Positions 1-64,000 of a DNA stretch of 64,000 nt are shown one piece after another (positions within the stretch are counted from its first letter, which is position 1; every line of letters begins with the position of its first letter). Made by a program: the position numbers and the translations under genes. Source of the DNA: Nocardiopsis alba DSM 43377 (GTDB taxonomy: Bacteria; Actinomycetota; Actinomycetes; Streptosporangiales; Streptosporangiaceae); contig NZ_ANAC01000012.1 in assembly GCF_000341225.1 (NCBI RefSeq), positions 62,001-126,000 of the forward strand, given 5' to 3'. The notes under the pieces were generated by a model. The model was given only the letters and a program-made list of their open reading frames with translations, ran no database searches and was not told the origin of the DNA.

Positions 1-965
1 GCCACGTGCAGTTGGGCGCGGACCAGGTCGAATCCGGTGGTGGATTCGGTGATGGGGTGTTCGACCTGGAGTCGGGTGTTGACCTCCAGGAAGGCGAAGA
101 GTCGCTCGCCGGGGTGGTAGAGGAATTCGACGGTGGCGGCGCCGCGGTAGCCCACGGCGATGGCCAGGCGTTCGGCGGAGGTCTTGAGCTCGTCGGTCTG
201 TTCGGCGTCCAGGAGGGGGGAGGCGGACTCCTCGATGACCTTCTGGTTGCGTCGTTGGACCGAGCAGTCGCGTACGCCCAGGGCCCAGGCGGTGCCCTGG
301 CCGTCGGCGATGACCTGGACCTCGACGTGGCGGGCGCCGGTGACCAGGCGCTCGAGGAAGACGACGCCGCTGCCGAAGGCGCGCTGGGCCTCCTGGCTGG
401 TGCGTTCGTAGGCGTCGGCGAGTTCTTCGCCGTTGTTGATGACGCGGATGCCGCGTCCGCCGCCGCCGGCGGTGGCCTTGAGCATCAGCGGGTAGCCGAT
501 CTTCTCACCGGCCTCGAGGGCGGCGTCCAGGTTCTCGACGGCGCCGCGGCTCCAGGGGGCGACGGGGACGCCGACCTCCTCGGCGATGAGTTTGGCGCCG
601 ATCTTGTCGCCGAGTTTGCGCATGGCCTCGCCGCTGGGGCCGACGAAGGTGACCCCGATGCGTTCGCACATGTCGGCGAAGGCGGGGTCCTCGGCGACGA
701 AGCCCCAACCGACCCAGGCGGCGTCGGCCCCGGTCTCGACCAGGGCGCGCTCGAGCGTCTCCAGGTTCAGGTAGGGGCGGGCGGAGGCGGGACCGAGATC
801 GTAGGCCAGGTCGGCCTCGCGCACGAACGCGGCCGTGCGGTCGACGTCGGTGTGCAGTGCGACGGTCTCGATCGGTGTTCCGCTCTCGGCGGCGATGTCC
901 CGGACTGCGTGGATGAGCCGCATGGCGGCCTCACCACGGTTCACGATGGCGACACGACTGAACAC
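1..965 (-). CDS. Biotin carboxylase domain of an acyl-CoA carboxylase (3' end outside window)
   Basis: The minus strand reads the N-terminal 321 residues of a biotin-dependent carboxylase. It starts SRVAIVNRGEAA, followed by an ATP-grasp domain with the glycine-rich ATP loop KATAGGGGRGIRV (from about residue 163), the HVEVQV segment and the EVNTRLQVEHP active-site motif near residue 295. The family carboxylates biotin with bicarbonate and ATP before transfer to an acyl-CoA. The start is a GTG at 963-965 with a purine-rich AGAAGGG upstream. The N-terminus resembles the long actinobacterial proteins that fuse biotin carboxylase, BCCP and carboxyltransferase, but the fusion would lie beyond the window. 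The fused-subunit reading is inference; the biotin carboxylase call is firm. Confidence 0.92.
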   Translation of the reverse strand, partial: MFSRVAIVNRGEAAMRLIHAVRDIAAESGTPIETVALHTDVDRTAAFVREADLAYDLGPASARPYLNLETLERALVETGADAAWVGWGFVAEDPAFADMCERIGVTFVGPSGEAMRKLGDKIGAKLIAEEVGVPVAPWSRGAVENLDAALEAGEKIGYPLMLKATAGGGGRGIRVINNGEELADAYERTSQEAQRAFGSGVVFLERLVTGARHVEVQVIADGQGTAWALGVRDCSVQRRNQKVIEESASPLLDAEQTDELKTSAERLAIAVGYRGAATVEFLYHPGERLFAFLEVNTRLQVEHPITESTTGFDLVRAQLHV

Positions 966-1379
966 CCGAATGAGCCCTTCTCGTAAGACCAATGATGTGC
1001 ACGCGGCGACACGACGGCCCCGGCAGTATCCACCTTCTCGCCTGTGGACCCCGTGCGCCATGCCGCACCCAACGCATCTTGAGGGGGTTGGCTTGTGGGA
1101 AATGACCAAAAAGGGTCCCGCCTCGGACGCGGTGGAGCGCTCGGACCCCGATGGAGACGGTTCCGTTCGGGCCTGGAGGTCGGGGTGGTCTGTGGTGTTC
1201 CCACAACCCGCCCTTCCGGGGCCTTGGAGGAGGGGCCGTTCTCGTGGTGCGGGGCGGCGGTGCCTCCCCGTCGGGGTCCTGGGACACACTACCCGCCCAG
1301 GTGGAAGCGGTCGGGGTGTCTCGGGGGGAGGGGTCGGTGACGTTCGGGTGAGAGGGGGAGCACGATCGTTGTGATCGGG

Positions 1380-1409
1380 TGCACTCAGTGCGTCGTTGCA
1401 CTCAGTGCA
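1380..1409 (+). promoter_or_regulatory. Tandem 13-bp palindromes, probable TetR operator
   Basis: Two copies of the palindrome TGCACTCAGTGC(A) occur at 1380-1391 and 1397-1409, 17 bp apart start to start. The second overlaps the putative -35 box of the regulator gene. Paired palindromes next to a TetR gene are the usual signature of an autoregulatory operator; binding itself is inferred. Confidence 0.75.
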
Positions 1410-1425
1410 CCAACCTCTCTAGTCT
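1396..1425 (+). promoter_or_regulatory. Promoter of the TetR-MmpL unit, probably leaderless
   Basis: TTGCAC (1396-1401) and TAGTCT (1420-1425) are separated by 18 bp. The ATG at 1432 lies about seven bases after the -10 box, where transcription should begin. There is no Shine-Dalgarno sequence before the ATG, which supports a leaderless mRNA. Confidence 0.6.
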
Positions 1426-1431
1426 GGACAT

Positions 1432-2106
1432 ATGGCATCTCGGCACCGTTCCTCCGCGCCCGATCGGCGTGAGGCCCTCAAGGCACGGCATCGGCGCGCC
1501 ATCATCGACGCGGCCTGGGAGCTGATCCTGGAGATCGGCGGCACCGACTTCACCGTGGACCGTCTCGCCGAACGCGCCGACGTCTCCCGTCGGACGGTGT
1601 TCAACCACTTCAAGACGGTCGACGACATCATCGTCGAGGTGTTCGGGCGCATGCTCGGCGTGGTCCTGGACAACGTCGACGCCAACCTGGCCGCCTCGGC
1701 CGGCGAAGGGGACACCGAGACCGCGATGTTCGACCGGGTGGCGGCCGCTCTGCGCGCCACCGACCTGGTCACCCCGATCCGAGAGCTCACGAGGCTCTTC
1801 GACTCGGGAGGGGGAAGGACCGACCCGCGTCGGGCGGTGCTGTTGGAACGCACCATCACCGACCTGGGCACCCGGATCGCGATCACCACCCTGCGCCACC
1901 ATCCCCGGGCCGACCCCTTGGAGGTCGACCTGATGTGCGGCGCGCTGGTGGGCGGGGCCCTGGCCGTGGTCCGTCATTGGGAGGAGGCCACCGGCGGTGT
2001 GGACACAGCCGAGTCACGCCTTCTCTGGGATCGGCTGCTGAGCCGCATGATCCACACCTACCGCGACGGGTTCGGCGCCCTGGCCGTCGGCTCCGACACC
2101 CCTTGA
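1432..2106 (+). CDS. TetR/AcrR family transcriptional regulator
   Basis: This 224-residue protein has an N-terminal TetR DNA-binding domain, with a helix-turn-helix at about residues 41-60 (TVDRLAERADVSRRTVFNHF), and an all-helical ligand-binding C-terminus of the usual length. It lies 49 bp upstream of an MmpL-type exporter on the same strand, with tandem palindromes over its promoter. It probably represses itself and the transporter until a lipophilic effector binds. The effector is unknown. Confidence 0.93.
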   Translation: MASRHRSSAPDRREALKARHRRAIIDAAWELILEIGGTDFTVDRLAERADVSRRTVFNHFKTVDDIIVEVFGRMLGVVLDNVDANLAASAGEGDTETAMFDRVAAALRATDLVTPIRELTRLFDSGGGRTDPRRAVLLERTITDLGTRIAITTLRHHPRADPLEVDLMCGALVGGALAVVRHWEEATGGVDTAESRLLWDRLLSRMIHTYRDGFGALAVGSDTP

Positions 2107-2155
2107 GTCACCCGAATCCTCGACCTGCCCACCTCCTCTTCCTCTGCGGGAAACC

Positions 2156-4597
2156 ATGGCTGAACTCCTCTACAGACTCGGGCGTGCCTCGGCACGCCGC
2201 GCCGGAACCGTCATCGCGCTCTGGTTGGCGCTCATGTTGGCCGCCGGCGCCGCCTTCGCCCTCTTCTCGGGAGAGTTGGAGGACAGCTTCTCCATCCCCG
2301 GGACCCCCACCGACCAGGTGAACCAACGTCTCAAGGACGAGTTCTCCGGTATGGGCGGAGGTATGGGCACCGTCGTCTACCAGAGCGAGGACGGAGAGGC
2401 CCTCACCCAGACCCAGCGTGAGGAGATCGCCGACCGCGTCGAACGCGCCGCCGAGGTCGAGGGCGTTCAGGACGTCGTCGACCCCTTCGCGACCGAGGAG
2501 GAACGCGACGAACAGCGTGAACTCCTCGCCGAGGGGCGCGCGCAGTTCGAGGAGGGCAAGGCCGAGGCCGAGGCCGCCGGGGTACTCGACCAGGTGGCCG
2601 AGACCCTCGACTCCGAGGAGGAGCGTCTCGAACGCGGTGAGGCCCTGTTGGAGATGTCCTCGGGCATCGTCATGGTCTCCGAGGACGAGTCCACCGCCCT
2701 GGTGACCGTCGCCTTCACCGACAGCCAGGAGGAGGTCTCCCAGCAGACCCGCGACGCCGTCATCTCGGTGTTCGCCGACGACCCGGTCTCCGGCACCACC
2801 GTCGACTTCGCCGACGACATCTCCATGGAGCTGCCCGGCCTGGTCAGCAAGGCCGAGGTGATCGGTGTGGTCGTCGCCGGGATCGTGCTGGTGGTCATGC
2901 TCGGCACCCTCATCGGCGCCGGGCTGCCCATCCTGACCGCGCTGATCGGTGTCGGTATCGCCACCCTGATCGCGATGTCGCTGTCGGGGGTCCTGGAGAT
3001 CGCCACCGTCACCCCGATCCTGGGTCTGATGCTGGGCCTGGCGGTCGGTATCGACTACGCGCTGTTCATCATCAACCGGCACCGTCGCCAGCTCAAGGAG
3101 GGCGTCGACCCGGCCGAGTCCATCGGGCTGGCCAACGGTACGGCCGGTAACGCCGTGGTCTTCGCCGGCGCCACCGTCCTCATCGCCCTGCTGGGACTGA
3201 ACCTGACCGGGATCGGTTTCCTGGGGCTGATGGGCAGCATCGGCGCTATCGCCATCACCGTGGCCGTGCTGATCGCGGTCACCCTGGTGCCCGCCCTGCT
3301 CTCCCTGGTGGGGGTCAAGATCCTGTCGCGGCGCGAGCGCGGCCGCCTGTCGGGCGAGAACGGCGACGGTAAGGCCGCCGCCGGCGCCAGGCACGGTGGC
3401 GGGGCCGCGCCGATGTCCAACCTCGGCGCGCTGGGCCGGGCGGCCGTGGCGATCGTCCTGTTGGGCGTCATCGCCCTGCCCGCCCTGGACCTGCGCACGG
3501 GGATGCCCGACGGTTCCTCGCAGCCGGTCGACTCCACCCAGTACCGGGCCTACACCGCCATCGCCGAGAACTTCGGCGACGGACAGAACGGGCCCCTGCT
3601 GGTCACCGCCGATCTGCCCGGCGGCCCGGACGAGGAGTCGGCCGAGGCCAACGCCGAGCGCTACCAGTACGAGGTGGCGCACGCGATCTCGATCCTGGGC
3701 GACGTGGCCGCGGTGGCGCCGATCGGGGTGTCGGAGAACGGGACGCTGGCCATCTTCCAGGTGATCCCGGTCGACGGGCCCTCCAGCGAGTCCACCGAGG
3801 AGCTGGTGCACACCCTGCGCGGCATGGAGCCGATCCACGGCACCGCGCCCTTGGGCGTGGCGGGTATGGCCAGCGGCAACATCGACATCTCCGAGACGCT
3901 CTCGGACGCGCTGCCGACCTATCTGTCGGTGGTGGTGGGCCTGTCCCTGGTGATCCTGCTGCTGGTGTTCCGGTCGATCTTCGTGCCGGTGGTGGCCACG
4001 CTCGGGTTCATCCTGTCCTACTTCGCCGCGCTGGGCGGTGTGGTCGCCGTCTACCAGTGGGGTTGGCTCGGCGGGCTCATCGGTCTGGAGAACCCGGGGC
4101 CGGTGCTGAACTTCCTGCCCACGCTGTTGGTGGGCATCCTGTTCGGTCTGGCCATGGACTACATGCTCTTCATCGGTACGGGTATGCGCGAGGCCTACGT
4201 GCACGGCACCCCGGCCCGGCTCGCGGTGGTGCGGGGCTTCCGTGCCGGTCGCGCGGTGGTCACCGCCGCCGCGATCATCATGATCTCGGTGTTCGGCGGG
4301 TTCGTCTTCTCCGAGATGATGATGATCAGCTCGGTGGGCTTCGCGCTGGCCTTCGGTGTCCTCATCGACGCGTTCGTGGTGCGGATGCTGCTGATCCCGG
4401 CCGTGATGCACCTGGCCGGGGACGCCGCCTGGTGGCTGCCCCGATGGCTGGAGCGGATCCTGCCCGACATCGACGTCGAGGGGTCGGCGCTGGAGCGCGG
4501 CCACGCCTCGGTCTCGGAGCCCGAGGCCGAGGTGGGCGGCTCCTGGGTGGAGGTTCCCGAGGAGGGCGCCGAGGCGGCCTCCGGCGGACGCGGCTGA
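2156..4597 (+). CDS. MMPL family RND transporter
   Basis: This 813-residue polytopic protein has two homologous halves. Each has one leading membrane helix (first about residues 16-37), a large extracytoplasmic domain and a bundle of five helices. The MmpL/RND proton-relay signatures are visible as GLAVGIDYALFIINRHR near residue 295 and GLAMDYMLFIGTGMREA near 665. The first soluble domain is rich in Glu and predicted coiled helices. MmpL proteins export lipids or hydrophobic compounds using the proton gradient. The gene follows the TetR gene in the same unit and ends at a perfect hairpin. The substrate cannot be read from sequence. Confidence 0.93.
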   Translation: MAELLYRLGRASARRAGTVIALWLALMLAAGAAFALFSGELEDSFSIPGTPTDQVNQRLKDEFSGMGGGMGTVVYQSEDGEALTQTQREEIADRVERAAEVEGVQDVVDPFATEEERDEQRELLAEGRAQFEEGKAEAEAAGVLDQVAETLDSEEERLERGEALLEMSSGIVMVSEDESTALVTVAFTDSQEEVSQQTRDAVISVFADDPVSGTTVDFADDISMELPGLVSKAEVIGVVVAGIVLVVMLGTLIGAGLPILTALIGVGIATLIAMSLSGVLEIATVTPILGLMLGLAVGIDYALFIINRHRRQLKEGVDPAESIGLANGTAGNAVVFAGATVLIALLGLNLTGIGFLGLMGSIGAIAITVAVLIAVTLVPALLSLVGVKILSRRERGRLSGENGDGKAAAGARHGGGAAPMSNLGALGRAAVAIVLLGVIALPALDLRTGMPDGSSQPVDSTQYRAYTAIAENFGDGQNGPLLVTADLPGGPDEESAEANAERYQYEVAHAISILGDVAAVAPIGVSENGTLAIFQVIPVDGPSSESTEELVHTLRGMEPIHGTAPLGVAGMASGNIDISETLSDALPTYLSVVVGLSLVILLLVFRSIFVPVVATLGFILSYFAALGGVVAVYQWGWLGGLIGLENPGPVLNFLPTLLVGILFGLAMDYMLFIGTGMREAYVHGTPARLAVVRGFRAGRAVVTAAAIIMISVFGGFVFSEMMMISSVGFALAFGVLIDAFVVRMLLIPAVMHLAGDAAWWLPRWLERILPDIDVEGSALERGHASVSEPEAEVGGSWVEVPEEGAEAASGGRG

Positions 4598-4615
4598 CCC
4601 CGCCGTAGTGGTCGA

Positions 4616-4656
4616 GGGCCCGACCGGGCCGGTCATGGACCGGCCCGGTCGGGCCC
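4616..4656. terminator. Bidirectional hairpin terminator between convergent genes
   Basis: A perfect 19-bp inverted repeat (arms 4616-4634 and 4638-4656) has a 3-base loop and sits between the ends of the MMPL gene (+) and the MarR gene (-). No U-tract follows, as is usual in actinomycetes. Confidence 0.8.
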
Positions 4657-4678
4657 TTCGCCGTGGTGGGGGAGGGGT

Positions 4679-5116
4679 TCAGGTGAGGGGCGGGGCGCCG
4701 GCCAGGGCGTGCGCCAGCCGGGCCAGGCCCGCGCGTTCGGCCTCGCCCAGTCCGGCCAGGACGTGCTCCTGGGCTCGGGTGACCTCGGGGGAGAGTTCGG
4801 CGTGCAGGGCGCGTCCGCGTTCGGCGGCGCGCAGGACCACGCGGCGCCGGTCGTCGGGGTCGACGTCGCGGTAGGCGAGGGCGTCGCCCACCAGGCGGTC
4901 CGCGACCCGGGTGGCGGTGGCGCCGGCCAGGCTCAGTTCCTCGGACAGGCGGGCCATGGACATCGGCCCGGCCAGGACCAGGACCTCCAGCATCCGCCAG
5001 CGGTCGGCGGTCAGGTCGTGCGCGCCGACCAGGTCGGCGGCGGCGGTGTCCAGCGCGGCGACGACCTTGCGCAGCAGGAGGGGGTGCAGGGCGTTCCCGA
5101 CGTTCGTTTCGCTCAT
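4679..5116 (-). CDS. MarR family transcriptional regulator
   Basis: The 145-residue protein has a MarR winged helix-turn-helix in its middle (SMARLSEELSLAGATATRVADRL), followed by the wing with the DPDDRRRV motif, and dimerisation helices at both ends. An upstream in-frame start at 5200 would add 28 residues unlike the family, so I chose the ATG at 5114-5116, which gives the normal length. The gene is divergent from the amide-binding protein gene and an ATGTTC-N6-GAACAT repeat lies between them, so it may control itself and possibly that neighbour. Confidence 0.9.
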   Translation of the reverse strand: MSETNVGNALHPLLLRKVVAALDTAAADLVGAHDLTADRWRMLEVLVLAGPMSMARLSEELSLAGATATRVADRLVGDALAYRDVDPDDRRRVVLRAAERGRALHAELSPEVTRAQEHVLAGLGEAERAGLARLAHALAGAPPLT

Positions 5117-5182
5117 CGATCCCACATCTCGGGTCCGGTCGAGAGCGCCACTCCGGGGCTCGCGCCGAGCCTTGCCCAGAAC

Positions 5183-5200
5183 ATGTTCGTTCGAGAACAT
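5183..5200. promoter_or_regulatory. Inverted repeat ATGTTC-N6-GAACAT, candidate MarR operator
   Basis: An 18-bp inverted repeat has two perfect 6-bp arms (5183-5188 and 5195-5200). The left arm also sits inside the 10-bp palindrome GAACATGTTC (5179-5188). It lies in the divergent region between the MarR gene and the amide-binding sensor gene, about 65 bp from the MarR start. Confidence 0.6.
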
Positions 5201-5285
5201 TCTTACTCGGTGGTGAATCTAGCACGCCCGAAACCGGTGGTGACGCTCGGTGACGTGGACCGGTGGCGTGAGCCGAGGGGGCGCC

Positions 5286-6371
5286 ATGCCGTGTCATTGT
5301 CCCGAACACGACCCGAGACCCCGCGGTGAGGACTTTCCGGTGGGGGTCGTGATCCCGTTGCGGGGTTCGGCGGGGATCTTCGGGCCCTCTTGTGAAGCGG
5401 TCACCGAGACCGCGCTGGCCCGGATCAACGCCGAGGGGGGTCTGTTGGGGCGTCGGGTGCGGCCGGTGGTGATCGACGGGGGCCGTCCGGCGTCGGAGGT
5501 GGCCGCCGACGTGGGGGCGTTGGTCGGGGCCGGGCGGATCCACGCGGTGACCGGTTGGCACATCTCGCGGGTGCGACAGCATCTGGTGCCGGTGGTGGGC
5601 GGGCACGTGCCCTACGTCTACACCTCGCTCTACGAGGGAGGGGAGAGCGCGACGGGGGTGTTCTGTTCGGGGGAGACCCCGCCCGATCAGGTCGCTCCGG
5701 CCATGCGTTGGATGCGTGATGAGCAGGGGGCGCGGGATCTGTTCGTGGTCGGTGACGACTACGTGTGGCCGCGCAGTACGGCCCGTTCCTGTCGTGGCTA
5801 CGCCCACGATTTGGGGATGCGGGTGGTGGGGGAGGCCTTCGTCGAGCTGGGCACGGAGGACTTCGGCGGGGTGTTGGAGCGCGTGCGCGTCAGTGGCGCG
5901 GACACCGTCCTGATGCTGTTGGTGGGTCAGGACGCGGTGGCCTTCAATCGGGCCTTCGCCGAGGCAGACCTGCAGTCCCGGGTCCGGCGGCTGACCCCGT
6001 TGATGGAGGAGAACATGCTGTTGGGCAGCGGGGCGGACAGTACCGAGGATCTGTTCGTGGCCGCCGCCTACTTCCGGTCGTTGCCGACCGAGTCGGCGTT
6101 GGAGCTGTCGGGCGCCTACGCCGCCATGCACGGCCCGGAGGCGCCTCCGCTGAACAACATGGCCGAGTCCTGTTACGAGGGGCTGATGGCGTTGGAGGCG
6201 CTGGTGCGGCGCGCGGGCACGGACCGGCCCGAGCGGTTGTCGCGGGTGGCCGATTCGGTGGGCTACGACGGTCCGCGCGGGCCGATGCGGTTGAGGTCGG
6301 GTCATATCCATCAGCGCGTGTACATGGCCAGGGCCGACGGGTTGGGTTTCGAGATCCTCGCCCGGCTGTGA
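5286..6371 (+). CDS. Cytosolic amide/urea-binding protein, AmiC/FmdD-like (type I periplasmic-binding fold)
   Basis: The 361-residue protein is a Peripla_BP-5/6 type ligand-binding protein. It opens with VGVVIPLRGSAGIFGPSCEA, continues through AGRIHAVTGWHIS and FVVGDDYVWPR, and ends in a C-terminal lobe with NNMAESCYEGLMALEAL. It has no signal peptide or lipobox, unlike transport receptors, which resembles the cytoplasmic amide sensor AmiC. A cluster CHCPEH lies at the N-terminus. The ATG at 5286 is preceded by GAGGGGG, whereas the GTG at 5250 has no good site. It sits just before fmdB and fmdA, so a role as amide sensor for the formamidase is inferred. No ABC permease genes accompany it. Confidence 0.82.
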   Translation: MPCHCPEHDPRPRGEDFPVGVVIPLRGSAGIFGPSCEAVTETALARINAEGGLLGRRVRPVVIDGGRPASEVAADVGALVGAGRIHAVTGWHISRVRQHLVPVVGGHVPYVYTSLYEGGESATGVFCSGETPPDQVAPAMRWMRDEQGARDLFVVGDDYVWPRSTARSCRGYAHDLGMRVVGEAFVELGTEDFGGVLERVRVSGADTVLMLLVGQDAVAFNRAFAEADLQSRVRRLTPLMEENMLLGSGADSTEDLFVAAAYFRSLPTESALELSGAYAAMHGPEAPPLNNMAESCYEGLMALEALVRRAGTDRPERLSRVADSVGYDGPRGPMRLRSGHIHQRVYMARADGLGFEILARL

Positions 6372-6415
6372 CGGTGTTCGGTCACATCCGTCTCCGGTGT
6401 CGCCGGGGGTGACCC

Positions 6416-6444
6416 TTGCCACTTGCTTCCAAATGGCTTATTTT
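6416..6444 (+). promoter_or_regulatory. Promoter of the fmdB-fmdA unit
   Basis: TTGCCA (6416-6421) and TATTTT (6439-6444) are separated by 17 bp in a strikingly AT-rich stretch of this GC-rich window. The -10 box falls in the spacer of the inverted repeat at 6426-6454. Confidence 0.6.
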
Positions 6445-6454
6445 CATTTGGAAG
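6426..6454 (+). promoter_or_regulatory. Perfect 10-bp inverted repeat over promoter and RBS of fmdB
   Basis: The arms CTTCCAAATG (6426-6435) and CATTTGGAAG (6445-6454) match perfectly around a 9-bp spacer that contains the -10 box. The right arm merges with the Shine-Dalgarno GGAAGGAG before the ATG at 6463. As DNA it would be an operator; as RNA, a start site upstream of the repeat would allow RBS sequestration. An operator seems more likely because the predicted start point is near 6451. Confidence 0.65.
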
Positions 6455-6462
6455 GAGTGATC

Positions 6463-6738
6463 ATGGTCACCTATCTCTACCGCTGTCCGGACCGCCACGA
6501 GACCGACCTGGACGCCCCCATGGGGCGAGCGCCGCGAGAGACGGACTGCTCCTGCGGCCGGAGCGCCCGCCGTGCCTTCACCGCACCGATGGTGCGCGCC
6601 GTCCCCGCGGCCCGAGGCCGGGTGATGGAGGCCGCCGAACAGAGCACGGACCGGCCCGCCGTCGTCACCCGCCCGGCGCCCGATCCCGCCCCCACGTCCT
6701 TCACCGACCCCCGTCACGCCCTACTGCCCCGGGCCTGA
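6463..6738 (+). CDS. fmdB: FmdB-type small zinc-ribbon protein
   Basis: This 91-residue protein has an FmdB-like N-terminus (MVTYLYRCPD) and a probable zinc site from Cys8, His12, Cys29 and Cys31. The usual second CxxC is reduced to C-x-C. The C-terminal half is Pro/Ala-rich and disordered. FmdB was named as a putative regulator of formamidase and normally accompanies FmdA, as here with a 53-bp gap. The ATG at 6463 has the strong RBS GGAAGGAG; an in-frame upstream start at 6397 would read through the promoter. A role in regulation or metal supply is from family context only. Confidence 0.85.
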   Translation: MVTYLYRCPDRHETDLDAPMGRAPRETDCSCGRSARRAFTAPMVRAVPAARGRVMEAAEQSTDRPAVVTRPAPDPAPTSFTDPRHALLPRA

Positions 6739-6791
6739 GCTCGACGTTCATCACCGGCCACGCTCGAACGGACACCACCAGGAGCCACACC

Positions 6792-8039
6792 ATGCCCGAG
6801 GTCATCTTCAGCCACGATCCGTCCAAGACCATGGCCCAGCAGGCGGTCCCCGGACACAACCGCTTCCACCCCGAGGTCCCGGCGGCGGCCACCGTACGCC
6901 CGGGACAGGAGTTCCGCGTCGAGAGCCGCGAATGGACCGACGGCCAGATCGGCGACAACGACTCCGCCGACGACGTCCGCGACGTCGACCTGGACCGCTG
7001 CCACATGCTCAGCGGCCCCTTCCGCGTCGAAGGGGCCGAGCCCGGCGACCTGCTGATCGTCGACATCCTCGACCTGGGCCCCATCCCCGGAGAACGCGGA
7101 CCCGTCTGCGGCCAGGGCTGGGGCTACAGCGGCATCTTCGCCAAGGTCAACGGCGGCGGCTTCCTGACCGACTACTACCCCGACGCCTACAAGGCCATCT
7201 GGGACTTCCACGGCCAGGCCGCCACCTCCCGCCACGTACCCGGGGTCGAGTACACCGGCATCACCCACCCCGGCCTGATGGGCGTGGCGCCCTCGCACGA
7301 GTTGCTCGACAGCTGGAACCGGCGCGAGCGGGCCCTCATCGCCACCGACCCCGAACGGGTGCCGCCGCTGGCCCTGCCGCCCCTGGCCCGGGGCGCCCTG
7401 GCCGGCAACGCCGACGGCGACCTGCTGGCGCGCATCGCCGAATCCGGGGCCCGCACCGTCCCGCCCCGGGAGAACGGCGGCAACCACGACATCAAGAACT
7501 TCACCCGGGGCTCCCGGATCTTCTACCCCGTGCACGTCCCCGGAGCGCTGCTGTCCGTGGGCGACCTGCACTTCAGCCAGGGCGACGGCGAGATCAACTT
7601 CTGCGGCGCCATCGAGATGGGCGGCTTCATCGACCTGCGCGTCGACCTCATCAAGGGCGGGATGGACACCTACGGCGTCCATCGCAACCCCGTCTTCCAA
7701 CCGGGCCGGGTCGCCCCGCTGTACTCGGAGTTCCTCACCTTCATCGGCATCTCGGTGGACCACCGCGACGACACCAACCTGTACCTGGACGCCACCGAGG
7801 CCTACCGCAACGCCTGCCTCAACGCCATCTCCTACCTCAAGAAGTGGGGGTACACCGATGAGCAGGCCTACCTGATCCTGGGCACCTCGCCGGTCGAGGG
7901 GCGGATCGGCGGCGTGGTCGACGTGCCCAACGCCTGCTGCGCCCTGTATCTGCCCACCGAGATCTTCCACGACGACATCCGCCCCGGAGGCGCGGGGCCG
8001 GTCGCCACCGACCGGGGCCAGGTCGCCGTCACCTCCTGA
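6792..8039 (+). CDS. fmdA: Formamidase (FmdA/AmdA family)
   Basis: The 415-residue protein matches the acetamidase/formamidase family in length and in features such as RPGQEFRVESREWTDGQI near the N-terminus, GDLLIVDILDLGPIP, GGNHDIKN and FSQGDGEINFCGAIEM. The enzyme hydrolyses formamide to formate and ammonia in the cytoplasm. AGGAG precedes the ATG at 6792 by about eight bases. It is co-directional with the amide sensor and fmdB, which together form a nitrogen-scavenging module. The specific substrate is inferred from the family and from FmdB. Confidence 0.93.
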   Translation: MPEVIFSHDPSKTMAQQAVPGHNRFHPEVPAAATVRPGQEFRVESREWTDGQIGDNDSADDVRDVDLDRCHMLSGPFRVEGAEPGDLLIVDILDLGPIPGERGPVCGQGWGYSGIFAKVNGGGFLTDYYPDAYKAIWDFHGQAATSRHVPGVEYTGITHPGLMGVAPSHELLDSWNRRERALIATDPERVPPLALPPLARGALAGNADGDLLARIAESGARTVPPRENGGNHDIKNFTRGSRIFYPVHVPGALLSVGDLHFSQGDGEINFCGAIEMGGFIDLRVDLIKGGMDTYGVHRNPVFQPGRVAPLYSEFLTFIGISVDHRDDTNLYLDATEAYRNACLNAISYLKKWGYTDEQAYLILGTSPVEGRIGGVVDVPNACCALYLPTEIFHDDIRPGGAGPVATDRGQVAVTS

Positions 8040-8054
8040 CCCGAGGGCGGGTCC

Positions 8055-8660
8055 TCACTCTCGGACGAGCCGCATCGACACGTAGGCGTTGATGCCGCTC
8101 CACCGGGTGTGCCGGACCCGCCTTCGGCGGTACTCGTGAAAACCCACCCGCTCGTAGAGGCCCAGCGCGGACTCGTTGACGTCGGAGATGTCCTCCAGCC
8201 GGAACTCGCGATAGCCGGGCAGGGTCAGGATGTGCTCCAGCACGGCCTTGGCCGCGCCGCGTCCCCGGAAGCGTCGGGCCGAGGCCACGAAGGCGATCTC
8301 GCCGATGCCCGGCCCGGCGTCGGGCATCACCTTCTGGAACTGGGAGCGGAACACCAGGTCGGCGATGGTGCCCTTGTACCACCCCAGATGGCGGCGCAGC
8401 TCGGCGGCGTCGTGCTCGAAGCAGAGTTGCTCCCCCTGGACCAGGAAGGCCAGGGCCGCCGGTTCACCGTCGACCAGCGCCACATGGGCGTGGCGCGCCA
8501 CCAGGGCGTGTTCGAGGGCGGCCGTCAACCGTTCGGGGTCCTTGGAGAAGAAGGCCAGGTCGTCGCCGAATCCCTCCACGTACAGGCGGGCGATCCACGC
8601 GCTCCCCTCCTCGCCCAGTTCGTCGCCGCGTACGACCCGGATCCTCGTCGTCTCGCTCAT
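8055..8660 (-). CDS. GNAT family N-acetyltransferase
   Basis: A 201-residue GNAT-fold protein. The acetyl-CoA-binding motif A is visible as SARRFRGRGAAKAVLEHIL around residues 125-143, with the beta-bulge strand before it (IGEIAFVA) and the C-terminal NESALGLYERVGF motif typical of N-acetyltransferases. Its ATG overlaps the TGA of the upstream TetR gene by four bases, so the two are translationally coupled. The acceptor is unknown; coupling to a TetR regulator suggests a detoxification or resistance role. Confidence 0.9.
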   Translation of the reverse strand: MSETTRIRVVRGDELGEEGSAWIARLYVEGFGDDLAFFSKDPERLTAALEHALVARHAHVALVDGEPAALAFLVQGEQLCFEHDAAELRRHLGWYKGTIADLVFRSQFQKVMPDAGPGIGEIAFVASARRFRGRGAAKAVLEHILTLPGYREFRLEDISDVNESALGLYERVGFHEYRRRRVRHTRWSGINAYVSMRLVRE

Positions 8661-9283
8661 ACCGTCGTCTCCTCGACCAGCAGGATCCCCGTCACGGTGG
8701 CGACGGAAGGGGCGACGAAGGCCTCGCCCAGGGCCGAGCGGGTCATGGCCAGCCCGCCGAGGGTGGCGAAGAAGCAGGTGGCCAGCTCCGCGGCGGGCGC
8801 GGGCCGGGTCAGACCCCGGCCCCGGCCGCGTTCGATCAACGTCACGACCGCACCGGTCACCTCGCGGTGGGCCCGCAGCAGATCCTCCACGGCCGCGCCC
8901 CGCTCCGGCCCGGCCTCGACGCCGGAGGCGAAGACTTGGTTCATCAGCAGGTAGAACTCCACTGCTCCGGTGTCCCGGGACAGGTCGGCCAGGAACACCT
9001 CGACGAACCCGCGCAGGGGTTCCACGACCAGGTCGGTGTCGGTGAAGCTCCGGGCCAGGGTCCGCAGGCCGGTGGCGGCCTCGGCGACCAGGTCGTCGTA
9101 GAGCTCGTCCTTGGTGGCGAAGTGGCGGTAGATCGAGCCGGTGCTGATCCCGGCCTCGGCGGCGATGGCGCGCATGTCCACCCCGGCGTATCCGCGGCGG
9201 CAGAAGAGTCGGATCGCGGCCGTGCGCACCCGCTCCCGGGTGGCGGCCCTCATGGCCCGATGCTGTTCGGGGGTTCTCGGCAT
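8657..9283 (-). CDS. TetR/AcrR family transcriptional regulator
   Basis: The 208-residue protein has a TetR N-terminal domain with the helix-turn-helix MRAIAAEAGISTGSIYRHF around residues 36-54, then a variable helical domain. I chose the ATG at 9281-9283 because AGGAGG lies four bases upstream; the longer open frame to 9535 is compositionally unlike a protein. The gene is coupled to the acetyltransferase gene, and a perfect palindrome lies about 13 bp upstream, consistent with autoregulation. Confidence 0.93.
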   Translation of the reverse strand: MPRTPEQHRAMRAATRERVRTAAIRLFCRRGYAGVDMRAIAAEAGISTGSIYRHFATKDELYDDLVAEAATGLRTLARSFTDTDLVVEPLRGFVEVFLADLSRDTGAVEFYLLMNQVFASGVEAGPERGAAVEDLLRAHREVTGAVVTLIERGRGRGLTRPAPAAELATCFFATLGGLAMTRSALGEAFVAPSVATVTGILLVEETTV

Positions 9284-9295
9284 CCGTCCTCCTAT

Positions 9296-9315
9296 GAATG
9301 AACGTTTGTTCATTC
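9296..9315 (-). promoter_or_regulatory. Palindrome GAATGAAC-GTTT-GTTCATTC, TetR operator
   Basis: Perfect 8-bp arms (9296-9303 and 9308-9315) are separated by four bases, immediately upstream of the TetR gene. Their spacing and position fit a TetR-family autoregulatory site. Confidence 0.75.
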
Positions 9316-9432
9316 TATGGGGGCGGCGAAGGAGAGGGAACCGTCGTCGGGACCGGGAGAGGGCGCGAGGGCTAGGATCGTCGGTGGCCGTGACCACGAG
9401 GCGCGCTCGCGAGAACACCCAGGAGGCCAACG

Positions 9433-11610
9433 GTGTCGGACCCCCAACACCACAACCGGATGCGGGACAACCAGGGCAACGCGATCCAGGCCCGCGACAT
9501 CGCACACCTCCACCTCGCCCCGCCCGAGCCGCCACCGCCCCCGCGCCGGGTCCCCGAGGCCGACCTCAAACACGTCAACCGGTTCGAGGAACTCACCTTC
9601 GTGGAGACCCTCGCCGGACAGGTCCTCCAACACCGCAAGGGCGCCCTGGCCCTGCTCAGCGGACGCGAGGGCATCGGCAAGAGCGCCACCCTGGCCGAGG
9701 CCGCCCACCGTGTCCTGGACCGGTTCGAAGAGGGCAGCCTCTACGTCGACCTGCGTCGATGGCGCGACCAGGAGGGCATCCTCGACCTGGCCGGGGTACT
9801 GCGCTCCCTCCTACGGGACCTGCACGTCCACGACCTGCGGGAGGAGACCGACGTGGCGCTCCTGCGCGACCGGCTGCGCGGCGTCACCGGCAGCAAACGC
9901 CTCCTTCTGCTCCTGGACGGGGTCGCCGACGACACCGAACTCGACGCCCTCACGCTCGGGGCCGGCCCGCACCTGGTCGTGGCCGCCTGCGAGCCCGGAC
10001 TCGACTCCCTGGGCGCGTGGGTGAGCCGGGGCGCCGAACACCTGCCCCTGGACGTCTTCCACCCCCGGGACTCCCTCGCGCTCCTACGCTCCTTCCGCCG
10101 GGTGGGACGGCGGATGACCGACCCCGACGAGTACGCCGCCGCCGAACGCCTCGTGGAACTGTGCGGCCACCTGCCCGGGGTCGTGCGGATGGCCGCCGCG
10201 CAACTGGAGGTCCAGGAGATCGGCGTCGCCGAACTGGTCGAGGCCATCGACGAACGCCGCCGCGCCGCCGTCCGTCCGCTCTCGGGCGCGGAGATCGTCG
10301 TCGACATCGTCCTGTCCGGAGTGGGACCCGACGAACGCCGTCTGCTGGAGCTGCTCTCGACCCACCCGGGACGGGACTTCTCCGAGGAACTGGCCCGGAC
10401 CCTACTGGGAGAACAGGCCCCCCGGACACTCGAGCGGCTGTCCGACGCCAGCCTGCTGCACACCGGGACCCGGGGCGACCGCAGGCTCGTGGAACTGGTC
10501 CGGGAACGGGTCCGCGACGGCGACAACGAGCACCGGAGTCTGGACGCGGCCGCGATCCTGCGCTTCTACACCGTCACCCACCACCTGGCCGACCGTGCCA
10601 TGCTCGGAGAGCGCTACCGGCTCGCCGGGGAACTCGCCACGGCCGAACTCACCCTCCCCCAGCGGGACTATCGGGCGCCCTTCTCCACCCGCGGCGAGGC
10701 CATGGAGTGGCAGGACGCCCAGCTCTTCCACGTTCCGGACCTGATGACCATGGCCCTGGAACTGGGCGAGCCCACGGCGGTGCCGCTCCTGGCCGACGCG
10801 GTCTGGCCCACCTGCTACGGACGGCGCCGCCTGACCCTGGGGCTGTGGATCTACCACCGAGCCCTGGAGGTGTCCCGCCACCTGCGTCACGACGGCGCGA
10901 TCGTACGCTGCGCCAACTACCTGGCCCGAATGTACGTCGCGCACGGGATGGCAGAGCGGGCCCTGCCCCTGGTGCAGGAAGCCGAACGGGCGGCCGAACG
11001 CTCCGACGACGAACGCCACCGGGCGGTCCTGCTGGAGACCCTGGGTCTGCTCAAGGGGCGCTTCCCCCACCTGGAGGGCCTGCCCGAGGAGGAGTCGACG
11101 GAACTGTTCGCCCGAGCCCGCGACATCCACCGCGACGTCGGGCTGCCCCGAGGCGAGGCCGTGCAGACCTACCAGCTCGGCGACCAGGCCCGCCGGAGCG
11201 GCGACCTGACGAAGGCCTCCCGAGAACTGTGCCGGGCCGAGCGGATCGCCGACCGCCGCCTGGGGGAGCTGGAGAGCGCCGAACCCACGCGTGAGAGCCG
11301 CTGGATCGCCGAGGACTGGAGGCTCCTGCGCGCCCGGATCAGGCTGTCCCTGGCCCGGGTCCTGGCGCGGAGCAGACAGGGCGAGGAGGCCGAGGTCAAG
11401 GCCGAGAGCGCCCTGGAGGTCTTCATCGTCATGGCCGAACCGGTCAAACAGGTGGAGACCGCACGTTTTCTCGCCGAACTGGAACACGAGCGCGGCGCGG
11501 TCGGCCGGGCCCTGGAACGGCTGCGCTGGGCCGGCACCGTCGCCGGACACCACCACCTGGAGGAGGAGGCGGGGCGGATCGAGCGCGACTTCGCCCGCTA
11601 CACGACCTAG
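9433..11610 (+). CDS. STAND NTPase: NB-ARC domain with C-terminal TPR repeats
   Basis: This is a 725-residue AfsR-like protein without the SARP DNA-binding domain. After a short N-terminal segment comes the NB-ARC ATPase with P-loop GREGIGKSAT (about residues 77-86), Walker B LLLLLDGVAD (about 156-165), a helical/winged-helix region, and helical TPR-like repeats from about 440 to the end. STAND proteins of this kind act as nucleotide-dependent signalling switches. The first 35 residues carry GNAIQARDIAHLHL followed by a polyproline stretch, resembling RHIM-like amyloid signalling motifs of bacterial NLR-like proteins. GTG start, AGGAGG six bases upstream. No effector domain is fused. The signal sensed is unknown. 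Confidence 0.85.
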   Translation: MSDPQHHNRMRDNQGNAIQARDIAHLHLAPPEPPPPPRRVPEADLKHVNRFEELTFVETLAGQVLQHRKGALALLSGREGIGKSATLAEAAHRVLDRFEEGSLYVDLRRWRDQEGILDLAGVLRSLLRDLHVHDLREETDVALLRDRLRGVTGSKRLLLLLDGVADDTELDALTLGAGPHLVVAACEPGLDSLGAWVSRGAEHLPLDVFHPRDSLALLRSFRRVGRRMTDPDEYAAAERLVELCGHLPGVVRMAAAQLEVQEIGVAELVEAIDERRRAAVRPLSGAEIVVDIVLSGVGPDERRLLELLSTHPGRDFSEELARTLLGEQAPRTLERLSDASLLHTGTRGDRRLVELVRERVRDGDNEHRSLDAAAILRFYTVTHHLADRAMLGERYRLAGELATAELTLPQRDYRAPFSTRGEAMEWQDAQLFHVPDLMTMALELGEPTAVPLLADAVWPTCYGRRRLTLGLWIYHRALEVSRHLRHDGAIVRCANYLARMYVAHGMAERALPLVQEAERAAERSDDERHRAVLLETLGLLKGRFPHLEGLPEEESTELFARARDIHRDVGLPRGEAVQTYQLGDQARRSGDLTKASRELCRAERIADRRLGELESAEPTRESRWIAEDWRLLRARIRLSLARVLARSRQGEEAEVKAESALEVFIVMAEPVKQVETARFLAELEHERGAVGRALERLRWAGTVAGHHHLEEEAGRIERDFARYTT

Positions 11611-13289
11611 GGCTCTTCGAGGAGGTCGAACTCGGGGGAGGGGCGCGAGCCCCTCAACCGGAGGACGCGGTCGCCCACATGGACCGTGACCCCTCGGTGC
11701 CAGGCCCGCCACGTCTCCTCTCGGCGCGCCCAGACCACCGCGGCGGCGGCCACCAGCGAGGTGTCCAAGGGACGTTCGTCCTCTTGGGCCCGCTCGTCGT
11801 GGACGCGCATCGCCGCTCCGCGACGGTGCACCAACAGGGCCGAGCGCGGGCCGGTCGAGGCGACGGCCACACGGGCGCGCGGGTGGGCGTTCACCCGCTC
11901 CTTGGCCCAGGCGCCGGCGTCGCGTTCGGTGCGCGCCCGCCGTCGGGACCAGGCGTCGGCCGCGTCCCAGCGGGGCACCACCGTGTCCTCGGCGTCCACG
12001 ACCAGAGGGCGGGTGGCCGCCCGTGCGGGCGCGCGCCCGGGGGCCGCCGAGGGGTGGCGGCGCAGGTGGAGTTCGGCCTCGGGGCCGACGGTCGTGATCT
12101 CGGCGGCCACACGCCAGGCGGTGACGTCGTCGGGGCACGGTTCGAGGTCGGGCAGGGGCGGATAGTAGGCCGCGCGTCCGGGTTCGGGCAGAGAGAGCAG
12201 GGAGTACAGCACCGACCGGAGCCGGGCGGCCGAACCCCCGTGGTGTTCGATGAGCAGATCCGCCACCGGGGCGATGGGGGAGCGCAGCACCCGGTCCACC
12301 TGGTCGGCGACCCCGCCCGATGTCAGTCGGGGCAGCGCCGCCCCGAACTCCAGCAGTGGGGAGCCCGGGTCGATGTCGTCGGTGTCGAAGGCGGCGAGCA
12401 GCACCGGCCGGCCCAGGGCGGCGGCGTAGTAGGTCACCGAGCCCACGTCGCCCACGACCACGTCCGAGGCGGTCAACGCCGCGCGCCACCCCTCGGACGG
12501 AGGGATCAGCACCAGCCCCGCCTCGATCTCCTCCGAGAGCCACAGCTCCAGCTGGGAGCGTCCACGGGACTGCCAGACGTTGGGGTGGGCCACCAGCGCC
12601 ACCCGGTACTCGTCGTAGGGGAGTTCGGCCAACAGGTCGCGGATCAGATCGCGGCGGGCGCCCAACAGCGAGCCCCGGTTCCAGGTGGAGGAGACCACCA
12701 CCAGCCGACGTCCGCCCACGTCGAGCGCCTCCCGGTAACGGTCGCGGCGACCCGCGGCGGCGAGCATGCGGTCGAAGGCGGGGTCGCCCACCACCACCCC
12801 GCGTCCGCGCGCGGCGGGAAAGGAGCGATGGAGGCGTTCGAGCTGTTCCCGGTGGGAGAACAGGAAGCGCGCGGCGATGGGCTCGCCCTCGTGGGAGAGT
12901 TCGGCCGGGTCCAGCCCCGATGCGGCCTCCAGCGAGCCGGGGCTTTCGCCCACCCGCCGGTTGTGGCCGGCCCCGTGCGGCATGAGCACCAGCGGAGTGT
13001 CGAGACGGTGCAGGTCGCCCTTGCCGCTGGCGGCCAGGGCCAGGTGACGGGGCTCCTCGACCGCCTCCTCCCAGGGGACGATGTCCTCGACCCCGGCGGC
13101 GCGCAGCAGGGGTTCGACACCGGACTCGGAGGCCGAACCCGGGGTGACGGTGAAGGTGACGCCGATCCGATCGTCGGCCAGCAGGGAGGTCACGTCCAGC
13201 AGCCGGCCGGCGGCGGGGACACTGCGCACGACGGCGAGGACCTCCCGATCAGGGAAGATGGTCGCCCACTCGGGTCCTCGACGCTTCAC
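11607..13289 (-). CDS. GT-B fold protein related to CDP-glycerol glycerophosphotransferases
   Basis: A 560-residue actinobacterial protein of a family often labelled translation initiation factor 2, for which I see no support. Its motifs fit the TagF/CDP-glycerol glycerophosphotransferase (GT-B) fold: VLMPHGAGHNR near residue 105, VVGDPAFDR, VVVSSTWNRGSLLG, VALVAHPNVW and SDVVVGDVGSVTYYAAALG. The C-terminal third from about 390 is extra and of unknown fold. No signal peptide or membrane helix. GTG start at 13287-13289. Its stop codon overlaps that of the convergent NB-ARC gene by four bases. A nucleotide-sugar or polyol-phosphate transferase role is inference. Confidence 0.65.
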   Translation of the reverse strand: MKRRGPEWATIFPDREVLAVVRSVPAAGRLLDVTSLLADDRIGVTFTVTPGSASESGVEPLLRAAGVEDIVPWEEAVEEPRHLALAASGKGDLHRLDTPLVLMPHGAGHNRRVGESPGSLEAASGLDPAELSHEGEPIAARFLFSHREQLERLHRSFPAARGRGVVVGDPAFDRMLAAAGRRDRYREALDVGGRRLVVVSSTWNRGSLLGARRDLIRDLLAELPYDEYRVALVAHPNVWQSRGRSQLELWLSEEIEAGLVLIPPSEGWRAALTASDVVVGDVGSVTYYAAALGRPVLLAAFDTDDIDPGSPLLEFGAALPRLTSGGVADQVDRVLRSPIAPVADLLIEHHGGSAARLRSVLYSLLSLPEPGRAAYYPPLPDLEPCPDDVTAWRVAAEITTVGPEAELHLRRHPSAAPGRAPARAATRPLVVDAEDTVVPRWDAADAWSRRRARTERDAGAWAKERVNAHPRARVAVASTGPRSALLVHRRGAAMRVHDERAQEDERPLDTSLVAAAAVVWARREETWRAWHRGVTVHVGDRVLRLRGSRPSPEFDLLEEP

Positions 13290-13386
13290 GGTGCGATTCT
13301 CGGAACTCTCTGTATCTCGCTTCGTCCGGAGTATCCCGGTTCAGCAAGATCACACTACGGGAAGCGGGGGCGGGGCCCACAACCGT

Positions 13387-13416
13387 CGGCCGGCCCTCAT
13401 CGGACAGGGCCGGCCG
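13387..13416 (-). terminator. Hairpin terminator of the amidohydrolase gene
   Basis: A perfect 11-bp inverted repeat (CGGCCGGCCCT and its complement) with an 8-base loop lies 20 bp past the stop of the minus-strand amidohydrolase gene. Confidence 0.7.
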
Positions 13417-13437
13417 AAGAGCGGGAGGTCTTCGAGG

Positions 13438-14685
13438 TCAGAGACGTCCGCGTCGCAGAGAACCGCCCTGGAGGACCGCGCGGACACCGCGCTCGGGCTC
13501 GGCCAGCAGGGACAGGTCGGCGATCGGGTCGCCGTCGACGATGAGCAGGTCGGCGCGGGCCCTGGCGCGCAGCGTTCCGATCTCCCCCTCCAGGCCGAGC
13601 AGCGCCGCGGCCTCGGTGGTGGCCGAGCGGATCACGTCCGCGGCGGGCTGGACCTGACCGCGGATGGCGAACTCGCCGCTCTGGTGTTCCTGCATACCGC
13701 CCAGAAGGTCGGTTCCGAAGGCCAGGCGCACACCCCCCTCATGGGCCATGCGCAGTGCCTCCAGACCCCGGTGCAGCACCGTGTCGACCTTGGCCTGGCT
13801 CTCGGCGGGCAGCCCGTTCTCCGCCCCCTGTCGGGACAGTTCGCGGTAGGTGACCAGGGTCGGGACCAGGAACGCTCCGTGCTCCACGAACAGCTCGACG
13901 CTGCTCTGGTCGATGAGGTTGCCGTGCTCGATGCAGCGGACCCCCAGACGCAGGCCCCGGTTGACGGCGCGTGCGGTGTAGGCGTGGCCGGTGACGTAGC
14001 GGTTGGCGGCCTCGGCCTCCTCGACGACGGCGCGGAGCTCGTCCTCGGAGGACTGGGTGGAGTCGATCCGGTCGGTGGGCGAGGCCACCCCACCCGACAG
14101 CATCACCTTGACGTGGTGGGCGCCGGTCCGCAGCTGTTCGCGTGCGGCGCGGCGGAACTCGATCGGGCCGTCGCAGACCAGGCCGGCCCCGGGACAGCAG
14201 CCGTCCCCGTCCTTGCCGTGGCGTCCGCGCGGTCGGAAGTCGCCGTGGCCGCCGGTCTGGGACAGGGCCTTGCCGCCGAAGATCAGTCGGGGGCCCTCCA
14301 GGAGCCCTTCCTCCACGGCCAGGGCCAGGCCCCAGTCGGCGCCGCCGACGTCGCGCACGGTGGTGAAGCCGCGTCCGAGCATGGCCGACAGGGAACCGGC
14401 CGCGTAGGCGGCGACGTAGAAGGGCGAGTGGTCGGAGACCGAGCCCAGGTCGGCACTGAGGGCGGTGACGTGCACGTGGGCGTCGATGAGTCCGGGCATG
14501 AGGGTGGCGCCGGCCAGGTCGACGGTCTCGGCCCGGTCGGTGATCCCGGCGGGGACGTCGCCGGTGTCGCGGGCGGCGATGACGCCGTCCTCGATCAGGA
14601 GCCAGGAGCCGGGGGCGAGGGCGCCGTCCTCGGGGTCGAGCAGGGTGGTGTTGGTGAGGACGGTGGGCCGGGGGTGGTCGGACAC
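13438..14685 (-). CDS. Imidazolonepropionase-like amidohydrolase (prolidase/PepQ-type)
   Basis: The 415-residue metal-dependent amidohydrolase has a composite beta-sandwich/TIM-barrel layout. The first metal motif is LIDAHVHV (His70, His72), followed by the lysine strand HHVKVMLSGG, the His motifs VTGHAYT and IEHGNLID, and the conserved Asp in AFGTDLLGG. Relatives cleave Xaa-Pro or Xaa-Arg/Lys dipeptides or other cyclic or linear amides. The GTG at 14685 has AGGAGG seven bases upstream. It is divergent from an RpiR regulator over a 20-bp palindrome also found before the symporter gene, so the hydrolase and symporter probably form one uptake-and-hydrolysis unit. No signal peptide; it is likely cytoplasmic. 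Confidence 0.85.
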   Translation of the reverse strand: MSDHPRPTVLTNTTLLDPEDGALAPGSWLLIEDGVIAARDTGDVPAGITDRAETVDLAGATLMPGLIDAHVHVTALSADLGSVSDHSPFYVAAYAAGSLSAMLGRGFTTVRDVGGADWGLALAVEEGLLEGPRLIFGGKALSQTGGHGDFRPRGRHGKDGDGCCPGAGLVCDGPIEFRRAAREQLRTGAHHVKVMLSGGVASPTDRIDSTQSSEDELRAVVEEAEAANRYVTGHAYTARAVNRGLRLGVRCIEHGNLIDQSSVELFVEHGAFLVPTLVTYRELSRQGAENGLPAESQAKVDTVLHRGLEALRMAHEGGVRLAFGTDLLGGMQEHQSGEFAIRGQVQPAADVIRSATTEAAALLGLEGEIGTLRARARADLLIVDGDPIADLSLLAEPERGVRAVLQGGSLRRGRL

Positions 14686-14739
14686 GGGGAGCCTCCTGGT
14701 TCGGACGAGCGTGCGGTGTCGGGGGACGGGGAACAACAG

Positions 14740-14759
14740 GATGCAATATACGTTGCATC
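14740..14759. promoter_or_regulatory. RpiR operator copy 1
   Basis: GATGCAAT-ATAC-GTTGCATC, a 20-bp inverted repeat with one imperfect pair, lies in the divergent region between amidohydrolase and regulator genes. The same site with a different spacer recurs at 15700-15719. Confidence 0.8.
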
Positions 14760-14847
14760 GGCTTCGTGTTCTCGCACGGGGGTGGTATCGCTGAGAACGG
14801 CGTGGCCCGGAGGAACCGGACCGCCGGAACGGGAGGATCGGGGATCG

Positions 14848-15681
14848 ATGGCGGACTGGATCGAGGAGACGTCGGCGCGAGGGCGGCCGGGTAGGGCCAC
14901 CGAGCGGGTGTTGGGCGTCCTGCGCGACGAGCCGCGCTTCGCCTCCTACGCGACCGCCGCCGAGGTGGCCGAACGCGCCGAGGTCAACGTCGCGACCGTG
15001 GTGCGCGCCGCCCAGCACCTGGGCTTCTCCGGTTGGCCGGCGCTCCGGGTGGAGCTGCGCTCGCGCTACCTGTCCTCGCTCAGCGCGGGGGAGGTGCTGG
15101 CCGAGCATTCGGAGTCCGGGGCCGATCCGGTGCGGGCCGCCGTGCGCGCGGACCGGGAGAACCTCAGGTTGTTGGAGAGGACGCTCGAACCCGAACGGAT
15201 CGAGGCGATCGCGGCGGCGATCCACCGGTCCCGGCGCACGCTGGTCCTGGGGTCGGGGACCTTCGCCGCTCCGGGCGTGCAGCTCTCCCACGCCGCCGTG
15301 ATCATGGGCTATGACGTGCGTATCCACGATTCGGCCGGGACCGTGTTGACCAACGCCCTGGCCCGGATGGGCGAGGGCGACCTCGTCGTGGTCTGCGATC
15401 TGTGGATGCTCCCGTTGGCGCTGCGCAGGGCGGTGGAGATCGCGGCCGAACGTTCGGTGCGCGTCGCCCTGATCACCGACCGGCGCGAGTCGCCGTTGGT
15501 GTCCTCGGCAGACGAGGTGGTGGTCGTTCCCAGCGAGGGTGCCGGGATGTTCCCGTCGCTGACGGCGGCGATGACGGTCGTCCACGCGATCCTGGCGGAG
15601 TTGGCCCGGGTCGGGGGCGAGAACGCCCTGGAATCGGTGCGTACGGCGGAACGGCTCTGGCGGGACGCCGAACTCTTCTGA
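14848..15681 (+). CDS. MurR/RpiR family transcriptional regulator
   Basis: A 277-residue protein with an N-terminal RpiR helix-turn-helix (AAEVAERAEVNVATVVRAAQ, about residues 38-57) and a C-terminal SIS domain (about 115-255, including LVLGSGTFAAPGVQLSHAA) that normally binds a phosphosugar or amino sugar. It stands between an amidohydrolase (-) and a symporter (+), both preceded by the same palindrome, and is the obvious candidate to bind it. GGGAGGA precedes the ATG at 14848. The effector is unknown and need not be a sugar. Confidence 0.92.
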   Translation: MADWIEETSARGRPGRATERVLGVLRDEPRFASYATAAEVAERAEVNVATVVRAAQHLGFSGWPALRVELRSRYLSSLSAGEVLAEHSESGADPVRAAVRADRENLRLLERTLEPERIEAIAAAIHRSRRTLVLGSGTFAAPGVQLSHAAVIMGYDVRIHDSAGTVLTNALARMGEGDLVVVCDLWMLPLALRRAVEIAAERSVRVALITDRRESPLVSSADEVVVVPSEGAGMFPSLTAAMTVVHAILAELARVGGENALESVRTAERLWRDAELF

Positions 15682-15699
15682 GTGATTCAAGTCACACAA

Positions 15700-15719
15700 G
15701 ATGCAATAAGTATTGCATC
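15700..15719 (+). promoter_or_regulatory. RpiR operator copy 2
   Basis: GATGCAAT-AAGT-ATTGCATC is a perfect inverted repeat with a 4-bp spacer. It lies 19 bp after the regulator stop and 75 bp before the symporter start, and is nearly identical to the site at 14740-14759. Confidence 0.8.
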
Positions 15720-15794
15720 ACAGTCGTCGTTGCTGGTTACATCTGGCCTCACCCGCTGTTCACCCCTTCGTGCGCGTATCTCCCGAGGCAGCCC

Positions 15795-17204
15795 ATGCAA
15801 ACGACCCACCTGGTCATCCTCGCCCTCTACCTCTTGGTGATGGTCGGGATCGGCCTGTACTTCTCCCGACCCTCCAAGGTCCGCGGCGGCGAGGACTTCC
15901 TCTTCGCCGGCCGGAGCCTGTCCACCCCCGTGATGATCGCGACCCTCCTGGTCACCTGGGTCGGATCGGGCACCATCATCGGTGGCGCCAACTTCGCGTA
16001 CACCCACGGGCCCATCGCCGGGATGGTCTTCTTCGCGGGCACCCCGCTGGGGATCCTCGTCCTGCTGTTCGCCGCCCGCCGGATCCGCCGGGCGGCCCGC
16101 CACACCATCCCCGAACTGCTCGAAGCCCGCTTCGGCACCGGCGTGCGCACGGTCGCCGCGATCGTCACCACCGTCGCCTACATCGGTCTGGTCGCCTCGC
16201 AGTTCGTCGGCGGCGGCTACGTGATCGCGCTCATCACACCGCTCACCCCGACCCAGGGCGCCCTGCTCACCGCCCTCGTCGTCACCGTCCTGACCGTCAC
16301 CGGCGGACTGTTCTCCGTCGCCTACACCGACTTCGTCTCGGCCATCCTCGTCCTGGGCGCGCTGGTGGCGTCGGTGCCCCTGGTCCTGATGGTGATCGGC
16401 GGCCCGGCCGCCTACTGGGAGGGGCTGCCCGAGGTCGCCACCACCCCGAGCGGAGGCCTGAGCCCGCTCCAGCTCCTCGGCTACTTCCTGCCCCTGTTCC
16501 TGCTCCTGCTCGCCGACCAGAACCTCTACCAGCGCCTGGCCGCCGCCAAGGACGAGCGCTCCGCGCGCACCTCCACCCTGGGCATGCTCGGCGCGAGCTT
16601 CTTCGTCTTCATCCCCGTGATCCTGCTGGCCACCTCGGCCGCCGTGCTCATGCCCGGGATCAACGGCGACGAGTCCGTGCTGCGCCTGGCCTCCGAAGGT
16701 CACGTGCCCACCCTGATCGGCGGACTGCTGCTGGCCGGCGCGGTCGCCTTCGTCATCACGACCGGCTCCTCGTTCATGCTCTCGGCCGCCTCCAACGTCG
16801 CCTTCGACCTGTTCGCCAGGTTCGGCGGGAACAAGGTGGGCGACCGGGGCACCCTGGTCGTGCAGCGCCTGTCCATCGTGGCCATCGCCCTCATCGCGAT
16901 CGCCCTGGGCCTGTACTTCCCGACCGTCCTGGACCTACAGATGTACTCGTACACGGTCTACGGAGCGGCGATCACCCCCGCGGTGCTGGCCGTCCTGTTC
17001 TGGAAGCGGGCCACGACCGCCGGGGCGGTGGCCGCCCTGATCGTCGGATCGGCGGTCACCATCGGCTGGGAGCTGGTCGGGGCGCCCGGCGGCTTCAACG
17101 GGGTGATCGTGGCGCTGCCCGCCGCCGTGATCGCGCTGGTGGCCGCCAGCCTCCTCACCAAGGCTCCGGACCCGCGCACCCTGGAGGCGGCCGGGGTGGA
17201 CTGA
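15795..17204 (+). CDS. Sodium:solute symporter (SSS family)
   Basis: The 469-residue integral membrane protein has about 13 predicted helices and SSS features: the GGEDFLFAGRSLSTPVMIATLL region near the N-terminus, WVGSGTIIGG in TM2, the ADQNLYQRLAAAKDE segment and ITTGSSFMLSAASN. The family imports small solutes such as sugars, proline or nucleosides with sodium. It shares an operator with the amidohydrolase, so its substrate is probably that enzyme's substrate or a related compound. It ends at a 15-bp hairpin. Confidence 0.92.
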   Translation: MQTTHLVILALYLLVMVGIGLYFSRPSKVRGGEDFLFAGRSLSTPVMIATLLVTWVGSGTIIGGANFAYTHGPIAGMVFFAGTPLGILVLLFAARRIRRAARHTIPELLEARFGTGVRTVAAIVTTVAYIGLVASQFVGGGYVIALITPLTPTQGALLTALVVTVLTVTGGLFSVAYTDFVSAILVLGALVASVPLVLMVIGGPAAYWEGLPEVATTPSGGLSPLQLLGYFLPLFLLLLADQNLYQRLAAAKDERSARTSTLGMLGASFFVFIPVILLATSAAVLMPGINGDESVLRLASEGHVPTLIGGLLLAGAVAFVITTGSSFMLSAASNVAFDLFARFGGNKVGDRGTLVVQRLSIVAIALIAIALGLYFPTVLDLQMYSYTVYGAAITPAVLAVLFWKRATTAGAVAALIVGSAVTIGWELVGAPGGFNGVIVALPAAVIALVAASLLTKAPDPRTLEAAGVD

Positions 17205-17222
17205 CCCGGACCGTTCCTCCTC

Positions 17223-17260
17223 GGGCGGGCGTCCCCTTCCATATGAGGGGACGCCCGCCC
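17223..17260 (+). terminator. Hairpin terminator after the symporter gene
   Basis: A perfect 15-bp inverted repeat (arms 17223-17237 and 17246-17260) with an 8-base loop begins 19 bp after the symporter stop codon. Confidence 0.8.
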
Positions 17261-17415
17261 TCGCGCGTCCCGGTTCACGCGGCCGAGACCGGAACCGGCC
17301 ACCGCCCCCGCTCCACGAGGGCCCGCGGGTACGAGGACGAGGAAGGGGCGACAGGGCACCGCCGGCGGTGCCGCTTCCCCGAACACGACCCCGTTCACGA
17401 TGACGAGGAGGCGGC

Positions 17416-17616
17416 GTGGAAGCCGAGGACAGGGCCCGCAAAGCGGTCGAGTGGACCGTCATCACCAACGTCATGTTCCTTCTCGCCACGGCGAGCGCGA
17501 CGTTGATCATCGGCCTCACCCCCCTCATCTGGGCGCTGTGGGTCGCCTGGGCGGCCCTGTGCGGCGTCGCCGTGTGGTCCCTGGTCCGGTTCGCCCGCTT
17601 CGACAGGAGCCCCTGA
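17416..17616 (+). CDS. Small two-helix membrane protein, unknown function
   Basis: A 66-residue protein with a short charged N-terminus and two hydrophobic segments (about residues 15-33 and 36-57), then a basic tail. It resembles the 2TM-type small membrane proteins common in actinomycetes. The GTG start has GAGGAGG five bases upstream, which is the main reason to believe it. It converges with the DUF457-like gene. No function can be assigned. Confidence 0.6.
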   Translation: MEAEDRARKAVEWTVITNVMFLLATASATLIIGLTPLIWALWVAWAALCGVAVWSLVRFARFDRSP

Positions 17617-17635
17617 GGCCCCGAGCGGAAGGGGC

Positions 17636-18382
17636 TCAGCCCACGGGGACGGTGGGGACCGCCAGGAACGCCACCACCGGGGTCCCCGCCAGGGAGACCC
17701 ATCGGATCGCCACCTCCACCGGGCTCTTGCCGGTGTGGAAGGCCACCGGAGAGCGGAACATCCACCACCGCTTGCCCCGGTGCACGAACGGCCAGGCCAG
17801 GGGGACGCCGCTCCGGGTCAACCAGTCCCCGAGCACGTGCGTGAGCGCGCCCACCGCCACGGTCAGACCGATCATCCACGCCGCGCCTCCGGGAGCGAAC
17901 GCCGCCACCACGGCCAGGACGATCGCCACGACCAGGGCCGCCCGCCGCCGTGTGCGCAGCGGCCCCCACCCCTTCAACGAACGGGCGACCGTACCGGCCC
18001 CCAACGCCGCCATGGCCAGCACCACCAGCGCCGTCCCGACCGGTTGGAAGAGCGCCACCAGCCAGCCCAGGGCCCCGAACACCAGCACGGCGGGAAGGGT
18101 GTGGGTCAGATGCCGATGCCCGCCGTCGCCTCTGCCCTCCCGTTCGGTCGAGGTCGCCGCGTACACCCGCCGGGACAGGGCCCGCAGACCCTCGGAGGTC
18201 TTCTCCGAGACGAAGCCGAGGCTGCGCCCGACGGTCGACCCGGGCTCGTCCAGATCGGGGAGGAGGGCGGCGCCCGCGCCGACGGCGGCGCACACCAGGA
18301 CGTCGGTCCATTCCGTTCCGGCCAGCGCGCCGACGACCGCTCCGGTGAGCAGACCGGTGGCGGCGTGCGAGCTTCCCATCAT
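17636..18382 (-). CDS. YdjM/DUF457-type membrane-bound metal-dependent hydrolase
   Basis: The 248-residue membrane protein matches the LexA-regulated YdjM-like hydrolase family. It has an N-terminal MGSSHAATG, LLPDLDEPGS near residue 42, the GHRHLTHT motif near 90 and THVLGDWLTRSGVPLAWP toward the end. The Asp and His residues are likely metal ligands at the membrane face, and about five or six hydrophobic helices are visible. The first of two ATGs has GGAGG five bases upstream. The substrate is unknown; some family members are linked to phospholipid or DNA-damage responses. Confidence 0.82.
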   Translation of the reverse strand: MMGSSHAATGLLTGAVVGALAGTEWTDVLVCAAVGAGAALLPDLDEPGSTVGRSLGFVSEKTSEGLRALSRRVYAATSTEREGRGDGGHRHLTHTLPAVLVFGALGWLVALFQPVGTALVVLAMAALGAGTVARSLKGWGPLRTRRRAALVVAIVLAVVAAFAPGGAAWMIGLTVAVGALTHVLGDWLTRSGVPLAWPFVHRGKRWWMFRSPVAFHTGKSPVEVAIRWVSLAGTPVVAFLAVPTVPVG

Positions 18383-18500
18383 CGTGGCCTCCGTTAGGGG
18401 GAAGGGGGACGGTCCGGACCATCATCCGACGCGCCGGGAGGCCCTGTGAACACGGGGGTGCGGGCTCTGGGCGGTAGGAGTGTCCTTTCCGACGGAAGCG

Positions 18501-19629
18501 TCATGGAGAGGGCGGAGGGTCCTCCCCGGTCCGAGGCCGGAAGCCGGGCAGGGAGATCCGGCCGGTGGCCAGGTGAAAGGGGGTGGGCATGGGAAGACCG
18601 CGCCGAAGCGACAGTCGATGGAGGGCGGCCTTCCACCATGGAGTCCGTGCTCGTGTGCCGGTGAAGAAGACGTACATCGTGTTCCGGTCCGCGTCGGTGT
18701 CGCCGTAGTGGAACGAGGGGCCGCAGCCTCCGTCGCCGAACCACGGGGAGGGGTCGACGTCGGTGTCCAACAGCCGTACCGGTGTCCTCGTCCACTCCTC
18801 CCGAGAGCCCGAGGGGCGGGGTGAGCGCAGCCACCACAGCCCTTGGGCGGGGAAGTCGGGGGTGCCATGGAGGTTCGTGCCCCGGGCCACGACCATCTCG
18901 TAGTGGTCGTCCACCTTGAGGACGGCGTTGTCGAAGTATCCGTCCTCGGTGGAGAACAGCACACGTGGGGTGCTCCACGTGACGCCGTCCGTTCCCTCCA
19001 CGTACTCCAGTCGGTAGTCGGGCATCTCACCGCGACCGACCTCGTGAGGGGTGGACAGGTACCACATGCGCCAGAGGCCGTCGTCGTAACGGACCAAGGG
19101 TTCCATCACGCTGGGACGCTCGTGCGTGCCCACGTGCACCGGCGCCCCGTGCCGTCTCCAACCGTCGGGTGTCCTGGTCAGGAAACCGATGGAGTATCTG
19201 CTCTTCCTTCCGGTGACCGAGCGGGAGGACTGTCCCGCGTAGTAGATCCGCTCCTCCTCCGGCCCGCCCTGGACACGGCCGCGCACGTAGGAGGGGGTGT
19301 GCATCCCCCGTGAGTCCCACAGACCCTTGGGCGGTGCGGGGGCCACGGGGGCCGCTCGGCGTGGGTTCCCGGGAACGGTGACCAGTGACCACTCGTCGCA
19401 GGAGAGCGGGGCTCCCGCGGGGAGGGCCGCGGTGAACAACAGGACCCGAAGACGGGGGGGTGACCCCGCCCAGGAACATCGTCCAGCGGCCGTCGATCCA
19501 GTGCACGTCCGGGTCGCTGAGACCCCAGACGTTCCGTATCGGGTGGAGGCCGTCGAACATGTCGAACAGAACGGTCTCTCCCGCCGATCCGGTGGAGCGC
19601 CACCGATCCGGCGCGTGGTCTCTCACCAT
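18501..19629 (-). pseudogene. Glycoside hydrolase-like five-bladed propeller protein, frameshifted at a C7 run
   Basis: Two minus-strand frames together give one protein of about 376 residues. The first, from the ATG at 19627-19629 (RBS GGAG), reads WGLSDPDVHWIDGRWTMFLGG and then shifts frame. The second continues ...LLFTAALPAGAPLSC and ends at 18501. The switch falls in seven consecutive cytosines (minus strand, 19454-19460). Removing one C restores MFLGGVTPRLRVLLFTA without a break. Motifs such as MEPLVRYDDGLWRMWY and GYFDNAVLKVDDHYEMV fit GH32/GH43/GH130-type beta-propellers that open with an SDPDV segment. It is either a pseudogene, a phase-variable gene or a sequencing error. It is divergent from a MarR regulator. 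Confidence 0.75.
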
Positions 19630-19652
19630 CAGACTCTCTCCAAAACGAGATG

Positions 19653-19667
19653 TCTCCGATTCGGAGA
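19653..19667. promoter_or_regulatory. Palindrome TCTCCGA-T-TCGGAGA, MarR operator
   Basis: Perfect 7-bp arms sit in the 53-bp divergent region between the glycoside hydrolase-like gene and the MarR gene. They are immediately followed by TAATAT (19668-19673), a -10 box for the MarR gene whose ATG is only ten bases further on. Confidence 0.75.
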
Positions 19668-19682
19668 TAATATGATGGGGGC

Positions 19683-20180
19683 ATGGAACGACACAACCCC
19701 GGACGGCGGCGGACGGCCGACCACCTCTACGCCTCGGCGCTCTCCCTGGCCAGGACGGGCGAGACCTTCGACCGCCTACGTGGACTCCAAGGCGTGGAGG
19801 GGGAGGCGCTCCTCCTGGTCTTGGAGGCGTCCAGGGCCGACGGGCGGAGCGGGGTCACGGAACCGGAACCGATCACCCCGGGACGGCTGGGGCGGGAGCT
19901 GCGGCTGCCCTCGGCCTCGGTGACGGCCGTCGTCGACCGGCTGGAGCGGGGCGGTCACCTCCGTCGGGTGCGGGACACCGGAGACCGTAGAAAGGTGCTC
20001 CTGCTCCCGACCGAGGAGGCCGAACGCGCTCATACGACCTACTGGGGCGGCCTCGACGAGCGGATCGTCGAGGTCATGGAGCGGTTCTCCCCGGAGGAGT
20101 TGTCCATCGTCGACCGTTTCCTGCGAGGGGCGACCGCCGTGACGGAGGGGTACCGGGCCGAGCGCGAGGAACACCCTTGA
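19683..20180 (+). CDS. MarR family transcriptional regulator
   Basis: The 165-residue protein has a central winged helix-turn-helix (ITPGRLGRELRLPSASVTAV, then VVDRLERGGHLRR and the wing RDTGDRRKVLL) and terminal dimerisation helices. The ATG at 19683 lies close to the predicted transcription start, so the mRNA is nearly leaderless. It is divergent from the frameshifted glycoside hydrolase-like gene with a palindrome between, so it probably controls that gene and itself. Confidence 0.9.
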   Translation: MERHNPGRRRTADHLYASALSLARTGETFDRLRGLQGVEGEALLLVLEASRADGRSGVTEPEPITPGRLGRELRLPSASVTAVVDRLERGGHLRRVRDTGDRRKVLLLPTEEAERAHTTYWGGLDERIVEVMERFSPEELSIVDRFLRGATAVTEGYRAEREEHP

Positions 20181-20243
20181 GGAAGAGGCCTTCCGAGTAG
20201 GACCGGGGTGGTGGAGCACACGTGAGGGGCGCGGAAAAACCCC

Positions 20244-20273
20244 TTGGGCGGGATGACGGTCCCGCGTTAACCT
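20244..20273 (+). promoter_or_regulatory. Promoter of the ABC-F leader
   Basis: TTGGGC (20244-20249) and TAACCT (20268-20273) are 18 bp apart. The predicted start point coincides with the ATG of the leader peptide at 20280. An A-tract (GGAAAAACCCC) lies directly upstream of the -35 box, as in WhiB7-type promoters; WhiB7 control is speculative. Confidence 0.55.
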
Positions 20274-20279
20274 GTGGGC

Positions 20280-20303
20280 ATGCATTTCCAGCTCTATCTG
20301 TAA
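20280..20303 (+). CDS. Seven-codon leader peptide of the ABC-F gene
   Basis: A tiny ORF encodes MHFQLYL and a TAA stop, 145 bp upstream of the ABC-F start codon and apparently leaderless. Short leader ORFs whose translation is stalled by ribosome-targeting antibiotics precede many actinomycete resistance genes, including ABC-F and erm genes. Position, size and downstream hairpins all fit such a sensor. Translation has not been shown here. Confidence 0.65.
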   Translation: MHFQLYL

Positions 20304-20343
20304 CGGCACCGCCGGCCCACCGCGCTCGTCGAGTCATCCGAGT

Positions 20344-20431
20344 CCGGTGACGGCCCAGGCGACCCCGCCCCATCGAGGGCGCCGTTACCGGCACGCCCAC
20401 CACCCCGCCACGCGGGTGTCCTCGGCGTGCC
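20344..20431 (+). terminator. Attenuator-like overlapping hairpins before the ABC-F gene
   Basis: Hairpin 1 pairs 20344-20354 with 20381-20391 (11 bp with one G-U). Hairpin 2 pairs GGCACGCC at 20390-20397 with GGCGTGCC at 20424-20431, with a further CCCGC/GCGGG stem inside. The two share bases 20390-20391, so they compete at their junction. Hairpin 2 ends 16 bases before the start codon. A CACCG segment just after the leader ORF could also pair with the left arm of hairpin 1. Confidence 0.55.
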
Positions 20432-20447
20432 CTCAGAGAGGGAACAC

Positions 20448-22088
20448 ATGCCCACCGCTCTTCCCGCGCGTTCGCGCGCCCAACTCGTCCTGTCCGGGGT
20501 CTCCGTCACCCGGGGCTCCCGACGGGTCCTCTTCGACACCGACCTGACCGTCACCCCCGCCTCCCGCATCGCGATCGTGGGGGAGAACGGTCGGGGCAAG
20601 TCCACGCTCCTGCACGTCATGGCCGGAACGCTCGTGCCCGACGAGGGCACCGTCACCCTGGTCGGCACGCTCGGCCTGGCCGAACAGGAGATGTCCACCG
20701 AGGACGAGCGCACCGTCGGCCGGGTCGTCGCGGACGCCGTCGCCGACTCCCTGGCGGCGCTCGCCGAACTCGACGCCGCAGGCCTCGCCCTCGGAGCGGG
20801 CGAGCCCGGGGCCGACGAACGCTACACCCGCGCACTGGAACGGGCCGAGGCGCTGGAGGCCTGGGACGCCGAACGCAGGATCCAGGTCGCCTTGGAGGCG
20901 CTCGGGGCCGAACCCGACCACTCGCGACGGCTGACGGAACTGTCCGTCGGACAGCGCTACCGGGTCGGGCTGGCCTGCCTGCTGGGGTCGGAGGACGACT
21001 TCCTGCTGTTGGACGAGCCCACCAACCACCTGGACCGCGCGGGTCTGGACTTCCTCACCGAACGGCTGCGCGGACGCTCCGGAGGGGTGGTCGTGGTCAG
21101 CCACGACCGCGCCCTGCTCTCGGACGTGGCCCGCACCGTGGTGGACCTGGACCCGACCGACGACGACCGTCCCCGGGTCCACGGCGGCGGTTACGCCGGC
21201 TACCGTCGGGGCCACCGGGCCGAAAGGGAACGCTGGGAACAGGAGTACCTGCGTCAAGAAGCCGAACGGTCCCGGCTCCAAGACCTGCTCAGCGCCGCCC
21301 AGAACCGCCTGGTCTCCGGGTGGCGTCCGGAGAAGGGGACGAGCAAGCATCAGCGCGCCACCCGTGCCGGGGGAGTGGTGGCCAACGTCCACCGCCGCCG
21401 GGCCGACCTGGAGGCCCACGCCGTCACGATGCCCGAACCACCGCGGCCGTTCCGCTTCCCGGACCTGCCCACCCGGTCGGGCACCACGCTGCTGGTCGCC
21501 GAGGAGGTGACCGTGGCCGGCCGTCTGGACGCACCGACCTCGCTCACCCTGCGCGGCGGATCGAGGCTGGTGGTCACCGGCCCCAACGGCGCGGGCAAGT
21601 CGACGCTGCTGTCGGTGCTCGCGGGCGACCTGCAACCCTCGAACGGCCGGGTGTACGGATCGTCCGAGGCCCGGGTCGTGGCGCTGCGTCAGGAATCGGC
21701 GCCCTCGTCCGAACAGCGGGCCGGAGACCTCTATCGGGCCCACGTGGACCGGCTCGTGTCCCGGGGGAGGCTGCGCCCGGACGAGGTCGTGGGCCTGGCC
21801 TCGCTGGGGCTGCTGCGTCCCCGGGAGATCGGCAAGAGGGTCGAGGAGCTCTCCACCGGACAGCGGCGCCGCCTGGACCTGGCGCTGGTGCTGGCCTCGC
21901 GCCCGCACGTGCTGCTGTTGGACGAGCCCACCAACCACCTGTCGATCGCGCTGGTCGACGAGATGACCGAGGCCCTGGAGGCGACCGAGGCGGCGGTCGT
22001 GGTCTCCACCCACGATCGGGGGCTGTTGCGGGACGTCGAATCCTGGCCGCACCTGTCCCTGGAGGCCGCGCGGAAGATCACGGTGTGA
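20448..22088 (+). CDS. ABC-F ribosomal protection ATPase (antibiotic-resistance type)
   Basis: The 546-residue protein has two ABC domains and no membrane segments: Walker [10 protein letters not shown], signature [11 protein letters not shown] and Walker [12 protein letters not shown] in the first; [20 protein letters not shown] and [11 protein letters not shown] in the second. A charged helical linker lies between them at about residues 240-330. ABC-F proteins of this class remove macrolides, lincosamides, streptogramins or pleuromutilins from the ribosome. The ATG at 20448 has GAGAGGGA upstream, which I prefer to the in-frame GTG at 20427 inside the hairpin. Its leader peptide and attenuator suggest drug-induced expression. 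Drug range unknown. Confidence 0.92.
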
Positions 22089-22092
22089 GAGC

Positions 22093-22128
22093 GGGGCGCC
22101 CCGTCGTTCGAGGTCGACGGGGCGCCCC
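22093..22128 (+). terminator. Hairpin terminator after the ABC-F gene
   Basis: A perfect 14-bp inverted repeat (arms 22093-22106 and 22115-22128) with an 8-base loop lies directly after the ABC-F stop codon. Confidence 0.8.
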
Positions 22129-22221
22129 GGCACAGCCGGTCCACGGACGGATCCGGTCTGTCGTCGCCCCCTGCCAGACTCTGTCGCGAACACGGAGACG
22201 ACGCGATGGGGAGAGGGCCCG

Positions 22222-24036
22222 GTGACCCTGCGGATCGAACGGCACGAGGTCGACGACAAGGCGATCGCGAAGGCCACGGAGGACTTCACGGATCGGATCG
22301 GCGGTGACGTCCGTGCGCAACAGCACAGCGGTCGGGAAGGGTTCGGTTGGAGGATGATCGCCCACGACCTACGGGACTACGCGGCGGCGCGTTCGGTCCG
22401 GGCTCCTTCCGCCACGGCCGACATCCGGGCCGCCCTGTACTCGGCGGCCGAGGCGCGCGCGGGCTCGATCACCCTGGACGGGGCGCCCGGCTCGGCGGAG
22501 TTCTCGGTGGACCTGACCTACACCCGCACCGGTGTCTTCTACCAGGACTTCGACGGGGACCATGGCTCCGAGCCCCGAGGAGCGCGGCCGGTCCGGGCCG
22601 GCGACTGGACCGAGGCGCTCTACCTGTGCGTCCTCGCCGGCCTGCACGAGAACCACGAGAACCCCTTCGTCGGCTTCGCCTCGGACTTCGGAGAGGACGA
22701 GGTCCTACAGCGGGCGCTGACCTTCTACCTCTACCCGCACCTGGGCGCCGAGCGGGATCAGTTGGAGAAGTACGTGTGGTCCGCACTGGGACCGCTCCTG
22801 GACTCCCTCTCCCTGGACTCCGACGACGACCGTGTCGAGCCGGGGTCGATCGACCATGACCTGCTCTACCTGCGGGCCCTGCTCGCCCGTGACGAACTCG
22901 CGTTCTGGTCGACCATGTCCGTGCGTCTGACCTGGCTGCGTGACCACTCCGACGAACGGGACCTCAGGGGGCTGCTCCCGCTGACCGAACTCGCCTTCGC
23001 CGCCCTGGCGGTGCGGGTCGAGGGCTGGGACATGCCGTTCGAATCCGACTACCTGCCCCGCCACCTGGTCGAAGGGTTCGGGATCCGGCGTCGCCGGGTG
23101 GGCCCCTACGGAAAGGACAAGGACCCCGGGGCCCTGGCGGCGCTCTCGCGTGGGACGTTGACGGTCGAACGTCCCACGGAGGGGTTCTCGACAGAGCGGT
23201 CGTTCGAGAAGACGTTCCAATACGAGGACGAGAAGCTCCAGAGGATCCGGAGGCCGCAGATCCTTCGGGGACAGATCCCCCGCGCTCTGGAGTGGGCGAG
23301 CGACGGGGAGATCCTCGGGTTCCGCTTCTGTTCGGTCGTGGATCCGGAGGCACGGCATCCGCGTCAGCTCGCCGCCCTCGAACACGCCGCCCAGTACATG
23401 GTCGCGCTGTTCGACTGCGCGGCGGCCGAGGACGACACCGTCGACGTGACCATCGGCGAGACGACCGCGCCGATGCGTACCTTCGAGCCGAACTCCCGTG
23501 TCACGGGAGGACGGTTGCGGACCTCCCTTCAGTACGCTCTGATGTCCGGTTCGCGAGAGCTCTTGGAGAGGCTGCGCGCGCACATCGGGGCCGAGTACCT
23601 GCGCGGGGGCGATGGTCCTTCCGTCTACTCCCACTACAGGGAGGCGTTCCTGGCCTATCTGGGCTCCGAGGTGGATCGACTCCGGTGGCCCGAGGAGGAC
23701 GTGCCTCCGAATCCGAGGGTCGAGGAGGCGCTGGATCGGGCGCTCGAAGCGCTCACCGCCTATGACGTGCCCGGTCACCCGCCGCCCCCGGTCATCCTGC
23801 TCTCCCAGCTGGTGGCGCAGGATCGGGACGGGTTCGACCTGGCCCTGGTCGACGTGTTGGAGGAGCACCGGGACGCTCATGGCATCGGCGAGCGGGCCGA
23901 GGACCCCGACGGCCTGATCGACCTCGACGCCCTGGCCCTGGCCTGTCTGGCCCGGGCCAAGGGGTGGTCGGTACGGGTGCGGAGCGACTACCTGCCCCAG
24001 GGGGTCCTCGACCGGGCCGCGACCATGTTCGCCTGA
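22222..24036 (+). CDS. Immunity 49 family protein with two Imm49-like halves
   Basis: The 604-residue soluble protein contains two related halves of about 280 residues. Matching segments include FAALAVRVEGWDMPFESDYLP near residues 260-280 and LACLARAKGWSVRVRSDYLP near 572-591, and each is preceded by a helical ALLARDELAFW / LVAQDRDGFDL segment. This fits Imm49, an immunity family predicted to neutralise nuclease-type polymorphic toxins; single-domain members are about half this length. The GTG start has GGGGAGAGG upstream. No toxin gene is adjacent. It converges with an Imm5-like gene with a four-base gap. Confidence 0.75.
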   Translation: MTLRIERHEVDDKAIAKATEDFTDRIGGDVRAQQHSGREGFGWRMIAHDLRDYAAARSVRAPSATADIRAALYSAAEARAGSITLDGAPGSAEFSVDLTYTRTGVFYQDFDGDHGSEPRGARPVRAGDWTEALYLCVLAGLHENHENPFVGFASDFGEDEVLQRALTFYLYPHLGAERDQLEKYVWSALGPLLDSLSLDSDDDRVEPGSIDHDLLYLRALLARDELAFWSTMSVRLTWLRDHSDERDLRGLLPLTELAFAALAVRVEGWDMPFESDYLPRHLVEGFGIRRRRVGPYGKDKDPGALAALSRGTLTVERPTEGFSTERSFEKTFQYEDEKLQRIRRPQILRGQIPRALEWASDGEILGFRFCSVVDPEARHPRQLAALEHAAQYMVALFDCAAAEDDTVDVTIGETTAPMRTFEPNSRVTGGRLRTSLQYALMSGSRELLERLRAHIGAEYLRGGDGPSVYSHYREAFLAYLGSEVDRLRWPEEDVPPNPRVEEALDRALEALTAYDVPGHPPPPVILLSQLVAQDRDGFDLALVDVLEEHRDAHGIGERAEDPDGLIDLDALALACLARAKGWSVRVRSDYLPQGVLDRAATMFA

Positions 24037-24040
24037 GGTC

Positions 24041-24586
24041 CTAAGCGGTCCGCCGCAGCTCGACGTCGAGCCGGTACATCAGCGCGCTCATCCACCCGCG
24101 GCCGTCGGCACGGGCGGGGAAGCGCCGCAGCACTCGTCGGACGATCGGTGAGGCGTGCGCGGTCGCCCAGTGGATCTCCTCGTCGGCGACCGCGTCCGTC
24201 CCACCGGTGGCCAGGAGGGATCGGGCGCGGATCCGGTAGGCGGTCGGCGCCAGCAGGTGCTTGGACTGGTGCGGGGTGGCCAGGGCGTGCACGAAGGGGG
24301 TGCCCGCCGCCACCCCGATCGAGCGCGCCGCGGCCTCGGCCACCGGATCGTCGGTCTCCTCGGCGCAGGACAGGGCCGCCCAGATGGCCGAACGCAGGTG
24401 GGCGGTCCTGGGGCCCCCGGCGTTGTAGGCGCGCAGTTCCTCGAAGGCCTTCCGCGGCCGGGCCTCGTCCGGTGCCCGGGACTCGAAGAGTGCCAGTGCC
24501 CGCGCGGCCCCCTCGGCCGCCCAGCGGCCGAGCTCGCGACGTTCGTCGTCGCCCAAGGCGAATTCTCGGGGGTCGTGGTCGTTCAT
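24041..24586 (-). CDS. Imm5-like putative immunity protein
   Basis: The 181-residue all-helical protein has the pattern of a family annotated as putative immunity protein or, wrongly, exonuclease SbcC: RALALFESRAPDEARPRKAFEELRAY near the N-terminus, then AHLRSAIWAALSCAEE and the motif HALATPHQSKHLLAPTAYRIRA. I chose the ATG at 24584-24586 because GGAGGAGG lies five bases upstream. Its only neighbour of the same kind is the convergent double-Imm49 gene. A palindrome lies about 80 bp upstream. Confidence 0.7.
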   Translation of the reverse strand: MNDHDPREFALGDDERRELGRWAAEGAARALALFESRAPDEARPRKAFEELRAYNAGGPRTAHLRSAIWAALSCAEETDDPVAEAAARSIGVAAGTPFVHALATPHQSKHLLAPTAYRIRARSLLATGGTDAVADEEIHWATAHASPIVRRVLRRFPARADGRGWMSALMYRLDVELRRTA

Positions 24587-24667
24587 GGGTCCTCCTCCCA
24601 TAGGGGGAGGACACCCTGTCGTTCCTCCCCTGGTCGAAGGCCGATCGCGCGCCCGGCCCCGTAGACC

Positions 24668-24683
24668 TCAACGTTATCGTTGA
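24668..24683. promoter_or_regulatory. Inverted repeat TCAACG-TTAT-CGTTGA upstream of the Imm5-like gene
   Basis: Perfect 6-bp arms around an AT-rich 4-bp spacer lie 82 bp upstream of the Imm5-like start codon, in an unusually AT-rich stretch. It is a candidate operator; no regulator gene is adjacent. Confidence 0.45.
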
Positions 24684-24773
24684 ACCACTCGTAGACACTT
24701 TTCTCGACCGCTCCTCGATATCTGCTGGAAAAGTCTCAAATCGGGGTCAGGGTGGGGGCTCTCCGAACGCGAA

Positions 24774-24811
24774 GAGGGGGCGGCGGCCGCGTGTGCGGCC
24801 ACCGCCCCCTC
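24774..24811 (-). terminator. Hairpin terminator of the MFS gene
   Basis: GAGGGGGCGG (24774-24783) pairs with CCGCCCCCTC (24802-24811). An inner GGCCGC/GCGGCC stem closes on a 4-base loop, giving about 16 pairs with one mismatch, 15 bp past the stop of the minus-strand transporter gene. Confidence 0.8.
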
Positions 24812-24825
24812 GGGTCGGATCCGGG

Positions 24826-26304
24826 TCAGTGCACGGCCGGGGTCGCCGGGGTGCCCTCCTCCTCGGCGGGCGCGGTCGACCTGCGGACCAGGAAGGTCGC
24901 GAAGAAGGCCAGGGTCGTGATCACCGCGCCCAGGATGAAGGCGACGTGGATGCCTCCGGCCTCGGCGACGACGGTGTCGGCGCCCTCGGCCGCCCGGCTC
25001 GCGGCCACGGCGGACATGACCGCGATGAAGGTCGCGGTGCCCGCGGCGCCCGCCACCTGCTGGACGGTGCCCACCACGGCGCTGCCGTAGGAGTAGAGCC
25101 GCTGGGGCAGGGAGCCGAGCGCTCCGGTGAGCAGCGGCGTGAACATCAGGCCCAGGCCCACGCTCAGGACCATGTGCGCGGCGACGATGGCCCCGATCGG
25201 GGTCTCGGTGCCGAACTGCGTCATGCTCCACATCACCAGGGTCACCAGGGCGGCGCCCGGGGTGACGAGGGGACGCGGGCCGAACCGGTCGTAGAGGCGG
25301 CCGACGAACGGGGCCAACAGACCCATGACCAGACCGCCGGGCAGCAGGGCGAGCCCGGTCGCGAGCGTGTCGTGGCCCAGGACGTTCTGCATGTAGATCG
25401 GCAGCAGGATGATCGTGCCGAACAGCGCCATGAAGCTGACCAGCACCAGGCTGATCGAGATCGAGAACTGGCGGGAGCGGAACACCCGCAGGTCCAGCAG
25501 GGCCCGGTCCTCGCGCTGGAGCAGGATCTGACGCCACACGAACAGCACCAGGGCCACGACGCCCACGACGATCGCGACCCACGGCGGGATCGGCGCGCTG
25601 GAGTCGGCCGCCTTGCCCAGGCTGGAGAAGCCGTAGACCAGGCCGCCGAAGGCGAAGGCGGACAGGATCACCGAGAGCACGTCGATGCGCACCGAGCGCG
25701 GCTCGGTGATGTTGCGGATGAAGGCGGCGCCCAGTGCCAGGCCCAGCAGGGCGATCGGCAGGACCAGGCCGAAGAGCCAGCGCCAGTCCAGCATGCTCAG
25801 GATGAGCCCGGACAGGGTCGGACCGACGGCGGGCGCCACCGCCATGACGATGGAGATGTTGCCCATGGTCCGGCCGCGGCGGTCGGCGGGGATCAGGTTC
25901 AGCACGGTGGTCATGAGCAGCGGCATCATGATCGCCGTACCGGAGGCCTGCACGATCCGGCCCATCAGCAGAACGGTGAAGTTCGGTGCGAGGAAACAGA
26001 TCAGGGTTCCGAGGCTGAACAGGGTCATCGCGGTGATGAACACCTGTCTGAGGTGGAACCTCTGGAGCAGGAAACCGGTCACGGGGATGACCACGGCCAT
26101 CACGAGCATGAAGGCGGAGGTCAGCCACTGTCCGGTGGAGACCGAGATGCCCAGGTCGCGGTTGAGGGCGGGCAGGGCCACACCCATGATCGTCTCGTTC
26201 AGGATGACGACGAACGCCGAGACCAGGAGAAGCGGAATGACGAGCCGAGTGGCGCGCGCGTCGGCGCCCTCGTCAGTGGTGTTCGGGGTGTTGTTCCTGG
26301 TCAC
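24826..26304 (-). CDS. MFS drug exporter, DHA2 (EmrB/QacA) type
   Basis: The 492-residue protein has about 14 predicted helices and DHA2 landmarks: NETIMGVALPALNRDL in TM1, GRIVQASGTAIMMPLLM, the motif C-like MAVAPAVGPTLSGLIL in TM5 and SYGSAVVGTVQQVAGAAGTA near the end. It should export hydrophobic or cationic compounds using protons. The GTG at 26302-26304 is preceded by AAGGAAG; the open frame upstream to 27444 belongs to other sequence. No regulator gene is directly adjacent. Confidence 0.92.
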   Translation of the reverse strand: MTRNNTPNTTDEGADARATRLVIPLLLVSAFVVILNETIMGVALPALNRDLGISVSTGQWLTSAFMLVMAVVIPVTGFLLQRFHLRQVFITAMTLFSLGTLICFLAPNFTVLLMGRIVQASGTAIMMPLLMTTVLNLIPADRRGRTMGNISIVMAVAPAVGPTLSGLILSMLDWRWLFGLVLPIALLGLALGAAFIRNITEPRSVRIDVLSVILSAFAFGGLVYGFSSLGKAADSSAPIPPWVAIVVGVVALVLFVWRQILLQREDRALLDLRVFRSRQFSISISLVLVSFMALFGTIILLPIYMQNVLGHDTLATGLALLPGGLVMGLLAPFVGRLYDRFGPRPLVTPGAALVTLVMWSMTQFGTETPIGAIVAAHMVLSVGLGLMFTPLLTGALGSLPQRLYSYGSAVVGTVQQVAGAAGTATFIAVMSAVAASRAAEGADTVVAEAGGIHVAFILGAVITTLAFFATFLVRRSTAPAEEEGTPATPAVH

Positions 26305-26654
26305 GTACTTCCTTGTGCGCTCGTGGGTGGATGAGGATCGACGGATCGGGGGGTGTGCGGCGGCGGGGCCGACTCGTACCCGACAGGAGAGCCAACTGCG
26401 CCGGTCAGAGCAGTATTCCGAGGTCGGTGTGGGAAAGAAAAGTGGTTTTTCCGAGGGAAGAAGGGGAAGTCTCGCCCGGTGAGAGGACATGGCGGGGTTT
26501 CCTCGGCCGCCATGTCCGTCCGATATGGCCGGGTTGTCCGTCGGGAAGCGGTCTCTACCTGGGGTCCCGTACCGTTCCGGCGAGGGAAGGGGCTTCTCAC
26601 CCTCCGGTCGGGGAAGACTCACGGCTCGCGTCGGTCCGATGGAGAGGGTGGTGC
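26305..26654. other. 350-bp intergenic region
   Basis: The region lies between the MFS start and the end of the DinB-like gene. Open frames here lack an RBS and recognisable content. A locally AT-rich, purine-biased segment at about 26429-26470 may hold promoter elements for the minus-strand MFS gene, but I could not assign clear -35 and -10 boxes. I found no strong hairpin. Confidence 0.5.
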
Positions 26655-27305
26655 TCATCTCTCCAGTCGGTGACGCAGTTCGGGCACCCCCGAACCGCTC
26701 ACCCGGTCCAGGTGGGCGGGGCGTCCGGCCATGAGCATGACGAGCGCGAGCAGCGGCCCCTCCACGGTGGGCAGGTCGGGGTCGTTCGTGGTGAAGCCGG
26801 CGTCGGTGGCCCGCAGGAACAGCCCCTTCACCTGGGAGCGGCTGTTCACCGCGAAGTCGCGGGAGGCGAAGAAGCGCGCCACCTCGGCCAGTGCCTCGGG
26901 CGCGGGTTCGTACTCCAGCCCCAGGGGGCGCCGGATGTCCTCGCCGTGCACGATGAGCTCCCCGAGCCAGGCGGCGGAGTCCCCCGAGGGCAGGCGCACG
27001 GGGTCGCCCCCTTCGGTGCCCAGGGCGGCGAACCGCTCCAGGGTCTCGGTCGGGGTCGAGCGGGCGAAGCGCGCGATCTGTCGGCGATTGTGCACGTCGG
27101 GCCGCAGGCCCGCGCGCAGGATGGACACGATCCACCCCAACGCGCCGATGGTCAGGCCCGCGCCCAGGTGGGCGGTCACGTCGTGCACGGTCCAGCCCTC
27201 GCAGAGCGATTCCCGTGTCCACTGCTCGTCGGTCAGGTCCCGCAGGTCGGCGACGAGGGCCGCGTGCTCGACGGCGATGGCCCGTCGCGGGTCGGAGGTC
27301 TCCAT
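26655..27305 (-). CDS. Mycothiol-dependent maleylpyruvate isomerase/DinB-like protein
   Basis: The 216-residue protein has the mycothiol-type DinB fold: WTVHDVTAHLGA near residue 37, with a metal-ligand histidine, and LIVHGEDIRRPLGLEY near residue 118, with the HxxD pair of this family (TIGR03083-like). Members use mycothiol as thiol cofactor in isomerisation or detoxification, and many are of unknown substrate. It fits an actinobacterial host. No linked pathway genes are apparent. Confidence 0.82.
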   Translation of the reverse strand: METSDPRRAIAVEHAALVADLRDLTDEQWTRESLCEGWTVHDVTAHLGAGLTIGALGWIVSILRAGLRPDVHNRRQIARFARSTPTETLERFAALGTEGGDPVRLPSGDSAAWLGELIVHGEDIRRPLGLEYEPAPEALAEVARFFASRDFAVNSRSQVKGLFLRATDAGFTTNDPDLPTVEGPLLALVMLMAGRPAHLDRVSGSGVPELRHRLER

Positions 27306-27402
27306 GCGCGCACTCTACGGACCGGTTCGGACAGTTCCGGGAAGGCTCCACGGTCGTCCGCGCCCGGAGCCTCGGATGCGGCGCTCCGAGGGAGGGGATG
27401 TG

Positions 27403-27431
27403 TTGCCCCTCACTCTCCCGGCCTTTAAAAT
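27403..27431 (+). promoter_or_regulatory. Promoter of the aminobutyraldehyde dehydrogenase gene
   Basis: TTGCCC (27403-27408) and TAAAAT (27426-27431) are separated by 17 bp. The -10 box runs into the AATGAATG operator. Confidence 0.7.
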
Positions 27432-27447
27432 GAATGACAATCATTAA
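27429..27447 (+). promoter_or_regulatory. Shared operator copy 1: AATGAATG-N4-TCATTAA
   Basis: The site overlaps the -10 box of the dehydrogenase promoter. An almost identical site (AATGAATG-N4-TCATTTAA) overlaps the -10 box of the amine oxidase promoter at 29892-29911. The TetR gene between the two enzymes is the likely binder. Confidence 0.7.
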
Positions 27448-27467
27448 CTCGGTGGTCAGGAGCCCTC

Positions 27468-28898
27468 ATGAGCAGTCGCCTCCAGAACTTCGTCGACGGC
27501 GCCTTCGTCGACGCCCACGGGCAGGGGACGATCGACATCGTCGACCCCACGAACGGAACCACCGTCGCGGTGTCGCCGATCTCCGACGACGTCGACGTCG
27601 ACGCCGCCTTCACCGCCGCGCGGGCCGCCTTCGCCTCCTGGCGCGACGTCACCCCGGGGGAGCGCCAGCGTCTGCTTCTCAAGATCGCGGACGCGGTGGA
27701 GGCCCACACCGACGAGATCGTCGAGGCGCAGCACCGCGACACCGGCCAGCCTCGATGGATGATCTCCCAGGAGGAGGTCGGCATGGGCGTGGACCACCTG
27801 CGCTTCTTCGCCGGCGCCGCCCGCACCCTGGAGGGGCGCGCCGCCGCCGAGTACATGGAGGGCCACACCTCCTACGTCCGTCGCGAGCCCGTCGGGGTCG
27901 TCGCCCAGGTCACGCCGTGGAACTATCCGCTGCTCATGGCCGTGTGGAAGATCGGACCGGCGCTGGCGGCGGGCAACTGCATCGTGCTCAAGCCCTCGGA
28001 CACCACCCCCGAGTCCACCCTGGTCCTGGCCCGCCTGATCGGCGAGATCCTGCCGGCGGGCGTCTTCAACGTCGTCCTGGGCGACGCCGAGACCGGCCGG
28101 CTCATGGTGGAGCACCCCGAACCCGCCATGGTCGCCATCACCGGCTCGGTCCGGGCCGGCCGACAGGTCGCGGCCTCGGCCGCCCAGGGGCTCAAGCGCG
28201 GCCACCTGGAACTGGGCGGCAAGGCCCCCGCGGTGGTCTTCGCCGACGCCGACCTGGCCGCCACGGCCAAGGCCCTGGTGGAGTTCGGCACGTTCAACGC
28301 GGGTCAGGACTGCACCGCCGTCACCCGGGTGCTCGTCGAGGAGAGCGCCCACGACCGGCTGGTGGAGCTGCTGGCCGAGGCGGCGCGCGGCACCCGCACC
28401 GGGGACGCCGACGAATCCCGCAACGACTACGGTCCGCTGAACAACGCCCGGCACTTCGCCTCGGTCACCGACAAGCTGAACCGTCTCCCCGAGCACGCCA
28501 CCGTGGTCACCGGCGGCAAGGCGGTCGAGGGCGACGGCTTCTTCGTGGAGCCCACCGTCATCACCGGAGTCCGCCAGGACGACGAGCTGGTCCAAGAGGA
28601 GACCTTCGGGCCGATCCTGACCGTGCAGACCTTCACCTCCGAGAAGGAGGCGGTGGAGCTGGCCAACGGTGTGGACTACGCCTTGGCCGCCAGTGTCTGG
28701 ACCTCGGATCACGGCGCCGCGATGCGCCTGACCCGCGACCTGGACTTCGGCTGCGTCTGGGTGAACACGCACGTGCTGCTCACGGCCGAGATGCCGCACG
28801 GCGGCTTCAAGCACTCGGGCTACGGCAAGGACCTGTCGCTGTACTCGGTGGAGGAGTACACCCGGGTCAAGCACGTCATGCACGCGCTGGAGATCTGA
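27468..28898 (+). CDS. Aminobutyraldehyde/betaine aldehyde dehydrogenase
   Basis: The 476-residue NAD-dependent aldehyde dehydrogenase has catalytic Glu248 in HLELGGKAP and nucleophile Cys282 in NAGQDCTA, plus the PWNYPLLMAVWKIGPALAAGN cofactor region and ETFGPIL near residue 383. Its likely step is oxidation of 4-aminobutanal to 4-aminobutyrate in putrescine catabolism. That is supported by the nearby putrescine-oxidase-like gene, which carries the same operator. AGGAG precedes the ATG at 27468. Betaine aldehyde or another amino aldehyde remains possible. Confidence 0.88.
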   Translation: MSSRLQNFVDGAFVDAHGQGTIDIVDPTNGTTVAVSPISDDVDVDAAFTAARAAFASWRDVTPGERQRLLLKIADAVEAHTDEIVEAQHRDTGQPRWMISQEEVGMGVDHLRFFAGAARTLEGRAAAEYMEGHTSYVRREPVGVVAQVTPWNYPLLMAVWKIGPALAAGNCIVLKPSDTTPESTLVLARLIGEILPAGVFNVVLGDAETGRLMVEHPEPAMVAITGSVRAGRQVAASAAQGLKRGHLELGGKAPAVVFADADLAATAKALVEFGTFNAGQDCTAVTRVLVEESAHDRLVELLAEAARGTRTGDADESRNDYGPLNNARHFASVTDKLNRLPEHATVVTGGKAVEGDGFFVEPTVITGVRQDDELVQEETFGPILTVQTFTSEKEAVELANGVDYALAASVWTSDHGAAMRLTRDLDFGCVWVNTHVLLTAEMPHGGFKHSGYGKDLSLYSVEEYTRVKHVMHALEI

Positions 28899-28913
28899 CC
28901 CGAGGGACGAGGC

Positions 28914-29570
28914 TCAGGCGGCGTACTTCCGGCGCAGGCCGTCGATCAGGGCGTCGAGCGCGAGCTCGAAGGCCCGGTCGGCGGCGGCCCGGGGGTCGGC
29001 CGACCTTTGGGCCGCGAAGCGGGTGAAGGTGGGGGCCAGATCCTCCAGATCGCCCGGATCGAAGATGCCGGCCGGGGCGGAGGCGTCGTAGGCGGCACCG
29101 AAGACCAGCGCCTCGACGCCGACGATGATGTCCACCGCGTCCGCGCCGACGATCCCGGCGTCGTTCAGCGCGCGGGTGACGCGTTCGTACATGCGCAGGG
29201 TGCGGGGGGAGTCGGCGACCGGCAGGACCGCCATCACCGGGATGAGCGCCGTGTGCTCCATGAAGCACCGCCGGTAGGAATGCGCCCACTGTCGCAGCGC
29301 CCGGTCCCAGGGTTCGGTGCCGAACGCGGAGTCGTCGATCCGCTCGTTGACGCGTTCCTGCAACAGGATGAGCACGTCGCGCTTGGAGGAGACGTGGTTG
29401 TACAGCGCCGAGGCGGCGACCCCGAGCTCGCGCGCCAGCGCGGCCATGGTCAGGTGTCGGTAGCCCTGTTCGGTCACGATCCTGATCGCGGCCAGGGTGA
29501 CGCGTTCGCGTGACAGGACCGGCGAGGAGGGTCTGCCCCGGCCTCGTCCGCTGTGCGTTCCCTGGCTCAC
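28914..29570 (-). CDS. TetR/AcrR family regulator of amine catabolism (inferred)
   Basis: The 218-residue protein starts with the basic SQGTHSGRGRGRPSSP segment, then a TetR helix-turn-helix (MAALARELGVAASALYNHV, about residues 39-57) and a long C-terminal helical domain. GTG at 29568-29570 is chosen because a longer frame has non-protein-like composition and AGG lies five bases upstream. It sits between the dehydrogenase (+, convergent) and the amine oxidase (+, divergent). Both have the AATGAATG-N4-TCATT operator, so it probably represses both. Confidence 0.9.
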   Translation of the reverse strand: MSQGTHSGRGRGRPSSPVLSRERVTLAAIRIVTEQGYRHLTMAALARELGVAASALYNHVSSKRDVLILLQERVNERIDDSAFGTEPWDRALRQWAHSYRRCFMEHTALIPVMAVLPVADSPRTLRMYERVTRALNDAGIVGADAVDIIVGVEALVFGAAYDASAPAGIFDPGDLEDLAPTFTRFAAQRSADPRAAADRAFELALDALIDGLRRKYAA

Positions 29571-29865
29571 TGACGCCTGCTTCCTGTGGGGGTGTCGACA
29601 CGGTTCCCCGACCAGTCTAGGTCGTGCTTTTCGGATCATTCCGCGCTCGCGTGGCCGGGCTTCCTCTCGCGGCGCCGACGTCGCTCGGACAGCCAAACCC
29701 GGGCTGACTCTCGCTCGTCGTCTGGCGAGAGATCGCCCGGCGGCCGCTCGCCACGGATCGGCTCCGCCGATGCCCGGCGAAAGCATCCGAAAAACACTCC
29801 CTAGAAGCGGCGCGTGCGGGATCGACGACCTGCGCGGCCGACCGACCCGTTCTCGACGTTCGTAC

Positions 29866-29893
29866 TTGACAGGGGCGACGTCGTACCTATTAA
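29866..29893 (+). promoter_or_regulatory. Strong promoter of the amine oxidase gene
   Basis: A consensus TTGACA (29866-29871) and TATTAA (29888-29893) are separated by 16 bp. This is one of the closest matches to the vegetative consensus in the window. Confidence 0.75.
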
Positions 29894-29911
29894 TGAATGT
29901 TGTTCATTTAA
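29892..29911 (+). promoter_or_regulatory. Shared operator copy 2: AATGAATG-N4-TCATTTAA
   Basis: It contains the inverted repeat AATGAA-N5-TTCATT and overlaps the end of the -10 box. It matches the site at 27429-27447 in all fixed positions. Confidence 0.7.
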
Positions 29912-29931
29912 TTTGTCGAAGGAGCGCACCC

Positions 29932-31338
29932 ATGAGCGGCACACACGTCATCGGCAGCGACGAGGTCCTCGAACGCGATGTCGTGATCGTGGGCGCCGGC
30001 CCCGCCGGGCTGATGGCCGCACGCACCCTCCAGGCCGCCGGCCGGACCGTCGCCGTCCTGGAGGCCCGCGACCGGGTGGGCGGACGGACCTGGTCCCGCG
30101 AGGTCGACGGGGCCTTCCTGGAACTGGGCGGACAGTGGGTCTCGCCCGACCAGACCGCACTGCTCGGCCTGTTGGACGAGCTCGGGATGAGCACCTATCC
30201 GCGCCACCGCGAGGGCGCCAACGTCTACCTGGCCCCCGACGGCTCCCGCCACGAGTACACCGGAGACATGTTCCCGGCGGGGGAGCGGACCGAGAAGGAG
30301 ATGGCCCGGATCATCGCGACCCTGGACGGCCTGGTCGAGGAGATCGGCGCCGAACGCCCCTGGGACCACCCGCTCGCCCGCGAACTGGACACCGTCACCT
30401 TCACCGAGTGGCTGCGCCGCCAGACCGACGACGAGGCCGCCCGGGAGAACATCGGCATCTTCATGGCCGGCGGCATGCTCACCAAACCCGCCCACGCCTT
30501 CTCCGCGCTCCAGGCCGTGCTCATGGCCGCCTCGGCCGGATCCTTCTCCCACCTCGTGGACGAGGACTTCATCCTGGACCGCCGTGTGGTCGGAGGCATG
30601 CAGTCGGTCTCCCAGACCATGGCGGGCGCCCTGGAGGAGGGCACCGTCCACCTGGAGACCCCGGTCCGGACCATCCGTTGGGGTGGGGAGGGCGTCTCGT
30701 CCGAGGAACGCGTCACGGTCGTCTCCGAACGCGTCACCGTTCGGGCCCGCCGGGTGATCGTGGCCGTGCCGCCCACCCTCTATTCGCGGATCTCCTTCGA
30801 ACCCGCGCTGCCCTGGTTCCAGCAGCAGATGCACCAGCACACCTCGATGGGCCTGGTCATCAAGGTCCACGCGGTCTACGAGCGCCCCTTCTGGCGCGAC
30901 AAGGGCCTGTCCGGCACCGGTTTCGGTGCCGAGGAGCCCTGTCAGGAGGTCTACGACAACACCAACCACGGGGACACACGCGGCACCCTGGTCGCCTTCG
31001 TCTCCGACGAGGTCGCCGACGACCTGCTGCGTCGTCCCGCCGAGGAGCGTCGGGACACGATCCTGCGCTCCCTCGCGAACTACCTGGGGGAGGAGGCGCT
31101 GGAGCCCGACGTCTACTTCGAGTCGGACTTCGCCTCCGAGGAATGGACCCGGGGCGCCTACGCCGCCAGCTACGACCTCGGCGGCCTGCACCGCTACGGG
31201 GCCGAGCAGCGCTCGCCCGTGGGCCCCATCGGCTGGGCCTGCTCCGACCTGGCGGCCGAGGGCTACCAGCACGTGGACGGCGCGCTGCGTCAGGGCCGTC
31301 GGGCGGCAGAGGAGGCCTTGACGGCCCTCACCGACTGA
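29932..31338 (+). CDS. Flavin monoamine oxidase, putrescine oxidase-like
   Basis: The 468-residue FAD-dependent amine oxidase has an N-terminal dinucleotide fold VVIVGAGPAGLMAARTL, followed by VLEARDRVGGRTWS, FLELGGQWVSP near residue 65 and the C-terminal FAD segment GPIGWACSDLAAEGYQHVDGA. It resembles actinobacterial putrescine oxidases, which convert putrescine to 4-aminobutanal with release of ammonia and hydrogen peroxide in the cytoplasm. The product would be the substrate of the dehydrogenase at 27468-28898. GAAGGAG precedes the ATG. Tyramine or another amine is possible. Confidence 0.88.
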   Translation: MSGTHVIGSDEVLERDVVIVGAGPAGLMAARTLQAAGRTVAVLEARDRVGGRTWSREVDGAFLELGGQWVSPDQTALLGLLDELGMSTYPRHREGANVYLAPDGSRHEYTGDMFPAGERTEKEMARIIATLDGLVEEIGAERPWDHPLARELDTVTFTEWLRRQTDDEAARENIGIFMAGGMLTKPAHAFSALQAVLMAASAGSFSHLVDEDFILDRRVVGGMQSVSQTMAGALEEGTVHLETPVRTIRWGGEGVSSEERVTVVSERVTVRARRVIVAVPPTLYSRISFEPALPWFQQQMHQHTSMGLVIKVHAVYERPFWRDKGLSGTGFGAEEPCQEVYDNTNHGDTRGTLVAFVSDEVADDLLRRPAEERRDTILRSLANYLGEEALEPDVYFESDFASEEWTRGAYAASYDLGGLHRYGAEQRSPVGPIGWACSDLAAEGYQHVDGALRQGRRAAEEALTALTD

Positions 31339-31357
31339 CCCGCGCCCTCATGGACCC

Positions 31358-31389
31358 GGACCGGCCCCGCCCGCACGCGGGGCCGGTCC
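31358..31389. terminator. Bidirectional hairpin terminator
   Basis: A perfect 13-bp inverted repeat (GGACCGGCCCCGC, arms 31358-31370 and 31377-31389) with a 6-base loop lies between the convergent amine oxidase and oligopeptide ATPase genes. Confidence 0.8.
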
Positions 31390-31390
31390 G

Positions 31391-32233
31391 TCACGCCTGT
31401 GCGGTCGCCGCGAACTCGGCGCGCAGACGCACCACCTCGGCCGGGTCCCAGCCCGGCCCCGGCACGCTGGAGGCCAGCATGCGCGTGTAGGGGTGCTCCG
31501 GCTCGCGCAGGACCCGCCGGGTCGGACCGTGCTCGACCGCCCGCCCCCGGTACATGACCAGGACCTCGTCGGTGACCTGCCCGACCACGGCCAGGTCGTG
31601 CGAGACGAAGACCAGGGACACCCCGGACTCCTCACGGATCCGGGCCAGCAGCCGCAGGATCTGCGCCTGTACCGACACGTCCAGCGCGGAGACCGCCTCG
31701 TCCAGGACGAGCACGGAGGGGCCCGCCGCCAACGCGCGGGCGATCGCCAACCGCTGACGTTGACCGCCGCTGAGCCGGTGCGGCCGTGCCTCCGCCTCCC
31801 GGGCGCCCAACCCCACCTGTTCGAGGAGCTCCAGGGCGCGCCGGTCGGCCTCGGCACGCTCCGCCCCGTGCAGCCGCAACACGTGGTGCAGACACTGGGC
31901 CGCGGTGAGCCGCCGGTCCAGGGACTCCAGGGGGTTCTGGAAGACCAGCTGGATCTCCCGGGCCCGCCGCAGCCGCGCGGCGCGGCCGCGTTCACGGACC
32001 CCTCGGGTCCGACCCGCCACCCGGATCTCCCCGGAGTCGGGCCGTTCCAGGCCCACCAGCATCCGGGCCACGGTGCTCTTGCCGGAGCCGGACTCGCCGA
32101 CCACGCCCAGGGAGCCGCCGGGCGCCAGTTCGAACGAGACGTCGTCCACCGCCACCAGGTCCGGCACGCCTCGGCCCATGGGGAAGGCCCTGCGCAGTCC
32201 GCTCACCGAAAGAGCCGCTTCGTTCCGGTTCAT
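31391..32233 (-). CDS. Oligopeptide/dipeptide ABC transporter ATPase (OppF-like)
   Basis: The 280-residue ATPase has Walker A GESGSGKST near residue 50, signature LSGGQRQRLAIARAL and Walker B VLVLDEAVSALDVSVQAQIL. It ends in a short C-terminal region typical of OppF/DppF. It is the last gene of a six-gene operon, and its ATG overlaps the stop of the upstream ATPase by four bases. It powers uptake through the two permeases encoded upstream. Confidence 0.93.
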   Translation of the reverse strand: MNRNEAALSVSGLRRAFPMGRGVPDLVAVDDVSFELAPGGSLGVVGESGSGKSTVARMLVGLERPDSGEIRVAGRTRGVRERGRAARLRRAREIQLVFQNPLESLDRRLTAAQCLHHVLRLHGAERAEADRRALELLEQVGLGAREAEARPHRLSGGQRQRLAIARALAAGPSVLVLDEAVSALDVSVQAQILRLLARIREESGVSLVFVSHDLAVVGQVTDEVLVMYRGRAVEHGPTRRVLREPEHPYTRMLASSVPGPGWDPAEVVRLRAEFAATAQA

Positions 32234-33255
32234 CGTGTCTCCTCGTCCCGGCGGAGGGTGTCCGCCCCTTCGGTTCCGGCGTCGACGGCCTCGGTCACGA
32301 CGTCCTCCCTCTCCGCCCGCAGACAGGCCACACCGCCGTCGGGCAGCGCGTGCGTGCGCGGTCGCCAGGTCGTACAGGCGTCGATCGCCTCGGGGCAGCG
32401 CGGGGCGAACGGACAGCCGTCGAAGGCGGTGGACAACGAGGGCGGCGAGCCGGGGATCGGCTCGGGGGCCAGGTCGGAGTCCAGGCCCGGGTTGCAGGCG
32501 ATCAACCCTCGCGTATAGGGGTGGCGCGGGTCGGCGAACAGCGCCGACGCCTCACGGGACTCCACCACCCGGCCCGCGTACATCACGTGCACACGGTGAC
32601 AGTAGGCGGCGGCCAGATGCAGATCGTGGGTGATGAACAGGACGCCCATGCCCCGGCTCTCGCGCAGATCGCGCAGGACCGAGAGCACCTCGGCCTGGGT
32701 GGTGGCGTCCAGGGCACTGGTGGCCTCGTCGGCGAGCAGGAGTTCGGGTTCGGTGGCCAGGGCCGCGGCGAGCACGACCCGTTGCAGCATGCCCCCCGAC
32801 ATCTCGTGCGGGTACTGACGGAAACGTTCCTCGGGCCGGTTCAGCCCCACCTCCGTCATGAGGTCCAACGCCTTGGCGCGGGCCTCGGCCTTGGGCGTGC
32901 CCAGGGCCAGGATCAGGCGTTCGGTGAGGAAGTCGCCCACGCGCCGGACCGGGTTGAGCACCGAACGCGGGTCCTGGAAGACCATGGACACCCGACGGGA
33001 GCGGAGTTCGGTCAGTTCGGCGGGGGAGGCGGCGAGCACGTCGGTCCCGCCGACGCTCGCGCGTCCCCGGACCGAGGCGCCCTCGGGCAGGAGCCGCAGG
33101 ACGGCGCGGGCCGTCGTGGACTTCCCCGAACCGGACTCCCCGACCAGGCCGACGACCTCCCCGGGTTCCACGGTCAGAGCGACCTCGTCCAGGACGGGCC
33201 GGCGCGTCTCGGCGCCGGGCAACGCGACGGTGAGGTTCTCGATATCGAGCAGCAC
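32230..33255 (-). CDS. Oligopeptide/dipeptide ABC transporter ATPase (OppD-like)
   Basis: The 341-residue ATPase has Walker A GESGSGKSTTARAVL, signature MSGGMLQRVVLAAAL, Walker B LLLADEATSALDATTQAEVL, and the C-terminal OppD/DppD extension with a cysteine motif (CPFAPRCPEAIDAC ... ACL) that in relatives binds an Fe-S cluster. The GTG at 33253-33255 has GGAGG upstream, four bases after the permease stop. It pairs with the next ATPase. Confidence 0.93.
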   Translation of the reverse strand: MLLDIENLTVALPGAETRRPVLDEVALTVEPGEVVGLVGESGSGKSTTARAVLRLLPEGASVRGRASVGGTDVLAASPAELTELRSRRVSMVFQDPRSVLNPVRRVGDFLTERLILALGTPKAEARAKALDLMTEVGLNRPEERFRQYPHEMSGGMLQRVVLAAALATEPELLLADEATSALDATTQAEVLSVLRDLRESRGMGVLFITHDLHLAAAYCHRVHVMYAGRVVESREASALFADPRHPYTRGLIACNPGLDSDLAPEPIPGSPPSLSTAFDGCPFAPRCPEAIDACTTWRPRTHALPDGGVACLRAEREDVVTEAVDAGTEGADTLRRDEETR

Positions 33256-33259
33256 GCGT

Positions 33260-34129
33260 CTACCTCCGTGAGTTCAGTCGGTCGGCGACACGCACCCCGA
33301 CGATGTTGAACGCGACCACGACCAGGGCGATGGCCGCGCCGGGGACCAGGGCGGGCCACAGGACCCCCTGGATGAGCGCGGACTGCCCCTCCTGGACCAT
33401 CAGGCCCCACTCGGAGCTGGGCGGCTGCGCGCCGAAGCCGAGGAAGCTGAGCGTGGCCAGGCTCATCAGCCCCTCGCCGAAGAGCACGACCAGATATCCG
33501 AGCAACGCGGGGGCCATGTTCGGGATGAGGTAGCGCAGGCAGATGACCAGGCCGCTCACCCCCTGCACCCGGTAGGCGTCGATATAGGGCTTGGAGCATT
33601 CGGCCAGCGCGACGCTGCGGGTGAACTTGGCGATGATCGGGGTGAACGCCAGGCCCAGGGCGATGACCGCGGTGGTCATGCCGCTGCCGAACACCGCGAT
33701 CACGAGCACCACGAACAGGAGTCCCGGGAAGGCGTACATGACGTCGGTGACCCGGGCCAGGAGGACGTCCACCCAGCCGCGCCGCCAGGCGGCCAGGGTC
33801 CCCATCGCCACGCCCAGGACGGAGGCGAGCACGAGCAGGGCCAACGGGCCCAGCAGGCTCTCGCGCGCTCCATGGACGACCCGCGAGAGCAGGTCGCGCC
33901 CCATCTGGTCGGTGCCCAGCCAGTGGTCGGCGCCGGGCGGCGCCCAGATGTTCCCGAAGTCGATGGCGTTGGGATCGGCCGGGGCGACCACCGGGGCGAA
34001 CAGGGCGGCCAGGACCACGGCGACGAGGAAGCCCGAGCTCACCCAGAGCGCGCCGCGCCCTCCGTTCCTTCGGACGTCGCGGATCCCGGCGCCCATGGTG
34101 ACGGCGCCGGTGGGAGACTGCGCGGTCAT
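33260..34129 (-). CDS. ABC transporter permease, DppC/OppC type
   Basis: The 289-residue membrane protein has an N-terminal helix (about residues 30-50), the segment HWLGTDQMGRDLLSRVVHGARESL typical of DppC, and five more helices with the EAA-like loop SVALAECSKPYIDAYRVQG. The ATG at 34127-34129 overlaps the DppB stop by four bases, indicating translational coupling. Confidence 0.92.
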   Translation of the reverse strand: MTAQSPTGAVTMGAGIRDVRRNGGRGALWVSSGFLVAVVLAALFAPVVAPADPNAIDFGNIWAPPGADHWLGTDQMGRDLLSRVVHGARESLLGPLALLVLASVLGVAMGTLAAWRRGWVDVLLARVTDVMYAFPGLLFVVLVIAVFGSGMTTAVIALGLAFTPIIAKFTRSVALAECSKPYIDAYRVQGVSGLVICLRYLIPNMAPALLGYLVVLFGEGLMSLATLSFLGFGAQPPSSEWGLMVQEGQSALIQGVLWPALVPGAAIALVVVAFNIVGVRVADRLNSRR

Positions 34130-35079
34130 ACCCTGTTCCTTTCGAGACGGACCCGCGGGTCCAGCAACGGGTGCACGAGGTCGATCAGGGTCGTGACCCC
34201 CATGTAGGCGACCACCATGCACAGCAGGACGGCCTGCACCACGGGGAAGTCGAGGTTGTTGATGGCGTCGACGAGCAGGGCCCCGATACCGCTGAGACCG
34301 AACGCCGACTCGATGACCACGGTCCCGCTGAGCATGCTCGCGGTGACCAGGCCGCACATGGTCACCACGGGGCCCAGGGCGTTGCGCAGGACGTGCCGGC
34401 GGACCACGTGCCTCTCGGCGACCCCCGAGGCCCGCGACGCCGAGACGTGCTCCAGATCGAACTGCTCCACCATCGTCTGTCGGGTGACCCGGGAGACGAT
34501 GGCCAGGGCGCCGGTGGCCAGGGCGATCGCGGGCAGGGTGAGGTGGTGGATCCGGCCGATGAACCCCTCGCCGAGCCCGGTCACCGGGAACCAGCCCAGC
34601 CGGACGCCGAACAGGGAGATCAACGCGATGGCCATGACGAACGACGGGATCGACGCGGCCAGCGTGGTGCCCGCGGTGACGGCGGAGTCGGTACGACGGC
34701 CCCGTCGTACCGCCGACAGGGCGCCCAACGCGATGCCCAGGACGGTGAAGAGCACCGCCGCGTAGGCGACCAGGGACACCGTGGTGGGAAGGCGGGTGAG
34801 GATGAGGTCGCCCACCGCCGCGTTGTACTGGAACGAGGTCCCCAGGTCGCCGGTGACGGCTCCGGTCAGCCACAGCCAGTACTGCACGAGCAACGGCTGG
34901 TCGAGGTTGTACTCGGCGCGGACCGCGGCGATCCGTTCCGGGGTGACGTTCTCGGGGTCTCCCACCAGGAACGACACCGGGTCGCCGGGGGCGGCGTACA
35001 TGGCGCCGAAGATCAGCGCCGAGGCCACCGCCAGGGTCAGGAGCATGCCGCCGAGGCGGCGCAGTACGTGCGCGATCAT
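34126..35079 (-). CDS. ABC transporter permease, DppB/OppB type
   Basis: The 317-residue membrane protein begins MIAHVLRRLGGMLLTL and carries the DppB signatures APGDPVSFLVGD near residue 30, GDLGTSFQYNAAV, and the EAA-like loop HVSASRASGVAERHVVRRHVLRN before FGLSGIGALLVDAI. The ATG at 35077-35079 overlaps the stop of the substrate-binding protein gene. A longer frame upstream is not needed. Confidence 0.92.
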   Translation of the reverse strand: MIAHVLRRLGGMLLTLAVASALIFGAMYAAPGDPVSFLVGDPENVTPERIAAVRAEYNLDQPLLVQYWLWLTGAVTGDLGTSFQYNAAVGDLILTRLPTTVSLVAYAAVLFTVLGIALGALSAVRRGRRTDSAVTAGTTLAASIPSFVMAIALISLFGVRLGWFPVTGLGEGFIGRIHHLTLPAIALATGALAIVSRVTRQTMVEQFDLEHVSASRASGVAERHVVRRHVLRNALGPVVTMCGLVTASMLSGTVVIESAFGLSGIGALLVDAINNLDFPVVQAVLLCMVVAYMGVTTLIDLVHPLLDPRVRLERNRV

Positions 35080-36710
35080 CGTCCTTCGTCCTCTCGGGCG
35101 CCCAGGTCGGCGGCCCACGGATAGAAGAGGAACGCGGAGGAGGCGGGCGCGCCCGTGACCTCGGGTCCCATGGCCAGGGTCGTGGGCACCTGGACGACGG
35201 GGATCCACGGCATGGCCTCGGTCCAGCGTTCCTGGAGCTCCACGGCCAGTTCGGCCCTCTCGGCGTCGTCGGTGGCGGCCTGGGCCTCCTTGACGAGGCG
35301 GTCGTAGTCCTCATCGGCGAAACCGGAGTAGTTCACCCCGGCGTCGGAGGCGCCGTTCTTGTAGAAGCCCACGGGGTCGTTCTTGGAGATCCAGTACTCG
35401 TCGGAGAACAGGTCCACCTGGGCGCGCAGCTCGGGGTCGACGTAGTAGCTGCCGAACTGCTGTCGGGGCACGGTGAGGATCCGCATCTCCAACCCGATCT
35501 TGGCCGCCGCGTCGACGGTGGCGTTGGCGATGATGGTGCGCGCCGGTTCGCCGTCGTTGGCGATGACGAGCGGCTCCTCGGGGGCGCCGGCCTCCTCGAC
35601 CAGGGCGCGGGCCTCCTCCAGTTCACGTTCGCCGGGGTCGGAGGGGGCCGCGTCGAGGGCCTCGTAGGCCTCCTCGAAACGTTCCCGCTCGTAGCCCCAG
35701 CCGCCGGGGCCCAGGGGAGTGGACCACGGTTCGGCCAGCCCTCCGAAGGCCGAGCGCGAGATGCCGTCGCGCTCCAGGGCCAGGGACAGGGCGCGGCGCA
35801 GACGCGGGTCGGCCAGGCCGCCGCGTTCGGTGGTGATCAGGGACCACACATTGGTGGAGGGCCCCTGGTACACCTGGACGGTCTCGTCGCGCAGCAGCGG
35901 GACGGCCGCCGAGGCGGTGTCGAGGTAGGCGCCGTCGGACTCCCCGGTGTTCAGGGTGTTGACGACGGCGTTCTCGACGGCCCAGCGGAACTCGACCCGG
36001 GCCACGTTCGCGGCCTTCTCGGGGTTCCAGTAGGCGTCGTCCCGTTCCAGTACGACCCGGCTGCCCGAGCTCCACTCGGCGAGCCGGTAGGGGCCGGTAC
36101 AGGCGTCCGAGCCCTGGGGCGTGCCGTAGGCGTCGCCGTCGGCCTCCAGGGCGCGACGGTCGTAGACGATGCCGCCGTTCCCGGCCATGGCGGGCACGAA
36201 CACGGCGTCGCGCTGGGTCATGGTCACGGTGACCTCGCGCTCCCCGGTCGCCTCGATCCGTTCGACGTTGGTGTACTCGTCGGACTCCTCCGCGCCCTCC
36301 GCGGAGTGGCGCTCCATGCTCCACACCACGTCGTCCGCGGTGATCGGGGCGCCGTCGCGGAAGGCGGCGTCGGGGTTCAGCCGGAAGACGACGGTGTCGT
36401 CGTCCTCCCATTCGGCGTACTCGGCCAGGCCGGGGCCGATCGAGAGGTCGGGCGCCACCCGCATGAGCCGCTCGCAGACGTTGGCGAGGACGGTGTTCTG
36501 CGCGGTGCCGCCGTTGGCGTCCAGGTCCAGTGACGTGGGCTCGGAGGGGAGCATCCAGGTCACCGAGTCCAGCTCTCCGGCGGGCGCGGCGGTGGTGGTG
36601 GTCAGGTCGATCTCCGTGCCCGCGGGCGGGGCCGTACAGGCGGTCACGGCGAGCGCGAGGACGGCGGCGGGGATCACCGCTCGGGAGCGGCGTGGTGCTC
36701 TGTCCTTCAC
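35076..36710 (-). CDS. ABC transporter substrate-binding lipoprotein (SBP family 5)
   Basis: The 544-residue lipoprotein has a basic N-terminus, a hydrophobic stretch and the lipobox AVTAC (Cys25). The mature part matches peptide/nickel-type SBP family 5: VTWMLPSEPTSLDLDANGG, DAAFRDGAPITADDVVWSM, GTGPYRLAEW-type sequence (here CTGPYRLAEW) and DPRLRRALSLALERDGI. It captures the ligand outside the membrane for the permeases. GTG at 36710 with GGAG upstream. It lies 40 bp after the C45 acyltransferase gene, so the ligand is probably a peptide or acylated amine related to that enzyme. Confidence 0.92.
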   Translation of the reverse strand: MKDRAPRRSRAVIPAAVLALAVTACTAPPAGTEIDLTTTTAAPAGELDSVTWMLPSEPTSLDLDANGGTAQNTVLANVCERLMRVAPDLSIGPGLAEYAEWEDDDTVVFRLNPDAAFRDGAPITADDVVWSMERHSAEGAEESDEYTNVERIEATGEREVTVTMTQRDAVFVPAMAGNGGIVYDRRALEADGDAYGTPQGSDACTGPYRLAEWSSGSRVVLERDDAYWNPEKAANVARVEFRWAVENAVVNTLNTGESDGAYLDTASAAVPLLRDETVQVYQGPSTNVWSLITTERGGLADPRLRRALSLALERDGISRSAFGGLAEPWSTPLGPGGWGYERERFEEAYEALDAAPSDPGERELEEARALVEEAGAPEEPLVIANDGEPARTIIANATVDAAAKIGLEMRILTVPRQQFGSYYVDPELRAQVDLFSDEYWISKNDPVGFYKNGASDAGVNYSGFADEDYDRLVKEAQAATDDAERAELAVELQERWTEAMPWIPVVQVPTTLAMGPEVTGAPASSAFLFYPWAADLGAREDEGR

Positions 36711-36750
36711 AACGGTCTTCTCCAGGGAAAGGGGGATACGAATGATGGGG

Positions 36751-37929
36751 TCAGCTCCGTGGGCCCGGGCCGTCGTAGAGGTTCCAGGGCATGAGCTCGT
36801 AGGCGTTCTCGCAGGGGTTTCCGGCGGTGACGCGGTATTCGCCGCTGGTGAGGTCGACGAGGCTGGAGAGCAGGGTGGACCAGCGGCGTACCTCGGGGGC
36901 GGCGGGGTCGGGGTGGGTGCACAGGGACTCGGGGTGGCCGAGGTGGTCGGACATGGCCGCGTGGACGGCGGCCCGCACCTGTTCGGGGCTTCGGGCGTCG
37001 CGGACGGCGTCCAGCCCGCGTCGGGCCCGGGGCACACGGATGAGCGAGTCGGTGGCCAGCGGGCGGTAGGCCTCGGCGAGCTGGGGCGGGATACCGGCCT
37101 GGTAGTGGTTGCCGTGCACGAGCAGACCCTCGCCGTCGGGGTACATCCACTGGCAGGGGCCAGGGGTGGTCTCGACGTCGATCGCGAAACCGGATTCGTG
37201 GGTCAGCAGCGCGTTGCTGGCGATGTGGGCGCGCGTCTTGACCAGCACGTTCAGGGCGTCGGAGAGTCGGGCGGAGTCCAGGACACGGCGGCGGATGAGG
37301 GTCTGGGGCACGCCGACGGCCGAGCCGAAGCGTCCCCCGAGGCCGTTGGCGTTGAGCGCGATACCGGCGGAGTTGGCCCCGTGCCGGCCGACCTGTCCGG
37401 CCTCGACCTGCATGATGAGCGTGGGCTTGGGCGGCTGGACCACGCGGAGCATCAGGATGGTGTCGGTGGTGCCGTGCCGCCAGTCCCAGTTCTGTCCGGC
37501 GTAGACGTGGCCGTCGCCCGAGGCGCCCTCGGCCAGGGCGAACGAGGTGCAGCCGTCCGAGGCGTCCCGGTCGTCGGTCTCGGTGGCCGCGGGCATGGTG
37601 CGGAAGGAGGAGTCGTAGATGATCTCTCCGCGCACGTTGAGCGCCATGATGTCGAGGAGGTCGACCCCGGCGCCCTCGGCGATGCCCTCCATCTCGGTGA
37701 CCATGTCGGCGTCGAAGGCGCGGCAGGGGTCGAGCCAGCCGCGGGCGCGGTCGAGGACGCCGCCCCAGCTCAGCCCGGTCTGCTGGGTGAAGGCGCGCTC
37801 GTAGAAGCCCATAGCGGCGACGATCTGCTCCCGCGCGGCCTCTCCGTAGGCGATGCCGCGTTCGCGCGGACCGCCGGAGATCTCGACGAGCGGCAGGCCC
37901 GATGCCGTTCGCGGCGTGGGTTCGGTCAT
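36751..37929 (-). CDS. C45 family autoproteolytic acyltransferase/hydrolase
   Basis: This 392-residue Ntn-hydrolase is related to fungal isopenicillin-N N-acyltransferase. The predicted autocleavage nucleophile is Cys127 in SDGCTSFAL, followed by the conserved AGQNWDW motif near residue 145 and later NSAGIALNANGLGG. Family members hydrolyse or transfer acyl groups on peptides or amino-acid conjugates after self-processing. No signal peptide, so it is cytoplasmic. ATG at 37927-37929 with GGGGAG upstream. It is the first gene of the oligopeptide ABC operon and is divergent from an RpiR regulator, suggesting import of acylated or peptide-like compounds for hydrolysis. Confidence 0.87.
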   Translation of the reverse strand: MTEPTPRTASGLPLVEISGGPRERGIAYGEAAREQIVAAMGFYERAFTQQTGLSWGGVLDRARGWLDPCRAFDADMVTEMEGIAEGAGVDLLDIMALNVRGEIIYDSSFRTMPAATETDDRDASDGCTSFALAEGASGDGHVYAGQNWDWRHGTTDTILMLRVVQPPKPTLIMQVEAGQVGRHGANSAGIALNANGLGGRFGSAVGVPQTLIRRRVLDSARLSDALNVLVKTRAHIASNALLTHESGFAIDVETTPGPCQWMYPDGEGLLVHGNHYQAGIPPQLAEAYRPLATDSLIRVPRARRGLDAVRDARSPEQVRAAVHAAMSDHLGHPESLCTHPDPAAPEVRRWSTLLSSLVDLTSGEYRVTAGNPCENAYELMPWNLYDGPGPRS

Positions 37930-37984
37930 GGTGGTGCTCCCCCGAACACGTCCTGTAACATTCATTACGAGGACATGAATAGTT

Positions 37985-37998
37985 GAAACGAACGTTTC
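37985..37998. promoter_or_regulatory. Inverted repeat GAAACG-AA-CGTTTC, candidate RpiR operator
   Basis: A perfect 6-bp inverted repeat with 2-bp spacer lies 13 bp before the RpiR start, in the 81-bp divergent region. A second, looser pair (ATTCAT at 37960-37965, ATGAAT at 37975-37980) lies beside it. Confidence 0.55.
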
Positions 37999-38010
37999 TT
38001 CAGGAGTGTA

Positions 38011-38913
38011 ATGAGTGATACGCCACAGTCAAGAGCTGTAATGAATAGTTCTTCGAACCCGGGCCTGGAACGGCTCCACACCCTGGTGCGCACCCACTGG
38101 GACGACCTCTCCCCGGCCGAACGATCCGTGTGTCGCCTGCTCACGGCCTCGCCGGTCGAACAGATCCTCTACTCCAACGCCCAAGAGCTCGGTTCCGCCA
38201 GCGGCACCAGCAACGCCAGCGTCATCCGGACCCTGCGCCGACTCGGGTACACCGGACTGCCCGCCCTCAAACAGGAGATCGCCGCCCCCTTCACCTCCGA
38301 GGTCGCCCCGGAGGTACGGCTGCGCGAACGGATCGACCGCATGGGCCGGGACTTCACCTCCCTGTGGGGGCGGGTCGTCGACGAGGCGCGCGACCGCGTC
38401 GAACACGTCCGCACGGCCACCTCCTCCGAAGAACTCACCCGGGCCGTGGAGGTCCTGGCCGAGGCCGAACAGACCCTCGCCTACGGAGTCGGCTCCTCCA
38501 ACATCGCCGCCGAACACCTGGCCCTCAAACTCAACCGGATCGGCGCCCGCGCCCGCCCCATCGACACGGACGGCTTCCGCCTGGCCGACGACCTGCTGGG
38601 CGTCCACAGGGGCGACGCCGTCGTCGTCTTCGCGCCCGGACGCGTCCTGCCCGAGGTCGAGGTGCTCTTCGAACGGGCCCGCGCGGTGGGCGCCCGATCG
38701 ATCCTGGTGACCGACGAACTCGCCGATGAGCTCCGGGACGGAGTCGACATCGTCCTGTCCGCCCCGCACACCCCCACCGGCATGACCGCCGAGGCGCTGA
38801 CCGGCATCATCGTCGCCGACGCCCTCGTCCAGGCGGTGACCACCGTCCACCCGGACCGGGCCGTGCGCACCTCCCACGAACTCACAGCCTGGCGCGGGCG
38901 CCTGGGCCACTGA
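38011..38913 (+). CDS. MurR/RpiR family transcriptional regulator
   Basis: The 300-residue protein has an N-terminal helix-turn-helix (NAQELGSASGTSNASVIRTL, about residues 56-75) and a C-terminal SIS domain (about 140-275, with LAYGVGSSNIAAEHLALKL). CAGGAG lies four bases before the ATG at 38011; an ATG ten codons later lacks a good site. It is divergent from the C45/oligopeptide ABC operon and probably controls it. Confidence 0.9.
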   Translation: MSDTPQSRAVMNSSSNPGLERLHTLVRTHWDDLSPAERSVCRLLTASPVEQILYSNAQELGSASGTSNASVIRTLRRLGYTGLPALKQEIAAPFTSEVAPEVRLRERIDRMGRDFTSLWGRVVDEARDRVEHVRTATSSEELTRAVEVLAEAEQTLAYGVGSSNIAAEHLALKLNRIGARARPIDTDGFRLADDLLGVHRGDAVVVFAPGRVLPEVEVLFERARAVGARSILVTDELADELRDGVDIVLSAPHTPTGMTAEALTGIIVADALVQAVTTVHPDRAVRTSHELTAWRGRLGH

Positions 38914-38920
38914 CGACGCG

Positions 38921-38949
38921 GACCCCCACCGCCGGTCGGCGAGGGGGTC
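38921..38949. terminator. Bidirectional hairpin between RpiR and cupin genes
   Basis: GACCCCC (38921-38927) pairs with GGGGGTC (38943-38949), with an inner CGCCG/CGGCG stem. It lies in the 57-bp gap between the convergent genes. Confidence 0.65.
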
Positions 38950-38970
38950 GCGCTCGTACGGATTCCTCGT

Positions 38971-39315
38971 TCAGTGGGCGGGGACCGACACGCAGGCGAG
39001 CTCGGTGTCCTCCTCCGCGCGCAGCTCGCCCGGGGAGTGCTCCGGGACGTGCAGGAGGTCGCCGGGGCCCGCCGTCACGACGCGGTCGGGGGTGCGCAGT
39101 GTCATGGCTCCGGAGACGACGACCCACACCTCCTCGTAGGGTGCGGGCAACGTCGCGACCTCTCCACGATCGAACCGGGCGTAGTAGGCGCTCAGCGGGC
39201 CGCCCTCCTCCTTCGTGACCACGGGGCCGATCCGGATTCCGTGATCGACCAGGTCCTGCCAACCATCGACCTCCTTCGCGGAGAACCGACGGGCCCCTTC
39301 TCCCGAGTGGGACAT
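38971..39315 (-). CDS. Small cupin-domain protein
   Basis: The 114-residue single-domain cupin has the two beta-barrel motifs visible as PYEEVWVVVSGAMTL and GPGDLLHVPEHSPGEL. The first motif lacks the usual His-His pair before Glu, so metal binding may be altered. It resembles ethanolamine-utilisation EutQ-like cupins, but no eut genes are present. It is divergent from the creatininase-family gene with 128 bp between them. Function unknown. Confidence 0.75.
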   Translation of the reverse strand: MSHSGEGARRFSAKEVDGWQDLVDHGIRIGPVVTKEEGGPLSAYYARFDRGEVATLPAPYEEVWVVVSGAMTLRTPDRVVTAGPGDLLHVPEHSPGELRAEEDTELACVSVPAH

Positions 39316-39443
39316 CCTGCTCCTTCATCCGAACGGACACGGTCGACGTTCAGTCGAACACCTCAAGTCGAGTCGAGGTCAAGGGCTTCGCCACGGTCGG
39401 GGGTCGTTGTCTCCTCCTGGGGGAGATGGGGAGAATGTCCCCC

Positions 39444-40157
39444 ATGGACTTCTCCGATCCCCTACCGTCGACCACCAGTGAGGACGAGGGCCGCGCCTCC
39501 TCCCGGGTGGCGCTGCTGCCCGTCGGAAGCCTCGAACAGCACGGCCCCCACCTGCCGTTGACCACGGACACCATCGTGGCCTCCGCGCTGGCGCAGTCCC
39601 TGGCCGACGCCAACCCGGGGCTGCGCCTCCTGCCCCCCATCACCTTCGGCTGCTCGCACGAGCACGCCTCCTGGCCCGGCACGGTCAGCGTCTCGGCGCC
39701 CACCCTGCACGCCATGGTCTCCGACGTGGCCGACTCCCTCCGGGCCGCCGGGACGCCCAAACTGGTCGTGGTCAACGGCCACGGGGGCAACCACGTCCTG
39801 GCCAACCTGGTGCAGGCCTCCGGAGGGGACATGGCGCTCTTCCCCGGCCCGAACGACTGGGAGGCCGCGCGCAAGAGCGCCGGCATGCGCACCACCAACG
39901 ACCGCGACATGCACGCGGGGGAGCTGGAGACCTCGGTCCTGCTGCACGCGCGCCCCGACCTGGTCCGCACCGGCTACCAGGAGGCCGACCACCTCGCCGA
40001 CCGGCGCGACCTGATGCTCACCACCGGCCTGGCCCGCTACACCCGTTCCGGGGTCGTCGGACAGCCCTCACGCGCCACGGCCGTCAAGGGGCGGGACCTG
40101 CTCTCGGCCCTGGTCAAGGGGTTCTCCGCCTACCTGGCGGTCCTCGACCCGAAGTAG
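39444..40157 (+). CDS. Creatininase family amidohydrolase
   Basis: The 237-residue protein has the creatininase-fold metal motifs: LPVGSLEQHGPHLPLTTD near residues 25-42, the SHEHASWPGTVS segment, VNGHGGNH and HAGELETS. Family members hydrolyse cyclic amides such as creatinine or act as peptidases (MftE). Nothing else of a mycofactocin operon is present. I chose the ATG at 39444; in-frame ATGs at 39426 and 39435 lie too close to the GGGGAG sequence. Its last 90 bases overlap the 3' end of the convergent membrane-protein gene. Confidence 0.82.
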   Translation: MDFSDPLPSTTSEDEGRASSRVALLPVGSLEQHGPHLPLTTDTIVASALAQSLADANPGLRLLPPITFGCSHEHASWPGTVSVSAPTLHAMVSDVADSLRAAGTPKLVVVNGHGGNHVLANLVQASGGDMALFPGPNDWEAARKSAGMRTTNDRDMHAGELETSVLLHARPDLVRTGYQEADHLADRRDLMLTTGLARYTRSGVVGQPSRATAVKGRDLLSALVKGFSAYLAVLDPK

Positions 40158-41072
40158 GCGCCACAGGAACACCACCCCGCCGGGCAGTGAGGCCACCAGC
40201 GCGAGCAGCCCGTAGACCACGGACACCGTCAACCCGACGGACGCCCCCAGCCCCACGGCGCCGAAGACCAACGCGGTCACCGCCTCACGCGGACCCCAAC
40301 CGCCCACCCCGGCGGGGACGCTCATCGCGATCAGAGCGGCCACGGCCGGAGGCAGCAGCATCCCCACGGGCTCGGTGACCCCGGCAGCCCGGGCGGCCAG
40401 CACGAACAGGGTCACGTGACCGGCCAGGGCCGCCACCGACAGCACCAGGACCGCCGGACCGGTGGTCCTGGTGCACAGCCCGTTCCGCACGTCCCGGGCC
40501 GTCTCCGTCAGGACCCGCCACCAGAGCGCGTCGCGCCGCCGCCCGAGCCGGGGCGCGCATACGGCCACCGCCGCCACCAGCCCCGCCACCCCGGCCCAGA
40601 CCGCCACCGTGACCACGCCCGGGCCCGTCGACGCGGCGGGCAGGACGAACAACGCGACCGCCCCGGCCGCCGCCAACACCACCTGACCGGCCATCCGCTC
40701 CAGGACCACCGCGCGCACCCCTCGGGGCACGTCGCCCGCGTCACGACCATGATCGATCGCCCGGTGCACGTCGCCGAGCACCCCGGAGGGCAGCACCGCG
40801 TTCAGGAAGACGGCCCGGTAGTAGTCGCCCACCGCCCGCGACCAGGGAAGACACAGCCCCGTTCCGCGCGCCACCGTCCACCACCGGGCCGCGCACAGGA
40901 CGGTGGTGGCCAGGCCGATCCCCAACGCCGAGAGCGCGAGGCCGACGTCGATCGCCTCGAAGGCGTCGGTGAGGGCGTCCAACGGAGACCACCACACCAC
41001 CCCGGCCAGGAGCAGCAGCCCGATCAAGGGGCGCGGCCACCACGCCCCCGGAACGGTCGGCCGGGGTCTCAC
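40068..41072 (-). CDS. LPG-synthase/AglD-type transmembrane protein (flippase-like)
   Basis: The 334-residue protein has about eight hydrophobic helices and the lysylphosphatidylglycerol-synthase TM-region signatures: AARWWTVARG, YYRAVFLNAVLPSGVLGDVHRAI near residue 100, VVLERMAGQ, and AGVGGWGPREAVTALVFG. The catalytic aminoacyltransferase domain of MprF is absent. Such proteins are linked to lipid or polyprenyl-glycan processing and flipping. GTG at 41070-41072 overlaps the methyltransferase stop. The last 30 residues are antisense to the creatininase gene. Confidence 0.85.
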   Translation of the reverse strand: MRPRPTVPGAWWPRPLIGLLLLAGVVWWSPLDALTDAFEAIDVGLALSALGIGLATTVLCAARWWTVARGTGLCLPWSRAVGDYYRAVFLNAVLPSGVLGDVHRAIDHGRDAGDVPRGVRAVVLERMAGQVVLAAAGAVALFVLPAASTGPGVVTVAVWAGVAGLVAAVAVCAPRLGRRRDALWWRVLTETARDVRNGLCTRTTGPAVLVLSVAALAGHVTLFVLAARAAGVTEPVGMLLPPAVAALIAMSVPAGVGGWGPREAVTALVFGAVGLGASVGLTVSVVYGLLALVASLPGGVVFLWRLLRVEDRQVGGEPLDQGREQVPPLDGRGA

Positions 41073-41923
41073 CGGCCCTCCGGCCCCCTCGGTGGAAGGG
41101 CCAACAGGTCGGTATGGTGCACGACCGCGCCCAGCTCGCCGCGTTCGCACTGGGCCAGCCGACGGTGCAGGTAGTCCCCGGGCACCCGCTCCGGCCTCAT
41201 CTCGACGGCCGCCTCCACACGACCGGACAACCAGGCCAGGGTCAGCGGGACGCGTTCGGGACACAACCGCCACGGCGAGGGGGAGGCCGACACCCGGTAC
41301 CCGGACCTCTCGAAGAGCTCGGTCATCACCACGACCGCGTCCGGCCCCAACGCCCCACGGCGACGCTGGTGGTCGTTGAAGGCGGAGTTCACCGCCGCGT
41401 CGGCCGGATCGCTCGGGAACAGCTCCACCCGCCCGGTGACGGACAGGGTGAACAGCGCCGCGCCCCCGGCCCCCGTCACGGCCCGCACCAGCGCCGCCAC
41501 CTCGTCGAAGGACAACAGGTCCAGCAACGCCGAGCCGGTCACCAGGTCGACCTCGGCCAGATCCCGCGCGGTGAGGGAACGCAGATCCCGCCGGTACATG
41601 CGGGCACCGACCTCGGACCCGTCCGCGCCGGCCACCGGCATGGACGCCCCGGCCAGGTCCAACAGATTCGAGTCCAGGTCGTAGAGGCTCCAGCTCTGCG
41701 GGCCGTGCAGCCGCGGGGCCAGCCAGCGCCCCTGAGAGCCGGTCCCGCACCCCAGGTCGGCGATCCTCAACGGAGGACGGTCGGTCCGCGACCCCCGCCC
41801 GGTGAGATGGACCCGGAGCGGGTCCAACGGGGCGGTGGAACGGGCCTCGGCGTCGGCCTCCTCGCGCAGGGACAACCACTCCGGGGCGAAGGTCGAGGAG
41901 AGGTGGTCGGATGGTGGGTTCAA
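41069..41923 (-). CDS. Class I SAM-dependent methyltransferase
   Basis: The 284-residue methyltransferase has motif I LRIADLGCGTGSQGRW at about residues 52-67, followed by an acidic strand end YDLDSNLLDLA and DLVTGSALLDLL. The best start is a TTG at 41921-41923, with GGAGGAG seven bases upstream; frames extending to 42127 are compositionally unlike protein. It is translationally coupled to the AglD-like gene. It probably acts in the same pathway as the glycosyltransferase and phosphatidyltransferase genes upstream; its substrate is unknown. Confidence 0.85.
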   Translation of the reverse strand: MNPPSDHLSSTFAPEWLSLREEADAEARSTAPLDPLRVHLTGRGSRTDRPPLRIADLGCGTGSQGRWLAPRLHGPQSWSLYDLDSNLLDLAGASMPVAGADGSEVGARMYRRDLRSLTARDLAEVDLVTGSALLDLLSFDEVAALVRAVTGAGGAALFTLSVTGRVELFPSDPADAAVNSAFNDHQRRRGALGPDAVVVMTELFERSGYRVSASPSPWRLCPERVPLTLAWLSGRVEAAVEMRPERVPGDYLHRRLAQCERGELGAVVHHTDLLALPPRGPEGR

Positions 41924-41980
41924 CGGGGCTCCTCCGAGCGGGACGCGGCCGCGGACGGGCGTCTTTCCCCCAGCCTGCCG

Positions 41981-42015
41981 GCTCGGGTCGGCCCGGATGG
42001 GCCGAACGCCCGAGC
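41981..42015 (-). terminator. Probable terminator after the isoaspartate-type methyltransferase gene
   Basis: GCTCGGG (41981-41987) pairs with CCCGAGC (42009-42015), and CGGCCC with GGGCCG inside, around a 4-base loop. There is a small internal bulge. It lies in the 184-bp gap between two minus-strand genes. Confidence 0.5.
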
Positions 42016-42107
42016 GCGCTCCCCTTCGGGGCGGACACGATCGGGTGTGTCCTCGGGGTCCTACCCGAGAGAGGCCGGCTTCAACGGAGCACCGAGTCCT
42101 GGGCGGC

Positions 42108-43205
42108 TCAGCGGTGTTCCCATACACCCAGGTCCGGGGCGCGGACCCGCCGGACCCCGTTCTTCGGGTCCACCTCCAGGGAGAACGTCTCCAGGGGCGG
42201 CCGGCCCGCCTCGGTCAGGGCATCGTAGGCGGCGGCCAGTTCCCCGAACAGGTCGCGTTCTCCGCCGCCGGTGACGGTACCGTCGGGCCACACGTAGGCC
42301 CAGGAGGCGTCCGCGGTGCCGAGATGGACGATCCGTCCGATGTCCCCCTCGAAGGGGCGTGCGCCCACGCCCGGGCGCACGCCGGGGAGCATGAGCATGA
42401 GCCGGGTGAGCAGACGGTCGTCGATCAGCGCGTCCGAGGTCGCCGAGAGTCGCCGTTCGTACTCGGGCTCCGCCCCGATTCCGGGGAAGGGGGACTCGGA
42501 GACGCGCTGGGTCCGGTCGTGCATGAACACGGCGTCGCGGACGAAGGGCCCGTAGGCGCTCCCGTCGTCCCGCACCCGCAGGGCCGCCACGGGTGTGGAT
42601 TCGTGTTCGGAGGAGGGCGCCCAGGGGACGACGATCGGCGCGCCGACCGGGACACTCGCGATCCACTCCTCGGGCACCCGGCTCACCGCGCAGGTGGCGA
42701 TGATCGCGTCGTATCCGCCCTCGGGGATCTCGGCGCCGTGGACGACCCGGACCCCGGTCGCGTCGAGTCGCCCCCGCGCGTGGGCGGCGACGTCCGGATC
42801 GATCTCCACCGAGGTGACCGAGCCGGTGGGGCCGACCAGCGAGGACAGGATCGCCGCGTTCCAGCCGGTGCCCGTACCGATCTCCAGCACACGGTCGCCG
42901 GGGCCCACCCGGGCCGCGCGGATCATGTCCGCCATCACCTGGGGATGGGACGAGGACGAGGAAGGGGTGTTCACCGGCCCGGAGCCCCCGTCGTCGGCCT
43001 GCGTGGTGACCGGCGCGAAGGCGTAGACACAGGAGACCCACCGCTCGGGATCGGCCGTGCGCCGCAGCGGCAGCCCGTTCGCGTCGGGCCAGATCAGATC
43101 GGGCACGTACCGGTGGCGTGGGTGGTCGGCGAACGCGGCCCGGATCGCCTCGGTCGTGTCGAGCCGGGCCACGAGCCGCGCGTGAAGGTCGTACAGGTCC
43201 GTCAC
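42108..43205 (-). CDS. Protein-L-isoaspartate methyltransferase-like SAM methyltransferase
   Basis: The 365-residue protein has a PCMT-like N-terminal half with DRVLEIGTGTGWNAAILSSL at about residues 104-123, SVEIDPDVAAHARGRL and YDAIIATCAVSRVPEEW. A C-terminal extension of about 150 residues is absent from the 210-residue housekeeping enzyme. Long PCMT relatives modify RiPP precursors in some actinomycetes, but I see no ATP-grasp or lanthipeptide gene or precursor here. GTG at 43203-43205 with AGGGGGAG upstream. It lies in the block that separates the two halves of the pterin-like cluster. Confidence 0.8.
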   Translation of the reverse strand: MTDLYDLHARLVARLDTTEAIRAAFADHPRHRYVPDLIWPDANGLPLRRTADPERWVSCVYAFAPVTTQADDGGSGPVNTPSSSSSHPQVMADMIRAARVGPGDRVLEIGTGTGWNAAILSSLVGPTGSVTSVEIDPDVAAHARGRLDATGVRVVHGAEIPEGGYDAIIATCAVSRVPEEWIASVPVGAPIVVPWAPSSEHESTPVAALRVRDDGSAYGPFVRDAVFMHDRTQRVSESPFPGIGAEPEYERRLSATSDALIDDRLLTRLMLMLPGVRPGVGARPFEGDIGRIVHLGTADASWAYVWPDGTVTGGGERDLFGELAAAYDALTEAGRPPLETFSLEVDPKNGVRRVRAPDLGVWEHR

Positions 43206-43289
43206 TCGACATCTCCCCCTGATGATCCCGGTACCGCCGGTACTCGTTCCCCGTGAGGCCCCGTCGCTCACCTGTGGATCGTGGAACGG

Positions 43290-43325
43290 GGGAGGGGCCG
43301 GGTCCGTGCGGACCCGGCCCCTCCC
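43290..43325 (-). terminator. Strong hairpin terminator of the PF04672 methyltransferase gene
   Basis: A perfect repeat GGGAGGGGCCGGGTCCG and its complement (43290-43306 and 43309-43325) lies 14 bp past the stop codon. The apex bases form the loop, giving about 15-16 pairs. Confidence 0.8.
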
Positions 43326-43339
43326 GGGGGTCTCGAGGG

Positions 43340-44143
43340 TCAGGGCTTCTTGGCCAGACCGGCGTACTGGGGCAGGTCGCGGATGGAACCCAGCTCGGAG
43401 GGCTCGGGGCGCCAGCGGAACACCGACACCACGCCGGGGTCCACCAGGTCGAGGCCGTCGAAGTAGGCGCTGAACTCCGGAAGCGTGCGCATGATGTAGG
43501 GCTGGGCGACGTGCTCCTGCCACAGGCTCATGCCCGCGCGGGCGTTCTCGTCCGGGGCGTCGCCCTCCTCGCCGGAGTAGACGCCGTCGCACACGGCCAG
43601 CAGGCTGCCCGCCGGAAGGGCGTCCACGTAGGTCTTGACGAGTTCGATCGCCGCCTCGGGCTCGAAGTGGCCCATGGTGCCCATGAGGGTGAGCAGGATC
43701 GGCTTGTCGAAGTCCAGGGTCTCGCGCGCGGCCTTCAGGACGGCCTCGGTGTCGCGCAGGTCCTCGCCGACGAACTGGGTCCGGCCCTCCTCGTGGCCCA
43801 CCAGCAGGGCGCGCGCGTGGGTCAGGACCAGGGGGTCGTTGTCGACGTAGACCACGTGCGACTCGGGGGCCAGGGCCTGGGCCACCTCGTGGGTGTTGTT
43901 CGCGGTGGGAAGACCCGTGCCGACGTCCAGGAACTGGCGGATGCCCTCCTCCTGGATCGCGTACGTCACCGCGCGCCGCAGGAACAGCCGGTCGCCGACG
44001 GCGATCTCGGTGATCTCGGGGAAGAGCTCCTTGACCCGGTCGCCGATCTCTCGGTCGACGGGGTAGTTGTCCTTGCCCCCGAGCCAGTAGTTCCACACGC
44101 GGGCGGTGTGGGCGACGGTGGTGTCGATGGGGGTGTCCGTCAT
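43340..44143 (-). CDS. SAM-dependent methyltransferase, PF04672 (DUF574) family
   Basis: The 267-residue protein is typical of the actinomycete DUF574 family. It starts with ARVWNYWLGGKDNYPVDREIGD and carries the SAM-binding segment QFLDVGTGLPTANNTHEVAQ near residue 90, then VVYVDNDPLVLTHARALL. Many paralogues occur per genome; substrates are unknown. The ATG at 44141-44143 has AAAGG upstream. Strong hairpins stand on both sides, so it is probably transcribed on its own. Confidence 0.9.
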   Translation of the reverse strand: MTDTPIDTTVAHTARVWNYWLGGKDNYPVDREIGDRVKELFPEITEIAVGDRLFLRRAVTYAIQEEGIRQFLDVGTGLPTANNTHEVAQALAPESHVVYVDNDPLVLTHARALLVGHEEGRTQFVGEDLRDTEAVLKAARETLDFDKPILLTLMGTMGHFEPEAAIELVKTYVDALPAGSLLAVCDGVYSGEEGDAPDENARAGMSLWQEHVAQPYIMRTLPEFSAYFDGLDLVDPGVVSVFRWRPEPSELGSIRDLPQYAGLAKKP

Positions 44144-44227
44144 GGGGGCCTTTCGAATCGGGGGCCGGTTCGTGCGAAACCGGGCGGCATCCGAAGTCTG
44201 ATGGCCCCCGGGCCTCCCGCGCAACCC

Positions 44228-44254
44228 GGAAAGCCCGGCGCCGCCGGGCTTTCC
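44228..44254 (-). terminator. Terminator hairpin 2 after the MFS gene
   Basis: A perfect 12-bp stem GGAAAGCCCGGC (44228-44239) pairs with 44243-44254 around a 3-base loop. It directly abuts the larger hairpin at 44253-44291. Confidence 0.8.
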
Positions 44255-44291
44255 GTCTCTCGAAGGGACCCGGTCCCCCTTCGAGAGACGG
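44253..44291 (-). terminator. Terminator hairpin 1 after the MFS gene
   Basis: A perfect 15-bp stem (CCGTCTCTCGAAGGG, 44253-44267, with 44277-44291) lies ten bases past the stop of the minus-strand exporter gene. The tandem arrangement gives a double terminator. Confidence 0.85.
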
Positions 44292-44300
44292 GCTACCAGG

Positions 44301-45962
44301 TCAGGAGGGCAGAGGGTCCGTCTCGTCGCGCACCGGACCCTTCTCGTCACGGTGCGTCGCACGCCGCATGTTCCGCTCTTCCGGACCTGGAGGAACATCG
44401 GTATCGGTCGTGCTCGAAACCGGCTCCTCTTCCTCACCGGGGAGGTCGATGGTGTCGCGGAGTCGCACGTCGGGCAGGAAGAACGCCACGATCAGCCCGA
44501 AGACGGCGATCCCGGCGGCGACGAGGAAGAGGTCGCCGGTGGCCGAACCATAGGCGTTCTCCACGATCTGCCTCAGGAACGGAGGCATGCCCGCCAGATC
44601 GAGGGTTCCGGCGTCGGCCCCGCCCCCGTCGGTGGGGACGCCCATCTCGTCCAGCCGCGAGGTGATGTTCGAGCTCACCCGTGAGGCGAGGATCGCGCCG
44701 AGCACCGACACCCCGATGGTGCCGCCCAGGGAGCGGAAGAACGTGATCGCGCCGCTGGCCGCGCCGAGCTCGCTCAGCGGGACCGAGTTCTGGACGACCA
44801 GGACCAGGTTCTGCATCGACATGCCCACGCCCAGGCCGACGGCGAGCATCCCGAGGGAGACCACGAGCAGCGAGGTGGAGGCGTCGATGGTGGACAGCAG
44901 CAGGAAGCCGAGCGTCAGCGTGGTCAGACCGGTGAGCACGTAGGGCTTGACCCGGCCCGAACGGGAGACCATCCATCCGGCGACGGTGGAGGCGCCCATG
45001 GTGCCGAGCATGAGCGGGGTGGTGAGCAGGCCGGCCGCGGTGGGGGAGTAGCCGCGGGAGAGCTGGAAGTACTGGCCGAGGAAGACCGCTCCGCCGAACA
45101 TCGCCATGCCCACGGCGACGCTGGCGAGGATGGCGATGGCGGTCTCGCGGCGCACCACCAGGTGCAGTGGGATGACCGGCTGGGAGACCCGGTTCTCCAC
45201 CCACACGGCCAGGGCCAGCAGGACGAGGCCGCCCGCGACCATCGCGCCGCTCTGCCAGGAGATCCAGTCGAAGGAGCCGCCCACGAAGGTGACCCACAGC
45301 AGCAGGGTGCTGACACCGGCGGCGATGAGGGTGGCGCCCACGTAGTCGACGCGGGTGTCGTGGCGGCGCACGTCGGCCAGGTGCAGGGTGCGGGTGATCA
45401 CGACCATCGCGACCAGCATGAAGGGAACGCCGATGAAGAAGCACCAGCGCCAGCCCAGCCACGAGGCGTCGGTGAGGGCGCCGCCGATGAGAGGGCCGCC
45501 GACGGTGGCCACGGCCATGACCGAGCCGATGAGGCCGTTGAGGCGACCGCGTTCCTTGGGGCTGACCAGCGCGCCGATGATCACCTGGACCAGGACCTGG
45601 GAGGCGCCCATGCCCAGTCCCTGGATCGCGCGGAAGGCGATGAGCTGTCCGGTGGTCTGCGCGAAGCCGCACAGCAGGGAGGCCACGATGAACAGCACGA
45701 TGGAGATCTGGAGCAGGCGCTTCTTGTCGAACAGGTCGGCGAGCTTGCCCCAGATCGGGGTGGAGGAGGTGGACGCCAGGAGGGTCGCGGTGACCACCCA
45801 GGTGTACTGGGACTGGGTTCCTTGGAGGGAACCCACGATCTGGGGGAGGGCGACCGAGACGATCGTTCCGCTGAGCATCGTCACGCCCAGCACGATCAGG
45901 AGCCCGGTGAGGCTGCGCTTGACCGTCGAACGTTCGGTGCCCTGTGACTGAGGAGTACTCAA
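44301..45962 (-). CDS. MFS drug exporter, DHA2 (EmrB/QacA) type
   Basis: The 553-residue protein has about 14 helices: TMLSGTIVSVALPQIVGSL in TM1, GRLNGLIGSVMAVATVGGPLIGG with motif C in TM5, and a long acidic cytoplasmic C-terminus (PGEEEEPVSSTTDTD). I prefer the TTG at 45960-45962, with AGAGG seven bases upstream, over an ATG at 46037 that lies inside an inverted repeat and has no RBS. It carries its own promoter region and a double terminator, so it is a monocistronic resistance-type exporter. Confidence 0.88.
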   Translation of the reverse strand: MSTPQSQGTERSTVKRSLTGLLIVLGVTMLSGTIVSVALPQIVGSLQGTQSQYTWVVTATLLASTSSTPIWGKLADLFDKKRLLQISIVLFIVASLLCGFAQTTGQLIAFRAIQGLGMGASQVLVQVIIGALVSPKERGRLNGLIGSVMAVATVGGPLIGGALTDASWLGWRWCFFIGVPFMLVAMVVITRTLHLADVRRHDTRVDYVGATLIAAGVSTLLLWVTFVGGSFDWISWQSGAMVAGGLVLLALAVWVENRVSQPVIPLHLVVRRETAIAILASVAVGMAMFGGAVFLGQYFQLSRGYSPTAAGLLTTPLMLGTMGASTVAGWMVSRSGRVKPYVLTGLTTLTLGFLLLSTIDASTSLLVVSLGMLAVGLGVGMSMQNLVLVVQNSVPLSELGAASGAITFFRSLGGTIGVSVLGAILASRVSSNITSRLDEMGVPTDGGGADAGTLDLAGMPPFLRQIVENAYGSATGDLFLVAAGIAVFGLIVAFFLPDVRLRDTIDLPGEEEEPVSSTTDTDVPPGPEERNMRRATHRDEKGPVRDETDPLPS

Positions 45963-46016
45963 GGGCTGACCTCTGGAGAGAGAAGAACGTGCAGAAGGAG
46001 AAAACCTGCTGGTGGG

Positions 46017-46043
46017 GCAAAAATACAGAGTAGGCATTTTTGC
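46017..46043 (-). promoter_or_regulatory. Inverted repeat GCAAAAAT-N11-ATTTTTGC upstream of the MFS gene
   Basis: Perfect 8-bp AT-rich arms (46017-46024 and 46036-46043) lie 55 bp upstream of the proposed TTG start. In this GC-rich sequence it is a striking candidate operator. No regulator gene is adjacent. Confidence 0.6.
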
Positions 46044-46163
46044 AGCCCCTGCACGATATCACCCCGGGTGACGGCATAGGCGAGCGAGCCCGGAGAACTG
46101 GGACACATCACTCCTGGGCGTGGAGAAGGGGGTGAACAAAGGGAAAGCGGGGGCGTGAGGGGC

Positions 46164-47186
46164 TCAGATCCGCTCCAGAACGCCCTCCAGCGCCCGGGCC
46201 GCGTGCGCCCAACCGGTGAGCGTCGAACGACGTGATCGGGCCGAGGCGCGCAGCTCTCGCCGCAGCCCTGGATCGGTGAGCCAGGCGCGCAGGGCGCTCG
46301 CCAACGCGGCCGGATCCCCGGGCGGTACCGTCAGGCCGGGAACGCTCCCGTCAGGGGAACGGCCCAAGGCCTCGGGGATCCCGCCCACCCCACTGGCCAC
46401 CACCGGCAGCCCCCGGGCCAGCGCCTCGGTGACGACCATCCCGTAGGTCTCCATCAGCGAGGGCAGCACGACCAGGTCGGCGCCGTCGTAGGCCGCCTCC
46501 AAGGCGGCCCCGGCCAGAGGTCCGACGAAACGCACCCGCTCCCCGGCGTTCGGGAGAGGGGTCCCCGGGCCGGCGCAGACGCACTCCCAGCCCAGGTCCG
46601 ACAGCCCCCGAAGGGCCTCGAACAGCACCGCGTGCCCCTTGCGCGGGGTCAGAGAGGCCACGCACAGCAGACGCGGCACGGCCCCCTCCACGACGCGGCC
46701 CTCCTCGAAACCGCGGCCCCGCGCGAGCGGCGCCGGATCGACCCCCGGCGGCACCACCTCGACCCGAGGCAGCCCATGGTGCTCGCGCAGCCGCCGCGCC
46801 GCGTACCCGCCGGTGGCCACCACCGCCGCGCCGGAGCGCAGCACCGCGCGCTCACGCAGGTCCAGTTCCCGGGCGGTCTCCGGGGACAGGCCGGTCTCGT
46901 CGGCCAACGGCAGGTGCACCAGTACCACCGGACGCAGCCGTTCGGCGCGCGGAACGACGATCTCGGGCACCCCGCAGGCCACCAGCCCGTCGACCACCAC
47001 CCGGGCTCCGTCGGGGAGCCCGTCCAGGACGGCGGCGAGCGCCCGGGCCCCCTCCGGCCCCGGAGAGGGCCAAGGACCCGGGACCGCCACCGTCTCCAAC
47101 ACGGACGAGGCCCGCGAGAGACGCAGATCGTAGAGGGTGCCCCCACTGGGCACCCCCGTCTCCGGCACCACGAACGGGACCGTCAC
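46164..47186 (-). CDS. Glycosyltransferase family 4
   Basis: The 340-residue GT-B glycosyltransferase has [14 protein letters not shown] near residue 144, [19 protein letters not shown] and the GT4 acidic motif [23 protein letters not shown], in which the EX7E glutamates fall in ETYGMVVTE. The donor is probably a nucleotide sugar. The GTG overlaps the stop of the pterin-synthase-like gene, so it belongs to the coupled run that starts with GTP cyclohydrolase II. No membrane helices. Confidence 0.88.
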
Positions 47187-47581
47187 AGCTCCCGTTCGTA
47201 GGAGGCCCAGGCCACGTGCGACTCGTGCAGGGTGATCGAGAGCGAGGCCAGCCCCCGGGCGTTCTGGCCCAGCCCGCCCGCGTGGATCCGTTCCGCCAAC
47301 CGATCGGCGATCACCTTGGCCAGGAACTCGGTGGAGGTGTTCACCCCGGCGAACTCGGGGACCTCGTCGAGGTTGCGATAGTTCAGTTCGCCCACGATCT
47401 CGCCCAGCACACGGGTGGCCGCGCCGATGTCGACCACGATCCCGTCGGGGTCCAGATCGGGGCGGCGCAGGGTCGCGTCCACCACGAAGGTGGCTCCGTG
47501 CAGGGCCTGGGCGGGACCGAAGACCTCGCCCCTGAAGCTGTGCGCGACCATCAGGTGGTCGCGGACGGTGACGCCGAACAA
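47183..47581 (-). CDS. 6-pyruvoyl-tetrahydropterin synthase/QueD homologue lacking catalytic residues
   Basis: The 132-residue T-fold protein aligns with PTPS/QueD throughout. His14 (AHSF) and His28 remain, but the catalytic Cys of the CxxxHGH motif is Ala24, the last His of HGH is Ala30 (HGATF), and the His of the usual LDH catalytic segment is Tyr68 (LNYRNLDEV). The substrate-pocket segment [18 protein letters not shown] is well conserved. The enzyme must therefore do different chemistry or bind a ligand only. A TTG start has GAGGAGG upstream. Coupled to the GT4 gene downstream. Confidence 0.82.
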
Positions 47582-47591
47582 AAGATCCTCC

Positions 47592-48590
47592 TCACACGAG
47601 AGAACCGTCGCTCTCCGGTTCGTAGACGACGCGATGGCACAACGCGGACAGACGGCCCTCGGCCAACGCCGGCAGCACCTCGGGCAGCTCCTCGAAGCCG
47701 CTCCGGCCGCTGAGCAGGGCGTCGAAGGCCGGATCGGCGAGCAGCCGCAGGGCCAGCGCCAGCCGTTCGGAGTGGTCGTAACGCGACCGTCGGGCCGGCG
47801 AGATCATCCCGACCTGGCTGGCGCGCACGGCCAGCCGGTGCGAGTGGAAGTCCTCGCCCAACGGCAGGATCACCTGGCGGTCCCCGTACCAGCTCAGCTC
47901 CACCACCTCGCCCTCCGGATGGAGCAGCTCCAGGGAACGGATCAGGCCGGCCTCGCTCGCGCTGGTGTGGAAGACCAGGTCCCGGCCGCCCTCGGCCGCC
48001 TCGGGCAGAGCGAAGTCCACCCCCAGCCGTTCGGCGACCTCCGCGCGTTCGGGGTCCACGTCGATCAACTGGACCCGGGCGCCGGGCGTCCGCGACACCA
48101 GCCGCGCCACGCAGCACCCCACCATGCCCGCGCCGACCACCGTCACCCGGTCCCCGACCAGCGGGGCCGCGTCCCAGAGCGCGTTCACCGCGGTCTCCAC
48201 GACACCCGCCAACACCGCGCGGCCGGCCGGTACGTCCTCGGGCACGACCGACACCGCCGAGGCGGGCACCACGAAACGGGTCTGGTGCGGGTAGAGGGTG
48301 AACACCGTCCGCCCCACCAGGGAGTCGGGGCCCTCCTCCACCACGCCCACGTTCAGATAGCCGTACTTGAGCGGGCCGGGGAAGTCGCCCTCCTGGAAGG
48401 GGGCCCGCATCACCTCGTACTGGTTGGGCGGCACCCCACCGCCGAACACCAGGGTCTCGGTGCCCCGGCTGATCCCCGAGTACACGCTGCGCACCAGCAC
48501 CTCGTCGGGGCCGGGCGCAGGAAGATCCACCTCCCGGACCTCGCCCACACCGGGGGAACGCACCCAGAAGGCACGCGCGGTCCGTCTCAT
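47592..48590 (-). CDS. MDR-family dehydrogenase, BchC-like
   Basis: The 332-residue medium-chain dehydrogenase has a Rossmann motif [16 protein letters not shown] near residue 150. In place of the usual catalytic zinc Cys motif (GxCGTD) it has YSGISRGTE at about residues 37-45, as in BchC-type hydroxyethyl-bacteriochlorophyllide dehydrogenases. It is thus a zinc-independent or altered NAD(P) oxidoreductase. The ATG at 48588-48590 has GGAG upstream and lies two bases from the previous stop. Its substrate is presumably a pathway intermediate. Confidence 0.85.
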
Positions 48591-48592
48591 CC

Positions 48593-49300
48593 TCAGCTCC
48601 TTCCGACCGGGACCGTTCGATGTGAACGCTCCCGCCACAGTCCCACCACGTCGCGGCCGAACGACCACGACAGCGCGGCCGCCGCCACCGCCACCACGAC
48701 CACCGACACCGACCCCGGGAGCACCCCGGAGGCCACCGCGGTCAACACGATCCCCTGCGCCGCGGCCACCGCCTTACGGGCCCGGCTCGGCGGCAAGGGG
48801 CCTCGCAGCCACGGGGCCGCCCACGAGGCGACCCCGAACAGGTAGCGCATCGCTCCGATCACCAGTACCCACGGGCCCAGGAACGACGCCACCCGCACAC
48901 TGAGCACCAGGATCAGGAAGGCGTCCGCCTCCATGTCGAACCGGGCCCCGAACGCGGAGGCCGTCCCCGTCCTCCTGGCGACCAGGCCGTCCACCAGGTC
49001 CAGGGCCAGAGCGGGTACGGCCAACGTCACCAGGGCCCAGGCCGGTCCTCCGTCGACGACCAGGGCCGTCACCCCGCCGATGAGCACGAGCCTGGTCAAC
49101 GTCACCAGGTCGGCCGGGCCCAGGGTCCACCGTCGGTGTCGGCGCATCGCGGCCACGAGCAGTCCCACCGCGCTGAGAGCGTACAGTGCCCCGACCGTCC
49201 ACCCCCATGGACCCAGGCCCGGCGCGGCGGCGAGCACGGCGAGCAGGGCCGCCTGCCCGCACAGGGCCGCGCCCACCTGCCGTAGGGCCGGATCAGACAC
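48593..49300 (-). CDS. CDP-alcohol phosphatidyltransferase
   Basis: The 235-residue membrane protein has about six helices and a perfect CDP-alcohol phosphotransferase signature, D104-G-x2-A-R-x8-G-x3-D122-x3-D126. The enzyme joins a CDP-activated lipid or alcohol to a second alcohol at the membrane. Its GTG start lies eight bases inside the end of the GTP cyclohydrolase gene. In this cluster it suggests that the product is membrane-anchored or has a phosphodiester. Confidence 0.9.
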   Translation of the reverse strand: MSDPALRQVGAALCGQAALLAVLAAAPGLGPWGWTVGALYALSAVGLLVAAMRRHRRWTLGPADLVTLTRLVLIGGVTALVVDGGPAWALVTLAVPALALDLVDGLVARRTGTASAFGARFDMEADAFLILVLSVRVASFLGPWVLVIGAMRYLFGVASWAAPWLRGPLPPSRARKAVAAAQGIVLTAVASGVLPGSVSVVVVAVAAAALSWSFGRDVVGLWRERSHRTVPVGRS

Positions 49301-49946
49301 GGCCGTTCCCGGGCCCGTGGTGAGGGGACCCGTTCAGGTGGGGCAGGACGTGACCCAACCGGTCCCGCTTGGCGGTCAGGTAGCCGAGGTTCTCCTCGCG
49401 TACGGGGGCCGGCAGCGGGACCCGCTCGGCCACCTTCACCCCGTAGCCCTCCAGAGCGCGCACCTTGTCCGGGTTGTTGGACAACAACCGGACCGAACGC
49501 ACCCCTCGATGGCGCAGCACCCGGGCCGCGGGGCCGTAGTCGCGGACGTCCACGGGCAGCCCCAGGGCCGTGGCCGAGTCCACCGTGTCCAGCCCCCGTT
49601 CGTCCTGGAGCACCTGGGTGCGGACCTTGTCCACCAGACCGATCCCGCGCCCCTCCTGGCCGCGCAGGTACACGAGGACGCCTCGGCCCTCGGCCACGAT
49701 CGCGTCCAAGGCCGCCTGGAGCTGGTCTCCGCACTCGCATCGCAACGCGCCGAAGACGTCCCCCGTCACGCACTCGGAGTGCACCCGCACGAGCACCCGG
49801 GCGCCGTCGCCGATCCGGCCCAGCACCAGGGCCATGTGTTCACACCGGTCGATCGGATCCCGAAAGGCGACACAGCGGAACCGCGCGCTGCGCAGGACCA
49901 GATCGGACTCCGCGGTCGCCTCCGCGTCCAGAGACTGTTCTGACAT
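49293..49946 (-). CDS. GTP cyclohydrolase II (RibA-type, stand-alone)
   Basis: The 217-residue protein has the zinc ligands Cys59, Cys70 and Cys72 in CVTGDVFGALRCECGDQ, the catalytic GQEGRGIGLVDK segment near residues 96-107 and the GLDTVDSATALG loop. It opens GTP to a diaminopyrimidine with loss of formate and pyrophosphate, normally the first step of riboflavin synthesis. No RibB, RibD, RibE or RibH lies nearby and no RibB domain is fused, so it probably feeds a dedicated pathway. It is the first gene of a coupled five-gene run. Confidence 0.93.
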   Translation of the reverse strand: MSEQSLDAEATAESDLVLRSARFRCVAFRDPIDRCEHMALVLGRIGDGARVLVRVHSECVTGDVFGALRCECGDQLQAALDAIVAEGRGVLVYLRGQEGRGIGLVDKVRTQVLQDERGLDTVDSATALGLPVDVRDYGPAARVLRHRGVRSVRLLSNNPDKVRALEGYGVKVAERVPLPAPVREENLGYLTAKRDRLGHVLPHLNGSPHHGPGNGRV

Positions 49947-50018
49947 CTGCCCCCCTCACACCGCCGGAGGCGGCACACACGGCGCCTGCCCGTTCCCTCG
50001 CGAGATGAAACGTCCCGA

Positions 50019-50036
50019 CCCCCTCCCACGAGGGGG
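50019..50036 (-). terminator. Hairpin downstream of the papain-like gene
   Basis: CCCCCTC (50019-50025) pairs with GAGGGGG (50030-50036) around a 4-base loop, 22 bp past the stop of the minus-strand gene. Confidence 0.55.
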
Positions 50037-50057
50037 AACGCGGGAGACGGAGGGTGA

Positions 50058-50690
50058 TCAGGAGGTGGCGTCGGGAAGCTCCACGGGGATCTCCCCGCCG
50101 AGCCGGGCGCCGTCCTCCAGCTCCAGGGAGTCGCCGCTCCAGAACCGGCCCGGATCGTAGTAGCCCGGCCGGTTCCCCTTGGGGAGCAGCCCCATCTCCT
50201 CGTAGGTCAGGGCCACCACCTCGGCGCAGTAGGCGGTCTCCAACCTCCGCTCCCGGGCCCGTCCGCGGAAGGGGAGCCGGCCCAGAGCCCACCGTCCGGC
50301 CAACCGGGCGGTGGAGGGGAAGGGGGTCCCGTCCAGGCGGGCCACCGTGCGCAGCGCGGCGTCCTCCATCGAGCGATCGGCCACCGGGTCGAGTTGGCGC
50401 AGCCACCCCCGCTGCCCGTAGCGGCGCCCCCACACCAGGACGGCGTCGCGCAGATCGTGCAGCTGGACCCCGCGTTGATGGACGCCGGACCACATGTCGA
50501 CGAGGGAGCGGCCCAGCTCCGCGTGCCACATCAAGGGCGGCAGGTCGTCGATGACCACGGACATGCCGACATGGTTGACCGGGCTGTTCGTGGTGATCTG
50601 GATGGCCCGGTCGGGTACGGCGGTACCCCGGAACACCCACAGATCACCGGTCCGCGTCAGCTCGACCGCCTCATCCAGGGACAGGCTCAT
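50058..50690 (-). CDS. Permuted papain-like (NlpC/P60, YiiX-type) protein, unknown function
   Basis: The 210-residue protein has no signal peptide. Segments suggest a circularly permuted papain fold of the YiiX/YycO kind: SPVNHVGMSVVIDDLPPLMWHAEL near residues 36-60 supplies a histidine, and YCAEVVALTYEEMGLLPK near residue 155 supplies a cysteine. Such proteins may be peptidases, amidases or lipid acyl hydrolases. I chose the ATG at 50688-50690; a GTG three codons earlier is possible. It has no clear partner and the assignment is tentative. Confidence 0.6.
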   Translation of the reverse strand: MSLSLDEAVELTRTGDLWVFRGTAVPDRAIQITTNSPVNHVGMSVVIDDLPPLMWHAELGRSLVDMWSGVHQRGVQLHDLRDAVLVWGRRYGQRGWLRQLDPVADRSMEDAALRTVARLDGTPFPSTARLAGRWALGRLPFRGRARERRLETAYCAEVVALTYEEMGLLPKGNRPGYYDPGRFWSGDSLELEDGARLGGEIPVELPDATS

Positions 50691-50754
50691 AGCGCCCACC
50701 GTACCCCCGCGCCCTCCGAGGGCGAAGAGCGCTCACGCCGGTTAGCGTGGGGGC

Positions 50755-51072
50755 ATGAGGAAGTGGTGGAAGACCCTGGGGCTGGCCGCGTTCGTGGGTG
50801 TGGCGGCCACCGGAGCGGCGATCGCCCGGGCCGAGCGCCGACGCCGTGCCTACACCCCCGACCAGGTCAGGGAACGTCTGCACGAACGCGTGGCTCTGGC
50901 CCGCGCGGCCGGAGCGGACACGGAGGGCGCCGGGGCCGCCCCCGTCGCGCGCGGCGGCGCCGGGCCCCTTCGAGAGCGTCGGGAGACGCTTCGGACCCGG
51001 GCCGCGAGGACGCCTCCGGTGGCCGGTATCGGCCGCCTGCTCCGTCGGATCGATCCCCGACGGCGCGGGTGA
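50755..51072 (+). CDS. Small membrane-anchored basic protein, unknown
   Basis: A 105-residue protein with one N-terminal hydrophobic helix (about residues 7-24), then an Arg/Ala-rich soluble tail (ERRRRAYTPDQVRERLHERV). TAGCGT at 50743-50748 lies six bases before the ATG, the typical geometry of an actinomycete leaderless gene. Recognised by signal and codon use rather than by family; function unknown. Confidence 0.6.
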   Translation: MRKWWKTLGLAAFVGVAATGAAIARAERRRRAYTPDQVRERLHERVALARAAGADTEGAGAAPVARGGAGPLRERRETLRTRAARTPPVAGIGRLLRRIDPRRRG

Positions 51073-51090
51073 GGCGCGGCACCGGTCCGG

Positions 51091-52470
51091 TCAGAGCGTC
51101 CTGCCCAGGAACCCGACCTTCTCCAACAGGGTGATGTGATCGGTCCCCAGGGTGTCCAGGAAGGCGATGACGTCCCGATGCGGGGCCCGGTGCAGCGGCG
51201 CGCTGGTGCGCACCAGCCCCACCTGGGACAGGCCCTCGCCGCCCAGACGGGAGGAGGGGGTGGCGGGCGGGCGGACGCTGTACAGGCGCCACGCGCTGCC
51301 TCGGGGGGCCGAGGCGAGCAGCATCGTCGGTCTGCTCCACACCAACAGCGCCCACGCCTTGGGGCCCTGGGCGTGGACCATGACCGGCGCGTCGCCCTCC
51401 GCCACGAGCTCGGCGATCCGGGCGGCCACCGGAACCGGGTTGGTGAAGTTCCCGCGCACACGGTGGATCCCGGAGTCGAACTCCAGGGTCCAGCCCGACG
51501 CCTCCACCTCCGCGGCCACCTCGGATTCCCGACCCTCCTCCGTTACCGGAGTGACGGGGGCCGGCGGCGGATCGGCGGCGACGATCGCCCCCAGGACGAG
51601 CCCGGCCTCGGCCGGACGGACCAGGGAACGCGGGTGGGAGCCGATGGTCAGCGCCGAACGCCTTCCGTCCACCGCCCACTCGACGAGACCGCCGTGTCGG
51701 GGGACCCCGTCGGGCACCCGGCGCGGCTCGGCCCGGATCCCGATCTCCTCCAGGCTCCGCAGGGCCGCCTCGACGTCCTCCACGGGCCAGTCGTCGGGAG
51801 CACCGAGCACCACCGAGGTCGGCGACAGGCGTCCGGTCAGGGCGCGCAGGGCCTCGGGATCGGCGCCGCGCAGCGGCGCGTACAGGCACAGCTCGTCCAC
51901 CGGCCCCTCGGGCAACCGGTCGATCAAGGGGCCGTCGATGTTGTGCGCCACCCGGGTCGGGTCCTCCAACGGGCAGGACAGCACAAGGTCCTCCAGCCGG
52001 TCGGCGAACCCGTTCAAGTGGGCGGCCATCGGGGCGGGGACCGGGCCGGTGGCGGCGCGCTCGCGCAGCCAGGAGCCCAGGTCGGCGAAGGCCCACGGCA
52101 CCCCTTCGGGCCCGCCGCGCAGCACCGACCACGGTCGACGGTCCAGGTCCAGGCCCGGGGCGCCGCCGCCGAAGGCGGCCACGACGTGTTCGTCGCCCAC
52201 CAGCAGCACGAGCTCGGGCAGCGGGTCGGGGCCGGAGCGTTCGATCAGGGCGAGGGAGCGTTCGGGGCGGAAGACGGCCGCGGGTTCGGTCCCGGGGGCG
52301 GCGGCGCCGAGCACGGCCACCGAGGCCTCCATCTCCCGCGCGGCCGGAACGACGTTCCGCTCCACTTCGGGAAGGTCGGGTTCGGAGCCGATCAGCAGGA
52401 ACCCGCGCAGGGCGGCCCCGTCGGTACGGGAGGACCACTCGCGCAGAAGGGCGAGCGGAGAGACGGACAC
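51091..52470 (-). CDS. Uncharacterised 459-residue soluble protein
   Basis: I do not recognise this family. It has no signal peptide or membrane helix. It starts MSVSPLALLREWSSRTDG and contains alternating beta/alpha segments such as LLIGSEPDLPEVERNVVPAAREM, VLLVGDEHVVAAFGGG and VDELCLYAPLRGADPEALRAL. A histidine in VAHNIDGPLIDRL, with the repeat-like domain layout, faintly recalls phospholipase D-like proteins, but no HKD motif is intact. The GTG start has GAGG six bases upstream. Codon bias is that of a real gene. Confidence 0.7.
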   Translation of the reverse strand: MSVSPLALLREWSSRTDGAALRGFLLIGSEPDLPEVERNVVPAAREMEASVAVLGAAAPGTEPAAVFRPERSLALIERSGPDPLPELVLLVGDEHVVAAFGGGAPGLDLDRRPWSVLRGGPEGVPWAFADLGSWLRERAATGPVPAPMAAHLNGFADRLEDLVLSCPLEDPTRVAHNIDGPLIDRLPEGPVDELCLYAPLRGADPEALRALTGRLSPTSVVLGAPDDWPVEDVEAALRSLEEIGIRAEPRRVPDGVPRHGGLVEWAVDGRRSALTIGSHPRSLVRPAEAGLVLGAIVAADPPPAPVTPVTEEGRESEVAAEVEASGWTLEFDSGIHRVRGNFTNPVPVAARIAELVAEGDAPVMVHAQGPKAWALLVWSRPTMLLASAPRGSAWRLYSVRPPATPSSRLGGEGLSQVGLVRTSAPLHRAPHRDVIAFLDTLGTDHITLLEKVGFLGRTL

Positions 52471-52607
52471 GAGAACCTCATCTCACTACCGGAAAGGGTC
52501 CCGAGTCTAGTGGAGGCGCGGCCGCGAGAAGGAGCGGACCCCGTAGGAGGGCGTGAATCCCACCCCCGTGCGCCGGACCCGTCGGGAAGTGCGACGATGT
52601 GAGGACG

Positions 52608-53180
52608 ATGTCCGAGAACCGACCGTGCCGACCGCTGCGCTCCGGGGTGTTCACCCTGGTGTGCGCGAGCCTGTCCGCGATCGGACACGCGGTCGGGTCG
52701 GGGCACGACGTCCCCCTCCTCGGTCTTCTGCTCGGCGGCGCCGTCGTCCTGGCCACCGCCTGGGCGGCCTCCGCGCGCCGACTGGGTCTGTGGGAGTTGA
52801 CCGCCTGGATGCTGTGGGGCCAGTTCGCCCTGCACGTGACCTTCAGCGCCGCCCAGGGCTGGGGCGTCGGTCACCAGGACCATCTCGGCGCCTCCCTCCA
52901 ACAGGAACCGATGTCGGCCTGGGCGATGATCACGATGCACGTGGTCATGGCCCTGGTCAGCTCCTGGTGGCTGCGTCTGGGCGAGAACGCCCTCTTCGCC
53001 TTCCTCCACTTCATGGCGCTGTCCCTGGTGCCGCTGCTCCTGGTGGTGGGGGCCGTCCCCGCGCCGAGGACACCGTCCTCCACGGCGCCGGCCCCGGTCG
53101 ACGAGCCCCGTCGTCCCGACACCTTCTGTCTGCGGCACACCCGTGTTCTGAGAGGACCGCCTCCGGTGCTCGCGGCCTGA
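52608..53180 (+). CDS. Polytopic membrane protein of copper cluster, unknown
   Basis: The 190-residue protein has about five hydrophobic helices and several His and Met residues facing them (HAVGSGHD, FALHVTFSAAQGWGVGHQDH, MITMHVVMALVSSWW), suggesting a metal or haem role. A short Pro-rich cytoplasmic tail follows. Similar small polytopic proteins occur beside Sco and PCu(A)C genes in actinomycetes. The ATG at 52608 is preferred over one three codons earlier. Function inferred only from neighbours. Confidence 0.65.
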   Translation: MSENRPCRPLRSGVFTLVCASLSAIGHAVGSGHDVPLLGLLLGGAVVLATAWAASARRLGLWELTAWMLWGQFALHVTFSAAQGWGVGHQDHLGASLQQEPMSAWAMITMHVVMALVSSWWLRLGENALFAFLHFMALSLVPLLLVVGAVPAPRTPSSTAPAPVDEPRRPDTFCLRHTRVLRGPPPVLAA

Positions 53181-53405
53181 CCAGGGGCGGTCCGAGACCG
53201 CTCCCGCACCCGTGCGCCCTCTTCGGCGCCCTCGTGCGGTCGCCGGGTGTCTCCGCACCCGGGCGGATCCGCCCCCTCGGCCGGTCGCCTCCCGCGTCCC
53301 CGCGGTGCGTCGCGCACCGCAGCCCACAGAACCGCGATCCCGGAGCGAGGACCATCGGCGTCCCTCCTCCGGACGGTCGCGCGCGGTGACAGAAGGACCG
53401 TGAAG

Positions 53406-53978
53406 ATGATCGACGGCATCGACGTCGGTCGTGCCCCGAACGAGGAGCACACCGATCTGAGCCGGCTCGCGCTCAACGCCGGCAGGGGAGCCCCGGGTGC
53501 GATGGACACCCTGTTCACGCTCACCCGCGACGACGTGACCCGCTATATCGCCCGACGGGTGGACCCCGGCTGGGTGGAGGACCTGACCCAGGAGACCTTC
53601 TCCCGGGCCGTGCGCTCCCTGCCCCGCTACGCGGGCCGTTCCCCCGTCCGCGCCTGGCTGCTCTCGGTGGCCCGGCACACCGTGGTCGACCGCTACCGGG
53701 CCGTGGGGCGCACGCCCCGCACCGACCCGGTCGACGACTGGGAGCGGTCGCTCGGCACGACGGCGGCAGCCCCGGACCGTTTCGACGAGTACATCGCCCT
53801 GCTCGACCTGGTGGACGAACTGCCCGAGGACCGGCGCACCGCCTTCGTCCTCACCCAGGTGCGTCGCCTGTCCTACGCCGAGACCGCGGCGCTCACCGGG
53901 GTCCCGGTCGGCACCGTCCGCTCCCGTGTGGCGCGTGGACGCCGGGACCTGATCCGTCTGCTCCGGGAGGCCGCGTGA
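53406..53978 (+). CDS. ECF RNA polymerase sigma factor
   Basis: The 190-residue protein has sigma region 2 (WVEDLTQETFSRAVRSLPRY and VRAWLLSVARHTVVDRYR) and region 4 (LPEDRRTAFVLTQVRRLSYAE and VPVGTVRSRVARGRRDLIRLL) separated by a short linker. No anti-sigma gene is adjacent: the next gene, 53 bp downstream, encodes Sco. It may therefore direct transcription of the copper-handling genes. The ATG at 53406 has AAGGA eight bases upstream. Confidence 0.93.
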   Translation: MIDGIDVGRAPNEEHTDLSRLALNAGRGAPGAMDTLFTLTRDDVTRYIARRVDPGWVEDLTQETFSRAVRSLPRYAGRSPVRAWLLSVARHTVVDRYRAVGRTPRTDPVDDWERSLGTTAAAPDRFDEYIALLDLVDELPEDRRTAFVLTQVRRLSYAETAALTGVPVGTVRSRVARGRRDLIRLLREAA

Positions 53979-54031
53979 CCTCCCGAACCGCCCACGGCCG
54001 AACGTCGGCCGCGAACCCGAGGAGAACCTCC

Positions 54032-54643
54032 GTGACCGCACTCACGACCCGAGCGGCCCTGGCCGCCACCGCCGTCCTGCTGGCCGCCACCGCCTGTTCG
54101 TCGGGCACCGACCTCGCCGACGTCGACTACTACCTCGACCTGTCCGACGACCCGATGCCCGCCTCGGACATGGAGCTGTCCACGCTGGAGGGCGACCCCT
54201 GGCGGTTCACCGACGTCGCCGACGACCGGCTCACCCTGCTCTTCTTCGGCTACACGAGCTGCCCGGACGTGTGCCCCATGACCATGGCCGAGATCTCCCT
54301 GGCCCTGGAGAACGCGGAGGCCGACGCCGACGACTTCGACGTGGTGATGGTCACCAGCGACCCCGCGCGCGACACCGGCGAGCAGCTCCGCTCCTGGCTG
54401 GACCGGTTCGACCCCGACTTCCAGGGGGTGCGCGGCGACATCGACGTCACCGTAGAGGCGGCCCTGGACTACGGCGTGCCCATCGAGGCGCCTCAGGAGA
54501 CCGACGGCGAGTACCTGGTCTCCCACGGCGGCCGGATCGTCGTGCTGACCCCCGACGGTGAGGCCGCGGGGCTGTTCGAGGAGGGCGTCGAGGCCGACGA
54601 CATCGCCGAACTGCTGCCGGTCCTGAGCGGGGAACTGCTGTGA
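54032..54643 (+). CDS. Sco1/SenC/PrrC family copper-binding lipoprotein
   Basis: The 203-residue lipoprotein has the lipobox LAATAC (Cys22) and a thioredoxin-fold domain with the copper-binding C-x3-C in YTSCPDVCPM and the distal His in YLVSHGGRIV. Sco proteins deliver copper to cytochrome oxidase or other extracytoplasmic cuproenzymes. I chose GTG at 54032 (GAGGAG upstream, classical signal peptide) over the GTG at 53975. It lies between the ECF sigma gene and the coupled Dyp peroxidase gene. Confidence 0.92.
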   Translation: MTALTTRAALAATAVLLAATACSSGTDLADVDYYLDLSDDPMPASDMELSTLEGDPWRFTDVADDRLTLLFFGYTSCPDVCPMTMAEISLALENAEADADDFDVVMVTSDPARDTGEQLRSWLDRFDPDFQGVRGDIDVTVEAALDYGVPIEAPQETDGEYLVSHGGRIVVLTPDGEAAGLFEEGVEADDIAELLPVLSGELL

Positions 54644-55878
54644 CCGAGGGGCCCTCCCGACGTGGACTGTTCGCCGGCGCGGGGGCGGCCGGGGCGGTGG
54701 GTCTGGTCGCCGGAGGGCTGTTCGGCGCGGGCGCGATCAGGGGTTCCTCCGAGCCCGACCCCGCGCGGGAACTGATGCTCGCCGCGGGCGGGCCCGCCGA
54801 GGGCCTCGTGCCCGCGCTGCGGACCCCGACCCCCGCTCACGTGCACGTGGTCGCCGTCGACCTGACCGCCGACACCCCCTCCGCCGTGGCCGCGCAGGCC
54901 CGGACGGTTCTGGAGGAATGGCACGATCGGGCCCGGGAACTGCACGAGAGCGGTCTCGCGTCGGTCGTCGAGGGAGCGCCCACCCAGGGGCTGCGTCCGG
55001 CCTCCCTGGGCGTCACCCTCGGTCTGGGGCCGAGTCTGTTGGAACGCGCGGGGCTGGAGGATCGTCGGCCCGAGGCCCTGGCCGATCCACCCGCCTTCGA
55101 CACCGACCGGCTCGACCCGGCCCTGTGCGGCGGCGACCTGATGCTGCACGTGGGCGCCGAGGATCCGGTGGTGGTCGGCTCCGCCGTGCGCCACCTGCTC
55201 GGTCGGGTACGAGAGCACACCCGTGTCCGCTGGTCACTGCCGGGCTTCCAACGTTCGGCGGCGGCCGCCGAGGACCCCTCCGCGACGCCGCGCAACCTCA
55301 TGGGGCAGATCGATGGAACGGTCAACCCGTCCCCGGGGGAGGCGGTGTTCTCCCCACAGGTGCTGGCCTCCCACACCGACCCCGCCGAGGAGTGGATGGA
55401 CGGCGGTACCTACGTGGTGGTGCGCCGCATCCGCATGCTCCTGGACGACTGGTTCGACCTGTCGAAGGGGGAACGCGAACGCGTGGTGGGGCGGCGCCTC
55501 GACGACGGGGCTCCGCTGGGCGGGGAACGGGAGGAGGACCTGCCCGATCTGTCCGCCCGTGACGAGGACGGTGAGCCGGTGATCCCCGCCGACGCCCACA
55601 TCCGGCTGGCCGGCTCCGAGAGCACCATGGGCGCGCGCATGCTCCGCCGCGGCTTCAACTACGACCTGGGCCTGGACGCGGACGGTGAGCCCGATACGGG
55701 GCTGCTGTTCACCGCCTGGCAGGGCGATCCGAACACCGGCTTCACGGCGGTGCAGCGGCGGCTGGACGAGGGTGGCGACGCGCTCAACAGGTACGTCCGC
55801 CACGAGGGGAGCGCCGTGTTCGCGGTGCCCCCGCTCCGGGACGACGAACCGTTCGTCTCCCACGGGCTGTGGACGTGA
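54640..55878 (+). CDS. Dyp-type peroxidase with Tat signal (EfeB/DtpA-like)
   Basis: The 412-residue haem peroxidase begins with a Tat motif SRRGLFAGAGAAGAVGLVAGG. It has the family GxxDG motif in MGQIDGT near residue 223 and the proximal haem His in ADAHIRLAGSEST near residue 320. The GTG overlaps the Sco stop by four bases. In Streptomyces a Dyp peroxidase (DtpA), Sco and ECuC work together in copper trafficking and maturation of a copper oxidase; this order suggests the same role. Confidence 0.92.
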   Translation: MTEGPSRRGLFAGAGAAGAVGLVAGGLFGAGAIRGSSEPDPARELMLAAGGPAEGLVPALRTPTPAHVHVVAVDLTADTPSAVAAQARTVLEEWHDRARELHESGLASVVEGAPTQGLRPASLGVTLGLGPSLLERAGLEDRRPEALADPPAFDTDRLDPALCGGDLMLHVGAEDPVVVGSAVRHLLGRVREHTRVRWSLPGFQRSAAAAEDPSATPRNLMGQIDGTVNPSPGEAVFSPQVLASHTDPAEEWMDGGTYVVVRRIRMLLDDWFDLSKGERERVVGRRLDDGAPLGGEREEDLPDLSARDEDGEPVIPADAHIRLAGSESTMGARMLRRGFNYDLGLDADGEPDTGLLFTAWQGDPNTGFTAVQRRLDEGGDALNRYVRHEGSAVFAVPPLRDDEPFVSHGLWT

Positions 55879-56000
55879 ACGGGCGGCACCGCCCCGCCGT
55901 GAGGGGCCTCACGCGAGGAGACGGCGGGCGGTGGGAACCCGGGAGGGTCGGACGGCGACTCCCGAAGACGACGGACGAACACGAAAGACGGAGGAACGAC

Positions 56001-56561
56001 ATGCGTCACGAGCGGGTACGCGGACTCGGCGGGGTCATTCCGGCCGCCCTGGCCCTGGTGCTCCTGGGGAGCGCCTGCGGGACCGACGGGGAGCCCGAAC
56101 CGGAGCGGGCGGCCGTCGAGGAGGAACCGGGGGCCGGGGCCGAGGCCGGCGACCTGCTCATCACGGGCGCCTGGATGCCGGAGCCCGCCAACCCGGCCGT
56201 GGGCGTGGTCTACCTGGAGGTCTCCAACGACGCCGCGGAGGACGACGCCGTGGTCTCGGTGAGCACCGACGCCTCCGAGGACGCCGAACTGTGCCGTACC
56301 GAGACCACCGAGTCGGGCGCCTCCACGATGCGCACCGTCGAGGAGATCCCGGTCCCCGCGGGCGGCACCACCACGTTCGTGGACGGCGGCTACCACATCA
56401 TGGTCAACGACATCCCCGACCCGTTGGAGGTCGGGGACACCGTCGCCGTCACCCTCGGTTTCGCGAGTCGGACCGAGGTCGAGCTGGACGTTCCGGTGCT
56501 GGAGATGACCGGAGGTCCGAGCGGGGGCGAGGACGCCGGGGAGCACGACGGCCACCACTGA
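56001..56561 (+). CDS. PCu(A)C copper chaperone lipoprotein (ECuC-like)
   Basis: The 186-residue lipoprotein has a lipobox ending LGSAC (Cys26), an acidic linker, and a PCu(A)C domain. The M-x21-H-x-M part of the copper site is intact (STMRTVEE ... GGYHIMVND). The first ligand of the H-x10-M motif is Arg, preceded by Cys (CRTETTESGASTM). The C-terminus is His-rich (GEHDGHH). It should pass Cu(I) to Sco outside the membrane. ATG at 56001 with GGAGG six bases upstream. Its last 113 bases overlap the convergent PepSY gene. Confidence 0.88.
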   Translation: MRHERVRGLGGVIPAALALVLLGSACGTDGEPEPERAAVEEEPGAGAEAGDLLITGAWMPEPANPAVGVVYLEVSNDAAEDDAVVSVSTDASEDAELCRTETTESGASTMRTVEEIPVPAGGTTTFVDGGYHIMVNDIPDPLEVGDTVAVTLGFASRTEVELDVPVLEMTGGPSGGEDAGEHDGHH

Positions 56562-57936
56562 GGTCGCCCGCCCGCAGGCCGATCACCGTGTCCACCAGCA
56601 GGAACACCGCCAAGGACACGCCCAGGACCGGCATCGCCCACCCCAGGGCGGCCAGGAACACCACCACGGCCGTCTTGAGCGGTGGCGACAGGGCGAGGAA
56701 GGATCCGCGGGGGTGGGGCCGTCCCACCCCCGCCATCCGCTCCCGGTCCGGACGGCGCAGCCACCACGACCGGTAGCCCATCGCGATCACGTACACCAGG
56801 CCGAGGCACAGCGCCGTCAACGCGATCTGGTTGGGGATCCCGAACAGCACGCCCATGTGCGCGTCCACACCCCATCGGCTGAGTTTGGCCATGAACGGAT
56901 GGTCGGCGAAGCGCACCACGTCGACCACCTCGCCGGTGTCCTGGGCCAGGGCGGCGGAGTCGGCCTTGGTGGGCCAGGACCGTTCGATCTGCGTGACCAC
57001 GTAGGGGGAGACGTGGTCGCGGGGGAGGTCGACCGCGACGGGGCCGTCCAGCCCCGCGTCGCGCGCCCGGTCCATCACCCGGTCGATCCCCGCGTCCACG
57101 CCGGGGCTGTCCGACGAGGGTCCGGTCGCCACGGTCGGTGTGGTCCACGACAACGCCGCACGCAGATCGGTGACGTTGGCGCCCGCGTACTTCGACCAGG
57201 TCAGCCCGGTCGCCGACAGGAACAGCAGGCCCACCAGCAGCCACACTCCCACGGTCGCGTGCGCCGACACCGTGCGGGAACGCGCGGAACCCTCCCCGCG
57301 TCCGCTCCAGGGCAGCAGCGTCCGCCGCGCTCCCCGCCGTCGGGCCCGCGCCAGCCACAGCAGACAGCCGCCCAGGGCCACCGGGGCCAGCCAGCTCGCC
57401 GCCAACTCGCTGTACAGGCGGCCCACCTCGCCCAGGTGCAGCTCACGGTGGAGCAGATCGATCCAGGTCCGTGCCGGTAGGGCGCCGCTGGTGCCGTAGC
57501 TCTCGGAGATCCCCAGGACCTCGCCGCGATGGGGGTCGACGAACACGGCGGTCTGCGGCCCCTCCCGGTAGGGGACGCCCTCGACCGAGCGGTCGAGCAG
57601 CACGCGGGTGGAGTCCTCGGGGCCGGTGGCCGGTCGCACCGAGGTGGCCCGGGCCCCGGGGACCTCGTCCTCTGCCAGCCGTACCTGCTCGCTCAGGCTC
57701 AGGGAGTGCTCGGAGGCCGGCACCCGCAACAGGTCGTCGTAGAGCGCCCGCTCCACCTGCGGGGTCCACACGTACAGCAGCCCCGAGACCGCCGCCACCA
57801 GGACGAAGGGGGCGATCAGCACCCCCGCGTAGAAGTGCGCCCGCAGGATCAGCGGCCGCAGCGCCGCCCACACCCCGCGTCGCCGTTCCCGGTCCGGGCT
57901 CGGCGGCCCTCCGGCCCGTTCGTCGGTCGTCTCCAC
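56449..57936 (-). CDS. PepSY-associated transmembrane protein (PiuB-like)
   Basis: The 495-residue protein has four main helices and two PepSY-type extracytoplasmic domains. Landmarks are RAHFYAGVLIAPFVLVAAVSGLLY near residue 35, TWIDLLHRELHLGEVGRLYSELAA with family His residues, VSAHATVGVWLLVGLLFLSATGL and WGVDAHMGVLFGIPNQI. The family is linked to iron/siderophore or quinone-dependent reductase functions. I prefer the GTG at 57934-57936, with GAGGAGG upstream, to one ten codons earlier. Its 3' end runs antisense to the PCu(A)C gene. Confidence 0.87.
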   Translation of the reverse strand: METTDERAGGPPSPDRERRRGVWAALRPLILRAHFYAGVLIAPFVLVAAVSGLLYVWTPQVERALYDDLLRVPASEHSLSLSEQVRLAEDEVPGARATSVRPATGPEDSTRVLLDRSVEGVPYREGPQTAVFVDPHRGEVLGISESYGTSGALPARTWIDLLHRELHLGEVGRLYSELAASWLAPVALGGCLLWLARARRRGARRTLLPWSGRGEGSARSRTVSAHATVGVWLLVGLLFLSATGLTWSKYAGANVTDLRAALSWTTPTVATGPSSDSPGVDAGIDRVMDRARDAGLDGPVAVDLPRDHVSPYVVTQIERSWPTKADSAALAQDTGEVVDVVRFADHPFMAKLSRWGVDAHMGVLFGIPNQIALTALCLGLVYVIAMGYRSWWLRRPDRERMAGVGRPHPRGSFLALSPPLKTAVVVFLAALGWAMPVLGVSLAVFLLVDTVIGLRAGDLSGGRRAPRRPRPRSDLRSSPAPERPARPRSDSRNRG

Positions 57937-58098
57937 ACGGTCCTCCTCTTCCTCGATCTCGACCACTCACGTCGTCCTGGGGAGGCGAAGAGTTCCCGGC
58001 GGGTCGGGCGGTTCGAAAACCGGTTGCCGGGGCCGGAGACGGAACGCGAGTCTGATCCGGGCCTCTCGCGAGGAGGGGCCCGTGACGAAGGAGGAACC

Positions 58099-58944
58099 GT
58101 GAAGGACACGACCCTGGTGGTGGGCGCCACCGGCAACGTGGGCGCGCAGGTGAGACGTCTTCTCGTCGAGGCGGGCCGGCCGGTCCGGGCGTTGAGCCGA
58201 GACGTCCACCCCGAGGAGGCCGGGGTGGAGTGGGTCCGCGGGGACCTCACCGCCCCCGAGACCCTGATCCCGACCCTGGACGGGGTGGGCGCCGTCTTCC
58301 TGGTGTGGCCCGGCCTGGACACCGAATACGCGCGGGAGGTCGCCGGGATCCTCGCCGAACGGGACGCGCACGTGGCCTACCTGTCCTCGGCCGGGATCGA
58401 CGACGGACGGGACGAGCAGGCCGACCCCATCAACGCGATGCACGCCGAGGTGGAGCGGGCCCTGGACGAGAGCGGGGCGAAGGCGACCCACCTGCGCTGC
58501 ACGAGCTTCGCCGCCTCCCTGCTCGAATGGGCCGACCAGATCCGCGAGGGGCTGGTCCGCGACGTCTTCGGCGAGGCCCGCCGCACCCTGCTGCACGAAC
58601 GCGACATCGCCGAGGTCGCGGTCCGGGTCCTGGGCGAGGGCGCCCATCGGGGAGAGCGCCTCCTGCTCAGCGGACCGACCCCGCTCACCCAGGTGGAGCA
58701 GGTGCGGATCATCGCCGACACCCTCGGCACGCGGGTGCGCTTCGAAGAGGTCCCCCTCGACGAACTGCGCTCGCACATGCGGTCCGAGGGTTGGGAGGAC
58801 GCCGACATCGAGGGGATGATCACCGCCTACGCCGCGATGGTCGAGGCCGAACAGCCCGTGTGGGACACCGTGGAACGGATCACCGGACACCCGCCCCTGG
58901 GCCTGGACCGGTGGATCCTGGACCACGAGGCCGACCTGCGTTAG
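58099..58944 (+). CDS. NmrA-like NAD(P)-binding oxidoreductase
   Basis: The 281-residue atypical SDR protein begins DTTLVVGATGNVGAQVRRLL with the NmrA-type glycine motif, and has ALSRDVHPEEAGVEWVRGDL and VAYLSSAGIDDG. The SDR YxxxK is absent, as in NmrA/HSCARG-like redox sensors. A GTG start with AAGGAGG. It ends just before the convergent UvrA-like gene. Likely a redox-sensing or quinone-reducing protein; specific role unknown. Confidence 0.87.
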   Translation: MKDTTLVVGATGNVGAQVRRLLVEAGRPVRALSRDVHPEEAGVEWVRGDLTAPETLIPTLDGVGAVFLVWPGLDTEYAREVAGILAERDAHVAYLSSAGIDDGRDEQADPINAMHAEVERALDESGAKATHLRCTSFAASLLEWADQIREGLVRDVFGEARRTLLHERDIAEVAVRVLGEGAHRGERLLLSGPTPLTQVEQVRIIADTLGTRVRFEEVPLDELRSHMRSEGWEDADIEGMITAYAAMVEAEQPVWDTVERITGHPPLGLDRWILDHEADLR

Positions 58945-58963
58945 GAGAGACCGGGGAGAACGG

Positions 58964-61258
58964 TCACCCCTGCGGTCCCGTCATGGACAGATGGGCGCGC
59001 AGGGCGTGCGCGGTCGCGCTTCCGCCCTCACGGGCCAGACGCTCCGGCGTCCCCTCGAACACCACCCGACCTCCCTCATGGCCGGCCCCGGGCCCCAGGT
59101 CCACGACGTGATCGGCGGCGGCCACCACGTCCATGCGGTGTTCGACCACCACCACGGTCGCCCCCTCGTCCACCATGCGATGGAACAGCGCCACCAGCCC
59201 GGCGACGTCCCCGCCGTGCAGACCGCTCGTGGGTTCGTCCAGCACGTACAGGCGTGCCGGAGCGGCGAGCTCCCGGGCCAAGGCGAGCCGTTGACGTTCT
59301 CCGCCGGAGAGCGTGTCCAGGGAACGGCCCAGCGGCAGATACCCCAGCCCGACCCGATCCAGCCGTTCCAACGCCCCCGTGACCTCGACCCCGGCCACAC
59401 CATCGAAGAACGCCCGCGCCCGGGCGGCCGACATCGCCGACACGTCGGCGACGCTGTGCCCCGCCAGGGTGTAGGACAGGGCGCGCCGGTTGAAACGCAA
59501 CCCGTCGCAGTCCTCGCAGACGGTCTCCACCTCCTCCAGGAAGGCGAGGTCGGTGATGATCACGCCGCGCCCACGGCAGGTCGGGCAGGCCCCGGTGGAG
59601 TTGGCGCTGAACCATCCCGGTGCCACCCCGTGCGCGCGGGCGAACGCCCCCCGCACCGCGTTCTGGATCCCCAACGCCGTGATCAGGGTGGATCGCGGAC
59701 CTCCGCGCAGTGGCCCCTGGTCGAGCACCACCGCGTCCGGGCGGACCCGGGGCAGCTCTCCGTGCACCAGCGAACTCTTGCCCGACCCCGCCACACCGGT
59801 GACCACGGTCAGCACTCCGGTGGGCAGGGACACGTCGATCCCGCGCAGGTTGTGCAGCCGCGCGTCGCGGATCTCCACGTGGCCGTCGGGCGTCCGCGGC
59901 TCTTCGCGCAGCCGTCGTTCCGCGCGCAGGAGGCGTCCCGTGGGGGTGTCGGCCTGGCGCAACCCCTTCACCGACCCCTGGTACACGATCCGTCCGCCCG
60001 CGCTCCCCGCGCCCGGCCCCAGGTCCACGACGTGGTCGGCGGCGGCGATCATGGTCGGATCGTGCTCCACCACCAGCACCGTGTTGCCCTCGTCCCGCAG
60101 CCGGGTGAGCAGCGAGATGAGCCGACGCACGTCCGAGGGGTGCAGCCCCGCGCCGGGCTCGTCGAGCACGTAGGTCAGCCCGGTGAGCGATCCGCCCAGA
60201 TGCCGGACGAGACGGACCCGCTGGGCCTCGCCACCGGACAGGGTCGAGGAGACCCGGTCCAGGGAGAGGTAGCCCAGCCCCACCTCCTCCAGACCGCGCA
60301 GCCGCTCCGCCAGCGCGGCCGTCACCGGGGCGACCCGGGGGTCGTCGATCCCGGCCACCACCCCGGCGAGCTCGACGATCGGCATCGCGCACAGGTCGGC
60401 GATGTTGTACCGGCCGATCCGGCACTCCAACGCCGCCCGGTTCAACCGGGCGCCCCCGCACAGGTCGCAGATGCCCCGTCGCACCACCCGCTCCAGGTCG
60501 GCCCGGTCGCGTTCGTTCGGCCGTTCGGTGTCCAGCAGGCTCCGGGTGATCCGGGGTACGACCCCCTCGAACACCCCGGTGACGGGGAACTCCGGGTCCG
60601 GGTCGGGCGGGCGCAGGTTCTCGGCGTGCAACAGCAGATCCCTCTGCTCGGGGGTGTAGGAGCCCACGGGCGCGGAGCGGTCGAACAGTCCCGAGTGCAC
60701 GTAGCGCTTCCAACGCCAGGTGCCGGGGGCGAAGGCGCGCAGGCGGATCGCGCCCTCGTCCAGGGACAGCGCCGGGTCCAACAGCTCGTCGGTGTCGATG
60801 CGCCGGGTGGTGCCCAGGCCCTCGCACCCCGGGCACATCCCGCTCGGGTCGTTGAACGAGAATGCCGGCGAGTACCCGGCGGCGGGGGTCCCGATCCGGG
60901 AGAACAGCAAGCGCATCGGCGCGGCCAGGTCGGTGGCGGTCCCCACCGTCGAACGCGCGTTGCCGCCGAACCGGCGCTGATCCACGGCCAGGGTCACCGT
61001 CAGTCGGGAGATCCGGTCGACGTCGGGGGTGCGCGGCCGGGCCAGCCTGCTCCGGGCGAAGCTGTCGTGGGTCTCGTCGAGCCGGCGTCGCGACTCGGCC
61101 GCGATCGTGTCGTACACCAGGGAGGACTTGCCCGAGCCGGACACCCCGGTGAACACGATGAGCCGTTCGCGGGGCAGGGTCACGTCGACGTCCCACAGAT
61201 TGTTCTCGCGAGCGCCGACCACGGTGATCCCCGGGCGGTCGAGGTCTGGAGTGTTCAT
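58964..61258 (-). CDS. UvrA-like ABC ATPase (short, drug-resistance/UvrA2 type)
   Basis: The 764-residue protein has two UvrA-type ABC modules: Walker A GVSGSGKSSL and GVAGSGKSSL, signatures LSGGEAQRVRL and LSGGERQRLAL, and four CxxC zinc half-sites (CPGCEG, CDLCGG, CPTCRG, CEDCDG). It is about 190 residues shorter than housekeeping UvrA, consistent with loss of UvrB-binding or insertion domains, as in UvrA2 and DrrC-like proteins that protect DNA against intercalating drugs. It is divergent from a WYL regulator over a 23-bp palindrome. Confidence 0.9.
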   Translation of the reverse strand: MNTPDLDRPGITVVGARENNLWDVDVTLPRERLIVFTGVSGSGKSSLVYDTIAAESRRRLDETHDSFARSRLARPRTPDVDRISRLTVTLAVDQRRFGGNARSTVGTATDLAAPMRLLFSRIGTPAAGYSPAFSFNDPSGMCPGCEGLGTTRRIDTDELLDPALSLDEGAIRLRAFAPGTWRWKRYVHSGLFDRSAPVGSYTPEQRDLLLHAENLRPPDPDPEFPVTGVFEGVVPRITRSLLDTERPNERDRADLERVVRRGICDLCGGARLNRAALECRIGRYNIADLCAMPIVELAGVVAGIDDPRVAPVTAALAERLRGLEEVGLGYLSLDRVSSTLSGGEAQRVRLVRHLGGSLTGLTYVLDEPGAGLHPSDVRRLISLLTRLRDEGNTVLVVEHDPTMIAAADHVVDLGPGAGSAGGRIVYQGSVKGLRQADTPTGRLLRAERRLREEPRTPDGHVEIRDARLHNLRGIDVSLPTGVLTVVTGVAGSGKSSLVHGELPRVRPDAVVLDQGPLRGGPRSTLITALGIQNAVRGAFARAHGVAPGWFSANSTGACPTCRGRGVIITDLAFLEEVETVCEDCDGLRFNRRALSYTLAGHSVADVSAMSAARARAFFDGVAGVEVTGALERLDRVGLGYLPLGRSLDTLSGGERQRLALARELAAPARLYVLDEPTSGLHGGDVAGLVALFHRMVDEGATVVVVEHRMDVVAAADHVVDLGPGAGHEGGRVVFEGTPERLAREGGSATAHALRAHLSMTGPQG

Positions 61259-61277
61259 GTCGCCACGCTAGGAAAGG

Positions 61278-61300
61278 TTGTGGTCGGAATCCGGCCACAA
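61278..61300. promoter_or_regulatory. 23-bp palindrome between UvrA-like and WYL genes
   Basis: TTGTGGTCGGA ... TCCGGCCACAA is an inverted repeat with 11-bp arms and one mismatch, in the 61-bp divergent gap. It is well placed to regulate both genes, most likely through the WYL protein. Confidence 0.7.
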
Positions 61301-61319
61301 TTCGAGGAGAATGTCGACC

Positions 61320-62426
61320 ATGGCCGACACCGGACGGCGGATGCTCCGCCTGCTCTCGCTCCTCCAGAACGGCCGTTCCTGGTCGGGGGCGGCCCTGGCC
61401 GAGGCCCTGGACACCAGCCCGCGCTCCCTGCGCCGTGACATCGACCGCCTGCGCGAGCTCGGCTATCCGGTGGAGAGTCTGCGCGGCCCCGGCGGCCACT
61501 ACCGTCTGGTGGCGGGCAACGCCGTTCCGCCGCTGATGTTCGAGGACGACGAGGTCGTCACCGTCGCCCTGGGGCTGCGTATGGTGGCCGGCGGGCTCAG
61601 CGGGGTCGAGGACGTGGAGGAGGGGGCCGAGCGTGCCCTGGGCAAGATCGAACGGGTTCTGCCCTCACGGCTGTCCCGACGCGCCGCCTCCCTGTCGGCG
61701 GCGGTGGACCCGGGGCGGAGGGTCTGGCCCGGGCCCTCGGCCGACCTGGTCACGACCCTGGGCGAGGCGGTGGCCGCCGGGCATCGGGTGCGGCTGCTCC
61801 ACCGGGGCCGCGACGGGGCCGAACGACGACGTCGGGTCGACCCCTACCGGCTGATCCTGCTCCGGCGGCGCTGGTACCTGTTCGGCTGGGACCACGAACG
61901 CGAGGACTGGCGGTCCTTCCGGCTGGACCGGATCGTCGAGGCGACCCCCACCCACGCCCCCTACACCCGCAGGGAGCCGCCGGCCCGGGACCTGGCCGAC
62001 CACCTGGAGCGCCGGTTCGGTCGCGCGGAGGAGCGGCACACCGTGACCGTGCTCTTCCACGCCTCGGCCGGCGAGGTGGCCGCGCGGCTGGTGCGGGTGG
62101 ACGGGACCCTGGAGCCGGTCGGGGCGGACCGGGCCCGTTACACGGCCCGGGTCGACTCCCACGAGTGGATGGCGATGGTGCTGGCCCTGACCGGTCTGGA
62201 CTTCACGGTGGAGGGGCCCGAGGGGTTCGTCGACCGTATCGCGGAGCTCTCCGCCCGTCTGGCCCGCGCGGTCACCCCGGAGGAAGCAGATGGAGGATCT
62301 CCGTCCGATGGCGGTCCACCGCCTCCCGGGAGTACAGCAGCGGAAAGTACGCGTCCCGGGCCCACCGGTCGGTCAGGTCGTCGTAGTGCGGGCTCCGAGG
62401 GTCCCCGCTCTGCCCCGGGGCGTTGA
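61320..62426 (+). CDS. WYL-domain transcriptional regulator (YafY-type)
   Basis: The 368-residue protein has an N-terminal HTH_11 winged helix (MLRLLSLLQNGRSWSGAALAEAL then SPRSLRRDIDRLRELGYPVE), a WYL domain near residues 140-220 (YRLILLRRRWYLFGWD, here RRWYLF as the WYL-like core) and a C-terminal WCX domain. The last 50 residues (from about 318) are Gly/Pro/Ser-rich and read antisense to the acylase gene. ATG at 61320 chosen; the ATG at 61311 sits too close to GAGGAG. Probably controls the divergent UvrA-like gene. Confidence 0.9.
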   Translation: MADTGRRMLRLLSLLQNGRSWSGAALAEALDTSPRSLRRDIDRLRELGYPVESLRGPGGHYRLVAGNAVPPLMFEDDEVVTVALGLRMVAGGLSGVEDVEEGAERALGKIERVLPSRLSRRAASLSAAVDPGRRVWPGPSADLVTTLGEAVAAGHRVRLLHRGRDGAERRRRVDPYRLILLRRRWYLFGWDHEREDWRSFRLDRIVEATPTHAPYTRREPPARDLADHLERRFGRAEERHTVTVLFHASAGEVAARLVRVDGTLEPVGADRARYTARVDSHEWMAMVLALTGLDFTVEGPEGFVDRIAELSARLARAVTPEEADGGSPSDGGPPPPGSTAAESTRPGPTGRSGRRSAGSEGPRSAPGR

Positions 62427-64000
62427 TCGCCACCGAATGATCCCAGCCGCCCACGTCGATCACGATCCGGAAGGAGGCGCCGTGGTACTGGCGCCCCGAG
62501 GAGTCGTAGGCGGTCAGGTTCACGGTGTCGGCGCCGCCCGGGCGGGGGACCCGGCGTCCGAACGCCCAGGCCGGCGGGTCCTCGGCCCGGGCGAGAGGAT
62601 GATCGAGCCGGGCGAAGTGGTGCTCTCCCCAGTTCCACGCCGGCCCGAGAGGCCCCGAGCGGTCGACCAGGTCCCGGTGGGCCAGGGCCAGGGAACGCGC
62701 CACCGGGCCGATCTCGCCGCTCTCGACCGCCTCCTCCAACAGGTTCAGGCCGATCCGGGGGTCGAGCGCCGTGTCCCGACCGGGGGAGACGCCGCGGACG
62801 GCCTCCTCGACCCGGTCGGCTCCGACCAGGGGGAGGAGTCGTTCCCTCAGCAGGGCGGGCAGGAGGCGGTGGCGGAACCAGTGCTCGAACAAGGTCGGCT
62901 GGGGGAGGTCGACGGCCATGGAGCCGTCCCAGCCGCGCAGGAGCCGCCAGGCCCGCCGGGTGTCCGGCCCGGCCGATGCGAGGGCGTCGGAGTGGCGGCC
63001 CAGCGAGGCCAGGGCCGCGCGCGCGACCGGGCTCACCACGTCGGACTGGAGCCGGCAGACGTCCTCGACCGTCCATCCGGTCCGTGAGGACAGCTCCTCG
63101 GCGATGCGCTCGTAGCGGGTGGGCGGGGCCCAGTCGCGGGTGACGGTGAACGGCGTCCACGCCCGGGCTCGACCGAGGTTGTTCTCGTTGGCCGAGGCGA
63201 ACCACCCCGAGGCGGGACGGCGCGCGGTCGGCAGGTCCGATCCGGAGCGCGATCCCGCCCACTCGTGGCCGCCGTCGCCGGGGACCGGCATGGAGCCGTC
63301 GCCTCGGGTACGGACCGGCACCCGTCCGGCGGCGATCCAGCCGAAGTCACCCTCGGTGTCGGCATAGACCTGGTTCTCCCCGGGCGTGCCCCACACCCGC
63401 AGGGCCTCGCGGAACCCTCGACCGTCGCGGGCCCGCATGTACCGGACCGAGCCCAGGTAAGGGGCCATGCCGTGGTCGAGCCAGGCGGCGCGTACGACCA
63501 CGGCGGCGCGGCGTTCGAGATCGGTGTACACCACGGGTCCGTAGAGGCTGAAGACCAGCTCGGCCTCGTGGGCGGGGCCGCCCCGGACCGGGATCCGTTC
63601 GGTCGTCCTCTCGAAGGGGCGCCAAGAGCCGTGGTGGCGGTAGAGCCCGGGATCGTCGGGGTGGAGCTCGTGGACGTACAGGTCCTCCTGATCGATCGGG
63701 AAGATGGTCAGCCCGAAGGCCACGTGACCGTTGTGGCCGATGGACACCCCCGGCAGCGCCGGTTCGCCCGCGCCGATCACGTCGAACTCCGGGCAGCTCA
63801 GATGGGTGATGTGGCGCAGGGCCGGGGCACCGACGGTCCGGTGCGGGTCGTTGGCCAGGAGAGGGCGCCCAGTGGCGGTGCGTTCGCCCGAGATCACCCA
63901 GTTGTTGCTGCCGTCGGGTTCGAGCGGCGCGGGGCGGGGCCGGGCGCCGGACAGGTCGACGGGAGCGCAGGCCAGGCGGTACACGTCCAGGACCTCGGGC
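62272..64000 (-). CDS. Penicillin acylase family protein, beta chain (5' end outside window)
   Basis: The visible 576 residues contain the beta-chain start of a penicillin/AHL acylase-type Ntn hydrolase. The catalytic serine is in DGSNNWVISGERT near the right window edge, followed by PLLANDPHRTVG, the oxyanion-hole region and ENNLGRARAW. The alpha chain and signal peptide must lie beyond 64000. Mature enzymes arise by autocleavage before the Ser and hydrolyse beta-lactam side chains, acyl-homoserine lactones or lipopeptide acyl groups, normally outside the cytoplasmic membrane. Its last 155 bases overlap the convergent WYL gene. Confidence 0.9.
   Translation of the reverse strand, partial: PEVLDVYRLACAPVDLSGARPRPAPLEPDGSNNWVISGERTATGRPLLANDPHRTVGAPALRHITHLSCPEFDVIGAGEPALPGVSIGHNGHVAFGLTIFPIDQEDLYVHELHPDDPGLYRHHGSWRPFERTTERIPVRGGPAHEAELVFSLYGPVVYTDLERRAAVVVRAAWLDHGMAPYLGSVRYMRARDGRGFREALRVWGTPGENQVYADTEGDFGWIAAGRVPVRTRGDGSMPVPGDGGHEWAGSRSGSDLPTARRPASGWFASANENNLGRARAWTPFTVTRDWAPPTRYERIAEELSSRTGWTVEDVCRLQSDVVSPVARAALASLGRHSDALASAGPDTRRAWRLLRGWDGSMAVDLPQPTLFEHWFRHRLLPALLRERLLPLVGADRVEEAVRGVSPGRDTALDPRIGLNLLEEAVESGEIGPVARSLALAHRDLVDRSGPLGPAWNWGEHHFARLDHPLARAEDPPAWAFGRRVPRPGGADTVNLTAYDSSGRQYHGASFRIVIDVGGWDHSVAINAPGQSGDPRSPHYDDLTDRWARDAYFPLLYSREAVDRHRTEILHLLPPG

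Follow-up and report, generated by a model that had tools for sequence, protein, structure and literature searches.

The ABC-F gene in the stretch of DNA analysed here (the window, 64 kb of the 5.8 Mb high-GC actinobacterial genome G000) is preceded by a leader that is probably a translational attenuator. The RNA of a very short upstream open reading frame (uORF) would itself act as the anti-Shine-Dalgarno (anti-SD) sequence, and a ribosome stalled on it by a drug would uncover the Shine-Dalgarno (SD) sequence of the ABC-F gene. Computed support comes from a conserved leaderless uORF, the amino-acid constraint on it, a covarying uORF:SD pairing, and the lack of a U-tract terminator. Beyond these results, we infer that stalling depends on a drug, which class of drug it is, where the ribosome stalls, and that the switch works in the window too.

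The leader and its gene

The leader and the gene that follows it contain these features, all on the forward strand.

20235-20240, +, A-tract AAAAAC, a candidate box for WhiB7/WblC, separated from the -35 element by 3 bp; with the -35 it scores 8/10 against the consensus
20244-20249, +, -35-like element TTGGGC, with an 18-nt spacer to the -10
20268-20273, +, -10 element TAACCT; in 49/49 leaders, 6-7 nt separate a TANNNT box from the start of the uORF
20280-20303, +, leaderless uORF MHFQLYL-stop (ATG CAT TTC CAG CTC TAT CTG TAA), conserved in 48 orthologs, with an excess of synonymous codon changes
20286-20295, +, predicted anti-SD part of the uORF, TTCC (20286-20289) and CTCT (20292-20295), from the minimum free energy (MFE) pairs, a pairing probability of 0.67, and the clade consensus fold
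20300-20388, +, predicted branched hairpin P1, basal stem 20300-20307/20381-20388, from the MFE fold and the consensus fold of five close relatives
20390-20431, +, predicted hairpin P2 immediately ahead of the SD, with its stem at 20390-20397/20424-20431, from the MFE fold and from the consensus fold, in which changes of C-G to U-G keep the pairing
20435-20444, +, SD region AGAGAGGGAA, the predicted partner of the uORF, from the MFE fold, pairing probability, and consensus fold
20448-22088, +, resistance-type ABC-F ATPase gene (546 aa), with two ABC_tran domains and profile scores below the curated cut-offs

Exactly 6 nt separate TAACCT from the uORF ATG. Transcription starts 7-8 bp past the -10 element in S. 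coelicolor WblC promoters (PMC7157823), and by this spacing the RNA should begin with the ATG or right beside it. The seven-codon leaderless ORF that an earlier note on this DNA had placed before the ABC-F gene is confirmed at 20280-20303. The layout of uORF and spacer described there is also borne out, with a spacer of 144 nt up to the ABC-F ATG at 20448 rather than the 145 bp given. A strict pattern for a short leaderless ORF ending in Y/F-L-stop occurs once in the 64-kb window, whereas the mean count is 0.00 in 40 random sequences of 64 kb that match the window in dinucleotide composition. A scan with the sigma-70 consensus gave no match, nor did an Rfam search of the window. A gene for a MarR-family regulator (19683-20180) lies on the same strand and ends about 100 bp before the leader, and after the ABC-F gene, positions 22222-24036 encode a protein of 604 aa that carries an Imm49 immunity domain.

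The ABC-F protein scores 322.3 bits with NF000355 (cut-off 380) and 339.5 bits with NF000171, and at the cut-off of 800 for the latter it does not reach membership of the TlrC/CarA/OleB/SrmB group. An Actinomadura oligospora protein that follows a leaderless uORF VGSLIFL (L113) scores 878.7 bits, above the NF000171 cut-off.

Conservation of the uORF

ABC-F orthologs were taken from the genus and the family, and the 420 nt upstream of each were examined. A leaderless uORF of 6-8 codons is present in 48/48 grouped orthologs (53-85% identity over the aligned part). In the 49 grouped leaders, the window included, the uORF lies 6-7 nt after the TANNNT box and ends in Tyr/Phe-Leu-stop, an ending that was partly used as a criterion in choosing them. 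When this criterion was dropped, every ABC-F ortholog in the genus of the window still showed such a uORF. The relatives encode peptides such as MIQSVLYL, VHLPLYL, VQYLYFL, VHLYFL, and VPRLFFL.

Single-base codon differences between uORFs of equal length comprise 354 synonymous and 248 non-synonymous changes, against a neutral expectation of 158 synonymous, the uORF pairs compared not being independent. Judged from these comparisons, the uORF is under amino-acid constraint. Its start, frame, and stop are conserved along with the synonymous excess, as befits the translated leader ORF of a translational attenuator, although the Phe/Tyr-Leu codons behind an apparently conserved peptide are also constrained by the uORF:SD pairing. 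The choice among Leu codons is free in the first half of the uORF (CTA, CTT, CTG, TTG), whereas the last two codons are nearly invariant, which fits a second constraint at that end.

The richness of these uORFs in Leu, Phe, and Tyr codons could also suggest that they sense a shortage of these amino acids, or slow translation in general, instead of a drug. WblC attenuation does respond to amino-acid starvation as well (PMC12421871). However, the downstream genes encode ABC-F proteins and erythromycin esterase rather than amino-acid functions, and the free choice of Leu codons in the upstream part speaks against such sensing, which we consider quite improbable.

Predicted fold of the leader

The 169-nt leader of the window has an MFE of -81.6 kcal/mol, compared with -62.1 kcal/mol for shuffled sequences (z -4.86). 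In the predicted fold, a closing helix between the uORF and the SD encloses P1 and P2, and P1 begins at the last base of the final sense codon of the uORF. The earlier note had proposed two competing hairpins that share bases at their junction. The fold contradicts this, because P1 and P2 share no base and stand side by side, one nucleotide apart; a mutually exclusive P1/P2 pair was rejected, as both coexist. The switchable element could instead be the uORF:SD pairing, which lies outside both hairpins. It joins uORF positions 20286-20289 and 20292-20295 with positions 20435-20438 and 20441-20444 of the SD region, as TTCC/GGAA and CTCT/AGAG with a two-base interruption. In the leader of one relative (L031:3094-3227), the tips of P1 and P2 are gone but the stem bases, the uORF, and the SD are kept, which is what hairpins serving mainly as spacers would allow.

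Pairing and covariation between the uORF and the SD

The predicted folds of almost all leaders pair the ABC-F SD with the 3' half of the uORF (in L093, for example, CUUCCUCUGAGGG with CCCUCGGAGGAAG); in L055, L063, L067, and L019 the SD pairs elsewhere. The SD:uORF pairing probability averages 0.84 over the 49 leaders, compared with 0.60 after synonymous recoding, and exceeds the recoded mean in 43/49. Shuffling the bases of the uORF in 24 representatives lowers the pairing from 0.86 to 0.52. Duplexes of cognate uORF and SD average -15.5 kcal/mol, as opposed to -13.2 kcal/mol with permuted partners, and 0/20000 permutations reach the observed value; as the leaders are related, the permutation and shuffle counts given here are not independent.

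Covariation was assessed in a stop-codon-anchored alignment of 48 leaders from outside the clade of the window. A 14-pair helix in this alignment has 79.6% standard pairs, against 46-58% when slid, and a covariation score of 0.229, against 0.056-0.151 for the slid versions. Pairs 5-48 (UA/AU) and 6-47 (CG/GC) swap on both sides in seven sequences each, and 53 helix cells are changed on both sides, compared with 29 in shuffles.

The register of the pairing differs in the clade of the window, where a five-sequence consensus fold joins uORF columns 13-21 with SD columns 165-173. The relatives in this clade have a strong uORF:SD helix, whereas that of the window is weaker. Its pairing probability (0.67) is no better than that of a shuffled uORF (0.67), and just 5% of synonymous uORF recodings reach the real value. 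Because the helix of the window is weak, the claim for the window rests on its family. In the modelled folds, the SD of the family would be sequestered in a structure that a stalled ribosome could open, and this sequestration is weak in the window taken by itself. The equality of real and shuffled pairing in the window is what one would cite for a chance ORF whose pairing is a by-product of GC-rich folding. That reading is scarcely credible, since the uORF persists in many genera, where synonymous substitution and covariation are seen, and the random expectation of the pattern is near zero.

Translational attenuation or transcription termination

The earlier note assigned the leader to ribosome-mediated attenuation, in which the stalled ribosome prevents premature transcription termination. 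A regulatory leaderless leader peptide before the ABC-F gene is supported by our analysis, but relief of premature termination is not. A scan of 20100-20500 found no terminator-like site, and a T-run of at least 5 between uORF and SD is present in just 1/55 leaders. The conserved, covarying interaction instead joins the uORF to the ABC-F SD, which points to translational attenuation.

Transcription attenuation, with the stalled ribosome blocking a terminator (P2 or a P1/P2 alternative), is nevertheless usual for the ABC-F genes vmlR, msrD, lmrC, and cplR (PMC12421871, PMC10201436), including lmrC of an actinomycete (PMC8546547). P1 starts at the end of the uORF, and a stalled ribosome would disturb it. 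Yet neither hairpin of the window is followed by a U-tract, P2, which coexists with P1, stops a few nucleotides short of the SD, and the helix that covaries is the one between uORF and SD. Such a mechanism, possible only through a terminator that lacks a U-tract, appears unlikely.

A candidate WhiB7/WblC promoter element

The WblC promoter consensus is GAAAWY-N3-TKGMNN-N16-19-TANNNT (box and -35 part from PMC7157823). The promoter of the window matches it at 8/10 positions (AAAAAC CCC TTGG, spacer 18; shuffle P 0.010). It shares with WhiB7/WblC-dependent promoters an A-rich box 3 bp before the -35, the 18-nt spacer, and TANNNT, and differs from them by two mismatches; about half of the related leaders have no box. 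The genome also encodes a WhiB7 ortholog (L261), a WhiB protein with the C-terminal AT-hook RKRPRGRPRK, and the remark in the earlier note that the A-tract near the -35 recalls WhiB7 promoters was a reasonable one. A WblC-like box with P up to 0.01 is found in 21 of the 49 leaders and is perfect in 7.

These matches and the ortholog would be in keeping with regulation by WhiB7/WblC at the level of transcription alone, in which case the uORF and the pairing would do no more than hold basal translation low. However, about half of the leaders are without a recognisable WblC box and yet retain the uORF and the uORF:SD pairing. What the family has in common is not the box, and exclusively transcriptional control is very improbable.

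Distribution among resistance genes

A scan of 297 genomes of the order used just the uORF pattern and specified no gene. Of 28 matches, 21 lie before ABC-F genes, 2 before erythromycin esterase (Ere) genes, and 1 before an ABC-F gene that appears decayed when its translation is read by eye (24/28). At L051, near position 1500, an intact leaderless uORF MQHLLFL and an SD precede an apparently gutted ABC-F gene of which only the ends are recognisable. The same pattern in 395 genomes of the class gave 28 matches, 18 of them upstream of ABC-F or Ere genes, and all high-GC Streptomyces-like matches are at ABC-F genes. The other 10 (L214, L216-L222, L232, L223) are not upstream of resistance genes, come mostly from small low-GC genomes, and were taken as chance; reversed-pattern controls likewise match small low-GC genomes. 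In a scan of named genomes, distant ABC-F genes predominate among the matches listed.

Paralogs of the TlrC/CarA/OleB/SrmB type were newly met in these scans, with uORFs MRFFFFL, MGSYYFFL, and MMGSFHFFL in a genus with large genomes, probably Streptomyces. The genus of the window has a TlrC-type paralog of its own with the uORF MRLYFFL. Two TlrC-type paralogs score about 600 bits with NF000171 from partial sequences. The TlrC-like L053 has the same uORF:SD design, pairing TCCTGTTCC with GGAACAGGA.

The Ere genes downstream of the pattern match PF05139. Leaderless xxxGSLFL-stop uORFs precede one subgroup of them (L054, L057, L229, L251). In L229, the predicted uORF:SD pairing is between CTTGTTTCTCTG and CAGAGAAACGAG, and the helices of L229 and L251 are 11-13 bp long. 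Most Ere genes are without this uORF: among 20 further Ere upstream regions, it was found only in L251.

Leaderless uORFs of other kinds occur in sister ABC-F groups (52-58% identity). In L082, L084, L085, and L089-L091, a uORF of about 14 codons, MARGIWSQK(V/I)RSAR-stop, is followed by CGGCG/CGCCG and CCGGGCGG/CTGCCCGG repeats, and these leaders look like a different, classic multi-hairpin attenuator. Leaderless uORFs with Arg-rich tails (such as VYTGTAFMRPRLRA-stop and MNFCMPSRRLRPVL-stop) precede the ABC-F genes of L095, L098-L101, L096, L097, and L105.

Proposed mechanism

In the proposed translational attenuator, the 3' half of the uORF would have two roles, coding for the last part of a short hydrophobic peptide and acting as the anti-SD for the ABC-F gene about 150 nt downstream. 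When no drug is present, ribosomes would quickly clear the seven-codon uORF, and its RNA would close on the SD after each round of translation. P1 and P2 would then be spacers inside the junction, and ABC-F translation would be low. In the presence of a drug, most likely a macrolide, the ribosome would be arrested within the uORF, probably on the stop codon or close to it. The arrested ribosome would cover the anti-SD and free the SD, and ABC-F would be made. In some members of the family, the window included, induction of transcription by WhiB7/WblC probably comes on top of this.

By analogy, macrolides would be the likeliest inducer, because the downstream genes are macrolide-type ABC-F and Ere genes and the peptides resemble MsrDL when counted from the stop codon. 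Lincosamides, streptogramin A, or pleuromutilins may also be the signal, since a stall at the start codon covers part of the uORF too.

Comparison with known attenuators

A ribosome stalled on the leader ORF of cat-86 frees a sequestered SD. The same release takes place in ermC (PMC10219788). The leaders described here would share this principle with the two Firmicutes systems but differ in design: the uORF has no SD of its own and starts at the 5' end of the mRNA, the anti-SD is contained in the codons of the uORF and would bridge about 90-350 nt, including intervening hairpins, to pair with the SD, and the genes are actinobacterial ABC-F or Ere genes.

In Streptococcus, MsrDL (MYLIFM) with erythromycin blocks release factors at its stop codon (PMC10314930). 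It is six codons long up to its stop and controls a macrolide ABC-F gene. Counted from the stop, its ...YLIFM resembles ...YLYFL and HLYFL of the relatives VQYLYFL and VHLYFL, a resemblance of motif with no homology shown, and MHFQLYL of the window is less similar. msrDL has a ribosome-binding site and a Rho-independent terminator, whereas the leaders here are leaderless and predicted to sequester the SD.

The ABC-F genes cplR and vmlR are under both transcriptional and translational attenuation (PMC10201436, PMC9226507), but these Firmicutes genes have very short uORFs (MRI, MIN) and polyU terminators. Among actinomycetes, the ABC-F genes lmrC, are5sc, and tiaA of Streptomyces also have ribosome-mediated attenuation; their uORFs differ (MLV, MVGDDDISG), they are described with ribosome-binding sites and terminators, and their ARE5 proteins respond to lincosamides, streptogramin A, and pleuromutilins.

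SD-sequestering translational attenuation (ermC, cat-86) and uORF-controlled ABC-F genes, mostly with terminators, are thus already known. An incomplete literature search found no description of a leaderless uORF whose own codons serve as the anti-SD, of such a design shared by ABC-F and Ere genes, or of tlrC joined with a leader peptide and attenuation; priority is not claimed. The prokaryotic tool uORF4u looks for an SD before the uORF (PMC10219788), and tools of this kind would tend to miss the leaderless class because its uORF has no SD.

Significance

It is an even question, in our judgement, whether these leaders form a widespread class of leaderless actinobacterial drug sensors in which one set of codons both encodes an arrest peptide and forms the anti-SD, with MsrDL-like peptides, common to two ABC-F groups and Ere, which are unrelated macrolide-resistance genes. 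If so, the class would be a compact sensor that combines peptide and RNA switch in one segment, and drug-dependent stalling would extend to leaderless mRNAs, whose initiation differs. The question would also arise whether the YL[I/Y/F]F[M/L]-stop arrest motif evolved more than once. A leaderless uORF ending in Y/F-L-stop, together with uORF:SD complementarity, is suggested as a search for uncharacterised resistance genes, and inducible macrolide resistance would become predictable from sequence in actinobacteria, antibiotic producers included.
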